From: Algoriphagus pacificus
GTDB taxonomy: Bacteria > Bacteroidota > Bacteroidia > Cytophagales > Cyclobacteriaceae
Direction: 5' to 3'
NCBI RefSeq assembly: GCF_017254845.1
Contig: NZ_JAFKCU010000001.1
Coordinates: forward strand, 186,001 to 250,000
Length of the DNA: 64,000 nucleotides
In this document: positions 1 through 64,000 of the stretch, piece after piece
How positions within the stretch are numbered: position 1 is the first letter of the stretch
Layout: every line of letters begins with the position of its first letter
Made by a program: the position numbers and the translations under genes
Notes under the pieces: generated by a model
What the model saw: only the letters and a program-made list of their open reading frames with translations
What the model was told of the DNA's origin: nothing
Database searches by the model: none

Positions 1-468
1 AGGTGTGGTATGAGTCGCAGGAATTACTACTTCATTGATTTTATTTTCAACAGTGGAAAGCAAGCCAGTGCTATAACCCATACCTAGGTAAAGCTGATGG
101 AGTAAGGTCACCGTGGTGGTTTTTCCATTGGTTCCCGTAACTGCTACTACTTTGATCTTCTCTGATGGATTGTCAAAATAATTTGCAGCCATGATTCCCA
201 TCGCTCGGGCAGCGCTTACTACTTGGATATAGGCTATGCCTTCAGTAAGTTTTTCGGGTAGCCTCTCGCAAATGATCACGGTTGCACCTTTTGCCAAGGC
301 AGCATCAATGAAATCATGCCCGTCGACTTGGGTTCCCGGGATTGCCACAAAAACAGAACGCTCCTGTACTTTGCGGCTATCAAAGACAATATCCTGAATC
401 CGCAACTCCATATCACCGGTGGTGCTGACCAAGGAAACTTTATATAATATGTCTTTAAGTACTTTCAT
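1..468 (-). CDS. murE: MurE, UDP-MurNAc-L-Ala-D-Glu ligase, 3' end beyond window
   Basis: Only the first 156 residues are present; the gene runs off the left edge. MurE is the cytoplasmic ATP-dependent ligase that adds the third residue (usually meso-diaminopimelate in Gram-negatives) to the peptidoglycan precursor UDP-MurNAc-L-Ala-D-Glu. The visible part has the Mur ligase N-terminal domain, with DSRKV near residue 30 and VAIPGTQVDGHDF near 41-53, followed by the ATP-binding P-loop TGTNGKTTT at residues 111-119. The ATG shares one base with the ftsI stop codon (TAATG), so the two are very likely translationally coupled as the last visible step of the mraZ operon. Its place after an ftsI gene is the usual dcw order and supports MurE over MurF or MurC. 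The amino-acid specificity motif lies outside the window, so the added residue cannot be read here. Confidence 0.95.
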   Translation of the reverse strand, partial: MKVLKDILYKVSLVSTTGDMELRIQDIVFDSRKVQERSVFVAIPGTQVDGHDFIDAALAKGATVIICERLPEKLTEGIAYIQVVSAARAMGIMAANYFDNPSEKIKVVAVTGTNGKTTTVTLLHQLYLGMGYSTGLLSTVENKINEVVIPATHTTP

Positions 469-2576
469 TAGCCCAATACAAGGTTAATAGTGGCATTCTT
501 TATTACTTCGGTTCCTGGCGTAAGTGATTGGTTTTTGACCACTCCCTTTCCAGAATAATTTACTTTCAGTCCTTTGTTTTCAAGGATAAATAAGGCATCT
601 CTAAGAGGCAATCCTGTCACATCTGGTATTTGAGGCGTATCAACCTCTGTGTTCTGCCATTGGATAGTTTCACCTGTAGAAACTGTTCTTACCCATTGCT
701 CGGAATTTGCAGGACTGGCTTTTACTCCCAGTTCTTCGAAGATCTCATTCATTTCTTCACCTCTTCCGGCTCGGATATAAGGCATTTTTGGATTTGTATT
801 TTCAGCCTGGAAAATCTGACTTTGATTGTGAGGATTCAATTCAATATCCAGCGCATAGATTCTGTCTGCGATTTCTTTAAAGACTGGAGCAGAAACATCG
901 CCACCGTATGCCGCAAATCCTTTTGGATTATCAATCACCACGATCATGGAATATTTCGGATGATCGGCAGGGAAGTAACCCGCAAAACTGGTGTAGTACT
1001 TTTGGGTATATCTCCCGTCAATTAGCTTCTGTGCAGTACCTGTTTTACCAGCTATTTTATAATCTGAATTCGCAATATTTTTGGCAGTTCCTCTTACTAC
1101 TACACCCTCCAATAATTCCTGCAAAAGTTTGATTGTCTTTTCGGAAGCAATAGCTTTTCGAACAATTTCAGGTTCATATTCTTCTTCCAGGGTATTACCT
1201 TTTGCAATTGCCTTCACGATGTATGGTTTCATCATGGTCCCACCATTCGCTACGGCATTATATAATGCAAGTGTATGCAATGGATTCACCTTGATTTCAT
1301 ACCCTATTGAAATCCATGGAAGGGAGGTTCCATACCAGTTTTTATCTCCTGGCTTTTTGAAATAAGGTTTTCCTTCTCCGACGAGCTGGAATCCAAAAGG
1401 CTCCTTTATCCCAACCTGATCCATGTAAGCCATGAACTTGGAAGGACTTGACCCAAAATGCTCATCCACCAATTTGGATACAGCCACATTGGAAGATTTT
1501 TCAAAAGCCTCACGGATTGTAAGCGTACCATAACCGCCATTTTTGGCATCACGCATGGTTCTGTCATAGAATTTATGCGCTCCGTTTCCAGTTTCTATCT
1601 TATCATTCAGGCTGATTTTATTCTCTTCCAAAAGAGCCAGCATAGAAAGCAATTTGAAAGTGGATCCAGGCTCAGTATTTCCCTGATCGCCGATGGCAAA
1701 ATTGTAGTTTTCACCATAGCCATTTCCACTCTTGTTCTTTTGAAGGTTTGCGATGGCTTTGATCTGTCCTGTTTTTACTTCCATCACAATGACAGAACCG
1801 AATTCAGCTTCTCGATCCACTAATTGTCTTAAAAGAGCGGTTTCAGCAACATCCTGAATGTTGACATCCAAAGTCGTAATGACATCATACCCATTTTCAG
1901 GCTTGACATCTTCCGCATCAAATACCGGCTTCCAACTTCCTCCAGCCAATCGCTGGAATAAAGCTTTGCCATCCTGACCTTTCAGGTAATCATTGAAGGA
2001 ATATTCGATTCCGGCACCGTACTCATCTTCATTCAAAAAGCCAACAGTTCTGCTGGCAAGTGAATTAAATGGTCTATATCGTTTTTCGACTTTTTCAAAC
2101 AAAACTCCGCCGCCAAGTCTACCTCCTCTGAAGATGGGCCATTGAGACATTTCCTGCATGTCTTGGTAGCCGATCTGCTGTCGGTTCAAAACCAGATAGC
2201 GTTTGTGATCTTTTCTAGCATCGGTGATCATCCGCTTGTATGCTGTAGCAGATTTGTCTTTGTAGAAAGCTGAGAGCTTTTGAGCCAATGAATCGATTTT
2301 GGATTTAAAGCGGTCTTCCTTGACAATAGTCGGATCGATGGCTACTCTATAAAAAGGTAAGCTTGTAGCCAAAAGACTTCCATCGCCAGCATAAATATTG
2401 CCACGAGTGGCAGGTACTTCGCGGTACTGGAAATTAATTGTCTCAGCCTTTTCTCTCCATTTATCTCCGTCTTTCAGTTGTAACTGGGCAATCCGATAAG
2501 GTATTGCACCTGCTACCAGTGCAACCAGGATGAAGACCACCCTCACTCTTAATAATATGGATCGCTTTATATTCAC
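468..2576 (-). CDS. ftsI: FtsI-type penicillin-binding protein (septal transpeptidase) with C-terminal PASTA domain
   Basis: This is a class B PBP of 702 residues, a D,D-transpeptidase that crosslinks septal peptidoglycan. One N-terminal membrane segment lies at about residues 8-27. A PBP dimerisation domain follows at about 50-215, with the usual RGNIYAGDG motif near 58-66. The transpeptidase domain shows all three active-site motifs: STFK at 305-308 (acylated serine S305), SSN at 361-363 and KTG at 511-513. The last 55 residues, starting QIPDVTGLPL, form a PASTA domain. PASTA-tailed FtsI is common in Bacteroidota and in SpoVD-type proteins. The start overlaps the ftsL-like stop by ATGA and the stop overlaps the murE start, so it sits inside a tight operon. 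Position in the dcw cluster supports the divisome role over an elongation PBP2. Confidence 0.96.
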   Translation of the reverse strand: MNIKRSILLRVRVVFILVALVAGAIPYRIAQLQLKDGDKWREKAETINFQYREVPATRGNIYAGDGSLLATSLPFYRVAIDPTIVKEDRFKSKIDSLAQKLSAFYKDKSATAYKRMITDARKDHKRYLVLNRQQIGYQDMQEMSQWPIFRGGRLGGGVLFEKVEKRYRPFNSLASRTVGFLNEDEYGAGIEYSFNDYLKGQDGKALFQRLAGGSWKPVFDAEDVKPENGYDVITTLDVNIQDVAETALLRQLVDREAEFGSVIVMEVKTGQIKAIANLQKNKSGNGYGENYNFAIGDQGNTEPGSTFKLLSMLALLEENKISLNDKIETGNGAHKFYDRTMRDAKNGGYGTLTIREAFEKSSNVAVSKLVDEHFGSSPSKFMAYMDQVGIKEPFGFQLVGEGKPYFKKPGDKNWYGTSLPWISIGYEIKVNPLHTLALYNAVANGGTMMKPYIVKAIAKGNTLEEEYEPEIVRKAIASEKTIKLLQELLEGVVVRGTAKNIANSDYKIAGKTGTAQKLIDGRYTQKYYTSFAGYFPADHPKYSMIVVIDNPKGFAAYGGDVSAPVFKEIADRIYALDIELNPHNQSQIFQAENTNPKMPYIRAGRGEEMNEIFEELGVKASPANSEQWVRTVSTGETIQWQNTEVDTPQIPDVTGLPLRDALFILENKGLKVNYSGKGVVKNQSLTPGTEVIKNATINLVLG

Positions 2577-2962
2577 TTATCTACCTCGATTTTGATCGGT
2601 GGTTGATTTAATTCTTCTATTTCTTGTGCCGCTACTTTTTTTGCAACTTCTGATTGCATGCTACTCAGCATGTATTCTGCTTCCAGAGTGGTGACATCTG
2701 CTCGCAAATCCTCCACTTCTTGCTGGGCTTTTTCTATTTTTCTCACCATGTTTTCAGCACGGTGGTTACTCCATATATAGATGAGCGCCAAGATCACTAC
2801 AAATCCAACCGGCGGAACCAGCTGTACTGGTACTCCCTCGCCAAGCAAACCTGTGACATTTAACTTTTCCTCTATCCAAGTGAAAATGGTCTTTCTAGGA
2901 CCTCCGCTCTTTTTAGGAGCATTTCCAGTTTTCAGTTTCTTTTTAAATGTATTCTCACTCAT
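2573..2962 (-). CDS. ftsL: FtsL-like divisome protein
   Basis: This is a 129-residue single-pass membrane protein. It has a basic, Lys/Pro-rich cytoplasmic N-terminus (about 1-45), one hydrophobic segment at about 47-64 (VQLVPPVGFVVILALIYIW), and a short periplasmic coiled coil (about 70-110, AENMVRKIEKAQQEVEDL onward). That layout, and its place between rsmH and ftsI with 4-base ATGA overlaps on both sides, matches FtsL, the bitopic scaffold that joins FtsB/FtsQ and activates FtsWI. FtsL proteins are poorly conserved in sequence, so the call rests on topology and synteny. In Bacteroidota this family is often annotated FtsL-like. Confidence 0.85.
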   Translation of the reverse strand: MSENTFKKKLKTGNAPKKSGGPRKTIFTWIEEKLNVTGLLGEGVPVQLVPPVGFVVILALIYIWSNHRAENMVRKIEKAQQEVEDLRADVTTLEAEYMLSSMQSEVAKKVAAQEIEELNQPPIKIEVDK

Positions 2963-3870
2963 TTTCCTGTCTTTTTGGCTACTCTCAGCTTTGCACTTCT
3001 GGCTCTAGGGTTTCTAGCTACTTCTTCTTCATCCGCCACTTCTGCTCCCCGGATCACCGGTTCGAGAGGTCGGATCAGATTTCCATAAAAATCCTTTTCC
3101 ACTTCACCCTGAAATTTTCCTTTTTGGATCAGGTTCTTGACCAATCGGTCTTCCAAGCTGTGGTAACTCATCACCACCAGCCTACCTTCGGGTTTTAGAA
3201 GCTCCACCGCATCCAGCAACATCTCCTCCAAAGCACCCATTTCATCGTTTACTTCTATTCTCAAGGCCTGAAAGACCTGAGCATAGTATTTGAAATCTTT
3301 GCCCCGAGGAGCATATTTCTTCAGGAAAGACGTGAATCCTTCCGTAGTTTCAAATGGTTGAGAAGCTCGCTCTGACACAACTGCTTGTGCTAAAGTTTTT
3401 GCATTCTTTATTTCTCCATAAATGCCAAAAATCTTATGAAGCTTAGACTCCTCATAAGTATTCAAAACTTCCTTTGCCGACAGCTCCGCGGACTGATTCA
3501 TTCTCATGTCCAGATTTCCACTAAATCGGGTAGAAAATCCCCGAGCCGGTTCATCTATTTGATGAGAAGAAATCCCCAAATCTGCCAAGATCCCATCTAC
3601 CTGTCTTACTCCATGTAGTCTGAGGTATCTTTTTAAATCCCTGAAGTTGGCCTGAACAAATGTGAAGTTGCTGCTTTCAGGAATGTTTGCCATTGCATCC
3701 TCATCCTGATCGAAGCCATACAGATGTCCTTTGTCCAAATACTTCAGAATCTCCCGGGAATGACCTCCACCACCGAAAGTGACATCCACATAGATTCCGT
3801 TGGGATCTATAGCCAAGCCTTCAGTGCATTGGGCTAGCATCACTGGGATATGGTAAACAGACTCTGTCAT
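2959..3870 (-). CDS. rsmH: RsmH, 16S rRNA (cytosine(1402)-N(4))-methyltransferase
   Basis: This 303-residue SAM-dependent enzyme of the MraW/RsmH family N4-methylates C1402 in the ribosomal P site. The SAM-binding glycine loop FGGGGHS is at residues 32-38, followed by an acidic DQDED ribose-binding turn near 55-59 and the family motifs DLGISSHQID (about 97-106) and MSYHSLEDRLVK (about 234-245). The length is normal for the family. It starts 4 bases before the end of mraZ's intergenic gap (mraZ stops at 3875) and overlaps the ftsL-like start by ATGA. Its place as second gene of the dcw cluster is conserved across bacteria. Confidence 0.97.
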   Translation of the reverse strand: MTESVYHIPVMLAQCTEGLAIDPNGIYVDVTFGGGGHSREILKYLDKGHLYGFDQDEDAMANIPESSNFTFVQANFRDLKRYLRLHGVRQVDGILADLGISSHQIDEPARGFSTRFSGNLDMRMNQSAELSAKEVLNTYEESKLHKIFGIYGEIKNAKTLAQAVVSERASQPFETTEGFTSFLKKYAPRGKDFKYYAQVFQALRIEVNDEMGALEEMLLDAVELLKPEGRLVVMSYHSLEDRLVKNLIQKGKFQGEVEKDFYGNLIRPLEPVIRGAEVADEEEVARNPRARSAKLRVAKKTGK

Positions 3871-3874
3871 AGCT

Positions 3875-4309
3875 TTAGGAGAGATATTTTTCCATCAGTT
3901 GAGACAAGTCTGCAGGATCAGCAATGATGTTCTGCAAATATTTCTCTGGATTCCAGATTTCTATTCTACTGCCCATTCCCACGACCACTACGTCTTTTTC
4001 TAGCTCACCATAGTTGAGGTATAACCTTGGAATCAGCAATCGACCCGCACTATCCAGCTCCACCTCTACACTGGTGATGAAAAATGAACGCTGCAACTTT
4101 CGCTGCTCTGCATTATTGATGGACAGGGATCTAACCTGGCTTTCTAATTTCTTGTACTCATTCATTGGATAAAGAGCCAAGCATTTGTCCTCTGCCATAC
4201 GAAGCATTAGGGCAGACCCATTCGCCTCAGGTATCGCCGCCTTTATTTTGGCAGGCAACACCAGACGCCCTTTGGGATCCAGCTTGCAATCGTATTGACT
4301 ATTGAACAT
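3875..4309 (-). CDS. mraZ: MraZ, dcw-cluster transcriptional regulator
   Basis: The protein has 144 residues from the ATG at 4309. The frame stays open for 19 more codons upstream, but the conserved start MFNSQYDCKLDPKGRL begins here and a purine-rich AAAGAG lies just before it. Two AbrB/SpoVT half-domains are visible: DPKGRLVLPAKIK at about 11-23 and DSAGRLLIPRLY at about 86-97. MraZ forms ring-shaped oligomers that bind tandem repeated boxes upstream of its own operon, and it acts as repressor in Escherichia coli and as activator in Mycoplasma. Suitable boxes are present at 4373-4399, so autoregulation of mraZ-rsmH-ftsL-ftsI-murE is likely. Confidence 0.96.
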   Translation of the reverse strand: MFNSQYDCKLDPKGRLVLPAKIKAAIPEANGSALMLRMAEDKCLALYPMNEYKKLESQVRSLSINNAEQRKLQRSFFITSVEVELDSAGRLLIPRLYLNYGELEKDVVVVGMGSRIEIWNPEKYLQNIIADPADLSQLMEKYLS

Positions 4310-4342
4310 CGCGCTCTTTATTTCTTGAATAAGTGGTAAAGA

Positions 4343-4350
4343 CAAAAGTA
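4343..4350 (-). promoter_or_regulatory. Candidate -7 promoter box of the mraZ operon
   Basis: The complement reads TACTTTTG, an exact match to the Bacteroidota -7 consensus TAnnTTTG. Transcription would begin near 4337, giving a leader of about 28 bases. No clear TTG -33 element is visible at the expected distance; the first AAAGTGG box lies there instead, which would fit a promoter that needs an activator. Confidence 0.6.
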
Positions 4351-4372
4351 ATAAAATGATATACACATTCTA

Positions 4373-4399
4373 CCACTTTCCCCCACTTTTTCCCACTTT
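4373..4399 (-). promoter_or_regulatory. Three tandem MraZ-binding boxes
   Basis: The complement carries AAAGTGG three times, at 4399-4393, 4389-4383 and 4379-4373, each followed by three free bases, so the period is exactly 10 bp (one helical turn). Known MraZ boxes are AAAGTG[T/G]-N3 repeats in Mycoplasma and TGGGN repeats in Escherichia coli, and this array fits both. It lies about 36-63 bases upstream of the predicted start site of mraZ transcription. Confidence 0.85.
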
Positions 4400-4589
4400 C
4401 TCTTAAAAGTAGCCAAAACTTTCATCCAAGCCAATATTTAGACAAATATTTCAAGGATTTTTTTAAAGGTATTCGGATGATTAACAGGTCTTTATAAAGT
4501 TCAAAAACCATCGATTTTAGGCCGTTTGGAGGGTTTTTATTCCAGAATAATCCAATTTATGATTTGATAGCACTTTCAGTTGATGAAAA

Positions 4590-4648
4590 AGTGGGGCGTT
4601 TTCCCATAAATTTTTGTAAAATTTTATTTGAGTGGGGCATTTTCCCAT
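4590..4648 (+). repeat. Pair of 18-bp direct repeats in the mraZ upstream gap
   Basis: AGTGGGGCGTTTTCCCAT (4590-4607) and AGTGGGGCATTTTCCCAT (4631-4648) differ by one base and start 41 bp apart, close to four helical turns. Each contains GTGGGG on one strand and ATGGGAAAA on the other, resembling MraZ-type boxes in both orientations. The repeats sit in the 418-bp gap between mraZ (leftward) and the lipoprotein gene at 4728 (rightward), so they could serve either. Confidence 0.7.
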
Positions 4649-4662
4649 TTTAGAAAAATAGT

Positions 4663-4683
4663 ACCCTACAAAAACTGTAGGGT
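4663..4683. promoter_or_regulatory. Perfect 8-bp inverted repeat upstream of 4728 gene
   Basis: ACCCTACA at 4663-4670 and TGTAGGGT at 4676-4683 are exact inverted copies around a 5-base loop (AAAAC). The repeat lies 18 bases upstream of a TAGCTTTG promoter box, so it covers the -33 region, which suits an operator. There is no following T run, so a terminator is less likely. Confidence 0.5.
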
Positions 4684-4700
4684 TAATTAAATTTTCGGAT

Positions 4701-4708
4701 TAGCTTTG
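4701..4708 (+). promoter_or_regulatory. Candidate -7 promoter box for the 4728 gene
   Basis: TAGCTTTG matches the Bacteroidota TAnnTTTG -7 consensus exactly and ends 19 bases before the ATG at 4728. A clear TTG -33 element is not seen; the inverted repeat at 4663-4683 occupies that region. Confidence 0.6.
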
Positions 4709-4727
4709 TCGATCTACCTCCAAACCT

Positions 4728-5948
4728 ATGAAACAACTGACCTTTATTTCATTCCTGATTTTGGCGATGGCCTGCAATTCTGTCCAAAAAGAGCCAACCA
4801 ATTTTGAAGGAGAATGGCATGGGTACCTCGATATTGGAGATGATCAGCTTCCCTTTTGGATGACCTTGGAAAAATCTGGAGATGACTGGACTGCTTACCT
4901 TCAAAATGATTTAGAAAGACTGGCAGTACCGGACGTTTCGATCAAAGGAGACAGTATTCACATTGTCATGAATGCTTTTGATTCAGAGGTATTTGCAAAA
5001 ATGGATGAGGAGGGGAAAATCGTTGGTAGATATGTCAGAAACTACCAAGAAAATTACAAATCCGGTTTTGTAGCAGAGCGAAATGTTGAAACTCGATTTC
5101 CGGTGACTGCTCCTCCAAAATCCGACTTCACCGGCAAATGGGAATTTGAATTTACGAGATCAGACAGCAGCACTTATGAGGCGATTGGAGTCTTCAAACA
5201 AGAAGGGAACAAAATCTCAGGAACGATATTGACCAATTTTGGAGATTATAGATTTTTGGAAGGAAATGTCAGCGAAAACACTTTTTCACTGAGCGCTTTC
5301 GACGGTGGTCATGCCTTTTTATTCGTTGGTTCGGAGGATGAATCAGGTTCTGTGCAAGGTAGATTCCGATCCGGTCCCATTTATTTTCAGACTTTCAAAG
5401 CCAAACGAAACGAGGATTTTGAACTCCCGGAAAATGCTTCCTTGACACAACTAAAAGAAGGCTATGAAACTTTGGATTTTAGCTTTCCAGATGCGGATGG
5501 AAATGTTATTTCTTTGAGTGATTCTGTTTTTAAAGACAAAATAGTTTTGGTGCAGTTATTTGGAACCTGGTGCGCCAATTGTATGGATGAAACCAACTTT
5601 TTGGCACCTTGGTATCTGGAAAACAAGTCAAAAGGAATTGAAGTTGTTGCCTTGGCATTTGAGAGCAAACCGGATTTTGAATATGCAGCTGGACGTTTGA
5701 AAAAACATGCAGAAAGATTTGAAGTGCCTTATCCACAGCTCATTGCAGGAACTTCAAATAAAGAAGAAGCTTCGAAATTTTTACCTGCTCTGAAGCAAGT
5801 TTTAGCATTTCCGACTTTGATCTATATGGATAGAAATCATCGGGTTAGAAAAATTCACACAGGATTCAGCGGACCAGGAACAGGCGAATATTACGACCGT
5901 TGGAGGGAGGAACACCAATTATTTATTGACAAGCTTTTATCAGAATAA
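4728..5948 (+). CDS. TlpA-like thioredoxin-fold lipoprotein
   Basis: This is a 406-residue exported lipoprotein. A signal peptide ends in the lipobox LAMAC with C16 as the lipidated cysteine. Residues about 25-225 form a beta-rich region with two similar halves (FEGEWHGYL near 25 and FTGKWEFEF near 134 look like the same module). Residues about 245-400 are a TlpA/AhpC-TSA thioredoxin fold with the redox motif WCANC (C282, C285). Such proteins act as periplasm-facing thiol-disulfide reductases or in cytochrome c or metal-protein maturation. The substrate is not evident here. It is a single-gene unit, bounded by its own promoter box and a bidirectional terminator at 5964-5996. Confidence 0.85.
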   Translation: MKQLTFISFLILAMACNSVQKEPTNFEGEWHGYLDIGDDQLPFWMTLEKSGDDWTAYLQNDLERLAVPDVSIKGDSIHIVMNAFDSEVFAKMDEEGKIVGRYVRNYQENYKSGFVAERNVETRFPVTAPPKSDFTGKWEFEFTRSDSSTYEAIGVFKQEGNKISGTILTNFGDYRFLEGNVSENTFSLSAFDGGHAFLFVGSEDESGSVQGRFRSGPIYFQTFKAKRNEDFELPENASLTQLKEGYETLDFSFPDADGNVISLSDSVFKDKIVLVQLFGTWCANCMDETNFLAPWYLENKSKGIEVVALAFESKPDFEYAAGRLKKHAERFEVPYPQLIAGTSNKEEASKFLPALKQVLAFPTLIYMDRNHRVRKIHTGFSGPGTGEYYDRWREEHQLFIDKLLSE

Positions 5949-5963
5949 AAAAGGTAGTTAAAC

Positions 5964-5996
5964 AAAAAAGACCTGTTCATCGAACAAGTCTTTTTT
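5964..5996. terminator. Bidirectional intrinsic terminator between convergent genes
   Basis: The hairpin arms are AAAAAAGACCTGTTC (5964-5978) and GAACAAGTCTTTTTT (5982-5996), with a 3-base loop and one C/A mismatch. A-rich and T-rich flanks make it work on both strands, ending the lipoprotein gene (plus) and the M56 gene (minus). Confidence 0.9.
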
Positions 5997-6053
5997 AAAG
6001 CATCAACACACAATTTTACCTTTTCAGGCAATTATCTTTAAGAAAACGACGAG

Positions 6054-8141
6054 TTATTTGTTATCGTCTTTTTTCTTCAATTCTTCTTGTAGCTTTTTTT
6101 GGAACTCCTCTATTTTGGCAGCATTCTCTTTTTGCCATGCTTCCATTCTACGCTGGTATTCCTCCATTTTAGGCTGCATTTCTTTTTCCCAAGCCTTCAT
6201 CTTTTCCTCAAACTCCTTCATCTTCGGCTCATTGGCTTTTTGCCATTCCTGCATCTTCGCTTCAAATTCTTTCATTTTTGGCTCATATGCTTTCTGCCAC
6301 TCTTCCATCTTCATCTCAAACTCCTTCATCTTGGGTTCATTGGCCTTTTCCCACTCCTTCATCTTCTGTTCATATTCCTTCATTCTTGGAGCATTCTCTT
6401 CTTCCCAAACCTTCATTTTCTCCTCAAATTCTTTCATTTTAGGCTTCATGGCTTCCTCCCACTCTTTTGCTTTTCTCTCCATATCAGCAGCTCTAGCTTC
6501 AATGTCTTTCTTCCACTTTTCCTTTTCCGCTTTGGTCATTCCCACTGTATCTTTCTCCAAATTCTTCCAATCGACACCAAAGTCCCAAAAACCTTCCATC
6601 CCTTCAAATTCTATTGGAGGCATTGGGGCCATCTGAAACTCCATTGGTGGCATTGGTGCCATTTCAAAGCTAGGTATTGGGGCCATTTCGAAGTCCATCA
6701 TAGGAGCAACACCAATCTCAAAATCCATTACTGGAGCCATGGCCTCAGCAGGAAATTCAGGCATTGGAGAAAGTGCCAACTCGGGCATATTTTCTAAAAC
6801 TAAAACTTGTCCATTATGCTTGTAGACATAAGATCCTTTCTTATTGTTTTTCAAGATCACAGTATCTCCGTTGCGGATAATGGTATCTCCATTTATTTGA
6901 AAACGGTATTCTTTTCGATCTTTCAACTCAATGACTTCTCCCTCCTCATTTATCCAAGTAGGAACGCCATCGGTGATAATCACCTTTTCGGTTTTTTCTT
7001 CAATAGTATCCTGAGCAGCAAGAACTGATACAGATTGAGCTTTTGCTGCCTTTTCAACAACTGACACCTCACTTATTGGTCGGATACTTTCAGCTTTAGC
7101 TGGCGAGTCTTGTTGTGCACTGGCCATTAGACCTGCACTGAGTATTAATGTGATTAACATAGGGATAGAAATTATAGGGTTCTGAGGATAGGTCTGAGCA
7201 GGATAGCCCAAAATTCTTTTGATGCGTTGTAATGTAGGATTTCGCTTCTTGCCGGCAGCTAGGGCTAATTCAGGAGGATTTTGCTTTGCAAAATTCAATA
7301 CCTCTGCCAAGCCATAGGCTAGTTCTTTGGCTGAAACACCAGCTGAAACCGCAAGATCATCGGAAGCATTTTCACGCAATTCTTTGACAGTTTGGCTCAT
7401 CCACCAGAAACAAGGATGGTAGAAAAATACCACTTCCAAAGAAGACTGGATCAGGTTTGCCAAATAATCATTTCGCTTGACATGCGCCAATTCATGAGCA
7501 ATGATTGCTTCTAATTGACTTGGTGAAAGTTGGAAAATCAAACCCGCCGGGATTAAGACGATTGGTTTTAAAAAGCCAAATGTGATGGGAGACTGACCAA
7601 ATTCTGTGATTCTTAATTGGACTTTTTTGCGGAGTCCCAAGCGGCTTCCCACTTCTTCCATCATGTGATTGAGATCAGGATTTAGATTTAGATTGGAAGA
7701 TTTGCGCAGAAGACGGATTTCCGAAAGGCTATTAAAAAGTCGAAACATGAACAGCAAGGCTCCCAAAAACCAAAAATTAACTAAAAGCGGCAATTGAGTT
7801 TCGATCCAAAAGATCATTCTTGGTATAAAAGCTTCCACGCTCATTGATGAGACTTGGGTAGACTGCTCCAAAATCATCGCGTCAACCACCATTTTATCGA
7901 AAATCGAAGCTGGAGCCTGAGAGGCCAGTTGGTAGAGGAAAGTCCCAAATGCTACAAAAAGGGACAAGCCCAAACTCCCCAATGCCATGTTGTATTTAAA
8001 ATTGGGGCTTCTTTTGGCGAAGACTTTTAAGGAGAGCCAAAGTGCAGCTCCGATTACTACCAATTGCCAGATGGAATGAACCAAAGTCCATCCAAGGGCA
8101 TAGAGTAAATTATCCGGTATCAAATCGTTTAAAATTGTCAT
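6054..8141 (-). CDS. BlaR1/MecR1-like M56 metallopeptidase sensor with repeat-rich tail
   Basis: This is a 695-residue membrane protein. The N-terminal 340 residues hold about four hydrophobic segments (about 12-40, 53-71, 115-135, 322-342). The M56 zinc-peptidase signature HELAH is at 216-220, with a likely third ligand in ENASDD near 257. In the family, this domain responds to a periplasmic signal and triggers cleavage of the partner BlaI repressor, which lies just upstream and ends on the same base this gene starts. The tail should be periplasmic. It has no serine PBP/beta-lactamase motif; instead it has a Met/Pro-rich stretch (about 452-515) and seven 18-residue repeats (559-684). So the signal is probably not a beta-lactam recognised the BlaR1 way; the ligand is unknown. 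Confidence 0.88.
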   Translation of the reverse strand: MTILNDLIPDNLLYALGWTLVHSIWQLVVIGAALWLSLKVFAKRSPNFKYNMALGSLGLSLFVAFGTFLYQLASQAPASIFDKMVVDAMILEQSTQVSSMSVEAFIPRMIFWIETQLPLLVNFWFLGALLFMFRLFNSLSEIRLLRKSSNLNLNPDLNHMMEEVGSRLGLRKKVQLRITEFGQSPITFGFLKPIVLIPAGLIFQLSPSQLEAIIAHELAHVKRNDYLANLIQSSLEVVFFYHPCFWWMSQTVKELRENASDDLAVSAGVSAKELAYGLAEVLNFAKQNPPELALAAGKKRNPTLQRIKRILGYPAQTYPQNPIISIPMLITLILSAGLMASAQQDSPAKAESIRPISEVSVVEKAAKAQSVSVLAAQDTIEEKTEKVIITDGVPTWINEEGEVIELKDRKEYRFQINGDTIIRNGDTVILKNNKKGSYVYKHNGQVLVLENMPELALSPMPEFPAEAMAPVMDFEIGVAPMMDFEMAPIPSFEMAPMPPMEFQMAPMPPIEFEGMEGFWDFGVDWKNLEKDTVGMTKAEKEKWKKDIEARAADMERKAKEWEEAMKPKMKEFEEKMKVWEEENAPRMKEYEQKMKEWEKANEPKMKEFEMKMEEWQKAYEPKMKEFEAKMQEWQKANEPKMKEFEEKMKAWEKEMQPKMEEYQRRMEAWQKENAAKIEEFQKKLQEELKKKDDNK
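6090..6467 (-). repeat. Seven tandem 54-bp coding repeats (18 residues each)
   Basis: The repeats encode residues 559-684 of the M56 protein. Copies read like KEWEKANEPKMKEFEMKM, with conserved W at position 3, P at 9 in six of seven, M/I at 11, F/Y at 14 and M/L at 18; the rest is mostly E and K. Since 18 residues is five full alpha-helix turns, the hydrophobic positions line up as one continuous stripe. Copies are diverged, so expansion is not recent. Confidence 0.95.
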
Positions 8142-8512
8142 CAGGATTTCCGTTCTAGTTGGTCTAAAAATTCTCTTATTTCATTTAATTCTTCTTTGGA
8201 AGGATTCTCTTGTCCAAGCGCCTGCATCACCAACTTCTTGGCAGATCCACCAAAGGCTGTTGCCATCAGATTTTTCAAAAGAGACTTCTGGGTTTCCCCT
8301 TGGTTAGTCGCTGGTTTATAAAGATGCGTTCTGCTTTTCTCATCCCGGGTCACCATACCTTTGGCATGCATAATCTGCATGATCTTCAGCGTGGTGGTAT
8401 AACCCGTTTCTTTGGTTTTGGAAATCTCCTCATGTATCTGTCTGACACTGGCTTCCTTCTTCTCCCAAAGCAGGGATAAAATTTCTAATTCGGCTTCTGT
8501 AGGTTTGCTCAT
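8141..8512 (-). CDS. BlaI/MecI/CopY-family transcriptional repressor
   Basis: This is a 123-residue winged-helix repressor. The ATG at 8512 was chosen because the family start is SKPTEAELEILSLLW; ten earlier codons are open but unlikely, since they run into the promoter and operator region. The DNA-binding wing and helix cover about 1-75 (ASVRQIHEEISKTKETGYTT), and a C-terminal dimerisation helix follows. It overlaps the M56 gene by one base (TGATG), the classic blaI-blaR1 arrangement, so its fate is probably controlled by that protease. Three palindromic sites TACGA-N6-TCGTA surround its own promoter (8522-8592), indicating autorepression. What other genes it controls cannot be told from this window; the old yellow enzyme gene diverges from the same region. 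Confidence 0.93.
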   Translation of the reverse strand: MSKPTEAELEILSLLWEKKEASVRQIHEEISKTKETGYTTTLKIMQIMHAKGMVTRDEKSRTHLYKPATNQGETQKSLLKNLMATAFGGSAKKLVMQALGQENPSKEELNEIREFLDQLERKS

Positions 8513-8521
8513 GATTAGCTT

Positions 8522-8592
8522 GTACGATATCTTTCGTACCAAAGTTATACGAAGACAATCGTAATTTCAAAAATTCTACGAAAATAATCGTA
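8522..8592. promoter_or_regulatory. Triple BlaI-type operator TACGA-N6-TCGTA
   Basis: Three perfect palindromes are present: 8523-8538 (extended to GTACGA/TCGTAC at 8522-8539), 8548-8563 and 8577-8592. All have a 6-base spacer; centres are 25 and 29 bp apart. Family operators are known as short TACA/TGTA-type dyads, so TACGA/TCGTA is a variant of the same plan. The second copy fills the spacer of the promoter at 8540-8571. Confidence 0.9.
8540..8571 (-). promoter_or_regulatory. blaI promoter, -7 and -33 boxes
   Basis: On the complement, TAACTTTG (8547-8540) matches the TAnnTTTG -7 consensus, and TTTG (8571-8568) matches the -33 consensus. The spacing is 20 bases, as expected for the Bacteroidota sigma factor. 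The boxes are interleaved with the three operators, so a bound repressor would block polymerase. Confidence 0.8.
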
Positions 8593-8744
8593 TTAAAAAG
8601 TGTTAAATACTTATAAATCAACTTTTAATAATTTTTATTTATCGATTAACGAATCTATTTAAATTGATTGCGCCAGATCTGAACTTTCTTACCGAAACAT
8701 TAGTTGTATATACATTGAATTTTTGGACAAAACCAACTAATACC

Positions 8745-9854
8745 ATGAGTAAAAAACAACACTTATTACAACCTATCCAGGTTGGAGATCAGACATTTTC
8801 TAACCGCGTTTGGATGGCTCCAATGACAAGATCAAGAGCTGCCAATCCTGAAAACAAGCCATTTGATTTACATGCTGAATATTATAAACAGCGATCTTCT
8901 GCTGGTCTAATTATTACCGAAGGATCACAGATTTCAAAAAGAGCTGTCGGTTATATAAATACACCCGGAATCTATTCCCAAGAACAAGTAGAAGGATGGA
9001 AGGAAGTGACCAAAGCAGTTCACGAGGAAAATGGTCACATTTTCATCCAGCTTTGGCATGTAGGAAGAATCTCACATCCGGACTTTCATAATGGAGAGTT
9101 GCCATTGGCACCATCTGCCATCAATCCAAATGAAAAATCATATACTCCTGAGGGCTTTAAAGAAACCGTGACTCCAAAAGCAATGAGTCTGGAAGAAATT
9201 AAGCAGACAATTCAGGATTTTAAAAATGGAGCGAAAAACGCTATGGAAGCAGGTTTTGACGGAGTAGAAATCCACTCTTCCAATGGCTATTTATTGCATC
9301 AATTCTTCAATGCTACGAGCAATGTACGAACAGACGGGTATGGTGGAAGCATTGAAAACAGAGCAAAAATCCTTTTTGAAGTCATTGATGCCATCAAAGA
9401 AGTCATGCCTGAAAACAAAATTGGTGTAAGATTGAATCCTTCATTGAACGGAGTATTCGGAATGAAAGCGGATGAACAGACAATTCCAACTTTCGACTAC
9501 ATCATCAACAAATTGAATGAGTACGATCTGGCTTATCTGCACCTATCAGAGCCATTTTCAGACGTATCCGATATTCCTTACTTAGAGCCAAACATTGCCA
9601 AAAGATACCGTCCGATGTACAAGGGCACTTTGGTAATCAATAATTCTTTTGATCAGGAAAAGGGTAACAAAATCATCGAGGAAGGACTGGCTGATGCCGT
9701 AGCATTTGGCAAGTTGTTTATTTCTAATCCAGACCTTCCAGTTCGCTTTGAAAATGATGCGAATTTGGAAGAATGGGATCAGGACACTTTCTATACCCCA
9801 GGAGAAAAAGGATACACAGACTATCCTTTATTGAAGGAATCTGAAGTTGGATAA
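8745..9854 (+). CDS. Old yellow enzyme family NADH:flavin oxidoreductase (NemA-like)
   Basis: This 369-residue cytoplasmic FMN enzyme has an alpha/beta barrel. The ATG at 8745 gives the family-typical start (LLQPIQVGDQTFSNRVWMAPMT); a TTG 27 codons earlier is less likely. Visible family features are MAPMTRSRA near 22-30, the substrate-binding HSSNGYLLHQFF (H and N pair), and the strongly conserved NVRTDGYGGSIENRAK. Old yellow enzymes reduce activated C=C bonds, nitro compounds and electrophiles with NAD(P)H. It is a single gene with a strong terminator at 9863-9889, transcribed away from blaI across a shared 232-bp region. Confidence 0.93.
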   Translation: MSKKQHLLQPIQVGDQTFSNRVWMAPMTRSRAANPENKPFDLHAEYYKQRSSAGLIITEGSQISKRAVGYINTPGIYSQEQVEGWKEVTKAVHEENGHIFIQLWHVGRISHPDFHNGELPLAPSAINPNEKSYTPEGFKETVTPKAMSLEEIKQTIQDFKNGAKNAMEAGFDGVEIHSSNGYLLHQFFNATSNVRTDGYGGSIENRAKILFEVIDAIKEVMPENKIGVRLNPSLNGVFGMKADEQTIPTFDYIINKLNEYDLAYLHLSEPFSDVSDIPYLEPNIAKRYRPMYKGTLVINNSFDQEKGNKIIEEGLADAVAFGKLFISNPDLPVRFENDANLEEWDQDTFYTPGEKGYTDYPLLKESEVG

Positions 9855-9862
9855 TCACCATT

Positions 9863-9889
9863 AAGGCCGGATATTCCGGCCTTTTTTTT
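9863..9889 (+). terminator. Intrinsic terminator after the old yellow enzyme gene
   Basis: The stem is AAGGCCGGA (9863-9871) and TCCGGCCTT (9875-9883), with a TAT loop, followed by a T run to 9889. It ends only 11 bases before the next ATG. Confidence 0.95.
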
Positions 9890-9900
9890 ACATTTAAAAT

Positions 9901-10671
9901 ATGTGTCTAGTAGCATTGTCCTGGCAAAACCATCCGGAATACCCCTTAATTATTCGGGCAAACCGAGATGAGTTTTTCGAAAGACCCAGCCAGAAAATCC
10001 ACCAATGGGAATCGGGTTTTTATGGTGGTAAAGATTTAAAAAGCGGTGGAACTTGGATGGGATTTCATCCAAATGGTAGATGGGCATTACTCACCAATTA
10101 CCGTGATTTTAAGCATCCTAAAACTGCGCAGATCAGCAGAGGAAAATTGGTTCAGGATTTTTTAGAAAATACAATTTCTCCAAAAGCTTACCTAGAATCT
10201 GTCAAAGCCAACCAAGAAAAATACGATGGGTTTAACTTGCTTGTCTCTGATGGAAGCGAAGTGTACTATTTCAGCAATTTTGGAAAAGAGATCGTCAAAG
10301 TAGCTCCGGGAATTCACGGCTTGAGTAATGGGTTGTTAGATGATCCCTGGCCAAAAGTTGAACTAGCAAAATCAGAAATAAAGCAAAAACTGGAAGAAAG
10401 TATCAATGTGGATTCACTTTTAGACACACTCACTTCCAAAGCAACTTACCCAATCACTGAGTTGCCAGATACAGGCGTTCCCAAAGAAATGGAAATCGGG
10501 CTTTCTGCCCAATTCATCCGTTTGGGGGATAATTACGGCACAGTTTCCGCGACTGCTCTTACTTTAGACAAATCCGGAGAAGTATGCATGAAAGAGCGCA
10601 GTTTTCAGCCTGATTACAGTAAATTCACCGATGAAACTTGTTCGTTTCAAGTACTCAAACCTAGAATCTAA
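9901..10671 (+). CDS. NRDE/TANGO2-family protein
   Basis: This is a 256-residue protein that starts MCLVALSW and has the name-giving NRDE motif at about residues 21-24, then GGKDLKSGGTWMG and TNYRD. These are hallmarks of the NRDE (TANGO2-like, Ntn-hydrolase-fold-like) family. The N-terminal MC suggests a possible cysteine nucleophile exposed after Met removal, as in Ntn hydrolases; this is an inference. The biochemical role is not established in bacteria; heme handling has been proposed for TANGO2 relatives. It shares one base with the following ypdA-like gene (TAATG), so the two are translationally coupled. Confidence 0.88.
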   Translation: MCLVALSWQNHPEYPLIIRANRDEFFERPSQKIHQWESGFYGGKDLKSGGTWMGFHPNGRWALLTNYRDFKHPKTAQISRGKLVQDFLENTISPKAYLESVKANQEKYDGFNLLVSDGSEVYYFSNFGKEIVKVAPGIHGLSNGLLDDPWPKVELAKSEIKQKLEESINVDSLLDTLTSKATYPITELPDTGVPKEMEIGLSAQFIRLGDNYGTVSATALTLDKSGEVCMKERSFQPDYSKFTDETCSFQVLKPRI

Positions 10672-11645
10672 TGCTAAATAAATTATATGATGTTTTGATC
10701 GTGGGAGGAGGCCCAATTGGCCTTGCCTGTGGAGTTGAAGCCCAAAAAGCGGGTTTGGATTATGTGATCCTGGAAAAAGGAGCATTGACCAATTCGATAT
10801 ATAATTACCCGATCAACATGACTTTTTTCTCCACTTCTGACAGATTGGAGATGGCAAATATTCCATTTATGTCAATTGGAAATAAGCCAACCCGAACAGA
10901 AGCATTGGAATATTACAGAAGGATTTTCTTCCATTTCAACCTGAATGTAAAGCTCTATGAAGGTGTAGAAACTTTGACTAAAAAAGGAGACATTTTCGAA
11001 GTCAAAACATCCAAAGGAAGGTATCAAACCAAGAAAATCATCTTGGCAACAGGCTTTTACGATTTGCCCAACTTAATGAATGTACCCGGTGAAGACCTAC
11101 CCAAAGTCCAACATTATTACAAAGAACCTTGGCCTTTTATTGGTCAGAAAGTGCTGGTAGTCGGTGGGGCGAATTCAGCTGTTGATGCAGCGTTGGAAAC
11201 TTGGAGAAAAGGCGCCGAAGTCAGCATGGTTCTTTTGGAAGAGGAGGTGGACCAAAATGTAAAATATTGGGTTCGCCCGGATATTATGAACCGCATCAAG
11301 GAAGGCTCAATCAAAGCATTTACCAAATCCAGAATCAAAGAAATCCGAGAACTTGAAGTAGTGATTACAACTCCTGAAGGAGAAGTCACCGTCGAAAATG
11401 ATTTTGTACTCGCTATGACAGGCTACAAACCAAATTTCGCTCTATTAGATCAATTAGGCGTGGAAATGAGCCAGGATGAGAAAAGACAGCCATGCTACGA
11501 CGAATTGAACCAGGAATCGAATGTCCCTGGAGTCTATCTGGCTGGTGTGGTCTGCGGAGGCTTAAATACCCGAGAATTCTTTATTGAGAACAGCATCGTG
11601 CATGCTGAGATGATTATGAAGGATATCAGGGAGAAATTGGGTTAA
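10671..11645 (+). CDS. ypdA: YpdA-family FAD/NAD(P)-dependent (putative bacillithiol disulfide) reductase
   Basis: This 324-residue flavoprotein has an N-terminal FAD-binding GGGPIG (12-17), family motif NMTFFSTSDRLEMANIPF near 45-62, an internal NAD(P) loop VVGGANSAVDAALE near 161-174, and a C-terminal FAD-contact region GVYLAGVVCGG. YpdA reduces oxidised bacillithiol (BSSB) in Firmicutes, and this genome makes bacillithiol, since bshA lies at 42543-43679. The Firmicutes enzyme has a key cysteine in GGGPCG; here that position is Ile16, with Cys20 four residues on, so the mechanism may differ. It is coupled to the NRDE gene and overlaps the convergent lipoprotein gene by the four bases TTAA. 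Confidence 0.88.
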   Translation: MLNKLYDVLIVGGGPIGLACGVEAQKAGLDYVILEKGALTNSIYNYPINMTFFSTSDRLEMANIPFMSIGNKPTRTEALEYYRRIFFHFNLNVKLYEGVETLTKKGDIFEVKTSKGRYQTKKIILATGFYDLPNLMNVPGEDLPKVQHYYKEPWPFIGQKVLVVGGANSAVDAALETWRKGAEVSMVLLEEEVDQNVKYWVRPDIMNRIKEGSIKAFTKSRIKEIRELEVVITTPEGEVTVENDFVLAMTGYKPNFALLDQLGVEMSQDEKRQPCYDELNQESNVPGVYLAGVVCGGLNTREFFIENSIVHAEMIMKDIREKLG

Positions 11646-12841
11646 TCCTGACTTTCCACAGGTACTAGCTTTCCCCAATAAACTGTAAATTCCTCGGCCT
11701 CAATGTTAGGATCCGGTTTTTTCATCCACACTATTTTGCCGTTTTCAACCATAAACCCATTTTGGTACATCTTAGGAAGATTAACAGGAATCATTTCTCC
11801 ATTAGGTTTCCTTAGAACAGTCCGCATTTTAGCCTCTTCACTAAGCCTTTCCTTGGTTTCATCCGGCGCATCACCCGCCACAACCAAGGCAATAGCCCCT
11901 TTATCTTTTGGACTTGGCGAATAAGTGATTAATAAATCTTCTCCGTATTGGGCTAAGTTAATAATGGAAGATGCATAAGGACGCTTTTCAAAACTATTAA
12001 TCTTACCTAATTCAATAGAACCTTCTTCAAAACCGGGATGAGTCTCAAACCCTTCAAGTTCCAAACCTATTGATTCTATCAACTTAGGAGTCTCATCAGC
12101 CCAATCATAGATATACAAAGTTGGTTCTCCTTTAAACATCAGGTAGAGCAAATTACTTTTCTGATCAAAATGAAAGATTGGTCTGAAATCTCTAAAATAA
12201 AAAACATTCCCATTTAGAAACTGGGAGCTTTCTGGAAATGAAATCAACTTTTTGGTCTCATTTGTCTGAATATCTGTCATCAATACATTCTTTCTTTCCT
12301 TCAAAAAATCTGGATCATACTTCCCATCATACTCTTCTATAATATCTAAAGAATAGAGGAGGTACTCTTTTCCATTCTTCTCTATCAGCTGCTCACTATC
12401 AAATAAAGAAATAGCTGAGCCTAAACTTACTTGATCTTGAAATATTCTAAAATCCTGAACTACTTCCCCATCCATCTCTAGAACTTTCAGACCATGCATG
12501 ATATCAGCTACCACTATTTTTCCATTCTTACCAAATGAGAAATTTGAAGATGCCATTCCAAACCGACCAGGAACATCTCCTTCTTTTTCCCATTGATCTA
12601 CCAGTTGCCCATCTTTATTAAAAATAAAAACCTGTGAAGAAGCCATATCCCTAAAAACATATTGATCACTTTGTGATCCTTGATATAAAAAAACTCTTGC
12701 CAATATGTCTTTTACAGTGAGAGAATCAATTTTACGGAATTCATAGTTTAATTCTTGAGTGAATTCAATTTCTGAAGATTTTTTTGAGTCACATGAAAAC
12801 CACAAAGCAAGTACAGCAATTAAAAACGAGTATTTTTTCAT
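11642..12841 (-). CDS. Lipoprotein with predicted beta-propeller fold, DUF4221-like
   Basis: This is a 399-residue secreted protein with a signal peptide ending FSC (lipid cysteine C17). The body is beta-rich, with repeated hydrophobic strands such as YVFRDMASSQVFIFNKDGQLV, KIVVADIMHGLKVLEMDG and LLYLMFKGEPTLYIYDW, the pattern of a six-bladed propeller. I recognise the general type (DUF4221 / 6-bladed propeller lipoproteins abundant in Cytophagia) but cannot assign a function. A second protein of the same style is at 14383-15474. It has no partner gene on its strand; the leader reads away from the pseudouridine synthase. Confidence 0.75.
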   Translation of the reverse strand: MKKYSFLIAVLALWFSCDSKKSSEIEFTQELNYEFRKIDSLTVKDILARVFLYQGSQSDQYVFRDMASSQVFIFNKDGQLVDQWEKEGDVPGRFGMASSNFSFGKNGKIVVADIMHGLKVLEMDGEVVQDFRIFQDQVSLGSAISLFDSEQLIEKNGKEYLLYSLDIIEEYDGKYDPDFLKERKNVLMTDIQTNETKKLISFPESSQFLNGNVFYFRDFRPIFHFDQKSNLLYLMFKGEPTLYIYDWADETPKLIESIGLELEGFETHPGFEEGSIELGKINSFEKRPYASSIINLAQYGEDLLITYSPSPKDKGAIALVVAGDAPDETKERLSEEAKMRTVLRKPNGEMIPVNLPKMYQNGFMVENGKIVWMKKPDPNIEAEEFTVYWGKLVPVESQD

Positions 12842-12938
12842 AGGTCAAAATTAAAACTGATAATAATGAATAATCCTTAGTTATTCAACTATTCCTAATG
12901 AGAGAATTTATTCTTCTCGCTAACTCATGCGAAACCCT

Positions 12939-12946
12939 TATCTTTG
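12939..12946 (+). promoter_or_regulatory. Candidate -7 box giving a nearly leaderless mRNA
   Basis: TATCTTTG matches TAnnTTTG exactly and ends 9 bases before the ATG at 12956. A start site at the usual distance would leave a leader of only a few bases. No clear -33 TTG is visible. Confidence 0.5.
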
Positions 12947-12955
12947 TACCTGATT

Positions 12956-13690
12956 ATGAAAAAGAAACCATTCACCGTTGTCTATGAAGACAACCACCTA
13001 TTGATCGTCAATAAAGCTGCCGGAGTATTGGTGCAGGGGGATAAGACGGGCGATAAGACTTTGACGGACTACCTGAAAGATTACATTGCCAAGAAATATG
13101 ATAAGCCGGGAGCAGTTTTCTTGCATCCTATCCACAGACTGGACAGACCTGTAAGTGGTTTGGTGGCTTTTGCCAGAACATCCAAAGGCTTGGAGCGCAT
13201 GATGGAGCTTTTCCGCAAGCGAGATATACATAAAGTTTATTGGGCCATCGTGAAAAGAAAGCCTCGTGAAGAGCAAGGAAAATTGACACATTGGCTAGTC
13301 AAAGACGAGCAAAAGAACTTCGTCACAGCGCATGAAAAAGAAGTTCCAGGCTCACAAAAAGCGGAATTGAATTATAAAACCTTGGGATTTATGAATGACC
13401 ACTGGCTCTTGGAAGTTCGTCCGGTTTCCGGCAGACCTCATCAGATTAGAGTTCAGCTGGCATCCATGGGTTGCCCGATCCGAGGAGACTTAAAATATGG
13501 ATTTGCAAAAGCTAATCCTGATGCCAGCATTAATCTACATGCATTTAACCTGGTCTTTGTTCACCCAATCAAAAAAGAAAAGCTCTACTTAAGAGCTGCT
13601 GTTCCTGAAGAAGAGTTCTGGGAGCAATTCTTGGAGTTTGAAACGGTAAAAACAAAAGACCAGCATTTAAATAACTCCTTCTCTGGATAA
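12956..13690 (+). CDS. RluA-family 23S rRNA/tRNA pseudouridine synthase
   Basis: This is a 244-residue enzyme that converts uridine to pseudouridine in RNA. The catalytic motif HRLDRPVSGL lies near residues 57-66 with the nucleophilic Asp in RLD, followed by FARTSKG and the C-terminal RPVSGRPHQIRVQLA. The ATG at 12956 is preferred over a TTG four codons upstream. There is no S4 domain, as in RluA/TruC-type members; the target site cannot be told from sequence. Single gene with its own promoter box (12939) and terminator (13700). Confidence 0.92.
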   Translation: MKKKPFTVVYEDNHLLIVNKAAGVLVQGDKTGDKTLTDYLKDYIAKKYDKPGAVFLHPIHRLDRPVSGLVAFARTSKGLERMMELFRKRDIHKVYWAIVKRKPREEQGKLTHWLVKDEQKNFVTAHEKEVPGSQKAELNYKTLGFMNDHWLLEVRPVSGRPHQIRVQLASMGCPIRGDLKYGFAKANPDASINLHAFNLVFVHPIKKEKLYLRAAVPEEEFWEQFLEFETVKTKDQHLNNSFSG

Positions 13691-13699
13691 AAGAATTTG

Positions 13700-13734
13700 A
13701 AATGATCCTGCTTTCGTGGGATCATTTTATTTTT
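13700..13734 (+). terminator. Intrinsic terminator after the pseudouridine synthase gene
   Basis: The arms AAATGATCC (13700-13708) and GGATCATTT (13719-13727) flank a 10-base loop and are followed by a T-rich tail. Confidence 0.85.
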
Positions 13735-13778
13735 ATACCTTATTTTTAATTCCGTTTTCTTCTTAGTCCCAACTCAAT

Positions 13779-14279
13779 ATGAAAAATCTGCTTTTCCTTT
13801 TCTTCGGTCTTTTTCTCTTGGCCTCTTGCGGTTCAAAATCAAATGAAAAAACCATTTACATCGTAAGGCATGCAGAAAAGGAACTTGTGGGTGATGATCC
13901 CAAGCTACTTCAGGTTGGTCAAATCAGAGCTGCAAAACTGGGACAGATTTTAGCAGATAAGGAAATCAAGCATGTGTTCAGCACAGATTACAGAAGAACA
14001 AAAGAGACTGCAGCTCCAACTGCAAATGCCGCTGGTTTGGAAATTCAGACTTACGATCCTAGAAATAATGATGCTTTGGTTGAGCAGTTAAAAAGTCTGG
14101 AAGGAAATGTTCTGGTAGTGGGACACAGTAATACAGTCGGACAAATCGCAAATTATTTTGTGGGCGATGGAGAAAAATATGGAGATCTAGAAGATACCCA
14201 GTATGAATTTATTTACATCGTGACTTTGGATAAAGAAGGTAAATCTGCAGTGGAGCGAAAGACTTACAAGGATTATTAA
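13779..14279 (+). CDS. Histidine phosphatase family lipoprotein (SixA/PGAM-like)
   Basis: This is a 166-residue protein with a signal peptide and lipobox LASC (C17). The phosphatase core starts IYIVRHAEK: RHA gives the catalytic phospho-histidine near residue 31. A second conserved basic site is STDYRRTKETAAPTA, and the second catalytic histidine lies in VVGHSNTVGQ near 112. The family includes phosphoglycerate mutases, SixA and broad phosphatases; periplasmic anchoring argues for phosphate scavenging or an unknown phospho-substrate instead of glycolysis. Single-gene unit. Confidence 0.9.
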   Translation: MKNLLFLFFGLFLLASCGSKSNEKTIYIVRHAEKELVGDDPKLLQVGQIRAAKLGQILADKEIKHVFSTDYRRTKETAAPTANAAGLEIQTYDPRNNDALVEQLKSLEGNVLVVGHSNTVGQIANYFVGDGEKYGDLEDTQYEFIYIVTLDKEGKSAVERKTYKDY

Positions 14280-14382
14280 ACTAAAGAAAATCCACTAATT
14301 CATTGCCTATTTTTTTATGCTGGATACTATAAAGTGGTCCAGACCTTACTTTCTTCTAAGAAGAAAAGAAGTGATTTACATT

Positions 14383-15474
14383 TTACTCTTTATTAAACGA
14401 CCCTTCTACCTTAAAGGAATGGTACCGAAATGAATTCTCATCTGGCATTTCATTTGAAATCGCAAATACTTTAGATTCATTTGGAAGAAGTCTCCCCAAT
14501 TTGCTTTCTATTTCAATTTCTCCCCAGCTTCCATCCCTTTGAATCACTGTCAAAAAATCCTTCCCAGTTGAGACTCCGTCTCTGTAGGTTCTATGCCTTC
14601 TCAAAATCTGATTTTTTGAAGGATCAACTAATAAATCAATAAATTGAGTTGATTCTCCCACTTCTCCTATTTTTGATCTCGAATAGTCTTTATAATAGGT
14701 AGATTCCGTTTCCTTGAAATTTGTTGGTTTAATCAAATACTCTTTGGTTTCGCCGGTATTCAAATCTAATAGATAGACCTCTGGTAAATATCGAAATGCA
14801 TAGGCCATTTTCCCTCCATAGACTGAAATTAAGGGAGGTAGAGATTTGTAATATCCTTTTCCTTCTTGAATGAGGTTTTCGGGAACATCAAGTTTTAAAA
14901 ATTCAGCTCTTTCATCAATTATAGAATACTTCAAGAGGTCAATCTCTTTGTCATAAGATTGAAATCTATTTTTATGTGAATTAGAATCCTTAATCCAAAG
15001 ATAAACCTCACCTGTAATTGGGTCCCAATTGGACCTGAAAATCACGCTAATGCTTTTACCTGAAATCCCTGAATTTTCGAGAATATCTTTATAGTAAATC
15101 TCTTTAAGCTTTTCTCCTTCAAGATTGATTATGGCAAGACTTTCAGAAGTTGAAATAAGAATTTGACTCTGAAATAGAATAGATGAAAAAACATTGGAAG
15201 GGATTGAATTTGGTCCATCAAAATTAACTTTCACTCGACCGATAAGCTCATTTTTGACTAAATCAAACAACTGAAACTCTTCTCTACCCCTATCAAAAGA
15301 AAGTAATACTCCCTGACTATTGATCTCAGAAATTCTGGGTATACTTAAAAAAGGCTCTTCTTTTTCTTGAACTTGAAAATCCTCCGAACTGACAATTTGA
15401 TAAGTCTTACTTAATTCTTTTTGACTACAGGAAAATAAAAGAATAAAAACAATTGAAAAGACTTTATTTTTCAT
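14383..15474 (-). CDS. Large secreted lipoprotein, DUF4221-like
   Basis: This is a 363-residue protein from the ATG at 15474, where a clear lipoprotein signal begins (MKNKVFSIVFILLFSCSQ; C16). A start nine codons earlier would put a charged stretch before the signal and is less likely. The body is beta-strand rich with regular breaks, resembling a propeller, as in the protein at 11642-12841 with which it shares layout but little sequence. No catalytic motif is recognised. It reads toward the histidine phosphatase gene (convergent) and lies downstream of the DeoR-type regulator on the same strand, separated by 75 bases of AT-rich DNA. Confidence 0.7.
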   Translation of the reverse strand: MKNKVFSIVFILLFSCSQKELSKTYQIVSSEDFQVQEKEEPFLSIPRISEINSQGVLLSFDRGREEFQLFDLVKNELIGRVKVNFDGPNSIPSNVFSSILFQSQILISTSESLAIINLEGEKLKEIYYKDILENSGISGKSISVIFRSNWDPITGEVYLWIKDSNSHKNRFQSYDKEIDLLKYSIIDERAEFLKLDVPENLIQEGKGYYKSLPPLISVYGGKMAYAFRYLPEVYLLDLNTGETKEYLIKPTNFKETESTYYKDYSRSKIGEVGESTQFIDLLVDPSKNQILRRHRTYRDGVSTGKDFLTVIQRDGSWGEIEIESKLGRLLPNESKVFAISNEMPDENSFRYHSFKVEGSFNKE

Positions 15475-15549
15475 TGATGTTTTCCAAAAAGATATCCTCA
15501 ATGTGCTAAACCTATTTTTTTAATAATTTAAACTAAGATTTTTTTATTC

Positions 15550-16311
15550 CTAAACCAAAACCAGTTCAATGCCCTTTTCCTCCAATTTTGACTTATACAA
15601 ATCCGGAATGCCTGAGTCCGTGATAATTACATCCACATCTTCTAATTCACAGATTTTCCCAAATCCCTTTTTGCCAAACTTTTTAGAGTCAGCCAATACA
15701 ATAGTTTTTTGAACATTCTTGATCATCTGTGCATTCAGATGCGCTTCCATCATATTGGAAGTGGTCAATCCATGCTCCAAACTCACGCCATCTACGCTTA
15801 AAAAAAGTTTACTGCAGGCAAAATTCTGGAGCATTTCCTCAGCATAGTGCCCTACAGCAGAGCTGCTGCTTTTTCTCACAACTCCTCCCAATTGGACCAA
15901 TTCCACTTCAGGAGAATCTATTAAAGCCAATGTCACATTCATCGCTGCCGTAAGAACAGTCAAAGGCATATTTTTGGGAATTGCTTGAGCGAATGCTACC
16001 ACGGTGGTTCCTGAACCTATTAAAATCGCTTCGTTATCTTCTAAATATTCCAATGCTTTTTGAGCAATCTTGCTTTTCTCCTCTACTTGCTCAAGCTTTT
16101 TGACACTAACTGAGCGATCGGAAACGTAAGGGGAAGCGGGTGTTGCACTCCCATGGGAACGATAAAGGAGTCCTTTGTCTTCCAACAACTTCAAGTCCTT
16201 TCGAATGGTCACCATGGTTACTTCCATGTTTTTCGCAAGATCAGATACCGACACAAAACCGGCCCGATTCAACTCATCAAGAATATACTTATGTCTTTCA
16301 GCGATTGTCAT
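15550..16311 (-). CDS. glpR: DeoR-family regulator, probable glycerol regulator GlpR
   Basis: This is a 253-residue protein from the ATG at 16311 (MTIAERHKYILDELNRAG, the usual DeoR start). Residues 1-57 form a DeoR helix-turn-helix (VSVSDLAKNMEVTMVTIRKDL, with the family TIRKDL recognition helix). The C-terminal domain has the sugar-phosphate sensor motif ILIGSGTTV near 95-103 and DSKKFGKKGF near 200. It lies divergently from glpD-glpK-glpF, so glycerol-3-phosphate is the likely inducer, as for GlpR in other bacteria. The function is inferred from context. A pyrimidine-rich tract at 16379-16410 between the genes is the best operator candidate. Confidence 0.85.
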   Translation of the reverse strand: MTIAERHKYILDELNRAGFVSVSDLAKNMEVTMVTIRKDLKLLEDKGLLYRSHGSATPASPYVSDRSVSVKKLEQVEEKSKIAQKALEYLEDNEAILIGSGTTVVAFAQAIPKNMPLTVLTAAMNVTLALIDSPEVELVQLGGVVRKSSSSAVGHYAEEMLQNFACSKLFLSVDGVSLEHGLTTSNMMEAHLNAQMIKNVQKTIVLADSKKFGKKGFGKICELEDVDVIITDSGIPDLYKSKLEEKGIELVLV

Positions 16312-16378
16312 TTGCTTTTCTTTCTGACCTAAAATTAAACAAAACAACAGGAAAGAATAGAATAATCAAGATTATTTA

Positions 16379-16420
16379 CTTTTCTTTTATTTCTTTTTCT
16401 TTCTTTTTATATTACTTTTA
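16379..16420 (+). promoter_or_regulatory. Candidate glp operator and promoter
   Basis: A T/C tract with TTTC units at 16381, 16390, 16396-16399 and 16400-16403 spans 16379-16410. DeoR-family operators are often tandem TTTC-like repeats. It is followed by TACTTTTA (16413-16420), a 7/8 match to the TAnnTTTG -7 box, 17 bases before the glpD ATG. Confidence 0.4.
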
Positions 16421-16437
16421 AGTCGATTTAGAAAGAA

Positions 16438-18003
16438 ATGAATAGAGAAGAAAACATAAACCAACTCAAAGACTCCACAAAAATCTGGGATATTGCCGTG
16501 ATTGGTGGCGGTTCATCTGGATTGGGAGTAGCATTGGATGCTATTTCTAGAGGTCTTTCAGTTATATTATTGGAGAAAGCTGACTTTGCCAAAGGCACTT
16601 CCAGCCGAAGCACCAAATTGGTCCACGGTGGCGTCCGCTACCTAGCGCAAGGCGATGTAATGCTTGTTTTGGAAGCATTGAAGGAAAGAGGAAAGTTGCT
16701 TAAAAATGCCCCACACCTTGCGCATGACCAGCCTTTTATCATCCCTATTTATACTTGGTTTGATCGGATTCAATACAGTATTGGTCTTAAACTTTATGAC
16801 TGGATGTCGGGAAGGTTGAGTTTGGGTAAATCTGAATTCATTTCTAAAAAAGAAACAATCAAGAGACTGCCAGCCGTTTTGCAAAAAGGACTGATGGGTG
16901 GTGTGGTGTATCATGACGGCCAATTTGATGATGCAAGATTGGCTTTGGATATTGCACAGACAGCCGATGAGGCCGGCGCTTGTATTCTTAACTATACCAA
17001 AGTCAGTAGTCTGGAAAAGAACGAATCCGGAAAAATCACAGGATTGAAGGTTCAGGATGTCCTGAGTGGTAAAAAATATCCCCTTCAAGCAAAAATGGTC
17101 GTAAATGCCACGGGAGTTTTTGCAGATAAAATCCTTCAAATGGATAATCCTGAGGCTCCAAAAATGATTCAACCAAGTCAAGGAATTCATTTGGTCTTGG
17201 ATCTGGGTTTTCTGGGAGGAACTGATGCACTGATGATTCCAAAAACCAGGGATGGAAGAGTGCTTTTCGCAGTTCCATGGCATGGCAAACTGGTGGTTGG
17301 AACGACTGATACTCTTCGGGAAAAACCGAAACTAGAGCCAGAAGCCTTGCAGAAAGAAATAGATTTTGTATTAGAGACCGCAGGTGGCTATTTAACCAGA
17401 AAACCAACCCGAGATGACGTCAAAGCAGTTTTTGCAGGCTTAAGACCTTTAGCCAGACCAAAGGAAGGTAGCACTAAAACAAAAGAAATTTCAAGATCCC
17501 ATAAAGTAATCGTCTCAGAGAGTGGACTAGTCACTTTGACTGGTGGAAAATGGACGACTTTTAGAAAAATGGGAGAAGATACGGTAGACTATTTTCAGCA
17601 AGTGACCGGCGAAAGCCCCGCCGCCAGCAATTCCTTGGACATGAAAATTCATGGCTACACAGATTCGCTGCCTTCTGGACATTGGCAGCTTTATGGAGCT
17701 GATGCCAAAGCCATTCAGGGCCTGACTTCTGAAAACACGGAATTTGCAGAAAAACTACATCCTGACTTCCCAAATATTGCCGCTGAAGTAATTTGGGCAG
17801 TTAGAAAAGAAATGGCTGTCAAAGTAGAAGATGTGCTATCAAGAAGAATTCGTATTTTGATCCTGGATGCTCAGGTAGCGATCGATGCAGCGCCAAAAGT
17901 AGCTCGATTGATGGCTGCCGAACTTCAAAAAGATGAAGCATGGATCACTCAGGAGTTGGCTGATTTTCAGAAAACTGCCGAGAAATATTTGATTAAAAAA
18001 TAA
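16438..18003 (+). CDS. glpD: Aerobic glycerol-3-phosphate dehydrogenase
   Basis: This 521-residue FAD enzyme oxidises sn-glycerol-3-phosphate to dihydroxyacetone phosphate at the inner membrane, passing electrons to quinone. The FAD Rossmann motif AVIGGGSSGLG is near residues 20-30, followed by the family signature GTSSRSTKLVHGGVRYL near 50-66 and, further on, FAVPWHGKLVVGTTD and LTGGKWTTFRKMGEDT. A C-terminal helical domain follows (about 395-521). It is the first gene of glpD-glpK-glpF, with 6 bases to glpK. A purine-rich GAAAGAA lies right before the ATG. Confidence 0.96.
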   Translation: MNREENINQLKDSTKIWDIAVIGGGSSGLGVALDAISRGLSVILLEKADFAKGTSSRSTKLVHGGVRYLAQGDVMLVLEALKERGKLLKNAPHLAHDQPFIIPIYTWFDRIQYSIGLKLYDWMSGRLSLGKSEFISKKETIKRLPAVLQKGLMGGVVYHDGQFDDARLALDIAQTADEAGACILNYTKVSSLEKNESGKITGLKVQDVLSGKKYPLQAKMVVNATGVFADKILQMDNPEAPKMIQPSQGIHLVLDLGFLGGTDALMIPKTRDGRVLFAVPWHGKLVVGTTDTLREKPKLEPEALQKEIDFVLETAGGYLTRKPTRDDVKAVFAGLRPLARPKEGSTKTKEISRSHKVIVSESGLVTLTGGKWTTFRKMGEDTVDYFQQVTGESPAASNSLDMKIHGYTDSLPSGHWQLYGADAKAIQGLTSENTEFAEKLHPDFPNIAAEVIWAVRKEMAVKVEDVLSRRIRILILDAQVAIDAAPKVARLMAAELQKDEAWITQELADFQKTAEKYLIKK

Positions 18004-18009
18004 CCTAAC

Positions 18010-19509
18010 ATGACCCAAGAAAAACCCTACTTAATGGCTCTGGACCAAGGCACAACTAGTTCCAGAGCAATTATTTTTGACAAAAAAGGGCAGATTGTTT
18101 CTGTTGCCCAAAAAGATTTTAAACAACATTTCCCCAATTCCGGCTGGGTAGAACATGATCCACAGGAAATCTGGACCAGCCAATCCACAGTGATGGTGGA
18201 ATCTCTGATCAATAAAGGAATCAGAGCAGATCAGATCGCAGGAATCGGAATTACCAATCAGCGGGAAACCACAATCGTTTGGGATAGAAAGACGGGAAAA
18301 GCTATTTATAATGCTATCGTTTGGCAAGACCGACGAACTGCAAGCTTTTGCAATCAGCTCAAAGAAGCGGGGCATGCTGAAATGATTGCATCCAAAACAG
18401 GACTCATTATCGATGCCTATTTTTCGGCTACCAAGATTCGTTGGATTTTAGAAAATGTAGAAGGTGCCAGAGAAAAAGCTGAAGCCGGAGAATTGGCTTT
18501 TGGTACGGTAGACTCTTGGCTGATTTGGAAACTTACTGCTGGAAAAACGCACATCACTGACATTACCAATGCCAGCAGAACGATGATTTACAACATCCAC
18601 ACTCAGGAATGGGACAAAGAGCTTCTTGATCTTTTTGACATACCGGCTTCTTTACTTCCAGAAGTAAAATCCTGTAGTGAAGTTTATTGCGAAACCGCAG
18701 GAGATGTTTTGAGTGTCAAAATCCCAATTGCGGGAATAGCCGGAGATCAGCAAGCTGCCTTGTTTGGTCAACTTTGCACCCAACCTGGCATGGCCAAGAC
18801 TACATACGGAACAGGTTGTTTTTTAGTCATGAACACAGGAACAGAAGCCGTCAGATCTCAAAATCAATTATTGACGACAGTAGCCTGGAAAATCGGAGAC
18901 GAGATTAATTATGCTTTGGAAGGTTCGGTTTTCATCGGTGGAGCGGCAATTCAATGGCTTCGTGATGGGATAGAGCTATTCAAAGACGCCAAAGAATCAG
19001 AGAACCTGGCAACTAGTCTGGATGATAACGATGGGGTTTATTTTGTCCCGGCCTTAACCGGATTAGGTGCTCCTCATTGGGATCAAAATGCAAGAGGTGC
19101 TTTTTTTGGGATCACGAGGGGAACCACCATTGCCCATTTGACCAGAGCTGCCTTGGAGGCAATTGCTTATCAAGTTCATGATGTGTTGAAAGCCATGGAA
19201 AAAGACTCAGGCAAACCCACTCAGGAACTTAGAGTAGACGGTGGCGCGACAGCTAATAATTTTTTGATGCAGTTTCAAGCTGACTTGCTAGACTGCGAAA
19301 TCAAGCGGCCTAAAATCATTGAAACCACCGCGATTGGAGCAGCATTTTTGGCTGGGCTGGCAGTAGGATTCTGGAAAAGTCAAGATGAACTCCAGTCACT
19401 TTGGGAATCTGATAGAAACTTTCAGCCGGAAATGAAATCGGAAACACGTGAAAAAATGCTACATTTTTGGCATAAAGCAGTTGAACGATCTAAAAACTGG
19501 GTAGAATAA
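18010..19509 (+). CDS. glpK: Glycerol kinase
   Basis: This is a 499-residue FGGY-family kinase that phosphorylates glycerol to glycerol-3-phosphate with ATP. The N-terminal phosphate loop [14 protein letters not shown] is at about 11-24. Glycerol-site residues appear in [12 protein letters not shown] (near 79-90), and FGGY features [13 protein letters not shown] (near 264) and [13 protein letters not shown] (near 352) are intact. The length matches the family (about 500). The stop shares a base with the glpF ATG (TAATG), coupling kinase and channel. Together with GlpF it traps incoming glycerol, feeding GlpD. Confidence 0.97.
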
Positions 19510-20243
19510 TGAATCCATACATCGCAGAAATCATAGGAACCGGCCTGCTCCTTTTGTTAGGATCTGGGGTTGTTGCCAACATGCTTCTTCCAAAAACAAA
19601 AGGACATGGTGGAGGAATTATGGAAATCAGTACTGCTTGGGCTTTGGCTGTTTACGTGGGAGTTGTAGTAGCAGGGCCATATAGTGGCGCACATTTAAAT
19701 CCGGCTGTTACTATCGGGTTGGCTGTTGCGGGAAAGTTTGATTGGAATTTGGTACCTGGATATATCGGTGCGGAAATCCTAGGAGCCATGATCGGCGTTG
19801 GGATCGCTTGGCTATTTTACAAAGACCATTATGAGGCTACGGACGACCCTGGATTGAAAGCAGCACCATTTGCAACCTCTCCAGCCATCAGAAACCTACC
19901 GCTCAACTTCTTTTCCGAGTTAGTTGGGACCTTCGTCTTAATTCTAGTTATTCTTTACAATGCGGGAGTAAAAATCGGTGATGCTACTGAAACTCCAATT
20001 GGAATGGGTTCATTAGGAGCTATTCCGGTTGCCTTTTTGGTTTGGGTGATTGGTTTGGCATTGGGTGGAACAACCGGTTATGCCATCAATCCAGCGAGGG
20101 ATTTTGGACCGAGATTGATGCACTCGATTTTACCTATCAAAGGAAAGGGAAGTTCGGATTGGGAATATTCCTGGGTACCTATTTTAGGACCTATCGCGGG
20201 AGCAGCTCTTGCGGCGGGTCTCTTTTTGGTAGCAGGATCTTAA
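19509..20243 (+). CDS. glpF: Glycerol uptake facilitator (aquaglyceroporin)
   Basis: This is a 244-residue MIP-family channel with six membrane segments. The two pore half-helices carry NPA at 64-66 (GAHLNPAVTIG) and 194-196 (GYAINPARDFGP). The Asp right after NPAR (D198) is typical of glycerol facilitators rather than strict water channels. Last gene of the glp operon, translationally coupled to glpK, closed by the terminator at 20256-20291. Confidence 0.95.
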   Translation: MNPYIAEIIGTGLLLLLGSGVVANMLLPKTKGHGGGIMEISTAWALAVYVGVVVAGPYSGAHLNPAVTIGLAVAGKFDWNLVPGYIGAEILGAMIGVGIAWLFYKDHYEATDDPGLKAAPFATSPAIRNLPLNFFSELVGTFVLILVILYNAGVKIGDATETPIGMGSLGAIPVAFLVWVIGLALGGTTGYAINPARDFGPRLMHSILPIKGKGSSDWEYSWVPILGPIAGAALAAGLFLVAGS

Positions 20244-20255
20244 AATCAAGACAAG

Positions 20256-20291
20256 AAAAAGCCTGAGATTTTCTAGATTCTCAGGCTTTTT
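20256..20291. terminator. Bidirectional terminator between glpF and acyl-CoA dehydrogenase
   Basis: The core stem is GCCTGAGA (20261-20268) with TCTCAGGC (20279-20286), flanked by A5 on the left and T5 on the right, with a 10-base loop. It serves both convergent genes. Confidence 0.92.
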
Positions 20292-20318
20292 ATATTTCAA
20301 ATTATAGGTTTCCTATCC

Positions 20319-21458
20319 CTACTTCAATACTTCTCTTGCAATTACCATTTTTTGGATTTCTGAAGTCCCCTCGCCTATTGTGCAGAGCTTGGAATCTCGA
20401 TAATATTTTTCAACAGGGTAATCCTTTGTGAAGCCATAGCCTCCAAAGATTTGAACTGCATCATTTGAAACTGAAACACAGACTTCCGAAGCATAATATT
20501 TTGCCTGAGCAGAAACCAAAGTCACTTTTTCCCCTCTATTCTTTAAGTCAGCCGCTTTCATAATCAATAGTTTGGCTGCCTCCACCTGAGTAGCCATATC
20601 CGCCAGCTTGAATGAAATCCCTTGAAACTTACTGATTGACTTTCCAAACTGCTCTCTTTCTTTTGAATAACTAATGGAAGCTTCTAGAGCTCCTTCCGCG
20701 ATCCCAAGGGACAAAGCAGCAATTGAAATTCTCCCTCCGTCCAAGATCTTCATGGATTGGATAAACCCTTCCCCAACATTTCCTAAAATCTGGGATTCAT
20801 GAACTTTACAATCTTCAAAAATCATTTCCGCAGTCTCAGACGCACGCATCCCCAACTTATCTTCTTTTCGACCTCCTGAGAAACCTTTCGTACCTCTTTC
20901 TACAATGAAAGCTGTCATTCCATGAGAATCTCCAACATCACCTGTTCGAGCAATAACTACTGCCACATCTCCGGAAACCCCATGCGTTATGAAATTTTTC
21001 GCTCCATTGATCACCCAATGATCTCCATCTTTTACTGCCACTGTTCGCATATTTCCAGCATCAGAACCTGTGTTTGGTTCAGTCAAGCCCCAAGCACCCA
21101 GCATTTCGCAAGTAGCCAATTTGGGAAGGTATTTTTGCTTTTGATCATCATTTCCAAACATCATTATATGTCCGGTACATAATGAGTTATGAGCAGCCAT
21201 AGATAGCCCAATAGATGGATCCAACTTGGAAAGTTCTACGATAGCAGTGACATATTCATCATAACCAAAGCCAGCCCCTCCGTATTCAGTTGGGACCAAC
21301 ACTCCCATGAGTCCCAGCTCTCCAAGTTTTTTAAAAAGTTCTTTTGGAAAATACTGCTTATCATCCCACTCCTTTCGAAAGGGGGTGATTTCTTTTGCTC
21401 CGAAATCCCGGATCATATCAGCAATCATTCGCTGATTTTCATTTTCATTAAAATTCAT
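20319..21458 (-). CDS. Acyl-CoA dehydrogenase
   Basis: This is a 379-residue FAD flavoenzyme that introduces the alpha-beta double bond into acyl-CoA. It has the N-terminal helical domain, the middle beta domain with [12 protein letters not shown] (about 124-135) and FITHGVSGD, and the C-terminal helical domain with [16 protein letters not shown]. The likely catalytic base is the Glu in [10 protein letters not shown] near the C-terminus (the same place as in short-chain and butyryl-type enzymes). Chain-length or branched specificity cannot be read. Single gene; electrons would go to ETF, which is not in this window. Confidence 0.94.
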
Positions 21459-21693
21459 AGAGTAAGCTATATGGGTTTATATATTCATTTAACCCTAAGA
21501 TTCAGAATAAGTTTGGTTTCCCCAAATCGGATAAAACCAACTATTATTTTTAAAATATGATTCTTTTCTTCTCTATGCATTGTCGAGACTTAATTTACCC
21601 TACTATTTTTCGAGTTATCTCCCTAAAATCAATTTTATATTTCCTTTTTACAATCAAATAAATTTGATTTATTCGGCTTCAAATCAATATTTT

Positions 21694-23634
21694 ATGACCT
21701 TTATTAAGCGACTAATCCTAGTCAGCCTTTTTCAGATCCTTGCTATTTCCAGTTTTGCACAGTCCATTTTTGATGTATTGGATAGCTTAAAAAACGAATT
21801 ACAACTCAAAAAAAATCCTGCCGAAAAAGTCCCGATTCTCTCTGATCTAACATGGTATTATGTGCAAGTGTCTTTGGATACAGCAATTCTTTACGGAGAA
21901 GAAGCAATTGAACTTTCGAAAGAAATAGATGATCCCGTTTTACTCAGTCAGGCTTACAGTGATCTTGCTTATGCTTGGATGGAAAAGGGAGAACTGGTAA
22001 ATGCCCGTCAAAATTATGAAGCCGCTTTGGAGCTTCGCTATGAAATTGGTGATTCCTCTAAAATCTATGGTACCATCACCAATCTTGGCTCGGTCTATCA
22101 ACGGGATTTCCAATCTGACTCCGCCATGTCAAATTACCTGAAGGCGCTTTCATTTTTTGAACGGGAAGGCAATGAGAAAAATGCGGACTTTATCCGAAAC
22201 AACATCGGGGTTATTTATTTGGAACTTAAAAATTATCCCAAAGCTCTGGAAATTCTCGAGCAAGTGGCTAAATACAGGGAAGAAAATGAGGATTACCATA
22301 ACCTAGCCACGACACTCAATAATCTCGGAAGTATTCATAAGCATTTGGGAGATGATGAAAAATCAGAAGAGGTCTACAAACAGGCTTTGGAAATCTACCA
22401 GGATATAGGAGATGCATATTACACTTCCACGACCTATAATAACCTGGCGACTTTATACAACTCACAGAAACGAAGTAAACTGGCAATTGAATTTGCAGAG
22501 GAAGGTCTAAAACTAGCGGAGCAAGCAGGAGCCAGCTATGATTATACACTTCTATTATCCAACCTGGCCCAATCCTATCGAGATCTCCGGGATTTTGAAA
22601 AATCTCGCGAATACTATCTGAAATCGGTAGAAGGATTTAAAGCCCAAAATGCAGAAGAGGACCTGATGACCATGTATCTTTTGATGTCGCCAGTGTATGC
22701 TGCACTGAATATGCCTGACAGCTCAGCTTATTATACAGATGAATATATAGATCTCCTTCGTAAACTGAATGAACAGGAAATTCTAGAGCTGACTTCAGAC
22801 CTTGAGACCCGATATCAAACTGAAAAGAAAGACCGAGAAATTGCCGAACAGCGATTAGTTCTACGAACCAAAAACATCCAACTTTTTGGCTCTTTGGGCT
22901 TGGCATTGGTCCTAGCCTTGGTTGGATATCTACTTAACAAACAGCAGAAACTCCGAAACCGCCAGCTGCAACAGGAAGCTGACTTGAAAGCCGCTTTGGC
23001 ACAAATAGAAACCCAAAACCAGCTTCAGGAGCAACGGATGATCATCTCCAGAGACCTTCATGACAACATTGGTGCTCAGTTGACATTTATTATCTCTGCG
23101 ATCGAAAACCTCAAATATTTTGATCCTATCAAAGACTCACTCACAAAGCGTTACGATTCTATTGCTGATTTCACTAAGCAAACCATCACAGATCTTCGGG
23201 ATACAATCTGGGCTATGAATGCCGGGCAGATCACTTGGGAGCAGCTTTCAGGTAGGATTTCCAACTTTCTGCAAAATGCCAAAACGAGTGCATCACAAGT
23301 TGATTTTGAGTTTCAAAAAGATGAATCCATCGATTCTGATTTCAGGCTTACTAGTTCCTCAGGAATCCAAGTTTATAGGATAATGCAGGAAGCCATTCAA
23401 AATGCGATCAAATATGCATCTCCAGATCAAATCAAAGTAACTGTGGTCCGAGAAGGGCAAAACTTCCTTCTAAACGTTGAGGATGACGGGACTGGATTTG
23501 TTGAGTCAGAAATCACTCCGGGAAATGGACTATTCAATATGCGTAAAAGAGCCGAAGAGCTGGGAGGAAAGATTTTGATCCAGTCTAATCGAGGAAGAGG
23601 AACTTCCATTCAATTGACTTGCCCCCTTGGCTGA
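21694..23634 (+). CDS. TPR-domain sensor histidine kinase (NarL-type partner class)
   Basis: This is a 646-residue protein from the ATG at 21694, which begins a good signal peptide (MTFIKRLILVSLFQILAISSFAQ). A longer TTG-start frame gives no sensible leader. About seven TPR units (roughly 55-345) form a periplasmic sensor, followed by one membrane segment (about 397-415), a short coiled coil, and a HisKA_3 dimerisation domain with SRDLHDNIGAQ; the phosphorylated His is about residue 456. The C-terminal HATPase has VEDDGTGF and GLFNMRKRAEELGG. HisKA_3 kinases normally pair with LuxR/NarL-type response regulators, but none follows; the next gene is a small membrane protein. An orphan kinase with a distant partner is likely. 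Confidence 0.92.
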   Translation: MTFIKRLILVSLFQILAISSFAQSIFDVLDSLKNELQLKKNPAEKVPILSDLTWYYVQVSLDTAILYGEEAIELSKEIDDPVLLSQAYSDLAYAWMEKGELVNARQNYEAALELRYEIGDSSKIYGTITNLGSVYQRDFQSDSAMSNYLKALSFFEREGNEKNADFIRNNIGVIYLELKNYPKALEILEQVAKYREENEDYHNLATTLNNLGSIHKHLGDDEKSEEVYKQALEIYQDIGDAYYTSTTYNNLATLYNSQKRSKLAIEFAEEGLKLAEQAGASYDYTLLLSNLAQSYRDLRDFEKSREYYLKSVEGFKAQNAEEDLMTMYLLMSPVYAALNMPDSSAYYTDEYIDLLRKLNEQEILELTSDLETRYQTEKKDREIAEQRLVLRTKNIQLFGSLGLALVLALVGYLLNKQQKLRNRQLQQEADLKAALAQIETQNQLQEQRMIISRDLHDNIGAQLTFIISAIENLKYFDPIKDSLTKRYDSIADFTKQTITDLRDTIWAMNAGQITWEQLSGRISNFLQNAKTSASQVDFEFQKDESIDSDFRLTSSSGIQVYRIMQEAIQNAIKYASPDQIKVTVVREGQNFLLNVEDDGTGFVESEITPGNGLFNMRKRAEELGGKILIQSNRGRGTSIQLTCPLG

Positions 23635-23730
23635 ATTCGACTAATAGAAATAGGCAATTTGCCGTATTCTATATCCAACAGCTAAATTCTAGATTTGAGT
23701 CTTGCCAAAAGGCATGTCTCAGAAGAATTT

Positions 23731-24042
23731 ATGCTACAACCTGTTCTGGAAAATGGAGGAGTGGAATTACTGGTGCTACTGGTTTTGGTTGCGATCGCGA
23801 TCCTACATATTCTTCTTTTCAGGGAATATATGCACCAAGATAAAATCCAAAAAGAACGGCTAAAAGCAATGGAAAAGCTGGTAAACTCCGAGCTTTTCAG
23901 ATCCAAATCCTTAACGATTCAAGTGAAGAAATTAGCTTCTATTAAAGAAAGAACCCAAGACCAACTAGACTTGATCAAACTGGAAGTCGAAGCGATAAAA
24001 CTGAATGAAGATCCAAAACTGGAGGAAAAGAACAAACAATAA
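23731..24042 (+). CDS. Small membrane protein with coiled coil, unknown function
   Basis: This is a 103-residue protein. The ATG at 23731 follows a purine-rich AGAAG and gives a short N-terminus, one membrane segment (about 12-31, VELLVLLVLVAIAILHILLF) and a charged coiled-coil tail (about 35-103). The gene lies 96 bases after the histidine kinase on the same strand and may be cotranscribed. No family is recognised. It could be a kinase accessory, but that is only suggested by position. Confidence 0.6.
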   Translation: MLQPVLENGGVELLVLLVLVAIAILHILLFREYMHQDKIQKERLKAMEKLVNSELFRSKSLTIQVKKLASIKERTQDQLDLIKLEVEAIKLNEDPKLEEKNKQ

Positions 24043-24077
24043 CCGAAACCTTATTCACTTCAAGAACTTGTTCAAAC

Positions 24078-24308
24078 TCACATGGGGTAGTTCTTTTTGA
24101 TATTTCGGATCAAATCCTCCAGACCATTTACTTTGACTTCGTAAATCGTCTGCAACATTTCTCCCAGTTTGCCTTCCGGAAATCCTTTGGAATGGTACCA
24201 AATAACATAAGGTTCTGGCAGATCAATAAGGTATCGCCCCTTGTATTTTCCAAAAGGCATTTTGGTATGGGCAAGCTTGATCAGAAAAGTTCTATCTGGC
24301 TGTATCAA
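24078..24308 (-). CDS. DUF3820 family protein
   Basis: This is a 76-residue protein with the DUF3820 core KMPFGKYKGRYLIDLPEPYV and WYHSKGFPEGKLGEML. Relatives have about 15 residues before KMPFGKYKG, which here requires a TTG start at 24308; the only in-frame ATG (24260) begins at MPFGKYKG and would lose that part. No better upstream start exists before an in-frame stop. Function is not known; some members are listed as quorum-regulated or exonuclease-linked proteins. Convergent with the small membrane protein. Confidence 0.8.
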   Translation of the reverse strand: MIQPDRTFLIKLAHTKMPFGKYKGRYLIDLPEPYVIWYHSKGFPEGKLGEMLQTIYEVKVNGLEDLIRNIKKNYPM

Positions 24309-24506
24309 ATCGTGGATAATTGGATTTTATGAAAAGCAGAATCTAGGATCATCCTTGTTAATTTTCAAACTAGGACTCTAAATTCAATTTGATCTTCTTA
24401 CTTTAGGAATATCACAAAGAAAGGAAAAGAGTGCTAAATCATGACTCTTTCAAGATTGCATTCTTTCTATTATTTCCTTTTGTATTCCAATTTTAGCTAT
24501 CCAACG

Positions 24507-25907
24507 ATGAAAAAAATCACTTCCCTTTTCCTCTTGTTTTTTGTTTTTCAATTTGCCTACTCCCAAGAAATTATCGGGCAATGGAATGGCGTCTTGAAAG
24601 TTCCTGGCGGTCAATTAAGGCTGGTTTTCAATGTTTCCGAAACAGAAAACGGTTACTCCTCCACCATGGATAGCCCGGACCAAGGTGCAAAAGGAATCCC
24701 AACTACCAGTACCAGTTTTGAGGATGGGGTTTTGAAAATTACGATAGCGAATGCCAGAATTGAGTATCAAGGAACTTTGGGAGAAGACAATAAAATCGTG
24801 GGAACTTTCACCCAAGCCGGACAATCCTTTCCAATGGATCTATCCAGAGAGATTGTCCAAAAAGAAGTTCCAAAACGCCCTCAAGAGCCTCAAAAGCCTT
24901 TTCCTTATTATTCCGAAGACATCAAATTTGACAATGCTAAAGCGGGTATTACGCTGGCAGGAACTCTAACTTTACCCGAAGAAAAAGGCAATTTCCCAGC
25001 AGTGGTGCTGATTACCGGCAGCGGTCCCCAAAATAGGGATGAGGAAATCCTGGGACATAAACCTTTCTTGGTTATCTCTGATTATCTGACCAGAAACGGA
25101 ATTGCAGTATTGCGATTTGATGATCGAGGAACGGCAGCTTCTGGAGGAAATTTTGGAACTGCTACCAGCAACGACTTTGCAACGGACGTTCAAGCTGCGG
25201 TGGAGTTTTTGAAAACCCGAAAAGAAATAAACAAAGATAAGATCGGCTTAATCGGACATAGTGAAGGAGGATTGATTGCACCAATAGTAGCCAAGGATTC
25301 ACCCGATATCGCTTTTTTAGTTCTTTTAGCTGGCACAGGAATTCCTGGAGGTGACATTCTCTTACTGCAGCAAAGACTTATCGGAGCATCTTCTGGAATG
25401 ACCCCAGCTCAATTGGATGAAAATGAGAAGATGAGTTCAAAGACTTTTGAAATTGTAAGAAATGCTGCTTCTGATGAGGACCTCAAGAGAGAATTAGCCG
25501 GATTAATGATTCAGACTTTCCGGAGCATGCCAGCAGATCAGGTTCCCGAAGGATTGACAGAAGGGGATTTTGTAAATGCCCAAATGAAGCAGTTAACCAG
25601 CCCTTGGATGATCAATTTTATCAAATATGATCCAGCCCCAACTTTGGAAAAAATCAAGATTCCTGTGTTGGCAATCAATGGATCCAATGATCTTCAGGTT
25701 CCACCCAAAGAAAATCTCGGAGCCATCAAAGCTGCTCTTGAAAAAGCAGGAAACGAAGATTTCACAATTCAGGAGCTTCCAGGTTTAAATCACCTTTTCC
25801 AGGAAAGCAGCACCGGAGCAATCAGCGAATATGAGACGATTGAACAGACCTTCTCACCTGATGCCTTGGAGCTGATCTTAAAATGGATACAATCGAAGGT
25901 AAATTGA
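24507..25907 (+). CDS. Secreted alpha/beta hydrolase
   Basis: This is a 466-residue protein from the ATG at 24507, where a signal peptide begins (MKKITSLFLLFFVFQFAYSQ). Residues about 22-120 form a beta-rich N-terminal domain (IIGQWNGVLKVPGGQLRLV), which often precedes such hydrolases. The alpha/beta hydrolase core follows with nucleophile elbow GHSEGG (Ser about 252), oxyanion-region TGSGPQNRDEE, catalytic Asp in GSNDLQVP and catalytic His in GLNHLFQ. Substrate unknown; esterase or peptidase activity is possible. Single gene with a downstream terminator at 25984-26018. Confidence 0.9.
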   Translation: MKKITSLFLLFFVFQFAYSQEIIGQWNGVLKVPGGQLRLVFNVSETENGYSSTMDSPDQGAKGIPTTSTSFEDGVLKITIANARIEYQGTLGEDNKIVGTFTQAGQSFPMDLSREIVQKEVPKRPQEPQKPFPYYSEDIKFDNAKAGITLAGTLTLPEEKGNFPAVVLITGSGPQNRDEEILGHKPFLVISDYLTRNGIAVLRFDDRGTAASGGNFGTATSNDFATDVQAAVEFLKTRKEINKDKIGLIGHSEGGLIAPIVAKDSPDIAFLVLLAGTGIPGGDILLLQQRLIGASSGMTPAQLDENEKMSSKTFEIVRNAASDEDLKRELAGLMIQTFRSMPADQVPEGLTEGDFVNAQMKQLTSPWMINFIKYDPAPTLEKIKIPVLAINGSNDLQVPPKENLGAIKAALEKAGNEDFTIQELPGLNHLFQESSTGAISEYETIEQTFSPDALELILKWIQSKVN

Positions 25908-25983
25908 TTTCAAAAATCACCAGTTGGTTTTTGATTATAGAATTTAAGCAAAGAAATCCTACCATTTGCTAACCAAGATTTAC

Positions 25984-26018
25984 AAAAAAAAGTCCTAGCA
26001 TCTGCTAGGACTTTTTTG
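25984..26018. terminator. Bidirectional terminator
   Basis: The stem AGTCCTAGCA (25991-26000) and TGCTAGGACT (26003-26012) is flanked by A7 and T6, so it works for both the hydrolase gene and the propeller gene. Confidence 0.95.
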
Positions 26019-26030
26019 TTTGGTTTATGA

Positions 26031-29000
26031 TTATTTCATTCCATCAAACTGCTTTTTGATGGCTTCAAATTTAGATTTCAGTTCCTCTAATCTTTCATAA
26101 GCATCTTGTCCAGGTTTTTGATCAGCCTGTCCTAACATAGAATATAAATAGCTCGCCTGATCTTTTAGCATTGGCTCCATATAGGTTCCGTCAGGTGTAA
26201 CCAACTCATTGTAAATCGCATCCAGTCGATCTTTTTTCAACTGGACATTTTTGGCTGGACTTTCCTTTTCCAAAACCATTTTTAATGCTTCTTTTTCCTC
26301 TTCTACCGCAGCGATTAGTTTTTCTATTTCATCTCTGAAAGCTTGAACTTCCAAAGTCAAAGCTTCTTGCTCGGCTACCTCTTCTTCTGAAACCATTGTC
26401 ACTCTTGGGTCCAGTCTCACTTCCACATCTTTCACCACCACTTGATCGCCTGCAACAAGTCTAGCCTTGTAAGTACCAGTTGAAACCAAAGGTCCATTTC
26501 CGGTGTAGGCTCGCTTAGGATCTTTATCCCATCCGCCTTGATGTCTCATATTCCAGGTAAAGTGATTCATACCGGCATTATTTGGCAAACCTCCCGAAGC
26601 TGGTGGCTCTGAAAATTCAGTAGACATATTTCTAGTCGTATCCACCTTCTCTCCTTTTGGCGCATCGGCTCGGAAAGCTCTCACCACTTCTCCTTTTTCA
26701 TTGATCAGTTCCAATCGAAGATTATCCTGCTTATCTGCTAAATAATAATCCAATTGAGCTCCTCCTCTTGGGTATTCCGGCCCATTTGTTTCGCTTCTAG
26801 CGTACAGTGTATTTCTGAATGCAGGCTTCGTATCAAACATTACCACAGCCTGCGAACCAATAGAATTGACAGCTCTCAAACTAGTCAGGTTATCCAAAAT
26901 CCAAAAACCTCTACCCATAGTGGACATGACCAAATCATCTTGATGGATTTTGATATCGGTGATTGGAGTGACTGGTAAATTACTTTTAAAAGGAGTCCAA
27001 GTTTCGCCATCATTTAGAGATATAAATAGCCCAAACTGCGTTCCTGCATATAAAACACCTTCTTTTTCTGGATCCTCACGAACCACCAAGGTTGGGAAAT
27101 CACCGGGAATCCCATTTGTACCGTCAGTCAGCAAGGACCAAGTTTTGCCATAATCCTCAGTCTTATAGATGTATGGTTTATCATCACCCAATAAATACCT
27201 CAAAACTGCCACATAGGCTTTGGCGGGATCATGAGGAGAAGGTTCAACTGCATCGACTCTGCCTCCCTTTGGCATATTTGGCGTAACATTATCCCAGTTC
27301 TTGCCACCGTCTTTGGTCACATGAACTGGTCCATCATTGGCTCCTACCCAGATTAGACCTTCTTTGAGTTTGGACTCTCGAATAGCATAAATAGTACTGT
27401 AATATTCCTCACCAGTAATATCTCTGGTAATCGGTGCACCTGAAATAACCTGAGCTTCTGGATCAAAAGCAGTTAAATCCGGCGAAATAATCTCCCAGGT
27501 TTTCCCGTCATCCGTGGTCTTATGCACATACTGCGAAGTATGGTAAATCACATCTGGATTGTGCTGGGAAACATGGATCGGAGCAACCCGCTGAAATCTG
27601 AATTTCAAATCAGTAGGATTATGCCCGTAAATATTTGAGGCTCCAACATAATATTGCATTTCCTGACCGGAGGTCTTGTCATAGACTCCAAATCTTCCTT
27701 TACAATTCGAATAAACGATGTTTGGATTGCCTGGCTTTGGCACCGCTGGGCCTGTTTCGCATCCACCCACATTGATGATATAGGAATTACTTCCAGCCTG
27801 TACACTGATTGGAGCCATGCTAGGAACGGCAATAGCGCTGTAATTATCCTGTTGCCCTGCATATAGCCAATAAGGATACTGATCATCCACCTCCACTGTA
27901 TAGAGTTCTGCAGTCGGCTGATTGAATTGGGTAGACCAGCTTTTCCCTGAGTTTTGAGTCACATTAGCTCCTCCATCATTTCCCTGAATCCAAATCGTGG
28001 TATCATTTGGGTTGATCCAAATATCATGATTGTCTCCATGTGGAGTAGAAATAGATCTCCAGGTTTTACCTCCATCATAAGAGCGAAGGAAACGCAGTGA
28101 ATTGTTATAAACCGTATTGGCGTCTTTTGGATTTGCCTCGATATTGGTATAGTAAAAAGGTCGGTTTGTCAAATTTGGATTGTCTGACACAAACTCCCAG
28201 CTCTCTCCCCGATCAGCGGATCTATACAAACCACCTTGGTTTTCTGATGCTTCGATATTGGCATAAACGACATTAGGATCTGCTGGTGAAACTGCAAAGT
28301 CAATTTTGCCAGTCAAGGCAGTTGGTAAGCCATTGGTCAGTTTATTCCATGTTTTTCCAGCATCTGTCGACTTATAAACACCACCCTCGGAAGATCCGGA
28401 AATGATGGTCCATGGTTTTCTTTCGCCTCTCCAAGCGCCTGCATAAATGGTATTAGGATCATCCGGTGCCAGCTCCAAATCGGAAATTCCCACACTGTCA
28501 GAATGATAAAAAACCTTATCCCAAGTCTTTCCTCCATCTGTGGTTTTAAACACACCTCTTTCTTCATTTCTGGCGAAAGCCTGACCTATCGCTGCTACAT
28601 ACACGATATCAGGATTTGATGGGTGAATCTCCACCGCACCTATTTGCCCTGATTCTTTCAAGCCAATAAACGCCCAGGTTTTACCTTCGTCAACTGACTT
28701 GTAAACTCCTTTACCCGTAATCACATTGGATCTAAGACCATCAGAGCCTGTTCCTACATAAATGATTTCAGGTTGTTTTTGATAAACGGAAATGGCCCCA
28801 ATCGAGGGAGTTGGAAAATATCCATCTGAAATATTTTCCCAAGTGATTCCATAGTCATCCGTTTTCCAAACTCCTCCTCCGGTAGCACCCATGTAAAAAA
28901 CAGAAGGCTTAGATTCTACCCCTGCAACAGCCGTCACACGGCCTCCACGAAGTGGTCCAACATTTCTGAATTTGTAGGTATTTAAAATAGGAGTTAGATC

Positions 29001-29063
29001 TTGAGAAAAAGCAAGAATGCTAAGGGGAAGTAAAAAGGCGGTGGTCAGTAGCTTTTTTAGCAT
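26031..29063 (-). CDS. Secreted Asp-box (BNR/VPS10-like) beta-propeller protein
   Basis: This is a 1010-residue protein with a signal peptide (about 1-20, ending AFSQ). Roughly residues 25-720 hold many Asp-box turns of the S/T-x-D-x-G-x-T-W type, such as SVDEGKTWAF, TTDGGKTWDK, STDAGKTWNK, SYDGGKTWRS, TTDDGKTWEI and TEDYGKTWSL. These form two seven- or more-bladed propellers as in xyloglucanase- and sortilin-like proteins. After about 760 comes a beta-sandwich-like part, then a coiled-coil C-terminus (about 890-1010). This class is widespread in Bacteroidota and usually labelled glycosyl hydrolase or VPS10 protein, but no catalytic Asp pair is confirmed, so enzymatic activity is uncertain. 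Single gene. Confidence 0.88.
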   Translation of the reverse strand: MLKKLLTTAFLLPLSILAFSQDLTPILNTYKFRNVGPLRGGRVTAVAGVESKPSVFYMGATGGGVWKTDDYGITWENISDGYFPTPSIGAISVYQKQPEIIYVGTGSDGLRSNVITGKGVYKSVDEGKTWAFIGLKESGQIGAVEIHPSNPDIVYVAAIGQAFARNEERGVFKTTDGGKTWDKVFYHSDSVGISDLELAPDDPNTIYAGAWRGERKPWTIISGSSEGGVYKSTDAGKTWNKLTNGLPTALTGKIDFAVSPADPNVVYANIEASENQGGLYRSADRGESWEFVSDNPNLTNRPFYYTNIEANPKDANTVYNNSLRFLRSYDGGKTWRSISTPHGDNHDIWINPNDTTIWIQGNDGGANVTQNSGKSWSTQFNQPTAELYTVEVDDQYPYWLYAGQQDNYSAIAVPSMAPISVQAGSNSYIINVGGCETGPAVPKPGNPNIVYSNCKGRFGVYDKTSGQEMQYYVGASNIYGHNPTDLKFRFQRVAPIHVSQHNPDVIYHTSQYVHKTTDDGKTWEIISPDLTAFDPEAQVISGAPITRDITGEEYYSTIYAIRESKLKEGLIWVGANDGPVHVTKDGGKNWDNVTPNMPKGGRVDAVEPSPHDPAKAYVAVLRYLLGDDKPYIYKTEDYGKTWSLLTDGTNGIPGDFPTLVVREDPEKEGVLYAGTQFGLFISLNDGETWTPFKSNLPVTPITDIKIHQDDLVMSTMGRGFWILDNLTSLRAVNSIGSQAVVMFDTKPAFRNTLYARSETNGPEYPRGGAQLDYYLADKQDNLRLELINEKGEVVRAFRADAPKGEKVDTTRNMSTEFSEPPASGGLPNNAGMNHFTWNMRHQGGWDKDPKRAYTGNGPLVSTGTYKARLVAGDQVVVKDVEVRLDPRVTMVSEEEVAEQEALTLEVQAFRDEIEKLIAAVEEEKEALKMVLEKESPAKNVQLKKDRLDAIYNELVTPDGTYMEPMLKDQASYLYSMLGQADQKPGQDAYERLEELKSKFEAIKKQFDGMK

Positions 29064-29189
29064 AAGAATTACATTTAAGCGAGAATATAATTCGAAAATG
29101 CATGAAATAACAAGGCAATTATAGGAATGGATCAGACCACTTGATTTTACTGGTTTGATGAGAAGACTAATTGAAAAATCGTTCGGCTT

Positions 29190-29891
29190 TTAATCTGCTT
29201 TTTCAAAAACCAGAAAATGCTGGATTTTTAAAAATTTCCCATTTTCCACAAGCTGAAATCCATTGTCTTCCAGTTCTTTCTTCACCTGTTTCACAGTCAT
29301 TTTATGTAAAGGCTTTATGGGAATGGTCGGATCTTCTCCACGGTATTCTAACAAAATCAGCTTTCCAGAAGGCTTCAAGGATTTTCTGATGGAACCCAGC
29401 ATTTCTTTAGGATAGGACAATTCATGATAAACATCGACCATAATGGCCACATCGATGGCATTTTCAGGAAGATTAGGTGTAGTTTCTTCTCCCAAAACTG
29501 CTTCTACCTGCTCAAAGCCCAATTCTTTACTTTTATTTTGAAGGTACTGGACAGCAGCACTTTGAATGTCGACTGCATAAACTTTCCCATCTGGTACTTT
29601 TGGTGCGATTCTGAAAGTATAGTAACCCGAACCTGCTCCAATGTCTGCTACCACACTGCTTGAATTAATCGGTAAATTTTCAATTGCTGCGGTGACGCGT
29701 TCCTCTTCTTCTCTACTATCTCGCTCGAGCCAGTTTTTCCCAGCAAAACCCATCACTTGAGAAATTTCCCTTCCAAGATAAATTTTACCTGTTCCATCCC
29801 GACTTGGAGATTTAAAAGTGTAGGAAGAATCCTGAGCCTGACAAGAAAAACTGACCCATCCAAAAATCAACAAACTGAATAAATACCTCAT
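29190..29891 (-). CDS. Class I SAM-dependent methyltransferase with export signal
   Basis: This is a 233-residue protein. The ATG at 29891 begins a hydrophobic signal (MRYLFSLLIFGWVSFSCQAQ) that could be cleaved as a lipoprotein at Cys17 or by signal peptidase I after CQA. The rest is a class I methyltransferase: SAM loop VADIGAGSGYYTF near 77-89, acidic YAVDIQ near 105, and MVDVYHELSYPKEML near 150. Close relatives in Bacteroidota share the leader. SAM is normally cytoplasmic, so an exported methyltransferase is odd; either it remains inside or acts on an unusual donor. A start 12 codons upstream exists but would bury the signal. Confidence 0.85.
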   Translation of the reverse strand: MRYLFSLLIFGWVSFSCQAQDSSYTFKSPSRDGTGKIYLGREISQVMGFAGKNWLERDSREEEERVTAAIENLPINSSSVVADIGAGSGYYTFRIAPKVPDGKVYAVDIQSAAVQYLQNKSKELGFEQVEAVLGEETTPNLPENAIDVAIMVDVYHELSYPKEMLGSIRKSLKPSGKLILLEYRGEDPTIPIKPLHKMTVKQVKKELEDNGFQLVENGKFLKIQHFLVFEKAD

Positions 29892-29979
29892 TTTTAGCTC
29901 TTTCTCTTTACAACTCAATTTTACCAATGCAGGTTTTGAGAATTATTTCGAATAAAATTAATTTTTCTTCCCTTCGTCG

Positions 29980-30005
29980 TAGGGGTAAGATGCTTTTCTG
30001 TTGTC
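29980..30005 (+). promoter_or_regulatory. Candidate ECF-sigma promoter, sigma operon
   Basis: TAGGGGTAA (29980-29988), N6, TTTC (29995-29998), N2, TTGTC (30001-30005). The GGGGTAA and GTC elements are 14 bases apart, in the range of ECF -35/-10 spacing. An element with identical layout lies at 33331-33356 before the next unit of the locus, so the sigma factor probably controls its own operon. It ends 55 bases before the sigma gene's ATG. Confidence 0.7.
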
Positions 30006-30060
30006 CTATTTATAAAAACCCCTCAAAACCTTAACTTGCAGGACCAGCAACTTTGCCTCC

Positions 30061-30639
30061 ATGCAATCCACAGATCAAATGATTTTTCAGTCGATCAAAT
30101 CAGGTGATGAAAAAGCACTGGAGATGTTATTTAAAGAATATTATCAGCCTTTATGTCGCTATGCGAATTCCTATCTACCAGATCCCGATGATGCGGAAGA
30201 GGTGGTACAGGGTTGCTTTATCAAACTTTGGGAAAAGCGCGAAAACATCCAGATCCAAAGTTCCGTCAAGTCGTATCTCTATCAAATCATCCGAAATGCC
30301 TGTCTGAATGAAATCAAGCATCAGAAAGTGAAGAAAAATTACGGTGAAATGATGACTTACGAGGGAACTCCGCAAAGCGAATCTTCAGATCAATCCACTT
30401 TAAAGGATGAATTGGAGCAAAAAATTGCCGCTGCCCTTCAGTCACTTCCGCAACAGTGTCGACTGATATTTACCATGAGTAGATTCGAGGAATTGAAATA
30501 TCAGGAAATTGCGGATCAATTAAATTTATCCATTAAAACAGTCGAAAATCAAATGGGAAAAGCCCTCAAACTGATGCGAACCCAGCTTCAGGAATACCTC
30601 CCTTTGATTGTGATACTGTTTAACTTAGTCTTGGAATGA
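30061..30639 (+). CDS. ECF RNA polymerase sigma factor, FecI-like
   Basis: This is a 192-residue sigma factor with sigma region 2 at about 18-85 (LFKEYYQPLCRYANSYL, DDAEEVVQGCFIKLWEKR) and region 4 at about 122-180 (LPQQCRLIFTMSRFEELKYQ, then EIADQLNLSIKTVENQMGKA). This is the Bacteroidota family-1 ECF type that is normally held by a FecR membrane anti-sigma factor. Such a gene follows with an ATGA overlap. Targets are probably the two units carrying the shared promoter element, including the TonB-dependent receptor at 34661. Confidence 0.95.
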   Translation: MQSTDQMIFQSIKSGDEKALEMLFKEYYQPLCRYANSYLPDPDDAEEVVQGCFIKLWEKRENIQIQSSVKSYLYQIIRNACLNEIKHQKVKKNYGEMMTYEGTPQSESSDQSTLKDELEQKIAAALQSLPQQCRLIFTMSRFEELKYQEIADQLNLSIKTVENQMGKALKLMRTQLQEYLPLIVILFNLVLE

Positions 30640-31613
30640 TGAGCGAGCAGGAAGAATATTACATAGATAGCCTCATCGCCAAATACATTGTCGGTGAAAT
30701 CAGCCCTAGCGAAGAAAAAGAGCTGATGGATTGGTGTGCTCTATCCAAAGAAAACCAAAAACTCCTAGATGATGAGGTCTTGATTTATCAAAAAGCGAAT
30801 CTTGGGGCTTCCCAAAGTTTTGACACGGAGCTTGCTTGGCAAAAAATCCAACCACAAATCCAAAAGTCTGGAAAAGCCAAAATCATCACATTCCCAGTCT
30901 GGAAGTTAGCTGCAGGTTTCCTTCTTATCTGCGCGATGTCCTTCTTAATCTATCAGCAATTCGGCTCCACACAAGAATTTGAATTTACCAGCAAAAATGA
31001 GGTAGAAACCCAAATCCTTCCTGATCAAACAAGCCTTGCTATCAACCGAGGTTCAGAAGTAAGCATCGCCTATAATGAGCGCAAAAAGACCGGTCTTATA
31101 CAGCTAAGTGGAGAATCCTTGATTTCCATACCGGAGAGCAAAAAAGTCAACTGGCAAGTGCAGGTAGAGCAGTTATTTATAGAGGATATAGGCACAGTGT
31201 TTAATGTCAAAGCCTATCCAGAAAGCCCGATTGTAGAAGTTTCAGTTTTGGAGGGAGTGGTGCGTATGTATCAGGAAAACGAGGAAGGAATTCAGTTGAA
31301 AGCTGGAGAACAAGGCATTTACGATAAAGCTACAGGGGTATTTTCTAAAGCAGAGGCAGATTCTAATGTAGATGCTTATTCCACCAAATCTTTCTCTTAT
31401 TTCAACGAAGACTTGGCAAGCATCATCTCTCAACTTAGCGAAGTTTACCAGACATCCATTCGGTTGGAAGGAAACATTGGCGGATGTAGGTTGACTGTGG
31501 ATTTTGAGGAAGAAGAACTATCTACCATTCTGGCGATCATCTCTGAAACTCTAAATTTGGAAATCAACGAAACCGGAGAAGAAATCATCCTATCTGGCAC
31601 AGCTTGTAATTAA
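30636..31613 (+). CDS. FecR-family membrane anti-sigma factor
   Basis: This is a 325-residue inner-membrane protein. Residues about 1-80 are the cytoplasmic sigma-binding part, one membrane segment is at 88-107 (PVWKLAAGFLLICAMSFLIY), a FecR domain lies at about 118-225 (LPDQTSLAINRGSEVSI, VEVSVLEGVVRMYQEN), and a C-terminal STN-like DUF4974 domain is at about 255-320 (FNEDLASIISQLSEVYQTSI). FecR proteins receive a signal in the periplasm from an STN domain of an outer-membrane protein and release or activate the sigma factor. Here the STN protein is the next gene. Start could be either of two adjacent ATGs (30636 or 30639). Confidence 0.94.
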   Translation: MMSEQEEYYIDSLIAKYIVGEISPSEEKELMDWCALSKENQKLLDDEVLIYQKANLGASQSFDTELAWQKIQPQIQKSGKAKIITFPVWKLAAGFLLICAMSFLIYQQFGSTQEFEFTSKNEVETQILPDQTSLAINRGSEVSIAYNERKKTGLIQLSGESLISIPESKKVNWQVQVEQLFIEDIGTVFNVKAYPESPIVEVSVLEGVVRMYQENEEGIQLKAGEQGIYDKATGVFSKAEADSNVDAYSTKSFSYFNEDLASIISQLSEVYQTSIRLEGNIGGCRLTVDFEEEELSTILAIISETLNLEINETGEEIILSGTACN

Positions 31614-31622
31614 TTTTTTGAT

Positions 31623-33302
31623 ATGAAAATCTATCGGAACCGGCTTATTCTCGCCTTTTTACTGGTTTTTGGAAATTACTTTGTTGCCGTTTCCCAACAG
31701 AATTATTTGCTGGAAAAGAGGGTCAATCTGACTGCTCAGAACGAACCCATGGACGGATTTCTCAACAGACTTTCCAAAGAAGTCGGAGGAGTTTTTTCCT
31801 ACAGTCCCTCCACGGTGGATATTAACAAAAATGTATCAGGAGAATTCACCGACCTTTCCTGTAGGGAAGTTTTAGAGGAGATTTTTGAAGGCTCAGTCAA
31901 TTATAAACAAAAAGGAATTTACCTGATTCTTACCCCTGCTCCGCCTTCAGATAAAGAAATAACGATCAGTGGCTATGTCGTAGACCAGAAGTCAGGAGAT
32001 CGAATCAAAAATGCAACTGTCTATAATCCAATTACATTACAATCCTCAACCACAGATGAGTTTGGTTTCTTTGAATTCCAAGTGAAAAATCCTGCTGCTG
32101 AAAACTTTCAACTGGTGGTTAATAAAAAGGATTATGCAGATACTTTACTCGTGGAAAACAGACAATCCCGATTTCAGAAAATATTTCTCAAATCCGAAGG
32201 AGAAAACGCTTCGCCCATCGTCCAAAGTCTGACGGAGCCAATGAAGAATTTCTGGATTTGGACTAAAAATTCGGTAGGCTTTACCAACCTGGAAAATGTT
32301 CAGGATACCATCAACAGAAAATTCCAGGTCTCCTTTGTTCCATTTATTGGTACAAACAGGAAAATATCTGGTTCTGTAACCAACGATTTCTCTTTCAATA
32401 TTCTGGGTGGTTTTTCCGGCGGCACAAACAAAGCTGAATTGGGAGGACTTTTTAATATCAACCGTGGCGACGTGGGAAAACTACAACTCGCAGGTTTATT
32501 TAATCAAGCAGGAGGAACCGTCAGTGGTTTGCAAATAGCAGGTCTCGTTAATGCCAACCTCGATTCAGTGAAAGCAGTACAGTTGGCAGGGGTTTCTAAT
32601 TTTACCACTGGCCCTGTGCGGGGAGTTCAAGGCGCTGGTGTCCTCAATATCGCAACTTCAACAGTCAATGGCACACAACTCGCAGGGGTGATTAATTACA
32701 CACATCGAGATGTCGAGGGTGCGCAGATTGCAGGTGTGATGAATATTGCCAGAAATGTGAAAGGCCTGCAATTGGGATTATTCAATTATTCTGACAGCAT
32801 TTCTGGAGTTCCTATCGGCTTGATCAGTTTTGTAAGGAAAGGTTATCATAAACTGGAAATCGGTACTGACGAGGTACTTCCATTGAATTTTTCGCTTCGA
32901 ACAGGAACTAGAGGATTTTATAACATGCTTTTTGCAGGAATACGACCTGAAAAGGCTGATTCGGTAACTTGGGCATTTGGCTATGGCGTAGGAAGTTCTC
33001 CCAAATTAGCCAACAAACTTTTCCTCAATTTGGAATTGAGTTCGCAGCAATTGATCAAAGGAAATATACAAGCCCTTAATCTGATCAGTCGCGCTTACAT
33101 TGGTCTGGATTACCAGTTTGCCAAACATGTTGGAATCTATGCCGGTCCTAGTTTCAACCTTCGCTATTTCGACAACTCCTTTACGGATCATCCAGAATTA
33201 TTCAGCATTACAAACCCGAAAATCCGCTCTGAAAAAACTCTTGCAGACAATTTTAAAAGCCAGACTTGGTGGGGATTCAGAGCTGGAATCCGCTTTTTTT
33301 AA
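31623..33302 (+). CDS. STN-domain outer-membrane-type protein with 16-residue repeats
   Basis: This is a 559-residue protein with a signal peptide (about 1-25). Residues about 30-104 are an STN domain (NLTAQNEPMDGFLNRLSKEV; FTDLSCREVLEEIFEGSVNY), the module that signals to FecR in FecA-type receptors. Residues about 113-190 are a carboxypeptidase-regulatory-like domain. Residues 274-384 hold seven 16-residue repeats of the form AG[LV]xNxxxxxVxGxQ[LI]. The C-terminal 160 residues look like a beta-barrel or barrel-like domain ending GFRAGIRFF, with a terminal aromatic as in outer-membrane proteins. The repeats resemble surface-repeat proteins known from Leptospira (LA_2272-type); this is a memory-based resemblance. 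Nine bases after fecR, so it is in the sigma operon and probably provides the surface signal. Confidence 0.85.
   Translation: MKIYRNRLILAFLLVFGNYFVAVSQQNYLLEKRVNLTAQNEPMDGFLNRLSKEVGGVFSYSPSTVDINKNVSGEFTDLSCREVLEEIFEGSVNYKQKGIYLILTPAPPSDKEITISGYVVDQKSGDRIKNATVYNPITLQSSTTDEFGFFEFQVKNPAAENFQLVVNKKDYADTLLVENRQSRFQKIFLKSEGENASPIVQSLTEPMKNFWIWTKNSVGFTNLENVQDTINRKFQVSFVPFIGTNRKISGSVTNDFSFNILGGFSGGTNKAELGGLFNINRGDVGKLQLAGLFNQAGGTVSGLQIAGLVNANLDSVKAVQLAGVSNFTTGPVRGVQGAGVLNIATSTVNGTQLAGVINYTHRDVEGAQIAGVMNIARNVKGLQLGLFNYSDSISGVPIGLISFVRKGYHKLEIGTDEVLPLNFSLRTGTRGFYNMLFAGIRPEKADSVTWAFGYGVGSSPKLANKLFLNLELSSQQLIKGNIQALNLISRAYIGLDYQFAKHVGIYAGPSFNLRYFDNSFTDHPELFSITNPKIRSEKTLADNFKSQTWWGFRAGIRFF
32442..32774 (+). 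repeat. Seven 48-bp coding repeats (16 residues each)
   Basis: These encode residues 274-384 of the STN protein. Copies include AGLFNQAGGTVSGLQI, AGVLNIATSTVNGTQL and AGVINYTHRDVEGAQI. The last copy is one residue short. The regular Gly, Asn and Gln positions suggest a stacked beta-turn structure. Confidence 0.95.
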
Positions 33303-33330
33303 TTTTTTTTTAAAAAATCCACATCATTCA

Positions 33331-33356
33331 TAGGGGTAAAAAAGATTTCGATTGTC
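33331..33356 (+). promoter_or_regulatory. Candidate ECF-sigma promoter, paralogue-receptor unit
   Basis: TAGGGGTAA (33331-33339), N6, TTTC (33346-33349), N2, TTGTC (33352-33356); same layout as at 29980. It ends 26 bases before the ATG at 33383. An 8-bp inverted repeat (AGATTTCG 33343-33350, CGAAATCT 33364-33371) overlaps it. Confidence 0.7.
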
Positions 33357-33382
33357 TTAAAAACGAAATCTAAACCAACACT

Positions 33383-34579
33383 ATGAAAACGTTTAACAAA
33401 TTGTTCGGGGCATTGATTTTCTTTGCCCTGAACCCACTTTCAGGATTCACACAAACCGAGGAAAATTCATCTTCCAATGAAATTCGCCATACGGAATTAC
33501 AAATTTCGATTTTGCCTTATGTAGGTACCAATGGCACGAATTCAGGCAATTATATCAATGACTTTTCCTTCAATCTGCTGGGTGGATATTCTGCAGGAAC
33601 TTCGAAACTGGAGCTTGCTGGACTATTCAATATCAATCGATTTGATATGCAGTCAGTCCAAATGGCTGGGCTTTTCAATCAAGTAGGCGGAAAGGTATCA
33701 GGAGTTCAGTTTGCCGGTTTGATAAACACAGCTATCGATTCCGTCAAAGCGGTACAGGGAGCTGGACTTGTCAATTTCACCGCTGCTTCTTTAGAAGGCG
33801 CACAACTTGCAGGCTTGGTTAATTTCGCCGGTCAAAGCACCCGTGGATTTCAAGGGGCTGGGTTGGTGAATTATGCAGGAAACAGTCTCGAAGGGGTACA
33901 GGCAGCAGGTTTGGTAAACTTTGCCAGAGGTGAGGTCAAAGGAACCCAACTAGCAGGTTTGATAAACTTTACTCCAAAGGATATTCAGGGTGCCCAAATC
34001 GCTGGAATCCTAAACTTTGCGAGAAATGTAGAAGGCACCCAGATCGGTTTAATAAATTATTCGGATAGCATTTCAGGCGTACCGATTGGTCTACTTAGCA
34101 TCATCAAAAACGGGTATCATACTTTTGAGATCAGCACTAATGAAATTCTTCCATTAAATCTAGCCTTCAGAACTGGAACGCGAAGTTTCTACAATATTCT
34201 CTTTGCCGGGATCCGTCCAGAAAACACTGAATTCACCACTTGGTCCTTTGGTTATGGTATCGGATCTTCTCCCAGACTTGGCAAAAAAACCTTCCTCAAC
34301 GTAGAGCTAACTTCCGAGCAACTCAATCGTGGAAATGTGGAAGCTTTAAACCTGATCAATCGATTCTACATTGGATTTGACTTCCAAGCAGCAAAGAAAT
34401 TCGGGATTTTTGTGGGCCCAACAATCAATTACAGATTGTATGAAAACTCCTATGATCAGCATCCAGACCTGTTTTTATACGACAACTTTAAGCTGATTTC
34501 TGAAAAGACCTACCGATACAACTCTGATCTAAGTGGCCAATTCTGGTATGGCTTCAGAGCTGGAATCCGATTCTTCTAA
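33383..34579 (+). CDS. Paralogue of the STN repeat protein without STN domain
   Basis: This is a 398-residue secreted protein with a signal peptide (about 1-24). It lacks the STN and regulatory domains of the 31623 gene but matches its second half closely: a lead-in (ISILPYVGTNGTNSGN), nine 16-residue repeats at 79-221, the shared SDSISGVPIGL junction, and the barrel-like end finishing GFRAGIRFF. So one arose from the other by duplication followed by domain gain or loss. It is probably an outer-membrane or surface protein. It has its own ECF-type promoter and is followed 81 bases later by the TonB-dependent receptor, likely in one transcript. Confidence 0.85.
   Translation: MKTFNKLFGALIFFALNPLSGFTQTEENSSSNEIRHTELQISILPYVGTNGTNSGNYINDFSFNLLGGYSAGTSKLELAGLFNINRFDMQSVQMAGLFNQVGGKVSGVQFAGLINTAIDSVKAVQGAGLVNFTAASLEGAQLAGLVNFAGQSTRGFQGAGLVNYAGNSLEGVQAAGLVNFARGEVKGTQLAGLINFTPKDIQGAQIAGILNFARNVEGTQIGLINYSDSISGVPIGLLSIIKNGYHTFEISTNEILPLNLAFRTGTRSFYNILFAGIRPENTEFTTWSFGYGIGSSPRLGKKTFLNVELTSEQLNRGNVEALNLINRFYIGFDFQAAKKFGIFVGPTINYRLYENSYDQHPDLFLYDNFKLISEKTYRYNSDLSGQFWYGFRAGIRFF
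33617..34045 (+). repeat. Nine 48-bp coding repeats (16 residues each)
   Basis: These encode residues 79-221 of the paralogue. Copies such as AGLVNYAGNSLEGVQA and AGLINFTPKDIQGAQI keep the pattern AGLxNxxxxxxxGxQx; the last copy has 15 residues. There are two more copies than in the STN protein. Confidence 0.95.
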
Positions 34580-34660
34580 CCCTCAACTATTTCTCGACCC
34601 ATTAGCATCCTGAAATTTCCTCAGGCTGGAATTCTATTCTCAAAATTAAACCAACCTACT

Positions 34661-37009
34661 ATGAAAAAGATTGTAAAACTTTTCCTGATTCTTTGGATCA
34701 TACTATTATCAGGAAGTGTAAAAGCCCAAGTACTTACGCAGACTATCCGAGGTCGAGTGCTTGATCAAGTAACCCAAGCTCCCATGCCTGGCGCAACAGT
34801 AATGCTCCTAAATACAGAGCCTATAGTTGGAGTGATCAGCGATGATTCCGGAGAATTCAGGCTGCCAAATGTACCTGTCGGTCAGCAATCCTTACGAATC
34901 AGTTTTGTAGGCTATAAAGACCTTGTTCTCCCTTCGGTTTTAGTGAATTCTGGAAAAGAGGTGGTCTTGGAGGTTTCTCTGGAAGAAGATATCACCCAGA
35001 TCCAGGAATTTGTAGTGACGGCAACTGATAAGGATCGGACTGTAAACGACATGGTTGTGGTCAGCGGAAGGACATTTTCTGTAGAGGAAACGAGAAAATT
35101 TGCAGCAGCTGTCAATGATCCTGCTCGAATGGCAGCTTCTTTTTCAGGGGTAGTAAGCACGGATGACGGAAACAACAATATTTCTATCCGAGGCAATAGT
35201 CCTAATGGTTTACTCTGGAGAATGGAAGGCATTGAAATCCCAAATCCAAATCACTTTGTCAATCCCGGAACTTCAGGCGGTGGCGTCTCGATATTGAGTT
35301 CTCAGTTGTTGGCGAATTCAGATTTCCTTACAGGAGCTTTTGCAGCTGAATATGGTAATGCTCTTTCCGGAGTTTTTGATTTGAATCTAAGGAAAGGCAA
35401 TAATGAAAAGCAGGAATTTACTGTTCAGGCAGGTTTTCTAGGTCTGGATCTTGCGGCCGAAGGACCGATTGCAAAGAATTACAGAGGTTCTTATCTAATC
35501 AATTACCGATACTCTACTTTATCCCTCTTGTCCAAGCTAGGATTGCCTTTGGGAGATTTTGTAACCAATTTTCAGGATTTGTCCTTTAATGTTTTTCTTC
35601 CAACTGGTTCAAAAAGCAGTATTTCTCTATTTGGATTTGGTGGTTTGAGTGATCAAAAAAGCCAAGCCAATCTAGACTCCTTGACTTGGGAAAGTGAAGG
35701 AGATCGCTACAGTTCAAAATTCCTTTCCAATACTGGAGCAGTTGGAATCAAGCATTCACTGACTTTGAATAAATCTAATTTCCTGCAGACAACTGTTTTG
35801 GCTTCTGGAAATACAATCGGTGATCAAGGATCCAGACTTGACAATGAATATGTAGATGAAAACCGATACGATGAAAAATTCAACAACTCAAAAATCACCT
35901 TTAGCTCAGTTTTGAATTCTAAACTATCTGCAAGATCTAGCTTGAGAAGTGGCATTTACCTAAACCAACTCTATTATAATCTTTATCAAAACAATTTTCA
36001 TGAAGAGTCAGAGGAAATGGTTAAGGAGATTGATTCTAAAGGAAATACCCAAAGTATTCAGGCTTTTTCTCAATGGAATTACAAAGCCAATGAAAGACTG
36101 ACGCTGAATTTTGGATTACACTATCTGCAGCTACTTCTCAATAATTCAAGCTCATTTGAACCAAGATTTAGCGCTGCTTATGAACTGGATGAAAAGCAAC
36201 GAATCAGTTTGGGGTATGGACTCCATAGCCAGGTTCAGCCACTCGGAACTTATTTCGCAGAGGTAGAAAAGGATGGAATTATTTCACTTCCGAATAAGAG
36301 TTTGGATTTAAGCAAATCACATCACTTTGTGCTTGGATATGACCGCAGCCTGAATCCTTATCTCAGAATGAAAATTGAGGCTTATTACCAGCATCTGTTC
36401 CAAATTCCAATCAAAGAGGGTAGCGATGAAACCTATTCCATCATCAATCAGCAATGGTCATTTACGACAGATCCTTTGATCAATGAGGGATTGGGCAAAA
36501 ACTACGGTATAGAATTGACTTTGGAGCAGTTCACGAATAACAACATGTATTTTTTGCTGTCTACTTCTTTGTATAATTCCCAATACAAGACGCAGGAAAA
36601 TGTCTGGAGAAACACCCGATACAATGGAAATCTGAACATCACATTTACTGGGGGAAAAGAATTTGCTCTTCAAAAGAACAGGGTTTTGGGAGTTAATCTC
36701 CGTGGAATTTATGGAGGAGGCCTTCGGACTACTTCCATTCTCTTGGATGAGTCCATTGCAAAAGGCGAGACTGTTTTGGATAATTCACATGCCTTCGAAA
36801 ATCAAAACCCAGCTTATTTCAGAACTGATCTTCGATTTAGCTTAAAAAGAAACAAAGAAAAATCGACGAGAACCTGGGCTTTGGACATCCAGAATGCAAC
36901 AAATAGAAAAAACATTTACGGGGAATATTTCGAGCCTATGGATGCGGAAATCAAAACAGCATATCAATCTCCCTTGATTCCTATTCTGAGCTACCGAGTT
37001 GAGTTTTAA
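34661..37009 (+). CDS. TonB-dependent receptor with carboxypeptidase-like N-domain, no STN
   Basis: This is a 782-residue outer-membrane transporter with a signal peptide (1-22, ending VKAQ). Residues about 28-115 are a CarboxypepD_reg-like domain (IRGRVLDQVTQAPMPGATVM). The plug domain is at about 120-245 (NISIRGNSPNGLLWRMEGIE, then AEYGNALSGVFDLNLRKGN). The rest is the barrel, ending YRVEF. Receptors that signal through FecR usually carry an STN domain first; this one does not. It is the last gene of the locus and presumably the regulated transporter, while the STN protein at 31623 carries the signalling domain. The substrate cannot be read; there is no SusD partner, which argues against a glycan system. 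Confidence 0.92.
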   Translation: MKKIVKLFLILWIILLSGSVKAQVLTQTIRGRVLDQVTQAPMPGATVMLLNTEPIVGVISDDSGEFRLPNVPVGQQSLRISFVGYKDLVLPSVLVNSGKEVVLEVSLEEDITQIQEFVVTATDKDRTVNDMVVVSGRTFSVEETRKFAAAVNDPARMAASFSGVVSTDDGNNNISIRGNSPNGLLWRMEGIEIPNPNHFVNPGTSGGGVSILSSQLLANSDFLTGAFAAEYGNALSGVFDLNLRKGNNEKQEFTVQAGFLGLDLAAEGPIAKNYRGSYLINYRYSTLSLLSKLGLPLGDFVTNFQDLSFNVFLPTGSKSSISLFGFGGLSDQKSQANLDSLTWESEGDRYSSKFLSNTGAVGIKHSLTLNKSNFLQTTVLASGNTIGDQGSRLDNEYVDENRYDEKFNNSKITFSSVLNSKLSARSSLRSGIYLNQLYYNLYQNNFHEESEEMVKEIDSKGNTQSIQAFSQWNYKANERLTLNFGLHYLQLLLNNSSSFEPRFSAAYELDEKQRISLGYGLHSQVQPLGTYFAEVEKDGIISLPNKSLDLSKSHHFVLGYDRSLNPYLRMKIEAYYQHLFQIPIKEGSDETYSIINQQWSFTTDPLINEGLGKNYGIELTLEQFTNNNMYFLLSTSLYNSQYKTQENVWRNTRYNGNLNITFTGGKEFALQKNRVLGVNLRGIYGGGLRTTSILLDESIAKGETVLDNSHAFENQNPAYFRTDLRFSLKRNKEKSTRTWALDIQNATNRKNIYGEYFEPMDAEIKTAYQSPLIPILSYRVEF

Positions 37010-37011
37010 TC

Positions 37012-37045
37012 AAAAAAAAGGATGGTAGAAAATCTCTACCATCCC
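37012..37045 (-). terminator. Intrinsic terminator of the acyl-CoA ligase gene
   Basis: The arms are GGATGGTAGA (37020-37029) and TCTACCATCC (37035-37044). On the minus strand the stem is followed by T8 (37019-37012). On the plus strand the tail is poor, so it chiefly serves the minus-strand gene. Confidence 0.92.
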
Positions 37046-37068
37046 TTTCCAATATCATAAAAAGGGTT

Positions 37069-38610
37069 TTAGCTCAATTCTTTCTTCAGGATCTTACCCG
37101 TTGCTGACATTGGAAGTGCATCCATAAACTGGATGATCCTTGGATATTTATAAGAAGCGATATGCTCTTTGGTCCAAGCGATCAAAGTCTCTTCTTTCAA
37201 CTCAAACCCTTTATTCAAAACCACACAAGCTTTGATTTCCTCTCCGGATTCTTCACTTGGGACGCCAATTACAGCCACCATAGAAATCGCATCATGCTTC
37301 ATCATCACTTCCTCGATCTCTCTCGGATAGACATTCAGCCCCTTTCGGATGATCATCTCTTTGGTTCTATCCACGATGAAAAAGAACCCGTCCTCATCTT
37401 TTATGGCAACATCACCTGAATAAAGCCAGCCATCTTTCAAGGTTTTGGCTGTTGCCTCAGGATTGTTGTAATATCCTTTCATCACATTATGACCTCGGTA
37501 AATCAGTTCTCCTTTTTCGCCAACGGGCAACTCTTTTCCTTGATCATCTACGATTTTTACTTCCACTCCCCAGATAGGTACACCTACCGAACCAGGCTTT
37601 TTCCCGAATTCTCTTTGGTTAAATGTCACAACTGGTGATCCTTCAGACATGCCATAGCCTTCATAAATCGGAACATTAAACTTTGCCTCAAAATTTTCCA
37701 GCACACTCACAGGTAAAGCTGCTCCCCCAGAGACACAAGTTTTTAGATTCTTGGCAATTCCTTTCAGGTCAAATTCCTGACTTTCAAAGTTCAAAAGTCC
37801 CCAATACATAGTAGGTACCCCAGCAAAAATGCTGACTTGGTGTTTCTGCATTAGTCCCAATACTTGGGATGCATCAAATCTCGGCAGTAAAACACTGGTA
37901 GCCCCAACATTTAAGCCTGCATTCATAAGCACTGTCATGGCAAAAATATGGAAGAGAGGCAAGACAATCAGTTGCGTATCCTCCTTATGCAAATCCAGAA
38001 TCTTGACAGAAAGCATGGCATTCAAAGCCAAATTGGAATGGGAAAGCTCAGCCCCTTTTGGTTTCCCAGTTGTCCCAGACGTATAGATAATCACAGCCGT
38101 ATCATCTGCTCCAGTTTGAACCGTGTTATACACTGGAGACTGTCCAGCCATCAACATTCCTAGTGTTGAAGTTCCTTCGATGGGAGAAGGATCAGTCATT
38201 TGCGGAGTGATGACAAAAAAATGCTCGCATTCATTCACTTTTTGAAATCCCTCGAAACCTTCTTTTGCCATGGGAAGCTCTTTTGTTCCCTCAAAGCAGA
38301 AATAGGCTTTGGCTCCTGAATTTTGCAGGTGATATTCTATTTCATCATGTTTCAACAAAACCGAAAGTGGAACAACTATGGCCCCAGCTTTCAAAATCCC
38401 ATAGTACACCATGGGGAAATAAGGCAAGTTCAGGCAACTTAAGGCAACCCGGTCCCCTTTTTGTATCCCTGCAGCATTGAGACCATGGGCTATCTGATTG
38501 GCAGCACCATTGATCTGCGCAAAACTTAAGTGCTTGTCCATAAAAATAAAAGCATCTTTAGAAGGATACTTTCTGGCACTTTCTTCCAGCAAAACGGAGA
38601 GATTCATCAT
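37069..38610 (-). CDS. Long-chain fatty acid-CoA ligase (AMP-forming)
   Basis: This is a 513-residue ANL-superfamily enzyme that activates a carboxylate to acyl-AMP and then acyl-CoA. The P-loop YTSGTTGKPKG is near residues 175-185; VYEGYGMSEGSP follows near 318, the Asp motif SGDVAIKDEDGFFFIVDRTK near 396, and the C-terminal catalytic Lys in SATGKILKKEL near 505. The start may be Met1 or Met2. Fatty acids are the likely substrate from overall similarity to FadD-type ligases, but chain length is unknown. Single gene. Confidence 0.9.
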   Translation of the reverse strand: MMNLSVLLEESARKYPSKDAFIFMDKHLSFAQINGAANQIAHGLNAAGIQKGDRVALSCLNLPYFPMVYYGILKAGAIVVPLSVLLKHDEIEYHLQNSGAKAYFCFEGTKELPMAKEGFEGFQKVNECEHFFVITPQMTDPSPIEGTSTLGMLMAGQSPVYNTVQTGADDTAVIIYTSGTTGKPKGAELSHSNLALNAMLSVKILDLHKEDTQLIVLPLFHIFAMTVLMNAGLNVGATSVLLPRFDASQVLGLMQKHQVSIFAGVPTMYWGLLNFESQEFDLKGIAKNLKTCVSGGAALPVSVLENFEAKFNVPIYEGYGMSEGSPVVTFNQREFGKKPGSVGVPIWGVEVKIVDDQGKELPVGEKGELIYRGHNVMKGYYNNPEATAKTLKDGWLYSGDVAIKDEDGFFFIVDRTKEMIIRKGLNVYPREIEEVMMKHDAISMVAVIGVPSEESGEEIKACVVLNKGFELKEETLIAWTKEHIASYKYPRIIQFMDALPMSATGKILKKELS

Positions 38611-38709
38611 TGGATTATTGCTTTGAGTGAAATGATAAACAGGAAGCCTGATTTATTAAACCTTCTTCAATCTAAGTATTTTTTGACTCTTGAAGGAATT
38701 TAAGCGAGA

Positions 38710-40827
38710 TCAATCCGGTAGTGAAAAAGCCACATAGGCATCAGAACTTTTGGTTCCTTTGCCTCCGCCGCAGGCAATTACTAGAAATTGTTTCCCATTC
38801 ATTTCATAAACTGCAGGAGTCGCATGCCCGGAGGCTGGAAGTTTTGCTTCCCAAAGAAGCTCTCCGGTTTCTTTGTCAAAAGCTCTTATTTTTTCGTCTT
38901 TGGTAGCTGCAATAAACAAAACCCCTCCAGCAGTGGCTACTGGACCACCATAATTTTCAGTACCAGTTGGCTCAAAACCTTGAGCACTTAAGGAATCTAT
39001 CTCACCCAAAGTCACTTGCCATTTCTTTTTACCGGTATTCATATCTATGGCCGTCAATAATCCCCAGGGAGGATTGGAACCATACAAGCCTTCTTTGGTC
39101 ACCAATCTTTTGTAACCATTCATGAAATACCTTGGACTAAGTGGAGCATTTTCTGACTCCAGTTCCTTTTTATCCCCAGAATCTGCTTGTTTATCCAAAA
39201 GAAAATTCACCAAGACCTTCCTGTTTTCTTCAGAAATATGATCAAAAGCTGGCATCGCACCTCTTCCTTTTCTAAGCAATTCTGCCAAAGAATCTGGTTT
39301 ATATTTTTCCTGTAATCCGAGCAGAGAAGGGATGGAAGGAGGGTTGCCTTTTCGCTCTAATCCATGACAATTCCCACAATAGGTGGAATAAATCGACTGA
39401 CCTATATTTTCAAAAGCTGCATTCGGGGTCATTTCAATGAGCCATGGTACTTGATTGGCATTCACATAGAGTGTCTGATTTGTCGGATCGAATGAGGCTC
39501 CTCCCCATTCTCCACCACCGTCCATACCAGGGAATAAAACAATCCCATGCTCAGCACTTGGTGGTGCCCAGGTATCACCAATTTTGACATTGGAAAGCTG
39601 AGCTCTTATATCCGCTTCCCATTCAGGCTTAAGATTTAAAATATCTTGGTCCTGAAAAGTCATGTTCATAAATGGCTCCGGCAAAGTTGGAATCGGTTGG
39701 GTTGCTGCCGTTTTCTCGCCTGCAAGCTCGCTTTGCGGCATCGCTATTTCTTCTATCGGCCAAACAGGTTCTCCCGTCTCCCGGTCAAAAACATAAGTCA
39801 TTCCTTGCTTTGAAATCTGAGCGACAGCATCAATCCATTTTCCATCTTTCTGGATTCGGATCAGATTTGGATTTGCAGGGAAATCCCTATCCCAAACATC
39901 ATGGTGAACTGCCTGAAAATGCCAGATTCTTTCTCCGGTATTGGCATTTATCGCTATTAAGGAATTGGCAAAAAGATTATCGCCTTTTCTATATCCTCCC
40001 CAAAAATCATAAGTTGCAGACCCTGTCGGAACAAAAACAATTTCTTTTTCCTGATCTACAACCATCCCTGCCCAGTTGTTTGCCCCTCCAATTTTCTGGA
40101 TAAATTCCGGGTCCCAGGTATCATATCCAAACCCTCCTTCATGCGGAATTGTATGAAAAATCCATTCCCTCTCTCCCGTTATTACATTATATGCCCGAAT
40201 ATGTCCCGGTGCTGCATCCAATCCTTCGGAAAGCCTCATTCCGATGATAATCTTATTCTTGAAAATAACTCCCGGAGCATTAGCAACAATCAAAAAATCT
40301 TCTCGCTCTGTATCCAACCCTTTTCTAAGGTCAATTTTCCCACCATCTCCAAAAGAAGTTATTGGTTGTCCAGTAAGTGCATCTACCGCCATGAGCCAGT
40401 TTCCTGCTCCAAAAAGGATCCTTTTGTCCTCTCCCTCTTCCCAGTAAGTAACTCCTCGATTTGTTCCAGCCCAGGAATTTTCTCCTCCCAAAATCTGAAA
40501 CGGATCAAATCGCCAAAGCTCTTTCCCAGTGGCAGCATTTACTGCGAAAACATTCAACTTTGGCGTGGTGCCATAGAGAAGTCCATTCACCACGATTGGT
40601 TGGCATTGAATCTGGGAGCGCTCTGTAGCATCTCCTGTCCTATAGGTCCAAGCTACCTCGAGCTGGTTGACGTTTTCTTTGTTTATCTGATTTAAAGAAG
40701 AATACCTCGAACCATCAGCTGGCCCCCCATAGTGAGACCAATCTGTGTAATCAGTTTTCTCACTGGACTGCGTACATGCTACAAATCCTAAAAAAATCAG
40801 GAAAAACAAAGCCTTAATAATCTTCAT
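38710..40827 (-). CDS. PQQ-dependent dehydrogenase with cytochrome c domain, lipoprotein
   Basis: This is a 705-residue periplasmic enzyme anchored by a lipobox (GFVAC, C18). It forms a PQQ quinoprotein propeller (TDWSHYGGPADGSRYSSL, then LWRFDPF, and tryptophan-docking style repeats). A cytochrome c domain is inserted near residues 475-545, with heme motif CGNCH at 484-488 and probable axial Met in GAMPAF (M525). It resembles membrane glucose/alcohol quinoprotein dehydrogenases; the sugar or alcohol substrate is not evident. Electrons would pass through the built-in heme to the respiratory chain. No PQQ synthesis genes are visible in the window. Confidence 0.88.
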   Translation of the reverse strand: MKIIKALFFLIFLGFVACTQSSEKTDYTDWSHYGGPADGSRYSSLNQINKENVNQLEVAWTYRTGDATERSQIQCQPIVVNGLLYGTTPKLNVFAVNAATGKELWRFDPFQILGGENSWAGTNRGVTYWEEGEDKRILFGAGNWLMAVDALTGQPITSFGDGGKIDLRKGLDTEREDFLIVANAPGVIFKNKIIIGMRLSEGLDAAPGHIRAYNVITGEREWIFHTIPHEGGFGYDTWDPEFIQKIGGANNWAGMVVDQEKEIVFVPTGSATYDFWGGYRKGDNLFANSLIAINANTGERIWHFQAVHHDVWDRDFPANPNLIRIQKDGKWIDAVAQISKQGMTYVFDRETGEPVWPIEEIAMPQSELAGEKTAATQPIPTLPEPFMNMTFQDQDILNLKPEWEADIRAQLSNVKIGDTWAPPSAEHGIVLFPGMDGGGEWGGASFDPTNQTLYVNANQVPWLIEMTPNAAFENIGQSIYSTYCGNCHGLERKGNPPSIPSLLGLQEKYKPDSLAELLRKGRGAMPAFDHISEENRKVLVNFLLDKQADSGDKKELESENAPLSPRYFMNGYKRLVTKEGLYGSNPPWGLLTAIDMNTGKKKWQVTLGEIDSLSAQGFEPTGTENYGGPVATAGGVLFIAATKDEKIRAFDKETGELLWEAKLPASGHATPAVYEMNGKQFLVIACGGGKGTKSSDAYVAFSLPD

Positions 40828-40929
40828 GGTTTCGGGTCTAAGCTAATTCAAGCAAGAATATCGCTTTTTTTTGAGGCCATTCAAAATCCCAAGTTCAAGA
40901 AGAATTCAATAAGTATAGGCTATAGAAGT

Positions 40930-41754
40930 CTAAGGATTGTAAGGAAAATCCAGCGGGTCAGGATACTGAAATTGAAACCCGAATTCAACTATTTTCTTTG
41001 AGTCAATCAGTCTGTCCTCGCCTTCTTTTGGAGTTTCGTAGCTTGCTGGTGGTTTGATCCCTAGGTCTAGCGCATTTTTTTCATAAATCTCTTTGCGCAG
41101 AGGATGGATAGGTGCCACCACGTTGAATGTCTCCTCCCAAATCTCGTTTTCCAGAATCCATGCTATAGATCCAACCGAATCAACTTGATGCAAATAATTG
41201 ACACGGGTATGTCCAGCTACATTTTCTTTTCCTGAAAAATACTTACCAGGTATCCGGCTTTCCCCCATCAAACCTCCAAATCTGAGAATACTCAGGTTAT
41301 AGGATTTACTTTTAAGCATCATTTGCTCACCTTCCCAAAGGGTGGTATTTCCTGAGTTTTCTTTCGTCAGCGGAAAATCTTCTGAATATGCTGATTCAAT
41401 ACTTTCGTTGGGATAAATTCCAGTACTGGATATAAAAACAACTTTTTTGGACCCAGCCTGATTAATCAGGGTTTTAAGATACTTGAGTTGCTCCAGATAA
41501 AAATCAGCACTTTGAACCCTAGATCTAGGAGGAATATTGATTACTAAATATTCTGATTCGAACAGCTTTTGGAATCCAATTCCTTCTGGATGGGGGTTCA
41601 ATTTAAATTGAACTGCCTCAATCCCACTGGAGGAAATTTCATCCCTTTTCTGTTCCGATGTGGTGCTACCTAAGACTTCCCAGCCCTTTTTCTGTAAAAA
41701 ATGAGCTAAGGGTAAACCCGTCCAACCTAATCCTATTATTGAAACTCGCTTCAT
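40930..41754 (-). CDS. NAD(P)-binding SDR/epimerase-like protein (YeeZ-like)
   Basis: This is a 274-residue Rossmann protein. It starts MKRVSIIGLGWTGLPLAHFL with the dinucleotide loop GLGWTGLP, followed by VVFISSTGIYPN near 112 and a probable extended-SDR substrate part. The conserved YxxxK is not obvious. It resembles YeeZ-type epimerase/dehydratases whose function is unknown. It reads in the same direction as the fatty-acid hydroxylase upstream but is separated by that gene's terminator. Confidence 0.78.
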   Translation of the reverse strand: MKRVSIIGLGWTGLPLAHFLQKKGWEVLGSTTSEQKRDEISSSGIEAVQFKLNPHPEGIGFQKLFESEYLVINIPPRSRVQSADFYLEQLKYLKTLINQAGSKKVVFISSTGIYPNESIESAYSEDFPLTKENSGNTTLWEGEQMMLKSKSYNLSILRFGGLMGESRIPGKYFSGKENVAGHTRVNYLHQVDSVGSIAWILENEIWEETFNVVAPIHPLRKEIYEKNALDLGIKPPASYETPKEGEDRLIDSKKIVEFGFQFQYPDPLDFPYNP

Positions 41755-41763
41755 AAATATTAT

Positions 41764-41786
41764 AAAAAAACCTCCGATCAGGAGGT
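41764..41786 (-). terminator. Intrinsic terminator after the fatty-acid hydroxylase-like gene
   Basis: The stem is ACCTCC (41770-41775) and GGAGGT (41781-41786) with a GATCA loop; on the minus strand it is followed by a T run (41769-41764). Confidence 0.85.
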
Positions 41787-41793
41787 CTCATTT

Positions 41794-42420
41794 TTAGCTT
41801 TTCTTTGGCATAGTCCCTAAGAGAATGTCCCATAAAGGAGTACTCACTCCAAATGCTACATCAGGGTCTTTGTAATGGTGGATTGCATGATTCACCCAAA
41901 GAACCTTCATGAAATTTTTAGGTGGTGCAAGAGCATGTACCAAGTAATGAAATCCCAAATAACTGGCATAACCAATCAAAAATCCAGGTAGAAAATAATA
42001 GGCATAATCACCCATGATCAATTTGAAAACCAAGTAGAATATCGCTGCATATGCTGCCGAAACGAAAGGAGGCATTGCTAAACGATACTTATCTTTTGGG
42101 AAATCGTGGTGAACACCATGAACGGTGTATTGCAATTTATCTTTGACAGGATTGCTAGGTTCCATGTGGAAAAAGTGCTTATGCATCATGTATTCCACAA
42201 AAGTGAATACTATATAACCAATAGCTGCAATGCCTAACCCCACCAATAAATCGATAGATGTTTCCGTAAGAGCAATGTATAAGGAATAACCTGCAAAGAT
42301 CACAAACATCGTAATAGGAATGAGTATGTGTGTTCTCGTCAATCTTTCCAAAATCGGGTTGGTAAACATCTGAGCGGTTCGGAAATTATCCGGTTTATCC
42401 AATCTTCCAATCTTTTTCAT
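41794..42420 (-). CDS. Sterol desaturase/fatty acid hydroxylase superfamily membrane protein
   Basis: This is a 208-residue membrane enzyme of the di-iron hydroxylase type with about four membrane segments. Histidine clusters EYMMHKHFFH (about 84-93), HGVHHDFPKD (about 107-116), HYLVH (about 163-167) and NHAIHHYKDPD (about 183-193) give the metal ligands. The small size and spacing resemble fatty-acid 2-hydroxylase-like proteins, which hydroxylate acyl chains of sphingolipids or other lipids; a role in 2-hydroxy fatty acids or sulfonolipids of Cytophagia is plausible but unproven. Confidence 0.85.
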   Translation of the reverse strand: MKKIGRLDKPDNFRTAQMFTNPILERLTRTHILIPITMFVIFAGYSLYIALTETSIDLLVGLGIAAIGYIVFTFVEYMMHKHFFHMEPSNPVKDKLQYTVHGVHHDFPKDKYRLAMPPFVSAAYAAIFYLVFKLIMGDYAYYFLPGFLIGYASYLGFHYLVHALAPPKNFMKVLWVNHAIHHYKDPDVAFGVSTPLWDILLGTMPKKS

Positions 42421-42542
42421 AAAAAGGCTGTCTATACTGTAATCAAGTTCTTAGCTCTCAGGGTTTGAAACCTTCGATGCACAAAGTTAAGGTATTTGAG
42501 TTACTTAAGGGTTTAAATGTGTTTCTATAATTCAAGAAAATA

Positions 42543-43679
42543 TTAAATACGTGCTAAAGTAGACTCTATCGTCTTCTGATAATAATCTACATACATTGGT
42601 AAAATCGCTGAAATATCAAATTCCAGTGCTCTATTTAATGCGTTTTGTTTGAATGTAGGCAAATTTTCGTCGGCAAGGATAAAAAGCGCTTTATCTTTCA
42701 TATCTCGCACATCTCCCACTTCACAAACAAAGCCTGTCACTCCATTTACGTTCAATTCAGGAATACCTCCTGCATTGGAGGATAAAATTGGAACCTCACA
42801 AGCCATTGCTTCCAAAGCAGCCAAGCCGAAACTTTCTTTTTCAGATGGCATCAAGAATAAATCAGCCACAGACAAAACTTCCTCAACAGCATCCAATTTA
42901 CCGAGGAATCTTACATCATCGCATGTACCAAGTTCCCTGCAAAGACGCTCCATTTTATCTCTTTCCGGGCCATCACCTACCAAGAGTAATTTTGCAGGTA
43001 CTTTTTTCCTTACTTCATAGAAAACACGAATTACATCTTCCACACGCTTGACTTTCCTGAAATTTGAAGTATGAACCAAGAGCTTCTCACCATTTGGACA
43101 AATAGCCAATTTGAAATGCTCTTTCTTTTGCTTTTTGAATCGTTCTAAATCAATAAAATTAGGGATTACCTGAATATCCCTCCTGATTTGAAAATGCTCG
43201 TAGGTTTCTTTTTTGAGATCTTCTGAAACCGCAGTTACTCCATCTGACTGATTGATACTGAAAGTAACGACAGGTTCATAGCTTGGGTCTTTACCTACCA
43301 ATGTTATATCCGTACCGTGAAGTGTAGTCACCACAGGAATCTGTATTCCTTGCTCCTTCAAAATCTGTTTTGCCATATAGGCTGCAGATGCATGGGGAAT
43401 AGCATAATGCACATGAAGCAAATCCAGTTCTTCGTATTTGACCACCGAGACCATTTTGCTGGCCAATGCCAACTCATAAGGAGCATGCTCAAAAAGCGGA
43501 TAGCTTTTTATATCCACTTCGTGGTAAAATAGATTTTCACTAAAAAAGTCCAAGCGAGTTGGCTGTCGGTAGGTAATGAAGTGCACCTCATGGCCTATTT
43601 TAGCTAAACCTTTTCCAAGTTCTGTTGCTACTACGCCGCTACCTCCAAAAGTCGGGTAGCAAACTATGCCTATTTTCAT
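42543..43679 (-). CDS. bshA: BshA, N-acetyl-alpha-D-glucosaminyl L-malate synthase
   Basis: This is a 378-residue GT4 glycosyltransferase that joins GlcNAc from UDP-GlcNAc to L-malate, the first step of bacillithiol synthesis. The BshA features KIGIVCYPTFGGSGVVATEL (1-21), the YAIPHA segment near 96-101, TLHGTDITLVG near 122, and C-terminal PSEKESFGLAALEAMAC (near 279-295, the nucleotide-sugar site) are clear. The ypdA-like gene at 10671 is a likely functional partner. Its upstream region (43680-44073) contains two hairpin-like inverted repeats. Single gene; bshB/bshC are not in the window. Confidence 0.93.
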   Translation of the reverse strand: MKIGIVCYPTFGGSGVVATELGKGLAKIGHEVHFITYRQPTRLDFFSENLFYHEVDIKSYPLFEHAPYELALASKMVSVVKYEELDLLHVHYAIPHASAAYMAKQILKEQGIQIPVVTTLHGTDITLVGKDPSYEPVVTFSINQSDGVTAVSEDLKKETYEHFQIRRDIQVIPNFIDLERFKKQKKEHFKLAICPNGEKLLVHTSNFRKVKRVEDVIRVFYEVRKKVPAKLLLVGDGPERDKMERLCRELGTCDDVRFLGKLDAVEEVLSVADLFLMPSEKESFGLAALEAMACEVPILSSNAGGIPELNVNGVTGFVCEVGDVRDMKDKALFILADENLPTFKQNALNRALEFDISAILPMYVDYYQKTIESTLARI

Positions 43680-44073
43680 GTGATTATTATTGATTTACTA
43701 TCGCCACATGGAATCTCGCATTGTCTGAACTCATCAACATACCAGGTAGTATAAGTCTTGCTTGATTTCATATTTCAGATAGTGTCGGTGTTTAAACCTG
43801 ATTTTAAACACGGTTTGGGCTTATTTTTGTTCAAAATAAAGATTTTAAAAACAAAAAGATTTACATTTTTAGATTTTGACCTCATACTACATCTTGGTAT
43901 CCAATGATTTGTATACTTTTTAAGTATCTAAAAAACTTTGAAATATGACTAAAATAAGATTTCAAAGTCTCGATTTTTTCAATACCTCTGCTTATCAACT
44001 CTCATTTCATTCTATTGTTAAGTGATTTATTCTTTAATTGAAACTTAGTTGTTCAGTCTATAAAATTCACAAC
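43680..44073. other. 394-bp gap between bshA and the permease, with two inverted repeats
   Basis: The gap is AT-rich and has no credible open frame. GTGTTTAAA (43788-43796) and TTTAAACAC (43803-43811) form a perfect 9-bp hairpin with a 6-base loop. ACTTTGAAAT (43935-43944) and ATTTCAAAGT (43959-43968) form a perfect 10-bp inverted repeat with a 14-base spacer. Since the flanking genes diverge, these are candidate operators, not terminators. No RNA family is recognised. Confidence 0.6.
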
Positions 44074-45375
44074 ATGGGATCTGACTCGAAAATAAAATTG
44101 CTGGAGGCGATGTCAATTGGGATTGGCGGAATGGTTGGAGGGGGAATTTTTGCAGTTTTAGGACTTGCTGTTTCTTTAGCAAAAGGAGCAACTCCGATCG
44201 CATTTTTGGTTGCCGGCGCTTTGGCTTTGATTACATCTTACAGTTATGTGAAACTCTCTTTAGGATTTCCTGATAGAGGTGGAACAGTCAAATTTATCAA
44301 TCAGGGATTCGGAAAAACTGTATTTAGCGGAGGTATTAATAATCTGTTGTGGATTAGCTACATCATCATGCTCTCACTCTATGCCTCAGCTTTTGGTTCA
44401 TACGCCCCAAACCTTTACTCAGTAACAGGAGATTCAGGAATCGATTTTCATATCTATGCAAGTGCTGTGATTTTATTGGCTACTGCTATTAATTACTATA
44501 GCATCAAAGTAGTGGGAGAAATCGAATCCACAGCAGTCTTCATAAAACTATTCATCTTGATCGGCTTTGTGGGAGTAGGCTTGTACGGTTTGATCGGAAA
44601 TGAAAATCTCGAGCAATTATCACCTAGCAAATGGGAAAACACATTTCAGATCCTTGGGGGAGGAATAGTCATTTTTGTGGCCTATGAGGGCTTTGAATTG
44701 ATTGCCAATGCTGTTCCTGATATTATCAACCCTAAAAAAAATGTCCCAAGAGCTTATTACTATTCAATTGGCTTCGTCATTTTATTATATCTCCTGATTG
44801 CAATCGTTACGGTAGGATCATTGCCGTTTTCAGAAATTGCTAAAGCTGAGGATTACGTACTTGCCGAGGCAGCTAAACCGATGTTAGGTCAAATCGGATT
44901 TACGATAATTACGGTGGCGGCATTGATTTCAACTTTTTCTGCCATTAATGCCTCACTCTATGGAGGTAGCAGAGTCAGTTACGAAATCGCTGAAGACGAT
45001 GAACTCCCTCATGAATTAACTTCTCAATTTTGGAATCAGCCGATTGGACTTATGATCACCTCGGCCCTGACATTAGTCCTTTGTAATTCTCTGGATTTGG
45101 AAAGCATCTCCACTTCTGGGAGTATAGGTTTCTTGATTGTATTCGCCATGGTCAATTACTCTGGCTTTAACCTATCAGATCAAATTTCAGGCAACAAAAT
45201 CATCCCGATTATTGGGTTTTCCTTGTGTGTTATTGCTTCCATTACATTAATAGGCCAACAATATGTTAGCAATAAATTAGGAGTTATTGTTGCTTTATCG
45301 ATTGTATTCACAAGCTTCCTGATCGAATTCTTCTACAAAAAATCTGAAAGCTACCTTAAGAAAAAGAAGCAATAA
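44074..45375 (+). CDS. APC-superfamily amino acid permease
   Basis: This is a 433-residue transporter with about 12 membrane segments, from the ATG at 44074 (a TTG twelve codons earlier is less likely). The APC signature MSIGIGGMVGGGIFAVLGLA lies near the N-terminus (first segment with the unwound GGG), and EGFELIANAVPDIINPKKNVP in segment 6 and its following loop is typical of APC transporters. Substrate not evident. It converges closely with the GH3 fusion gene (5-base gap between stops), leaving no room for a separate terminator. Confidence 0.9.
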   Translation: MGSDSKIKLLEAMSIGIGGMVGGGIFAVLGLAVSLAKGATPIAFLVAGALALITSYSYVKLSLGFPDRGGTVKFINQGFGKTVFSGGINNLLWISYIIMLSLYASAFGSYAPNLYSVTGDSGIDFHIYASAVILLATAINYYSIKVVGEIESTAVFIKLFILIGFVGVGLYGLIGNENLEQLSPSKWENTFQILGGGIVIFVAYEGFELIANAVPDIINPKKNVPRAYYYSIGFVILLYLLIAIVTVGSLPFSEIAKAEDYVLAEAAKPMLGQIGFTIITVAALISTFSAINASLYGGSRVSYEIAEDDELPHELTSQFWNQPIGLMITSALTLVLCNSLDLESISTSGSIGFLIVFAMVNYSGFNLSDQISGNKIIPIIGFSLCVIASITLIGQQYVSNKLGVIVALSIVFTSFLIEFFYKKSESYLKKKKQ

Positions 45376-45380
45376 ATCTT

Positions 45381-48335
45381 TTACTTCTTTCCCATCGCCT
45401 TGTAAATGATATCGTGGATTTCTGTTCTGATGCCTTCTTTGAGTAGCTTGGTATTATTTGCATCAGGATAGACCCGGTTGGAAAGGAATACATAAATCAA
45501 ATTGTTTTCAGGGTCTGCCCAGACACAAGTCCCTGTAAATCCAGTATGTCCAAACGTACTTTTTGGAGCCAAATCACCTGCCGATCCGCCTTTTCCAGCC
45601 TCAACATCTGGTTTATCCCATCCCCAGCCCCTACGGCTTTGGTTCGATTGTCTTTTTGTAAACTGCTCAATTGTTACAGGCTTAATCAATGAGACGTCGC
45701 CATAGTAGCCTTTATTCAGCATCAATTGCATCATGACTGCCAGATCATTTGCCTTACCAAAAAGTCCAGCATGCCCCGCAACTCCTCCAAACATGGCCGC
45801 TCCAGGGTCATGTACATATCCACGAACCTGTCTTTTTCTAAAAGCCACATCATCCTCAGTTGGAGCGATATTATCGACGGGCATTTTTTCAGTAGGTAAA
45901 AAAGTCATTGTATAAAGCCCTAGAGGCTCATAAAAATTCTGATCCATAAATTCGTTGAGAGGCTGATTGACGATTCTCTCCACTACAGCCTGCATGAGGT
46001 ACATGGTCAGATCAGAATACACGTATTTGTACCTTCCTCCTGATTTTGGAAGCAACTTAGATTCAACTGTCCAATTCCAGATGCTATCTCTCAAATCATC
46101 TCTTCCAAACATATCATTCGAAACTGGTCTACTAAATCCTGTTTCAGCAGACGGTTTGTAATAATCCCCTCTCCAACTTCCATTTTGAACTGTTTTTACA
46201 TAGTGAGGTATATAAGCCACCAAACCAGATTCATGGGTCATTACATCCTTCAGAACCAATTTTTCTTTGTTGGTGCCACGAAGCTCAGGTAAATAATCCC
46301 CCAAGGTTTTATTCATATCGAGCTCCCCCCTGCTTTGTAAAAACATTACAGCCTGAGTTGTGGCCAATACTTTTGTGATGGATGCCAAATCATAAACAGT
46401 TTCAGAATTTACTTTTGGGCTGTCTTTATATTCCAGTTTGCCATAAGATCTTTCAAAAACTACCTTTCCATCTTTTACCACCAAAACATTTGCTCCTGGA
46501 GTCGCCTGGATACGAATAGCTTTTTCTGCAACTGCGTCAATTTCATTTAAAACCTCACTATCCAAACCTACACTTTCCGGAGTCCCGTATGAAAGTCTGT
46601 GATTTCCTGCCAAAAATCCTCCCACACCTTGGGCGAACTGATCACTGACAGAAACAGGGAGAATCCCCTGCGCCGGTCTTCCGCCAAACAATACTTGAGG
46701 AGCCAATTCTTGAGTTATCTCATTATTTTCAAAAGCAAAAACTACGTTATCCAAGCCTTCTAGGTATTGGGCGGCATATGCATTTCCAAAGAGTACAACC
46801 ACAACTTTTTGTCTCTTACTTAAGTCTCTTAGCAAATCTACATCCGCAGGGGCTATCCCGAATTTCCGCTTGGGACTATTTGTAATTCCCATCAAACCAA
46901 CTACCACCACATCAAAGTCCTCCAACTTTTTCATGGTATTGTAATGGGTAGTCTGGTCGGCGGCTTTGCGGATTTCAAAATGTTCAAATTGAGAGTATTT
47001 GGACAAGAATTTTTGAAATTCCTTCCCTTCATCTCCGATAGTCAAGCTCGCGAATTTCTTTAGGTCCAATTGCTTAAAAGGAATAAGACCATCCTTATTT
47101 ACAGCCACAGTAAAGGCATCCGCATAAAGCTCTTCTGTGATTACCTTCGTTTCAGCAGTATTTAATCTTTCGATCAAACCAGCTGTTTTAATTGGCTTAT
47201 AATTATTTAATCCTGCCCAATATTTAGCTTTCAATACTTTTTTTACGCGCCGATTTACCTCGCTTTCGGCAATGACGCCATCCTCAACAGCGCGTTTGAT
47301 CATGGCTTTAGCCTTTGGCACATCTTGAGAATAAAGCAGGATGTCATTTCCTGCCAAAAGTGCTTTCAAATCTACCTCTCCTGGTGCATTGGTATTAGCA
47401 ACCCCTTTCATATTTAAGGCATCCGTAAAAATCAAGCCTTGGAAATTCATCCTGTTTTGAAGCAGGTCAGTCACAACTTTTTTGGAAAGACTGGTAGCCA
47501 TATTGGCTGCTGGATCCAGACTTGGAATATTCAAGTGTGCAACCATCACTGACATCAGATTTTCTCTGAAAAGCTCTTGATAAGGGTATAAATCCACGTC
47601 CCAGATTCGCTGCTCTGGATTTTTGATCACTGGTAAAGAATAATGGCTATCCACTTCGGTGTCTCCATGCCCTGGAAAATGCTTTGCATTAGCGATGACG
47701 CCGTGATCTTGCAAGCCTTTCATATAGGCAACGGCTCTTTGCGTGACCAATTCTTTATTTTCCCCAAAAGCTCGGTAACCAATTACAGGATTATCAGGAT
47801 TTGAATTGACGTCTACCACTGGTGCAAAATTGATGTGCATCCCTAGTTCTTTGAACTGTCGCGCCATCTCTGTACCCATTTTATAAATCAACTTAGAATC
47901 CTGAACGGCTCCCAATGTCATTGCTTTTGGAAAGTCCGGAACAGAATCCAAGCGCATACTGATACCCCATTCGGCATCCATAGCGATAAATAAAGGCGTT
48001 TTGGCCTGGGCTTGGTAATAATTAGTCAGCCTTGCCTGTCTCTCGGGCCCTCCTTGAAAAAATATAAGTCCACCCAGGTTTTCATTTTTTACCAATTCGG
48101 AAATTTCATCTACGTGTTTTTGGTCTTTGTTGGAATAAGCTGCAACCATGAACAACTGACCTAAGCGTTGATCAAAATCCAGGGCATTAAATACGCTGTC
48201 CACCCAATTCAATTGTAATAATGCATCCTCACTGATCAGTGGATCTTCCACAGCGACCATCTTGTCAGATCGCCCTGAGGTAAAAAGAAATGCTATCAAT
48301 CCAACGGTCAAAACCCTCCAAAGCTTCATGCTCAT
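45381..48335 (-). CDS. GH3 beta-N-acetylglucosaminidase (NagZ-like) fused to serine beta-lactamase-like domain
   Basis: This is a 984-residue protein with a signal-like N-terminus (about 1-22). Residues about 45-575 are glycoside hydrolase family 3, with the NagZ hallmark KHFPGHGDTEVDSH (218-231, catalytic His/Asp dyad) and nucleophile D305 in FTDALNMKG. Residues about 590-984 are a class C beta-lactamase/serine hydrolase with SITK (S652-K655), YSD in VYSDLTMYL, and HTG in FGHTGFTGT. The two parts together suggest processing of peptidoglycan fragments outside the cytoplasm: removing GlcNAc and trimming or hydrolysing a peptide. Such fusions occur in Bacteroidota, but the role of the second half is inferred. 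Confidence 0.9.
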   Translation of the reverse strand: MSMKLWRVLTVGLIAFLFTSGRSDKMVAVEDPLISEDALLQLNWVDSVFNALDFDQRLGQLFMVAAYSNKDQKHVDEISELVKNENLGGLIFFQGGPERQARLTNYYQAQAKTPLFIAMDAEWGISMRLDSVPDFPKAMTLGAVQDSKLIYKMGTEMARQFKELGMHINFAPVVDVNSNPDNPVIGYRAFGENKELVTQRAVAYMKGLQDHGVIANAKHFPGHGDTEVDSHYSLPVIKNPEQRIWDVDLYPYQELFRENLMSVMVAHLNIPSLDPAANMATSLSKKVVTDLLQNRMNFQGLIFTDALNMKGVANTNAPGEVDLKALLAGNDILLYSQDVPKAKAMIKRAVEDGVIAESEVNRRVKKVLKAKYWAGLNNYKPIKTAGLIERLNTAETKVITEELYADAFTVAVNKDGLIPFKQLDLKKFASLTIGDEGKEFQKFLSKYSQFEHFEIRKAADQTTHYNTMKKLEDFDVVVVGLMGITNSPKRKFGIAPADVDLLRDLSKRQKVVVVLFGNAYAAQYLEGLDNVVFAFENNEITQELAPQVLFGGRPAQGILPVSVSDQFAQGVGGFLAGNHRLSYGTPESVGLDSEVLNEIDAVAEKAIRIQATPGANVLVVKDGKVVFERSYGKLEYKDSPKVNSETVYDLASITKVLATTQAVMFLQSRGELDMNKTLGDYLPELRGTNKEKLVLKDVMTHESGLVAYIPHYVKTVQNGSWRGDYYKPSAETGFSRPVSNDMFGRDDLRDSIWNWTVESKLLPKSGGRYKYVYSDLTMYLMQAVVERIVNQPLNEFMDQNFYEPLGLYTMTFLPTEKMPVDNIAPTEDDVAFRKRQVRGYVHDPGAAMFGGVAGHAGLFGKANDLAVMMQLMLNKGYYGDVSLIKPVTIEQFTKRQSNQSRRGWGWDKPDVEAGKGGSAGDLAPKSTFGHTGFTGTCVWADPENNLIYVFLSNRVYPDANNTKLLKEGIRTEIHDIIYKAMGKK

Positions 48336-48615
48336 TCCCGAGTAAAATTTTTAATCCTTAACTTTTAAAATAAATTTGTGAAAACGGCCAGCCGGGAAAA
48401 TTCGTTTGATAGAATTCCGCACCTTTGTTCCTGGGCCGTCAACTGGTCTTAATTAGTGGAACTAAAGGATAATTGAAGATATAAAAGTTCGAGCAACATT
48501 AACCGCTTTTTAGGGTTTAAATCGCTAGAAATTTGATATCCGGTCTTTGATTAGGAACTTAAACCCAAACTGAGCCTTTACCCTAACGTAAAGTTTCATC
48601 AAAATATACATTGCC

Positions 48616-49020
48616 ATGAAATTTCCATCCGTATTCCGTACTGCCAGCCCTATGCGATTTGACATCAAACCGAGGTATTATGATCCGATTAAGGAGGAAA
48701 TAGACCAGAGGACATCGAGGATCAAACAGGAGCTTAAAGCTGAAGGATTACTTACTTCAGAAGAACTGGATGGTGACAAAAGGTTCCAATCTGGCATCAG
48801 GGGAGCATTTGCCCAGCACAGAGGGATCAAAGAACGCAGTAGCAATCCTTTTACATCGGTAGCAATGATTCGTTCTTTCATCTTTTTCATCCTTTTGGGA
48901 GGACTGGGAGGTTACATTTATTTGGGTCCGGTAATTTTCGAATACATCCTTTACTTTACAGGAATAGTAGCTGGGATTTATTTTTTCTTCAGGCTAAAAC
49001 CAAAAAGTAAAGATGAGTGA
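48616..49020 (+). CDS. Small membrane protein preceding mutL, unknown function
   Basis: This is a 134-residue protein with a charged, helical N-terminal half (about 10-80) and two membrane segments (about 86-104 and 108-127), ending in a charged tail. No family is recognised. It overlaps mutL by 8 bases, so it is translationally coupled to it and must be produced in some proportion to MutL, but it shows no DNA-repair motif. A TACATTG element a few bases before the ATG (48607-48613) partly resembles a -7 box. Confidence 0.7.
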   Translation: MKFPSVFRTASPMRFDIKPRYYDPIKEEIDQRTSRIKQELKAEGLLTSEELDGDKRFQSGIRGAFAQHRGIKERSSNPFTSVAMIRSFIFFILLGGLGGYIYLGPVIFEYILYFTGIVAGIYFFFRLKPKSKDE

Positions 49021-50863
49021 CATCATTCAGCTCTTACCTGATGCCATCGCCAATCAGATTGCAGCGGGTGAGGTTGTGCAAAGACCTGCTTCTGCGCTAA
49101 AAGAATTATTGGAAAATTCGGTGGATTCAGGAGCAACTCAGATCCAAGTCATCGTCAAAGAAGCTGGCAAACAGCTGATTCAAGTAATTGATAATGGGAA
49201 AGGAATGTCCGGAACTGATGCCCGCATGAGTTTCGAAAGACATGCCACTTCCAAAATCAGGACAAGCAGCGACCTTTTCTCCATTCGGACCTTCGGGTTC
49301 AGAGGAGAAGCTTTGGCATCCATTGCTGCTGTGGCACAAGTGGAATTGAAAACCAAACAAGCTGATTCAGATTTGGGAACTTTGATCCAGATAGAAGGAT
49401 CTGAGGTAAAAAAACAAGAACCAGTTGCAGCACCCAATGGGACATCTGTGTCCATGAAAAATTTATTTTTCAACGTTCCTGCACGAAGAAATTTCCTAAA
49501 GTCCAACCCAGTGGAAATGCGCCATATGGTGGACGAATTCCAGCGTGTGGCCCTTTCCTATCCAGAAATTTCTTTTTCCTTATATCAACAAGATTTAGAG
49601 GTCTACAACCTTCCTTCAGGAAAGTTGAGCCAGCGAATCGTGGGAATTTTTGGTAAAAACTACCAAGGTCAGCTCGTTCCCTGTGAAGAAATTACTCCTC
49701 ATATCAACGTAAAAGGCTATATCGGCAAACCTGAACACGCTAAAAAAACACGAGGAGAGCAGTTTTTCTTCGTCAACAATAGATTTATCAAAAGCAGCTA
49801 CTTGAACCATGCGGTTTCAAATGCTTTTGAAGGATTGATTCAATCCGATCAGCATCCTTTTTATGTGCTTTTCTTGGAAATCGATCCAGCCCATATCGAC
49901 ATCAACGTACATCCCACTAAAACCGAAATCAAATTTGATGACGAGCGAACAGTATATGCCGTGGTAAGATCTGCCGTAAAGCAGGCTTTGGGAGCGCATC
50001 ATGTCGTACCATCTCTTGACTTTTCTTTTGATGTGAATTTTACAGATAACTGGACTAAGGATCCGGATAAAAAAGATCAGGTAGACCGAGAATACAGCTA
50101 CAAAAGCTATAATACCCCTGAATTCAAAAAATCAAACACTTCTGGATGGGAGCGGCTTTTTGAAGCCAATAACTCTTCACCAAGCCCATCTGCCAAACGT
50201 GAAATCCCAGACGAAGACACGGAAATACTCACCTTCCCAAGTCGAGCTACACCAGAAGAAAATCGGGATTACATTCCTAGAAATCCAGATACTGAATCCA
50301 CAGGCACCACCTTTCAGGTTGAGTTATCCTACATAGTTGCTCAATTATCTACAGGAATGTTGATTTTAGATCAGCAGATTGCGCATGAAAGAATCTTGTA
50401 CGAGCGATACATCAAGCAATTGAATTCTGCTCAAGGTCCTTCCCAGCAATGCCTTTTTCCTCCTACCCTTCAATTAGGAGCGTCAGATTTTGCCTTGGTG
50501 ATGGACATTTTACCAGAGCTGCATAGTTTGGGCTTTATGGTTTCAGAATTCGGTAAAGACACCATCATTATTCAGGGCGTTCCGGCTGATGTGCAATCCA
50601 AAAGTGAAAAGGAATTATTTGAGGGATTGCTAGAGCAATACAAAAACTTCAAGAGCGAACTCTCACTTGATAACAGGGAAAATTTAGCTCGTTCACTAGC
50701 CAGAAAATCTTCCTTAAAAAGAGGACAAAAATTAACATCCCAAGAGATGGAAACCCTCGTTGGGCAATTATTTGCTTGTCAAAACCCAAATTATGGGCTT
50801 TCGGGGAACAAAACCTTCGTAAAATTGGATTTATCCAGCATCCACTCCTTCTTCGGAAAATAG
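49013..50863 (+). CDS. mutL: DNA mismatch repair protein MutL
   Basis: This is a 616-residue MutL. The GHKL ATPase domain is at about 1-330 (IAAGEVVQRPASALKELLEN; DNGKGM; RTFGFRGEALASI; GTSV), followed by a linker (about 335-420) and a C-terminal dimerisation domain (about 425-616). The endonuclease motif DQHAx2Ex4E is replaced here by DQQIAHERILYERY; the same block is present, consistent with a Bacteroidota MutL endonuclease-type variant, but metal ligation is not confirmed. It is followed 1 base later by two rhomboid genes on the same strand. Confidence 0.95.
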   Translation: MSDIIQLLPDAIANQIAAGEVVQRPASALKELLENSVDSGATQIQVIVKEAGKQLIQVIDNGKGMSGTDARMSFERHATSKIRTSSDLFSIRTFGFRGEALASIAAVAQVELKTKQADSDLGTLIQIEGSEVKKQEPVAAPNGTSVSMKNLFFNVPARRNFLKSNPVEMRHMVDEFQRVALSYPEISFSLYQQDLEVYNLPSGKLSQRIVGIFGKNYQGQLVPCEEITPHINVKGYIGKPEHAKKTRGEQFFFVNNRFIKSSYLNHAVSNAFEGLIQSDQHPFYVLFLEIDPAHIDINVHPTKTEIKFDDERTVYAVVRSAVKQALGAHHVVPSLDFSFDVNFTDNWTKDPDKKDQVDREYSYKSYNTPEFKKSNTSGWERLFEANNSSPSPSAKREIPDEDTEILTFPSRATPEENRDYIPRNPDTESTGTTFQVELSYIVAQLSTGMLILDQQIAHERILYERYIKQLNSAQGPSQQCLFPPTLQLGASDFALVMDILPELHSLGFMVSEFGKDTIIIQGVPADVQSKSEKELFEGLLEQYKNFKSELSLDNRENLARSLARKSSLKRGQKLTSQEMETLVGQLFACQNPNYGLSGNKTFVKLDLSSIHSFFGK

Positions 50864-50864
50864 T

Positions 50865-51656
50865 ATGTTTAGAAATATCACACCTGTAGTTCAGAATCTA
50901 TTAATCATCAACGTGGTCCTTTTCCTGGTTTCAGGATTTTTGTTTCCACAGTTGGGAGATATGTTTGCCTTGTACTACATCAACAGCCCTTATTTCCAGC
51001 CTTTCCAGTTTCTGACTTACATGTTTATGCATGCTGGGTTTTGGCACTTGTTCAGTAACATGTTGGGCTTGGTTGTCTTTGGACCTCTTTTGGAACAATT
51101 TCTTGGCCCCAAAAAACTTTTGATTCTGTGGATGGTTTGCGGCGTGGGCTCCGGCGTTTTGTATTCGGCTTATACCTCATACAAAATGAATTCGCTTCAA
51201 ACTAAAGTGGCAGCCTTTCAGGCTGACCCAGACCCAGAAGCATTCAACAAATTAGTGATTGAAAATCGAGGCTTTTTTGATAGAGCCATTTTTGATTTTG
51301 TGGATGACTACAGCAGAAACCCGAATGATCAGGTAAAAATCAGCAGGGCAAGCCAAACCTTGGATGCTATTCTTGATATTCAGGGCAATATACCTATGGT
51401 TGGTGCATCCGGGGCATTGTTTGGGATTTTGATTGCCTTTGCCATGCTTTTCCCCAATACGCAGTTATTCCTGCTCTTTCCTCCAATGCCTGTCAAAGCA
51501 AAATATTTAGTGCTTTTCTATGGACTTTACACGATTTACAACGTACTGGTAAATAATCCTACGGACAATGTCGCCCATTTTGCCCACCTTGGAGGTTTAA
51601 TAATCGGCGGAGTTTTGGTTTACTTCTGGAAAAAAGACAGAAACTGTTTCTATTAA
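50865..51656 (+). CDS. Rhomboid-family intramembrane serine protease 1
   Basis: This is a 263-residue membrane protein with six or so segments. The catalytic Ser is S182 in GASGALFG and the catalytic His is H241 in AHFAHLGG. A family HAGFWHLFSNM motif (about 56-66) is intact. A 70-residue charged insert (about 105-175) lies between membrane segments, which is unusual for a short bacterial rhomboid. Starts 1 base after mutL stops. Confidence 0.92.
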   Translation: MFRNITPVVQNLLIINVVLFLVSGFLFPQLGDMFALYYINSPYFQPFQFLTYMFMHAGFWHLFSNMLGLVVFGPLLEQFLGPKKLLILWMVCGVGSGVLYSAYTSYKMNSLQTKVAAFQADPDPEAFNKLVIENRGFFDRAIFDFVDDYSRNPNDQVKISRASQTLDAILDIQGNIPMVGASGALFGILIAFAMLFPNTQLFLLFPPMPVKAKYLVLFYGLYTIYNVLVNNPTDNVAHFAHLGGLIIGGVLVYFWKKDRNCFY

Positions 51657-51659
51657 ATT

Positions 51660-52586
51660 ATGTACGGGAATTTTTGGGAAAATCTTCGGAATGCCTTCTG
51701 GCATGACAACAACAGTCTCTACAAACTGCTAGCCATCAATATTCTGGTATTCATGGTGGTTTTGGTAGCAAGAGTAATGCTGACCATCACAGGCTTTGGA
51801 GATATTTATGCTGCAGGTATATCTCATTTGATGATGCCTGCCTCCCTTTCTAAATTGGCTACCCAACCTTGGGCTATTTTTTCTTATATGTTTCTACACG
51901 AGGGGATCTTTCACATCCTCTTCAACATGCTTTTTCTATTCTGGTTTGGTCAATTGGTTCACCAGTTTTTGGGAAGTAGAAAATTGGCCAATCTGTACAT
52001 TCTCGGTGGAGTTGCAGGAGCCTTGTTTTATGTCCTGATTTATAACTTGGCACCCTATTTCCGTGGATCGGTAGATAGTTCTTTGATGTTGGGAGCAAGT
52101 GCAGGCGTTTTTGCAGTTGTTGTGGGAGCGGCCACTTTAAGCCCAAATACCACCTTTTTTCTGATCCTACTTGGACCGGTAAAAATCAAATACATCGCCA
52201 TTTTCTATGTAGTACTATCTTTTGCCAAATCTGCTGGAGCAAATGCAGGTGGAGAACTTGCGCATTTGGGTGGAGCTCTGCTAGGCTACTTGTATATTAT
52301 TGAGCTGCGAAGAGGAGTAGATTGGGGAGCTCCAGTTCAGAAAGTCGGAATATTCTTTGAGAATTTATTAAGCAAAAGACAAAAGGTTAATGTGTCCTAT
52401 CGCAAACCAAAATCTTCTGGTGGATATAAACCATTTTCAAAGGCAGCCGATACAAAACCCGCTATTAAATCAAGTGATGCTTCTCAGGAAGAAATCGATG
52501 TGATTCTTGACAAGATTGCAGAGAAAGGCTACGAGGCCCTTTCCAAAGAAGAGAAAAGAAAGCTTTTTGAATTCAGCAAAAAGTAA
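51660..52586 (+). CDS. Rhomboid-family intramembrane serine protease 2
   Basis: This is a 308-residue rhomboid. The nucleophile is S147 in GASAGVFA and the His is H202 in GGELAHLGG; HEGIFHILFNM near 80-90 is the conserved loop/segment. A cytoplasmic tail of about 85 residues ends in EEIDVILDKIAEKGYEALSK, a tail also seen in other Bacteroidota rhomboids. It lies 3 bases after the first rhomboid gene, so mutL-rhomboid-rhomboid is probably one operon. Substrates unknown. Confidence 0.92.
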   Translation: MYGNFWENLRNAFWHDNNSLYKLLAINILVFMVVLVARVMLTITGFGDIYAAGISHLMMPASLSKLATQPWAIFSYMFLHEGIFHILFNMLFLFWFGQLVHQFLGSRKLANLYILGGVAGALFYVLIYNLAPYFRGSVDSSLMLGASAGVFAVVVGAATLSPNTTFFLILLGPVKIKYIAIFYVVLSFAKSAGANAGGELAHLGGALLGYLYIIELRRGVDWGAPVQKVGIFFENLLSKRQKVNVSYRKPKSSGGYKPFSKAADTKPAIKSSDASQEEIDVILDKIAEKGYEALSKEEKRKLFEFSKK

Positions 52587-52589
52587 AAA

Positions 52590-53060
52590 TCATAAAGGAA
52601 ATGCCAGTCCAAATCTAAATCCTGCCTCGCTGGGTGATTGGCTTTGCACTTTGAATTCCGTGCTTAATCCTACCCAATCAGTCATTCGGATATAAGCTCC
52701 AACTCCCACGTTTGCTCCTTTGATATTTCTTTTGGTGCCTGCCCCATCTGGATTGTTGTTTTCCCAGTTCTGACTGTATCCAGCCATAAAATAGAGTTGG
52801 GAGGCTCCTGTGGAAATATAATAGCGTAAGTCTGCACTGAAATTGCTCATTTTACCAACGTTCGGAAAAATCTTCGTGTAACTCGGCATGATGGCAAAAT
52901 TGTCTACGAAAAAATATTCAATTCCTCCACCGACTCCAAAATACTTATATCTCAAGCCATAAGTTCCTAAAAGATGGGCTCTGCTATCTCCTTGCACCTG
53001 GGCTGAAGCAAAGTCAGAAAAAGCAAAACAAACAAACAGCAAAACAATTACTTTTTTCAT
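52590..53060 (-). CDS. Small outer-membrane beta-barrel-like protein
   Basis: This is a 156-residue protein with a signal peptide (about 1-20, ending ASAQ). The mature part alternates aromatic and small residues in strands such as FGVGGGIEYFFVDNFAIMPSY and FSADLRYYISTGASQLYFMA and ends in RFGLAFPL. This fits an eight-stranded outer-membrane barrel. No more specific function is recognised. Convergent with the second rhomboid gene, with 3 bases between stops. Confidence 0.78.
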   Translation of the reverse strand: MKKVIVLLFVCFAFSDFASAQVQGDSRAHLLGTYGLRYKYFGVGGGIEYFFVDNFAIMPSYTKIFPNVGKMSNFSADLRYYISTGASQLYFMAGYSQNWENNNPDGAGTKRNIKGANVGVGAYIRMTDWVGLSTEFKVQSQSPSEAGFRFGLAFPL

Positions 53061-53122
53061 AAGCTGGAGATTAAGATTTAAAAAGATAAATGGCTTTTTG
53101 CAGGATTCAAAACCTGACTTTA

Positions 53123-54181
53123 TTAAATCGCTGCTACTTCATTTTTATTAGCCAACTGACCACAGGCAGCATCAATATCCTGTCCTCTGGATCTTCTGAC
53201 TTTTGCGATAATCCCCTGACTTTCCAAAACCTTTACATACATGTCCACAGCCTCTTGTTTGGCCTGCCGGAATTCCCCTTCGTCAATCGGATTGTACTGG
53301 ATGATATTCACTTTTGAAGGAATGATTTTACAGAATTTTGCCAAAGCTTTTGCATGGCGTTCATCATCATTCACACCATCCCAAATCACATACTCATAAG
53401 TTACTTTTCGACCAGTCTTCTGATACCAATATTTCAAGGACTCACCCAATTCCTCGATAGGATTTGAATCGTTGATCGGCATCAAACGGGAACGCGTCTC
53501 ATTGATAGCTGAATGAAGGGAAACTGCCAAGTTAAACTTGACCTCGTCATCAGCCATTTTTCGGATCATTTTTGTGACGCCTACGGTAGACAAAGTAATT
53601 CTTCTAGCTGCCATTCCTAGTCCCTCAGGAGAGGTAATCTTATCAATGGCAGCAATCACATTGGCATAGTTGAGCAAGGGCTCGCCCATTCCCATGAATA
53701 CAATATTGGTCAAAGGCCGCTGAAAATAAGTTTCAGCTTCTTCCTTGATTGCTACTACCTGATCATAGATTTCGTCAGGGTTCAAATTTCGCATGCGTTT
53801 CAATCTGGCAGTCGCACAAAAATTACAATCCAAGCTACAACCTACTTGGGAAGAAACACAAGCAGTAATTCGCTTACTGGTGGGAATTAAAACAGACTCA
53901 ACGATTTTATCATCATATAGCTTAACAGCATTTTTAATGGTCCCATCGTTTGAATGCTGCATCAAGTCCACGCGGATATGATTGATTGAAAAATGCGTTT
54001 TCAGCATTTCCCTTGTACCCAAAGAGATATTGCTCATATCATCAAAATTCTTCAATGATTTGTGCCATAGCCATTCATAAACCTGTTTGGCTCGAAACTT
54101 CTTTTCCCCATGTGAAAGAAAAAACTCTTCCAGTTCAGGGAGGCTAAGTTTACGAATGTCTCTTTTCTGAATTTCTTCCAT
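53123..54181 (-). CDS. rlmN: RlmN, 23S rRNA (adenine(2503)-C(2))-methyltransferase
   Basis: This is a 352-residue radical-SAM enzyme from the ATG at 54181 (MEEIQKRDIRKL); 21 more upstream codons are open but not family-like. The iron-sulfur motif CSLDCNFCATARL (CxxxCxxC) lies near 111-123, MGMGEPLLNYANV near 170, and the C-terminal GQDIDAACGQL with the methyl-carrying cysteine near the end. It methylates A2503 and can also modify tRNA A37, aiding translation fidelity. The divergent nitrilase gene lies upstream. Confidence 0.95.
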   Translation of the reverse strand: MEEIQKRDIRKLSLPELEEFFLSHGEKKFRAKQVYEWLWHKSLKNFDDMSNISLGTREMLKTHFSINHIRVDLMQHSNDGTIKNAVKLYDDKIVESVLIPTSKRITACVSSQVGCSLDCNFCATARLKRMRNLNPDEIYDQVVAIKEEAETYFQRPLTNIVFMGMGEPLLNYANVIAAIDKITSPEGLGMAARRITLSTVGVTKMIRKMADDEVKFNLAVSLHSAINETRSRLMPINDSNPIEELGESLKYWYQKTGRKVTYEYVIWDGVNDDERHAKALAKFCKIIPSKVNIIQYNPIDEGEFRQAKQEAVDMYVKVLESQGIIAKVRRSRGQDIDAACGQLANKNEVAAI

Positions 54182-54307
54182 GCCGCAATTTAGGTATAAT
54201 GACTGGAAAATAGGATTTATCCTTTCTCCGCCATGAGTTCGCAAATTAACAAGAACTTGTAGAGCCTTTGTTCCTGACTTTGTAAATTGATTTCAAAATC
54301 AGCATTT

Positions 54308-55228
54308 ATGAAACTCAAGGTTTGTTTGATCCAGGATAGCCCGGTTTTCTTTGACAAAGAAAAAACAATGCAAAAAGTCGAAGAACTATGCATTATTCAT
54401 GCGAAAGCAGGGAACCAGCTATTGGTTTTTCCTGAATCTTTTATTCCTGGCTATCCCAGAGGATTTACTTTCGGTGCCAAAATCGGAAGTCGAAGTGAAG
54501 CAGGTCGAGATCTTTATTTGGAATATTATCAAAACAGCTTTGAATTAGGAACTGCCGATCAGGAAAGGTTGGAAAGACTTTGTCGGGATTTAAAAATCTA
54601 TTTGGTAATCGGTGTGACAGAGCGGTACTGCAAAAACGGGAGTTTGTATTGCTCTATGTTATATTTTTCACCGAAAGGATTACTCGGTGTTCATCGTAAA
54701 ATCAAACCTACTGGCACGGAGCGTTTGATCTGGGCTGAAGACTCAGGTAAATCCCTCGTCAGTTTTGATACCAAAATAGGCAAACTGGGTGGACTGATCT
54801 GTTGGGAAAACTATATGCCCCTTGCCAGAATGGCCATGTATCAACAAGGAGTGGAAATCTACATTGCCCCGACAGCAGATGCCCGGAAAAACTGGACAGC
54901 CACCATGCAGCATATTGCTTTAGAAGGAAGGTGCTTTGTCTTGGGGTGCAATCAATATTTCAAAAAATCCATGTACCCAGAGAGATTTCAAGAAGAAGTT
55001 TCAGAAGAGCCTGAGGAAATATGTAATGGTGGAACAGTCATAATATCACCGATGGGAGAAATTCTAGCAGGTCCATTGTTCGGAGAAGCTGGGGCTGTTT
55101 CCTATGAGATTGATTTAGATCAGATAATAAAAAGCAAATTGGATTTTGATCCTATCGGGCATTATGGAAGAGATGACATCTTTCAATTCCATGTTTTGGG
55201 GCAACCCAAAATAAAAAAAGAAGAATAA
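54308..55228 (+). CDS. Carbon-nitrogen hydrolase (nitrilase/amidase superfamily)
   Basis: This is a 306-residue enzyme from the ATG at 54308. The catalytic triad is visible: Glu in FPESFIPGYPRG (about 41-52), Lys in HRKIKPTGTER (about 128-138) and Cys in GLICWENYMPLA (about 160-171). This set (with WEN after the Cys) is typical of aliphatic/aryl nitrilases and related amidases. Substrate unknown. A mid-operon gap of 128 bases separates it from the permease. Confidence 0.9.
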   Translation: MKLKVCLIQDSPVFFDKEKTMQKVEELCIIHAKAGNQLLVFPESFIPGYPRGFTFGAKIGSRSEAGRDLYLEYYQNSFELGTADQERLERLCRDLKIYLVIGVTERYCKNGSLYCSMLYFSPKGLLGVHRKIKPTGTERLIWAEDSGKSLVSFDTKIGKLGGLICWENYMPLARMAMYQQGVEIYIAPTADARKNWTATMQHIALEGRCFVLGCNQYFKKSMYPERFQEEVSEEPEEICNGGTVIISPMGEILAGPLFGEAGAVSYEIDLDQIIKSKLDFDPIGHYGRDDIFQFHVLGQPKIKKEE

Positions 55229-55356
55229 CCAAAGCGTACACAAAGTCTCAAATTGGGGAATTCTTGTTTTTTGGAAGAGTTTTCTATTGTCCTTAAGTAG
55301 CTTTTTGGCCTTTGCATCATATTTGAGGCGCTTGCAATGGACGAGAAGAATGAAAC

Positions 55357-56580
55357 ATGAGCGAATTTTTAAAAAACTGGGGAGAAGCGGCGAATACAAG
55401 TTTTGGATTTTTTTGGATGGCTTTATGGGCTTTTTCACTGGGCTACCTCATCAGTAGCATGATTCAGGTTTTTGTAACAGAAAAAAAAATGCAGCAGTTG
55501 ATGGGAGACAAAGAAGGCAAAGGAATTTTGCTCGGAACCATCTTTGGCTTTATCAGTAGCTCATGTAGTTTTTCTGCGCTGGCCACTACCAAATCCCTTT
55601 TTAAAAAAGGTGCAAGTTTTATCTCGTCAATTGCATTTTTACTTGCCTCCACCAACTTGGTAATTGAATTAGGAATCATCATTTCCATATTTCTAGGATG
55701 GCAATTTGTAGTGGGAGAATATGCAGGCGCTGTTTTACTCATTTTGATCAGTTGGCTTTTGATTAGAATCATAAAGCCAAAAAAACTGATTGAATCAGCT
55801 CGAAAAAACCTGTCAGAAGGAGAAATGGGAATGGGTGAAATGGGCACCTCCGATCAGGAAACCCTGAACTCCGAGAAAAGCTGGGCCAAAGTAGGTCGTC
55901 AATTTGGAATGGAGTGGAAAATGGTCTGGAAAGATGTGACCATAGGATTCACTATTGCGGGGATCGTGGCAGCTATAGTTCCTGATTCATTTTTCCAAAC
56001 GCTATTTATCAATAGCGGTCAAGGAAATACAGACTATTCATTTCTGGAAATTCTGGAACATATTATTGTCGGACCAGTCGCTGCTTTTTTGACTTTCATC
56101 GGCTCGATGGGAAATATCCCATTAGCTGCACTTCTCTTTGGCAAAGGAGTAAGTTTTGCCGGTGTCATGGCTTTTATTTTCAGTGATTTGGTTGTATTCC
56201 CAGTTCTTCGAATCAATGCCAAATATTACGGCTGGAAAATGGCCTTGTTTATACTCTTACTGCTTCTTTCTGCATTAGTTATCACTTCCTTGGTACTTCA
56301 TTACTCCTTTGATTTTATTGGAATTCTACCTGACCCATCACAGGTCAAAATGGAAAATGAATCTTTTTTCAAAATCAATTACACTTTCTTCCTGAACATA
56401 GCATTTGCAATAGGATCCGCATTTTTGATTTGGCTTGGATACGGTAAGTATCAAAAAATGAAATACATGAAGGAAATGGCTCCTAAAAGTAAGACTCTGG
56501 AGACTGTTCTGAAGTATGTCGCTTTCCTTTGCTATGTTTGGCTGATCGGCGGAATGGCCGTTCATCTATTCATTGGGTAA
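55357..56580 (+). CDS. YraQ/ArsP-like membrane permease
   Basis: This is a 407-residue protein with about ten membrane segments. It has the motif SSSCSFSALATTKSLF (near 69-84), typical of the UPF0718/YraQ permease family, which includes ArsP (organoarsenical export). A second half repeats the fold. A Met-, Gly- and Glu-rich cytoplasmic linker (about 155-180) joins the halves. No arsenic gene is nearby, so substrate is unknown. It converges with the M1 peptidase gene (2-base gap between stops). Confidence 0.85.
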   Translation: MSEFLKNWGEAANTSFGFFWMALWAFSLGYLISSMIQVFVTEKKMQQLMGDKEGKGILLGTIFGFISSSCSFSALATTKSLFKKGASFISSIAFLLASTNLVIELGIIISIFLGWQFVVGEYAGAVLLILISWLLIRIIKPKKLIESARKNLSEGEMGMGEMGTSDQETLNSEKSWAKVGRQFGMEWKMVWKDVTIGFTIAGIVAAIVPDSFFQTLFINSGQGNTDYSFLEILEHIIVGPVAAFLTFIGSMGNIPLAALLFGKGVSFAGVMAFIFSDLVVFPVLRINAKYYGWKMALFILLLLLSALVITSLVLHYSFDFIGILPDPSQVKMENESFFKINYTFFLNIAFAIGSAFLIWLGYGKYQKMKYMKEMAPKSKTLETVLKYVAFLCYVWLIGGMAVHLFIG

Positions 56581-56582
56581 GG

Positions 56583-58163
56583 CTACTTATGATTAAGCAT
56601 TAACCAACCTTTTGGGTCTACTTTCAATTCAAACAAACTAGGTACAAAAGTAGGTTTTGAACCTAAACTGATTTTTTCTAGGCCATTAGAAGTTTGAATT
56701 TCTACCGGAATCTTAAAACCTATTCCTTTCAAGCTCACCAAATAACCTGATTTTCCTTTCTTCTTGATGTTAACTTCTGGGATCTCAGTAGTTTTTAAAT
56801 AATAATTCAAAAATTCACTCAGGTCCTGGCTCGTATAAGCGTTCACAAAATCAATAAAATCCTGGGTTGTCACTTGATTTTGATAGGTAAATCTTTCGTC
56901 GTTATTGAAAGCTTTTAGCATCGGAAAAAAGACCTCATCCCCAAGAACACCTCTCAGACCATGGACCACAGCCGCCCCTTTGGAATAAATTTCTCCATGA
57001 TAAGCTTCTTCCTCAGTACTATTTGGTGGACTTACAACTGGTTTTGCGTGTGGAATGGATTGAATCACAGACGCTGCCTGATTAAAATAGGCCTCCGAAC
57101 CTCCATGTTCTTCAAAAAACAACCAATCTCCAAAGGCAGTAAATCCCTCGTGAATCCACATATCTGCCCAATCCCCAACTGACATTTTATTCCCAAACCA
57201 TTCATGTCCAAGTTCATGATGGAGTAGCCAATCATACTGCACTTTTCCCATTGGTACAAACTGGAAATTATTCCCATAAGCATTGATTGTCTGGTGCTCC
57301 ATTCCCAGATAGGGAGTTTCGACCACGGCGATTTTATCATTTGGGAAAGGGAACGCCCCAAAATATTTTTCATGGGTAGCTGTACTGACTTTTAATACCT
57401 CTAAAAGTGCTTCAGCTTTTAAACGATCCTCCTGCAGCACAAAAACCTGCATCATAATATCTTGTCCTGAAATGGATCTAAAAAGAGTATGCGCTTCATG
57501 AAATACTCCCAATGTAAAATTGACACCATAATTATTGATGTGATAATCTGTAGCCCAATGATAGGTTACCAAATCACCCTCTTCTATCTTTTCCAAAAGT
57601 CTCCCATTCGCAGCAACGAAATAGGGCTTTTCAACAGTAAAGAATAAATCCACTCCTTGACTAGGCTCGCTAGAAGGATGATCCAATGCAGGCATAAAAA
57701 TCTTTGCTCCTTCTCCTTGGGAGGAAAGTCCCATCCAATGGTTTTCCAAAAGATCAATCTCCCAAGTAAAACCTCCAGTCCAAGGTGGATTCAAAGCTAT
57801 TGGAGTGACACCTCCATAAAAAATCTCCACTGAATTGCATGTGCAATCAATAGGTAGAATATCCAAGAGATCGTTTTGGTGTACAAATGACACCTCTTGC
57901 CCATTCATCAGTACCTTTTCTACCTGATATTCATCGATTAAATTAAGTCTAAGTGTATCGAGTTTTTCTGCAGCTTCAAAAGTCACCAGGTTCTTGCCCT
58001 GAATAGATTTTGTATTGGGTATGATTTGTAAAGACAACTCATAGTGCAAAACCTTAAATTTTTCCTGCAAAGGATCCATAGGACCACCCCAATCCCAGTT
58101 TTGAGCGAAAACGGTATTCAGCAAGTTGCAGCAAAAGAAGGCGAGAAGGATGATTCTTTTCAT
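56583..58163 (-). CDS. M1-family zinc metallopeptidase, secreted
   Basis: This is a 526-residue protein with a signal peptide (about 1-20, ending VFAQ). Residues about 30-230 are the N-terminal beta domain. The zinc site is HELGHEWFG at 316-324 with the third ligand E339 in IHEGFTAF. The GxMEN substrate motif appears as LGMEHQTINAYG near 286-297, a His for Asn change at the fifth position, which may alter the exopeptidase site. At about 526 residues it is shorter than classic aminopeptidase N (about 870), since the large C-terminal domain is absent. Confidence 0.9.
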   Translation of the reverse strand: MKRIILLAFFCCNLLNTVFAQNWDWGGPMDPLQEKFKVLHYELSLQIIPNTKSIQGKNLVTFEAAEKLDTLRLNLIDEYQVEKVLMNGQEVSFVHQNDLLDILPIDCTCNSVEIFYGGVTPIALNPPWTGGFTWEIDLLENHWMGLSSQGEGAKIFMPALDHPSSEPSQGVDLFFTVEKPYFVAANGRLLEKIEEGDLVTYHWATDYHINNYGVNFTLGVFHEAHTLFRSISGQDIMMQVFVLQEDRLKAEALLEVLKVSTATHEKYFGAFPFPNDKIAVVETPYLGMEHQTINAYGNNFQFVPMGKVQYDWLLHHELGHEWFGNKMSVGDWADMWIHEGFTAFGDWLFFEEHGGSEAYFNQAASVIQSIPHAKPVVSPPNSTEEEAYHGEIYSKGAAVVHGLRGVLGDEVFFPMLKAFNNDERFTYQNQVTTQDFIDFVNAYTSQDLSEFLNYYLKTTEIPEVNIKKKGKSGYLVSLKGIGFKIPVEIQTSNGLEKISLGSKPTFVPSLFELKVDPKGWLMLNHK

Positions 58164-58220
58164 AGATTAAAGGTAGGCGATCAGAGATACTTATCGTGTT
58201 TTATGTTTAAGATCAAGTCT

Positions 58221-58721
58221 CTATTTTGTATTCAGCCGATACAAAACTTCCAGCATTGGAAATCCAAAGTTCTCAGTCATTTCTTCAGAAATTCTGACAA
58301 ATCCATTTCGCTCATACAGACTTACCGCTGGATCCAAACCGGAAGTCGTATACAGGTAGGCTTCTTGGTAGTGTTTTTCGTTGAAAAAATCCATCCACTC
58401 CTGCATGAGTTTCTTTCCAAGGCCTAACCCTCTGAATTCCTTCTCAAGTATAAAATATCGCAATTGGGCCTGGTTATTTGATCGATGCATCAGCAATAAA
58501 AAACCAACCATCCTACCGCCTGATTCAACCACCCAAACACGATCCAATTCTGGATTGTAATCATGATAAAATTCCACCAAACTCTTCATCACATAAGCTT
58601 CAAAACCGATCGGAAAGCCATGTTCCTCCCCATAAATTTTCCCATGCAGAAAAGCTACTTGACCCAGATCTCCAGCTTTTAGATAATTGCGGATAGAAAT
58701 TTGATTCGCCTGAAATTCCAT
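58221..58721 (-). CDS. GNAT-family N-acetyltransferase
   Basis: This is a 166-residue protein. The acetyl-CoA pyrophosphate loop is EFRGLGLGKKLMQEWM near 95-110, followed by the strand AYLYTTSGLDPAVSLYERNG (about 119-138), which ends in the family YERNGF motif. Acceptor not known. Located just downstream of the UPF0158 gene's terminator and 57 bases before the M1 peptidase gene. Confidence 0.88.
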   Translation of the reverse strand: MEFQANQISIRNYLKAGDLGQVAFLHGKIYGEEHGFPIGFEAYVMKSLVEFYHDYNPELDRVWVVESGGRMVGFLLLMHRSNNQAQLRYFILEKEFRGLGLGKKLMQEWMDFFNEKHYQEAYLYTTSGLDPAVSLYERNGFVRISEEMTENFGFPMLEVLYRLNTK

Positions 58722-58730
58722 AAATCTTCA

Positions 58731-58758
58731 ATAAAAAAACCGCCCTTCCAGGCGGTTT
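58731..58758 (-). terminator. Intrinsic terminator of the UPF0158 gene
   Basis: The stem AAACCGCC (58737-58744) and GGCGGTTT (58751-58758) has a 6-base loop; on the minus strand a T run follows (58739-58733). Confidence 0.92.
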
Positions 58759-58762
58759 GAAT

Positions 58763-59200
58763 TTAGTCTTCGGAATAGTTAAAGCTATCCACTTGTTCTT
58801 TTACCCAGTCCAGGTATTTCGAATTTTTATATTCATACCATTCGCCTTTGTATTTGGAATCGTCAATCAGGAATTTAAAACCAGTAGCTGCTTTGGGTTT
58901 ACTCAAAGCATTTACCAAGTCTTCTGCCAAGACTTTTTCCTTCACTTTTCTATCAATAAAATCCTGCATCATCTGATGTTCTTGAGCAGGTTCCATTTTT
59001 GTGAATTCGGCGAAATTGTCAGGATTTTCTTCTATTTCATCTAGAATATCCTCTTCCTCCTCGGTAAGGTCATAGTTGAAATAATCTTCATCATCAGGCA
59101 TATGATGTATCTTCTTTTTATCGATTTGGTAGAAGACAACATTGCCTTTCAGCAATTGGGCGGAAATTAATCCCACCTCTTTTTCAGTAAGCGAAAACAT
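58763..59200 (-). CDS. UPF0158 family protein
   Basis: This is a 145-residue acidic protein resembling the UPF0158 family, with an ILDEIEENPDNFAEFTKMEP block near 50-70, and ending in a WVKEQV helix. Function unknown. A clear terminator follows; it appears to be a single-gene unit. Confidence 0.8.
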   Translation of the reverse strand: MFSLTEKEVGLISAQLLKGNVVFYQIDKKKIHHMPDDEDYFNYDLTEEEEDILDEIEENPDNFAEFTKMEPAQEHQMMQDFIDRKVKEKVLAEDLVNALSKPKAATGFKFLIDDSKYKGEWYEYKNSKYLDWVKEQVDSFNYSED

Positions 59201-59300
59201 GAATGAGTTACAAAATTTTTGGAAAAATAGTGAATGTCAGATTTGCATCAAATTGTTTTTAATCAAGCAATTGAAAAGGATTGAAAATAATTCTTTCTAT

Positions 59301-59951
59301 TTACTTAAAAAGGCCCCTTAAGACCTCAGAATCAATAAAATGACCTCCAGAAAAGTTAAGTATTTCTGGAACTTTGCCAAAAGATTTTATGAAATCTTCT
59401 TGTTTTTTGAGCCTTTCCGGCGTCAAAAACTCATCTTGGTCTCCCAACACGATAGTCATGGTGGTATTTTCGAATCTTTTTCGGCTTTCTTCGATGTTTA
59501 AATCATGGGCAAAACCTCCTGCCCAAAGGATCAATTGATCAATTTCTCCTGTCCAGCGGCTTGCCCATCGAGTGGCAGTGGCCGCTCCCTGAGAAAAGCC
59601 CAAAACATTTACTTTTGGTGAATTTTTATACGCTTCTAAAAACCCCTCGACCAATTTGTCCAAGTATCTATGGTTGTTTTCGATAGCCAATTCACGATCA
59701 TGACTGGTCATCCAATTGGCTCCCACTCTTCCATGAAAATCTTTCAGGTAGGAATAATTCGTTCCTTCCGGGGCTAAAAAAATCCTTTGTTCACTATCAA
59801 AAGGTAAAAACTTCCGGATGAAGAATTCTGTCAACTGCCCATAGCCATGAAAGAGAATCCAAACTTCAGATTCTTCAAAATTAGGTTCATGTGAAATGGA
59901 ATAAACTGCTTCGAAATTAAACTGAATACGCTTTTTCAAATTTTCAGCCAT
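59301..59951 (-). CDS. Alpha/beta hydrolase, phospholipase/carboxylesterase type
   Basis: This is a 216-residue cytoplasmic alpha/beta hydrolase. The nucleophile elbow is GFSQGAATA (Ser about 120), an acidic residue follows in LGDQDEFLTPE (Asp about 172) and His in GGHFIDS near 203. It resembles YpfH/AB_hydrolase_2 esterases. The start overlaps the cytidine deaminase end by 8 bases, so both belong to one transcript. Substrate unknown. Confidence 0.87.
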   Translation of the reverse strand: MAENLKKRIQFNFEAVYSISHEPNFEESEVWILFHGYGQLTEFFIRKFLPFDSEQRIFLAPEGTNYSYLKDFHGRVGANWMTSHDRELAIENNHRYLDKLVEGFLEAYKNSPKVNVLGFSQGAATATRWASRWTGEIDQLILWAGGFAHDLNIEESRKRFENTTMTIVLGDQDEFLTPERLKKQEDFIKSFGKVPEILNFSGGHFIDSEVLRGLFK

Positions 59952-60426
59952 TTAAGTCATCAAATTTAAACGGTAAAATAGAAGCCACTCCGGGCACCTT
60001 GATCACATGGCCATCGGGTTTTAAAATCAGCAATTCGATCGATTGATTGAATCTCATTTCTGTCTCGCTGATAGTTTGTCTGCAAAGTCCACATGGTGAA
60101 ACAGATGCCCATTCCTCCTCCCCTGATCTCTGGGCAACTATAGCCATTTTTTTGACAGGGCTATTAGGGAAATTGGCGCCTGCAAAGCCCAACAAAAGTC
60201 TTTCGGCACAAACTCCTACAGGAAAACTCACATTCTCTTGGTTACTAGACTGAAGAATTTCCCCTGAATTCAAAAGTAATGCGGCTCCTACATGAAATTT
60301 GGAATAGGGAGCATAAGCATCTTTTGAGATAGACTTTGCACGATCAATCAAGGTTTGCTCCACTTCGGATAACTCATCCCAGGTACATTCCTCAATTTCG
60401 GTTTCGATTTTTAATTTCTTGCTCAT
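59944..60426 (-). CDS. cdd: Cytidine deaminase
   Basis: This is a 160-residue zinc enzyme of pyrimidine salvage that converts cytidine and deoxycytidine to uridine forms. The active-site motifs CAERLLL (catalytic Glu with the first zinc Cys) and SVSPCGLCRQTISE (the other two zinc Cys) are present, along with YSKFHVGAALLL near 41-52. It is a tetramer in this short class. The gene overlaps the esterase by 8 bases. Confidence 0.95.
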   Translation of the reverse strand: MSKKLKIETEIEECTWDELSEVEQTLIDRAKSISKDAYAPYSKFHVGAALLLNSGEILQSSNQENVSFPVGVCAERLLLGFAGANFPNSPVKKMAIVAQRSGEEEWASVSPCGLCRQTISETEMRFNQSIELLILKPDGHVIKVPGVASILPFKFDDLNG

Positions 60427-60540
60427 GATAGTTATGGAGCTTTCCTAACGTCCAAAGTACTGATTTGTTCCAATTTTCCGCCATCTCCTTTTGAGACTTA
60501 AAATTATTAATCAATTTAGATCAGCGAATTCTTGAAGACT

Positions 60541-61890
60541 ATGCAGACTATTTTGATCCTCGGAGGAGGTAAATCCTCCACTTTTTTAATTGATTACCTA
60601 GTTGATACATGTTTGTCCAAATCACGCAAAGTGTTATTGGCAGATTTAGACTTGGAACTCGCAAAATCAAAGCTAAACGAAAGAAAAAACACGGAAGCCA
60701 AATCGCTGAATATCGAAAGTGAGCAGGAACGTGAAAAGCTGATTTCAGAAGCAGATCTGGTTGTTTCTATGCTTCCTGCATTCCTTCATCCAATCGTGGC
60801 AAAAACCTGTTTGGAACTCGGAAAGCACTTTTTTTCTGCCTCCTATGAGTCAGATGAAATGAAAAGCCTGAAATCAGAAATTGAATCTAAAGGGCTCTTT
60901 TTCCTTAATGAATGCGGACTTGATCCTGGTATTGATCACATGTCCGCAATGAAAATAATCCATGAGGCAAAAGATAAGGGGGATGAAATTTTGTCTTTTA
61001 AATCTTATTGTGGTGGTCTTTTGGCTCCGATGAGTGAAGACAATCCTTGGAAATATAAATTCACCTGGAATCCCAGAAATGTTGTTCTGGCAGGTCAAGG
61101 TGTTTCAAGGTATATTGAAAAGGGCGACTTGAAATTTGTCCCTTATCATCAAGTTTTCAAAAGAACAGAAACACTACACTTTGATCGCTTAGGGGATTTT
61201 GATGGGTATCCAAATAGGGATTCACTCAACTATCGAAAAGTTTATGGCTTGGAAAACATCCAGACCATGCTGCGAGGAACCTTACGAAGAGCGGGTTTTT
61301 GTAAAGCTTGGGATGTTTTTGTTCAACTAGGGTTAACTGACAATTCCTTTGAAATGGAACTGCCAGAAGGAAGTTCATTAAAGAATTTTTTAAACACTTT
61401 CCTTCCATTCAATCAAGATTTATCCGTTGAGGAAAAATTGGCTGAGGCAATTCCAACCATGGATTTTCCGACTTTTGAAAAGATCCAATGGCTGGGATTC
61501 TTTGGTAATAGAAAGCTTCCAAAAACAAAAGGGAGTCCAGCTGCGATCTTACAGGCTATTCTTGAGGAAGATTGGGCTTTATATCCTGAAGATATTGACA
61601 TGATCGTCATGCAGCATCTTTTTGAAATCAAAAGTGCTACATCAATCAAAAAAATCACTTCAAGCTTGGTTTGCTTTGGCGAGGATTCAGTCTATACCGC
61701 TATGGCAAAAACCGTAGGACTTCCACTTGCTATTGCAGTAGATCTCTTTTTGGATAAAAAAATCAGATTAAAAGGTCTATATGTGCCTGTACTTCCTGAA
61801 ATCTACGAACCCATTCTTTCTGAACTCTCAGCTCGAGGAATACACTTTGTAGATAAAGAAGAAATCCTAACTGGAACAGGCTCCAATTAA
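60541..61890 (+). CDS. Saccharopine dehydrogenase family protein
   Basis: This is a 449-residue NAD(P)-dependent protein from the ATG at 60541; a TTG three codons earlier is possible but less likely. A Rossmann loop ILGGGKSSTFLIDYL lies at about 4-18, VVSMLPAFLHPIVAK near 77-91, and NECGLDPGIDHMSA near 123-136 are saccharopine dehydrogenase (C-terminal) motifs. The family includes saccharopine reductases and other amino acid dehydrogenases; lysine metabolism is likely but not certain. It overlaps the convergent DUF4249 gene by TTAA. Confidence 0.88.
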   Translation: MQTILILGGGKSSTFLIDYLVDTCLSKSRKVLLADLDLELAKSKLNERKNTEAKSLNIESEQEREKLISEADLVVSMLPAFLHPIVAKTCLELGKHFFSASYESDEMKSLKSEIESKGLFFLNECGLDPGIDHMSAMKIIHEAKDKGDEILSFKSYCGGLLAPMSEDNPWKYKFTWNPRNVVLAGQGVSRYIEKGDLKFVPYHQVFKRTETLHFDRLGDFDGYPNRDSLNYRKVYGLENIQTMLRGTLRRAGFCKAWDVFVQLGLTDNSFEMELPEGSSLKNFLNTFLPFNQDLSVEEKLAEAIPTMDFPTFEKIQWLGFFGNRKLPKTKGSPAAILQAILEEDWALYPEDIDMIVMQHLFEIKSATSIKKITSSLVCFGEDSVYTAMAKTVGLPLAIAVDLFLDKKIRLKGLYVPVLPEIYEPILSELSARGIHFVDKEEILTGTGSN

Positions 61891-62951
61891 GGATTCCAAT
61901 CAAACGGAGGATTGATAGAAGAATCTTCCACTACCCTGCAATCGTCTGCGATGATTTTCCTCGGCTGTCTAAAATCTAAGTCAGCCCCATTGATATAGAT
62001 TCTTTCTTTGACCTCTCCAGCCGCCATAAAGAATCCCAAAACAGTTTCATCGGGATTGTCCAGACTAATCATATTGCCACGGATATTGGCAGGCGGCGGA
62101 TCAAAAACAGAACCGCTTAACTCTGATTGTTGCTTTACCAACCTTAGGAATCTATACGCTTCCTGAGATATACTGAATTGGGAAATATCAATTCTGAAAG
62201 TATTGACAAACCGTAGCCCATTGTCCAAAACAAACCCTGCTGGCAACCGAGTACTTAATCCATTGAAATTATCATCCTGAGCAATGAATATTGCAGTATT
62301 GCTGGTTTTCTCTGTTTTATAACATACTTCACAGCAATCCTTTGGTGCAGGAGCACGGCTTGGAGGTGGTTCGGTATAGAGGTCTGGCCTTGTTTCTAAT
62401 ACATGAACAGACTCACCCTTTTTCCAAAAATAAAAATTGTTTTCATCTGCAGGATCCTTTAAATCCACCAAGAATTGTACCCCTGAATCCTCATTGATTT
62501 CACCCTCTACAGGGATCCGCTCTACTTGATAAGAAAGATTATCTATGGGAGGTACAGCACTTAATTTCTCAGGAAGAGAGGTATAAACTTTTCCATCTGA
62601 CAATTGAATCTGCAAAGTGTAAGACCTTCCAACTTCACCTGAAAATGAAGCAGGAGTCAGATAATTCCCTCTATTTTCATTGTCCTCGGTCAGAAATATA
62701 ACCTTTCCTGTGTCGTCCCGCACAATGACTGTAGCACCTGCCACCGGCCTAATCAATCCTTCAAAAACACTTCCATAAGTATCACTTCGGGTGAGTTTGA
62801 TGTTATGTGGACCTAGTTGATCAGTAATGATACCCTCAATTGTCAGCAACTGCAATCCTTCCTCTACCGTAACTTCGTAGGGATCTATGCAGCTGGCTAA
62901 CGCTAAGATTATGATGAAAATATATTTTTTCAAAAATTCTGTTTTAGGCAT
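61887..62951 (-). CDS. DUF4249 lipoprotein, copy 2
   Basis: This is a 354-residue lipoprotein with lipobox LASC (Cys about 21). The mature part is Bacteroidota family DUF4249, with conserved GPHNIKLTRSDTYGSVFEGL and a carboxypeptidase-like beta fold near the N-terminus; SVFDPPPANIRGNMISLDNP is the most conserved block and the end has DCRVVEDSSINPPFDWNP. These genes commonly accompany TonB-dependent receptors, so a surface binding role is likely. The next gene upstream is a close paralogue. Confidence 0.9.
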   Translation of the reverse strand: MPKTEFLKKYIFIIILALASCIDPYEVTVEEGLQLLTIEGIITDQLGPHNIKLTRSDTYGSVFEGLIRPVAGATVIVRDDTGKVIFLTEDNENRGNYLTPASFSGEVGRSYTLQIQLSDGKVYTSLPEKLSAVPPIDNLSYQVERIPVEGEINEDSGVQFLVDLKDPADENNFYFWKKGESVHVLETRPDLYTEPPPSRAPAPKDCCEVCYKTEKTSNTAIFIAQDDNFNGLSTRLPAGFVLDNGLRFVNTFRIDISQFSISQEAYRFLRLVKQQSELSGSVFDPPPANIRGNMISLDNPDETVLGFFMAAGEVKERIYINGADLDFRQPRKIIADDCRVVEDSSINPPFDWNP

Positions 62952-62955
62952 TTAA

Positions 62956-64000
62956 TCAGGGATTCCAATCTGCCGGTGGATTCAATTGCGAGCCCTCAAT
63001 CACCCTACAATCGTCCGGGATAATGGTTACTGGCTGTCTAAAATCAAGTTGATTTCCGTCAATATAAACGGTCTTTCGAGTTTCTCCAGCTGCTAGAAAA
63101 TACCCTAACACCACTTCTTCTGGATTATCCAGACTGATCATATTACCTCTGATATTTGCAGGAGGTGGATCAAAAACAGAACCTGAGATTTCCACTTGCT
63201 GCTTTACCAATCTCAAAAATCGATAAGCATCTTGCGATATACTTAACTGTGATAGAACTGTTCGGTAGGTTTCTACAAATCGATTTCCATCATCCTCAAT
63301 AAACCCTGCAGGAATTTTAGTACTCAAGCCATTAAAATTGTCATCCTGCGCAAGATAAATTCCTTGATTCCCCAATAACTCTGTTCTAAAGCAAGTGATA
63401 CAGCAGTCTTTTGGTTGAGGATCACGGCTCGGATTTGTTTCAGAAGGACGAGGGGTAAAAAGATCAGGCCTGGTCTTCAAGACGTAGGTCGATTCTCCAG
63501 TTCTATAATAATAGAAATTATTCTGGTCAGATGGATCGTCAATTTCAGCTATCAATTGCACCCCAGATCTTTCATTTATTTCGCCCTCCACTGCAATTTT
63601 CAAAACATCCACAGAAATATTCTTAAGCTCTGGACCAGATTCCACCCGCTCTGGAAAGGAGGTATATACTTTTCCATCAACCAGTTGGATTTGCAAAGTA
63701 TAAGCTCTTCCTATTTCTGCAGAAAAATTTGCAGGGGTATAATAAACTCCTCTATCTTCCGCGTCCTCGCTCAGAAAAGTGACTTTCCCCAAGTCATCCC
63801 TTACAATAACCGTAGCATTTGACACTGGTCGGATCAATCCTTCAAACACGCTTCCATAGGTATCACTTCTAGTCAATTTAATACTATGAGGACCTGGAGC
63901 TGAAGAGATAAATCCATCAACAGTAAGCAATTGAGCACCCTCTTCAATTTCAGCAGAATAGGGCTCAATACAGGCCGCCAAAAGAAATAATAGAATTACG
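62956..64000 (-). CDS. DUF4249 lipoprotein, copy 1, 5' end beyond window
   Basis: The gene is cut by the right edge; the visible frame starts mid-signal peptide (VILLFLLAAC), with the lipobox Cys near 63971, so only the first few residues are missing. It is closely similar to the protein at 61887-62951 along its full length (shared SDTYGSVFEGLIRPV and FDPPPANIRGNMISLDNP), an evident tandem duplication with a 4-base gap. The likely TonB-dependent receptor partner would lie further right, outside the window. Confidence 0.9.
   Translation of the reverse strand, partial: VILLFLLAACIEPYSAEIEEGAQLLTVDGFISSAPGPHSIKLTRSDTYGSVFEGLIRPVSNATVIVRDDLGKVTFLSEDAEDRGVYYTPANFSAEIGRAYTLQIQLVDGKVYTSFPERVESGPELKNISVDVLKIAVEGEINERSGVQLIAEIDDPSDQNNFYYYRTGESTYVLKTRPDLFTPRPSETNPSRDPQPKDCCITCFRTELLGNQGIYLAQDDNFNGLSTKIPAGFIEDDGNRFVETYRTVLSQLSISQDAYRFLRLVKQQVEISGSVFDPPPANIRGNMISLDNPEEVVLGYFLAAGETRKTVYIDGNQLDFRQPVTIIPDDCRVIEGSQLNPPADWNP

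Follow-up and report, generated by a model that had tools for sequence, protein, structure and literature searches.

A repeated promoter-like element and a predicted cell-surface-signalling sigma locus with a probable STN domain on an LA_2272-type repeat protein in Algoriphagus pacificus

To our knowledge, the promoters of FecI-like sigma factors of the Bacteroidota, and the signals to which these factors respond, are mostly unknown. Passages of PMC12596196 describe the promoters and signals of B. thetaiotaomicron FecI-like sigma factors as likewise mostly unknown. Among the closest described systems, fecIR of E. coli is read by sigma70, as stated in passages of PMC9249621. VreA of P. aeruginosa is presented in parts of PMC2729926 as mostly soluble, likely to be periplasmic and equipped with a C-terminal domain like that of TolA/TonB. 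In our reading, the locus of Algoriphagus pacificus described here encodes a sigma system for cell-surface signalling that would regulate itself and use a transducer other than the receptor; transcription, sensing and membrane placement are predicted.

The repeated element and its surroundings

The window, that is, the whole stretch of 64,000 nucleotides that we analysed (positions 186,001 to 250,000 of contig NZ_JAFKCU010000001.1), had been the subject of a preliminary description, in which one bipartite element was placed before both the sigma gene and a second unit. A search of the window bore this out: both copies carry the exact pattern on the + strand, TAGGGGTAAGATGCTTTTCTGTTGTC at 29980-30005 and TAGGGGTAAAAAAGATTTCGATTGTC at 33331-33356, with the same gap of 14 bases between GGGGTAA and GTC. 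With up to three mismatches allowed, the window has 2 matches where 0.06 would be expected, and 2 were reached in 0 of 100 shuffles. The whole-genome scan which had been proposed along with the motif returned both window copies as exact but yielded no third exact copy in the whole Algoriphagus genome (5,282,726 bases, 5.28 Mb); the reversed control pattern was found 0 times.

Comparison with relatives gives TAGGGG-N15-YTGTC-N-TA as the general core. The TTTC block, earlier counted as part of the motif, does not hold in general; as it is present in just 22 of 130 promoters (relatives and window together), it falls outside the general element. By class, it occurs in 11 of 67 sigma, 10 of 20 LA_2272 and 1 of 17 OMP/DUF2807-type promoters, and in 0 of 19 receptor, 0 of 6 DUF2807 and 0 of 1 STN-LA promoters. 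NTA directly behind GTC does recur, as do A-rich positions another 9-11 nt along. Two features are conserved that had no role in picking the sites, namely TAA after GGGG and a purine two bases 5' of TTGTC (126 of 130). The first seven spacer columns after TAA carry 0.03-0.2 bit, and the majority of spacer columns are near random.

Table 1. Coordinates of the features of the locus in the window
Feature	Position	Strand	Remarks
Promoter element 1 (TAGGGG-N15-TTGTC-CTA)	29980..30008	+	52 nt from element end to sigma ATG; predicted autoregulatory promoter
ECF sigma factor, 192 aa, TIGR02985 (Sig70_bacteroi1)	30061..30639	+	187.6 bits, cut-off 126.4; Sigma70_r2 and r4_2
FecR-type anti-sigma/sigma regulator, 325 aa	30636..31613	+	start overlaps sigma stop; PF04773 40.1 bits (cut-off 24), PF16344 FecR_C 36.6 (cut-off 24.4)
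STN + CarbopepD_reg_2 + LA_2272-type repeats, 559 aa, C-terminal FF	31623..33302	+	predicted outer-membrane transducer
Terminator-like hairpin and T run, end of unit 1	33273..33291	+	weak: 7 such matches in region, 7.6 expected
Promoter element 2 (TAGGGG-N15-TTGTC-TTA)	33331..33359	+	23 nt from element end to LA_2272 ATG; copies also before LA genes of relatives
LA_2272 repeat protein, 398 aa	33383..34579	+	NF047436 42.6 bits, cut-off 25
TonB-dependent receptor, 782 aa, CarboxypepD_reg + Plug, no STN	34661..37009	+	domain search
10-bp hairpin between receptor gene and convergent 513-aa gene	37020..37044	.	likely shared terminator (by eye)

The Algoriphagus genome has 26 TIGR02985 matches, and the window sigma alone scores above the cut-off. 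The 325-aa protein belongs with the FecR-type sigma regulators, both of its domains exceeding their gathering scores and its gene adjoining that of sigma, as FecR does in 80 of 80 loci searched with a custom HMM. The 33383-34579 protein is a member of the LA_2272 repeat family (42.6 against 25).

Distribution of the element and its candidate targets

Of 80 related Cytophagales loci, 70 carry the element at a distance of 60-240 nt 5' of the orthologous sigma gene (42 exact matches, 21 with one mismatch and 7 with two), and elsewhere in the same loci, over 3.0 million positions, it is matched 117 times, many of these matches being regulon promoters too. The other 10 loci have no sigma-upstream match at two mismatches or fewer; by eye, 8 of them show a near variant and 2 none. 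When GGGG and YTGTC alone were sought upstream of sigma over spacers of 8-25, 61 pairs were obtained, 51 of them with a spacer of 15 nt and 8 with 16. The earlier suggestion that the sigma factor autoregulates is thus supported by comparison of sequences.

Across 58 genomes, the strict pattern is found in 16, all within the 20 whose sigma homologue reaches 44% identity or more (a threshold chosen post hoc, with the data already seen), and in 0 of the 38 others; the genomes are related, and these counts are therefore not independent. There are 38 real sites against 15 for the reversed control, which is itself commoner in sigma-bearing genomes (11 of 20 vs 3 of 38), perhaps because many of the genomes lacking sigma are small or incomplete. 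It is the location of the sites that carries the argument. Judged by their surroundings, 32 of the 38 could be attributed to genes of the sigma, FecR/STN, LA_2272, receptor-like, Toastrack or OMP-like kinds (in G039 the receptor-like assignment is by eye only, as is the OMP-like one in G050); the 6 left unassigned are two in G039 and one each in G014, G034, G045 and G052. The strict pattern is missing from four of the 20 genomes with sigma: G017, G019 and G021 hold a TAAGGG variant and G051 nothing. A short pattern, GGGTA-N13-TTGTC, was discarded for whole-genome scans, being present in 56 of 58 genomes at rates like those of the reversed control.

The element stands before 0 of the 25 other sigma-family matches of the Algoriphagus genome, 6 of which are partial, so that the stretch upstream of those is partly coding. 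Together with the fixed spacer and the confinement to genomes of the sigma lineage, this supports the predicted ECF-type promoter of the window sigma. As far as can be judged by comparing these sequences, the element keeps a fixed sequence and a fixed spacing ahead of sigma and of outer-membrane-type genes across the Cytophagales.

Further copies in relatives precede receptor, LA_2272, DUF2807 or OMP-like genes; the element before second-unit genes of relatives argues, by comparison, that sigma may also control the second unit, as had been proposed. The regulon, however, is not one of two promoters within 7 kb, since a third, conserved trans site lies 5' of a Toastrack (DUF4097) lipoprotein gene distant from the locus, and relatives have OMP-like and DUF2807 targets. 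The product of this gene is a Toastrack protein by PF13349 (55.3 bits vs a gathering score of 22.9). Its subfamily (at least 45% identity) is present in 12 of 15 sigma-bearing vs 0 of 21 other genomes of the same genus, and the element precedes the gene in 11 of the 12 genomes having it, but 0 of 18 paralogues examined. At one mismatch or fewer, G000 gives 5 element and 5 control matches, and the trans site thus rests on its conservation. By eye, the Toastrack-type targets look like secreted lipoproteins. Dropped from consideration were site G000:C38:265191, with no target-type gene in the surrounding 8 kb, and the one-mismatch G000 sites C12:73789 and C23:671110, which lie inside other open frames.

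The candidate transducer and competing readings

The family of the window's candidate STN repeat protein has CarbopepD_reg_2 in 50 of 50 members and STN in 44 of 50 (E<=0.01). The window protein itself scores 20.0 bits against PF07660 STN, where the gathering score is 28.4 (E 6e-4; best family member E 1.9e-11), and 24.7 against NF047436, just under the cut-off of 25. The C-terminal residue of the STN-LA family is F in 28 of 76 members and L in 27, and from such residues, combined with the family names, an outer-membrane barrel may be predicted. A profile search of solved structures with this protein gave a weak STN-type match only, to PilQ (E 0.31). No description of an STN-LA_2272 transducer was found among the titles and abstracts listed in searches of the open-licence literature.

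An ordinary FecI-FecR-FecA system, with the TonB receptor of unit 2 sensing a ligand, the STN protein as an accessory and a regulon for uptake of one substrate, seems unlikely to us, even though the locus and the element unite FecR with FecR_C, sigma and a conserved receptor with a mean column identity of 68% across 32 sequences. Such a receptor-sensed arrangement was implied in the preliminary description, but the STN domain that would make the receptor a FecA-type TonB-dependent transducer is found in 0 of the 32 receptors and sits on the repeat protein instead. Moreover, an STN gene comes after FecR in 78 of 80 loci and a receptor within 9.5 kb in 35 of 80 only (some loci stop early at contig ends). 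The sigma gene bears the element, FecI-like sigmas being named in passages of PMC8103513 as an exception to autoregulation, and the Toastrack-type targets do not fit such a system either.

It is more improbable still that the element serves some other regulator, whether a second sigma or a DNA-binding protein, which happens to act on the same genes. Inverted repeats around or after -10 in LA and receptor promoters would suit this explanation; between the -10 region and the start codon, the repeat reaches z 5.3 in receptor promoters (0 of 1000 swaps) and z 2.7 in LA promoters, and its window copy pairs at 2 of 8 positions only. Against it, the layout is ECF-like, with two blocks and a fixed 15-nt spacer close before start codons, the element co-occurs with the window sigma lineage over the 58 genomes, and other sigma genes have no element upstream. 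Hardly credible, in our opinion, is a duplication artefact by which element 2 was copied together with the LA_2272 gene as the latter split off from the STN-LA_2272 gene. The 33383-34579 protein and the repeats of the STN protein are paralogous (about 54% identical over 378 aa), yet element 1 in the window lineage precedes sigma, not the STN-LA gene, the flanks and spacers of the elements differ, and the second element elsewhere stands before a receptor or DUF2807-like gene instead, so that unrelated targets contradict the idea. Separately, a palindrome, TTTCG...CGAAA, around the -10 of LA promoters was tried as an operator and rejected as too weak (z 3.6 in 20 related promoters, none in other classes).

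The repeated element is very probably an on-switch read by the neighbouring sigma factor. We consider this reading likely, with good confidence: the element would be the promoter that the adjacent ECF sigma recognises, the STN protein and FecR would convey the signal, and the output would be directed at the envelope. In such a circuit, FecR would lie in the inner membrane and hold sigma back. The third gene encodes a repeat protein that is predicted to reside in the outer membrane and is not a TonB receptor; its STN domain would touch the C-terminal domain of FecR, and this contact might signal the condition of the outer membrane or surface. A change in contact would lead to processing of FecR and release of sigma. 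Free sigma would then fire element 1, boosting the operon that encodes it (sigma, FecR, transducer), as well as element 2, for the LA_2272 protein and the receptor, and the trans site, for the Toastrack DUF4097 lipoprotein; with these targets, the output would be envelope-directed rather than devoted to one nutrient. More tentatively, and with slightly less than even confidence, we propose a signalling class widespread in the Cytophagales with STN on an LA_2272 outer-membrane protein and not on the TonB receptor, which might sense the outer membrane and not a siderophore, amplify itself, and have as recurring outputs Toastrack lipoproteins, LA_2272 proteins and a receptor without STN, in other words an outer-membrane stress response made of FecIR components.

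Meaning and relation to known systems

One genome may hold many sigma factors of this kind, as the 26 TIGR02985 matches in Algoriphagus illustrate, and for one of them a precise motif, conserved candidate targets including one in trans, and an unusual candidate transducer can now be offered. A FecR-type sigma is thereby tied to Toastrack proteins, which are linked to envelope stress in other systems. Because the element recurs across a bacterial order at sigma, at adjacent outer-membrane genes and at a distant envelope gene, the whole control circuit becomes testable.

With FecI-FecR-FecA of E. coli and Pseudomonas, the locus shares an ECF sigma, a FecR with FecR_C, an STN domain and a TonB receptor gene predicted to be under sigma control. 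It differs in that STN is on an LA_2272 repeat protein encoded within the sigma operon and not on the receptor, in that the sigma gene has an element of its own, and in its Toastrack targets. PUMA3 (VreA-VreR-VreI of P. aeruginosa), as described in parts of PMC2729926, likewise has STN on a protein other than a TonB receptor; unlike in VreA, STN here shares its chain with CarbopepD and a long stretch of LA_2272 repeats whose end is like that of outer-membrane proteins. Dma resembles our locus as a Bacteroidota case of an ECF sigma tied through its regulator to an outer-membrane-type domain, with envelope-related output. Dma itself, however, unites an anti-sigma domain, TM helix, tether and beta-barrel in a single protein, and its sigma is assigned to ECF21, whereas here FecR and the STN protein would share the task: the 325-aa FecR matches FecR and FecR_C only and the repeat protein is a separate gene, which places the locus outside the dual membrane-spanning anti-sigma factors. 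The targets are DUF4097 and DUF2807 proteins, two families unified as Toastrack in passages of PMC11237479; in the systems treated there, the Toastrack domain is predicted to be intracellular, while here the proteins appear, by eye, to be secreted lipoproteins in the regulon of a FecR-type sigma. We read these sequences as a variant of cell-surface signalling with STN on an LA_2272 repeat protein, and not as a standard FecI-FecR-FecA locus.

Layout of the locus and shape of the element

Five plus-strand genes make up the locus: an ECF sigma gene, a FecR gene, a gene for an LA_2272 repeat protein with an STN domain (STN-LA), a second LA_2272 gene (LA) and a TonB receptor gene. The predicted ECF promoter element occurs both between the sigma gene and a divergent methyltransferase gene (element 1) and in the 80-nt gap separating the STN-LA and LA genes (element 2). 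No element is present in the LA-receptor gap (34580-34660), so transcription of the receptor gene presumably begins at element 2.

Features of the sigma locus in the window
Feature	Coordinates	Strand	Remarks
Element 1	29980-30008		
ECF sigma	30061..30639	+	TIGR02985, above cut-off
FecR	30636..31613	+	with FecR_C
STN-LA	31623..33302	+	559 aa; STN, CarbopepD_reg_2, LA_2272-type repeats; signal-peptide-like start by eye
Element 2	33331-33359		
LA_2272 repeat protein	33383..34579	+	398 aa
TonB receptor	34661..37009	+	782 aa; CarboxypepD_reg and Plug, without STN

The preliminary description reported two copies of TAGGGGTAA-N6-TTTC-N2-TTGTC, and both were found exactly where it had placed them; with up to three mismatches allowed, the window holds 2 matches against 0.06 expected. 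In the genome-wide scan which it had proposed, the exact motif gave 2 matches and the reversed control pattern 0. In a comparison of 130 promoters, the TTTC block of that motif was found in only 22, and the spacer columns were mostly near random. While conservation of the columns used for site choice is inflated, other columns are also conserved, namely TAA after GGGG (1.0, 0.84 and 0.72 bit), a purine two bases 5' of TTGTC (126/130 promoters) and A-rich positions 9-11 nt past TTGTC.

Conservation of the element with the sigma lineage

Ten further genomes of the genus hold orthologues (60-87% identity). The order sigma, FecR, STN-LA is kept in all ten regions, each with an LA paralogue downstream, and the element is visible upstream of both sigma and LA. 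A scan of species genomes confirmed 578 loci, of which 80, from Cytophagales, were analysed, with genes called by HMMs made for this analysis from its own sequences. Among these 80, FecR follows sigma in every case and an STN gene comes next in 78 (of the two exceptions, L191 lies where its contig ends), with an LA paralogue within 9.5 kb in 19 and a receptor within that distance in 35. The general core, TAGGGG-N15-YTGTC-N-TA, lies 60-240 nt upstream of sigma in 70/80 (42 without mismatch, 21 with one, 7 with two), against 117 such matches over 3.0 million other positions of these loci. When GGGG and YTGTC alone were sought upstream of sigma with spacers of 8 to 25, the spacer was 15 nt in 51 of 61 pairs and 16 nt in 8. 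Inspection by eye of the ten loci without a match showed a near variant in eight, the exceptions being L219 and L225.

Several departures were also seen. In a sister sigma lineage (48-50% identity; four loci, from G009, G017, G019 and G021), TAAGGGTAA replaces TAGGGGTAA at the same spacing. G039 (L266) and G050 (L133), which are more distant, have the element upstream of FecR instead of sigma, at 25 nt and 8 nt (first ATG), respectively; an STN gene comes after FecR in both. In G026 (L072:8319-10116) STN-LA and LA are separated by another ECF-like sigma gene (21% identical over 173 aa) and the genes that follow it, and in G014 (L067:3745-6378) an opposite-strand MacB/FtsX-type permease gene separates the two locus halves.

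Across 58 genomes, a strict pattern gave 38 sites in 16 genomes (reversed control, 15 sites). A sigma homologue at 44% identity or more is present in 20 of the 58 genomes; these include all 16 with the pattern, which none of the 38 others has (Fisher 6e-11). By itself this count is weaker than it appears, because the genomes are related, the threshold was post hoc and control sites are skewed too (11/20 sigma-bearing versus 3/38 other genomes). The stronger argument is placement: 32/38 strict sites precede sigma, FecR/STN, LA_2272, receptor-like, Toastrack or OMP-like genes. The element (up to two mismatches) was absent from the 420 nt upstream of all 25 other TIGR02985 matches in the window's genome (19 full-length, 6 partial).

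Genes downstream of the element

The 80 loci contain 74 non-sigma sites with at most one mismatch, 61 of which end within 110 nt of the following frame (19 receptor, 18 LA_2272, 17 DUF2807-like, 6 OMP-like, 1 STN-LA). Ten of the remaining 13 lie inside the first 53 nt of called frames (2 receptor, 2 DUF2807-like, 6 STN-LA); the L224 site has a DUF2807-like frame starting 244 nt downstream, and those in L216 and L222 fit no target class. DUF2807 identity was Pfam-confirmed in 8/8 proteins tested, and the single OMP-like protein tested matched OMP_b-brl. In Spirosoma, Larkinella and their kin, 13 loci have a copy (up to two mismatches) at the FecR/STN-LA junction. In 17 of 18 LA cases, 21-24 nt separate the element's end from the ATG, which fits a promoter better than an operator acting from afar. 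An inverted repeat, pairing the bases past the -10 with those up to the ATG, was seen in relatives (within L150-L222) at receptor promoters (z 5.3) and LA promoters (z 2.7); its arms vary among species, and in the window's copy only 2/8 positions pair.

Away from the sigma locus, sites recur upstream of one gene, encoding a DUF4097 Toastrack protein that is predicted to be a lipoprotein. Homologues of at least 45% identity occur in 12/15 sigma-bearing and 0/21 other same-genus genomes (Fisher 3.6e-7), and 11 of the 12, all except G024, have an upstream element 76-353 nt from the matched stretch, exact in 7 and with two mismatches in 4. It was found (up to two mismatches) before none of the 18 paralogues examined from a longer list (32-38% identity; 5 with incomplete flanks). 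The site in the window's own genome, G000:C12:1203368, rests on conservation, since matches there with at most one mismatch do not exceed the control (5 versus 5).

Toastrack leaders of G000 (L230:1213-1500), G001 and G018 contain a 34-aa open frame, possibly a leader peptide, which begins 68 nt downstream of the first base of the element and shares a GDL(S/P)PP stretch. In these three and G009, a TTGACNTANATCAA-like sequence of FNR/CRP type and TAnnTTTG, of the Bacteroidota housekeeping -7 type, lie downstream of the element and suggest a second promoter. This Toastrack gene is missing from three sigma-bearing genomes of the genus; in two of them, G029 and G022, a DUF2807-type gene comes after LA (Pfam-supported in G022). 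PMC11237479 assigns both DUF2807 and DUF4097 to Toastrack.

Predicted signalling and known relatives

STN is described, in PMC11637429 and PMC9249621, as a domain of TonB-dependent transducers that contacts the anti-sigma factor. Here it is carried by the repeat protein in 44/50 members at E<=0.01 (the window's copy being under the Pfam cut-off) and by 0/32 receptors of the family examined. We thus infer that STN-LA would be the transducer, with FecR as its partner in the inner membrane and sigma as the output. Through the common element, the sigma-FecR-transducer operon would be autoregulated, and both the Toastrack gene and the LA-receptor unit would be linked to it. The target genes appear to serve the envelope, and the system may accordingly monitor the outer membrane or surface.

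The predicted autoregulation differs from FecI-like sigmas, which PMC8103513 presents as exceptions to it. The locus is predicted to act like cell-surface signalling of the related FecI-FecR-FecA kind, although the STN which marks the FecA-type receptor is not on the receptor here. Two other relatives are known: PUMA3, whose VreA has, according to PMC2729926, STN without the receptor barrel, and Dma proteins, which, as described in PMC13088901, unite anti-sigma factor and barrel in a single chain. On its domain layout, the putative system is a variant within cell-surface signalling that departs from the FecA type by the location of STN.
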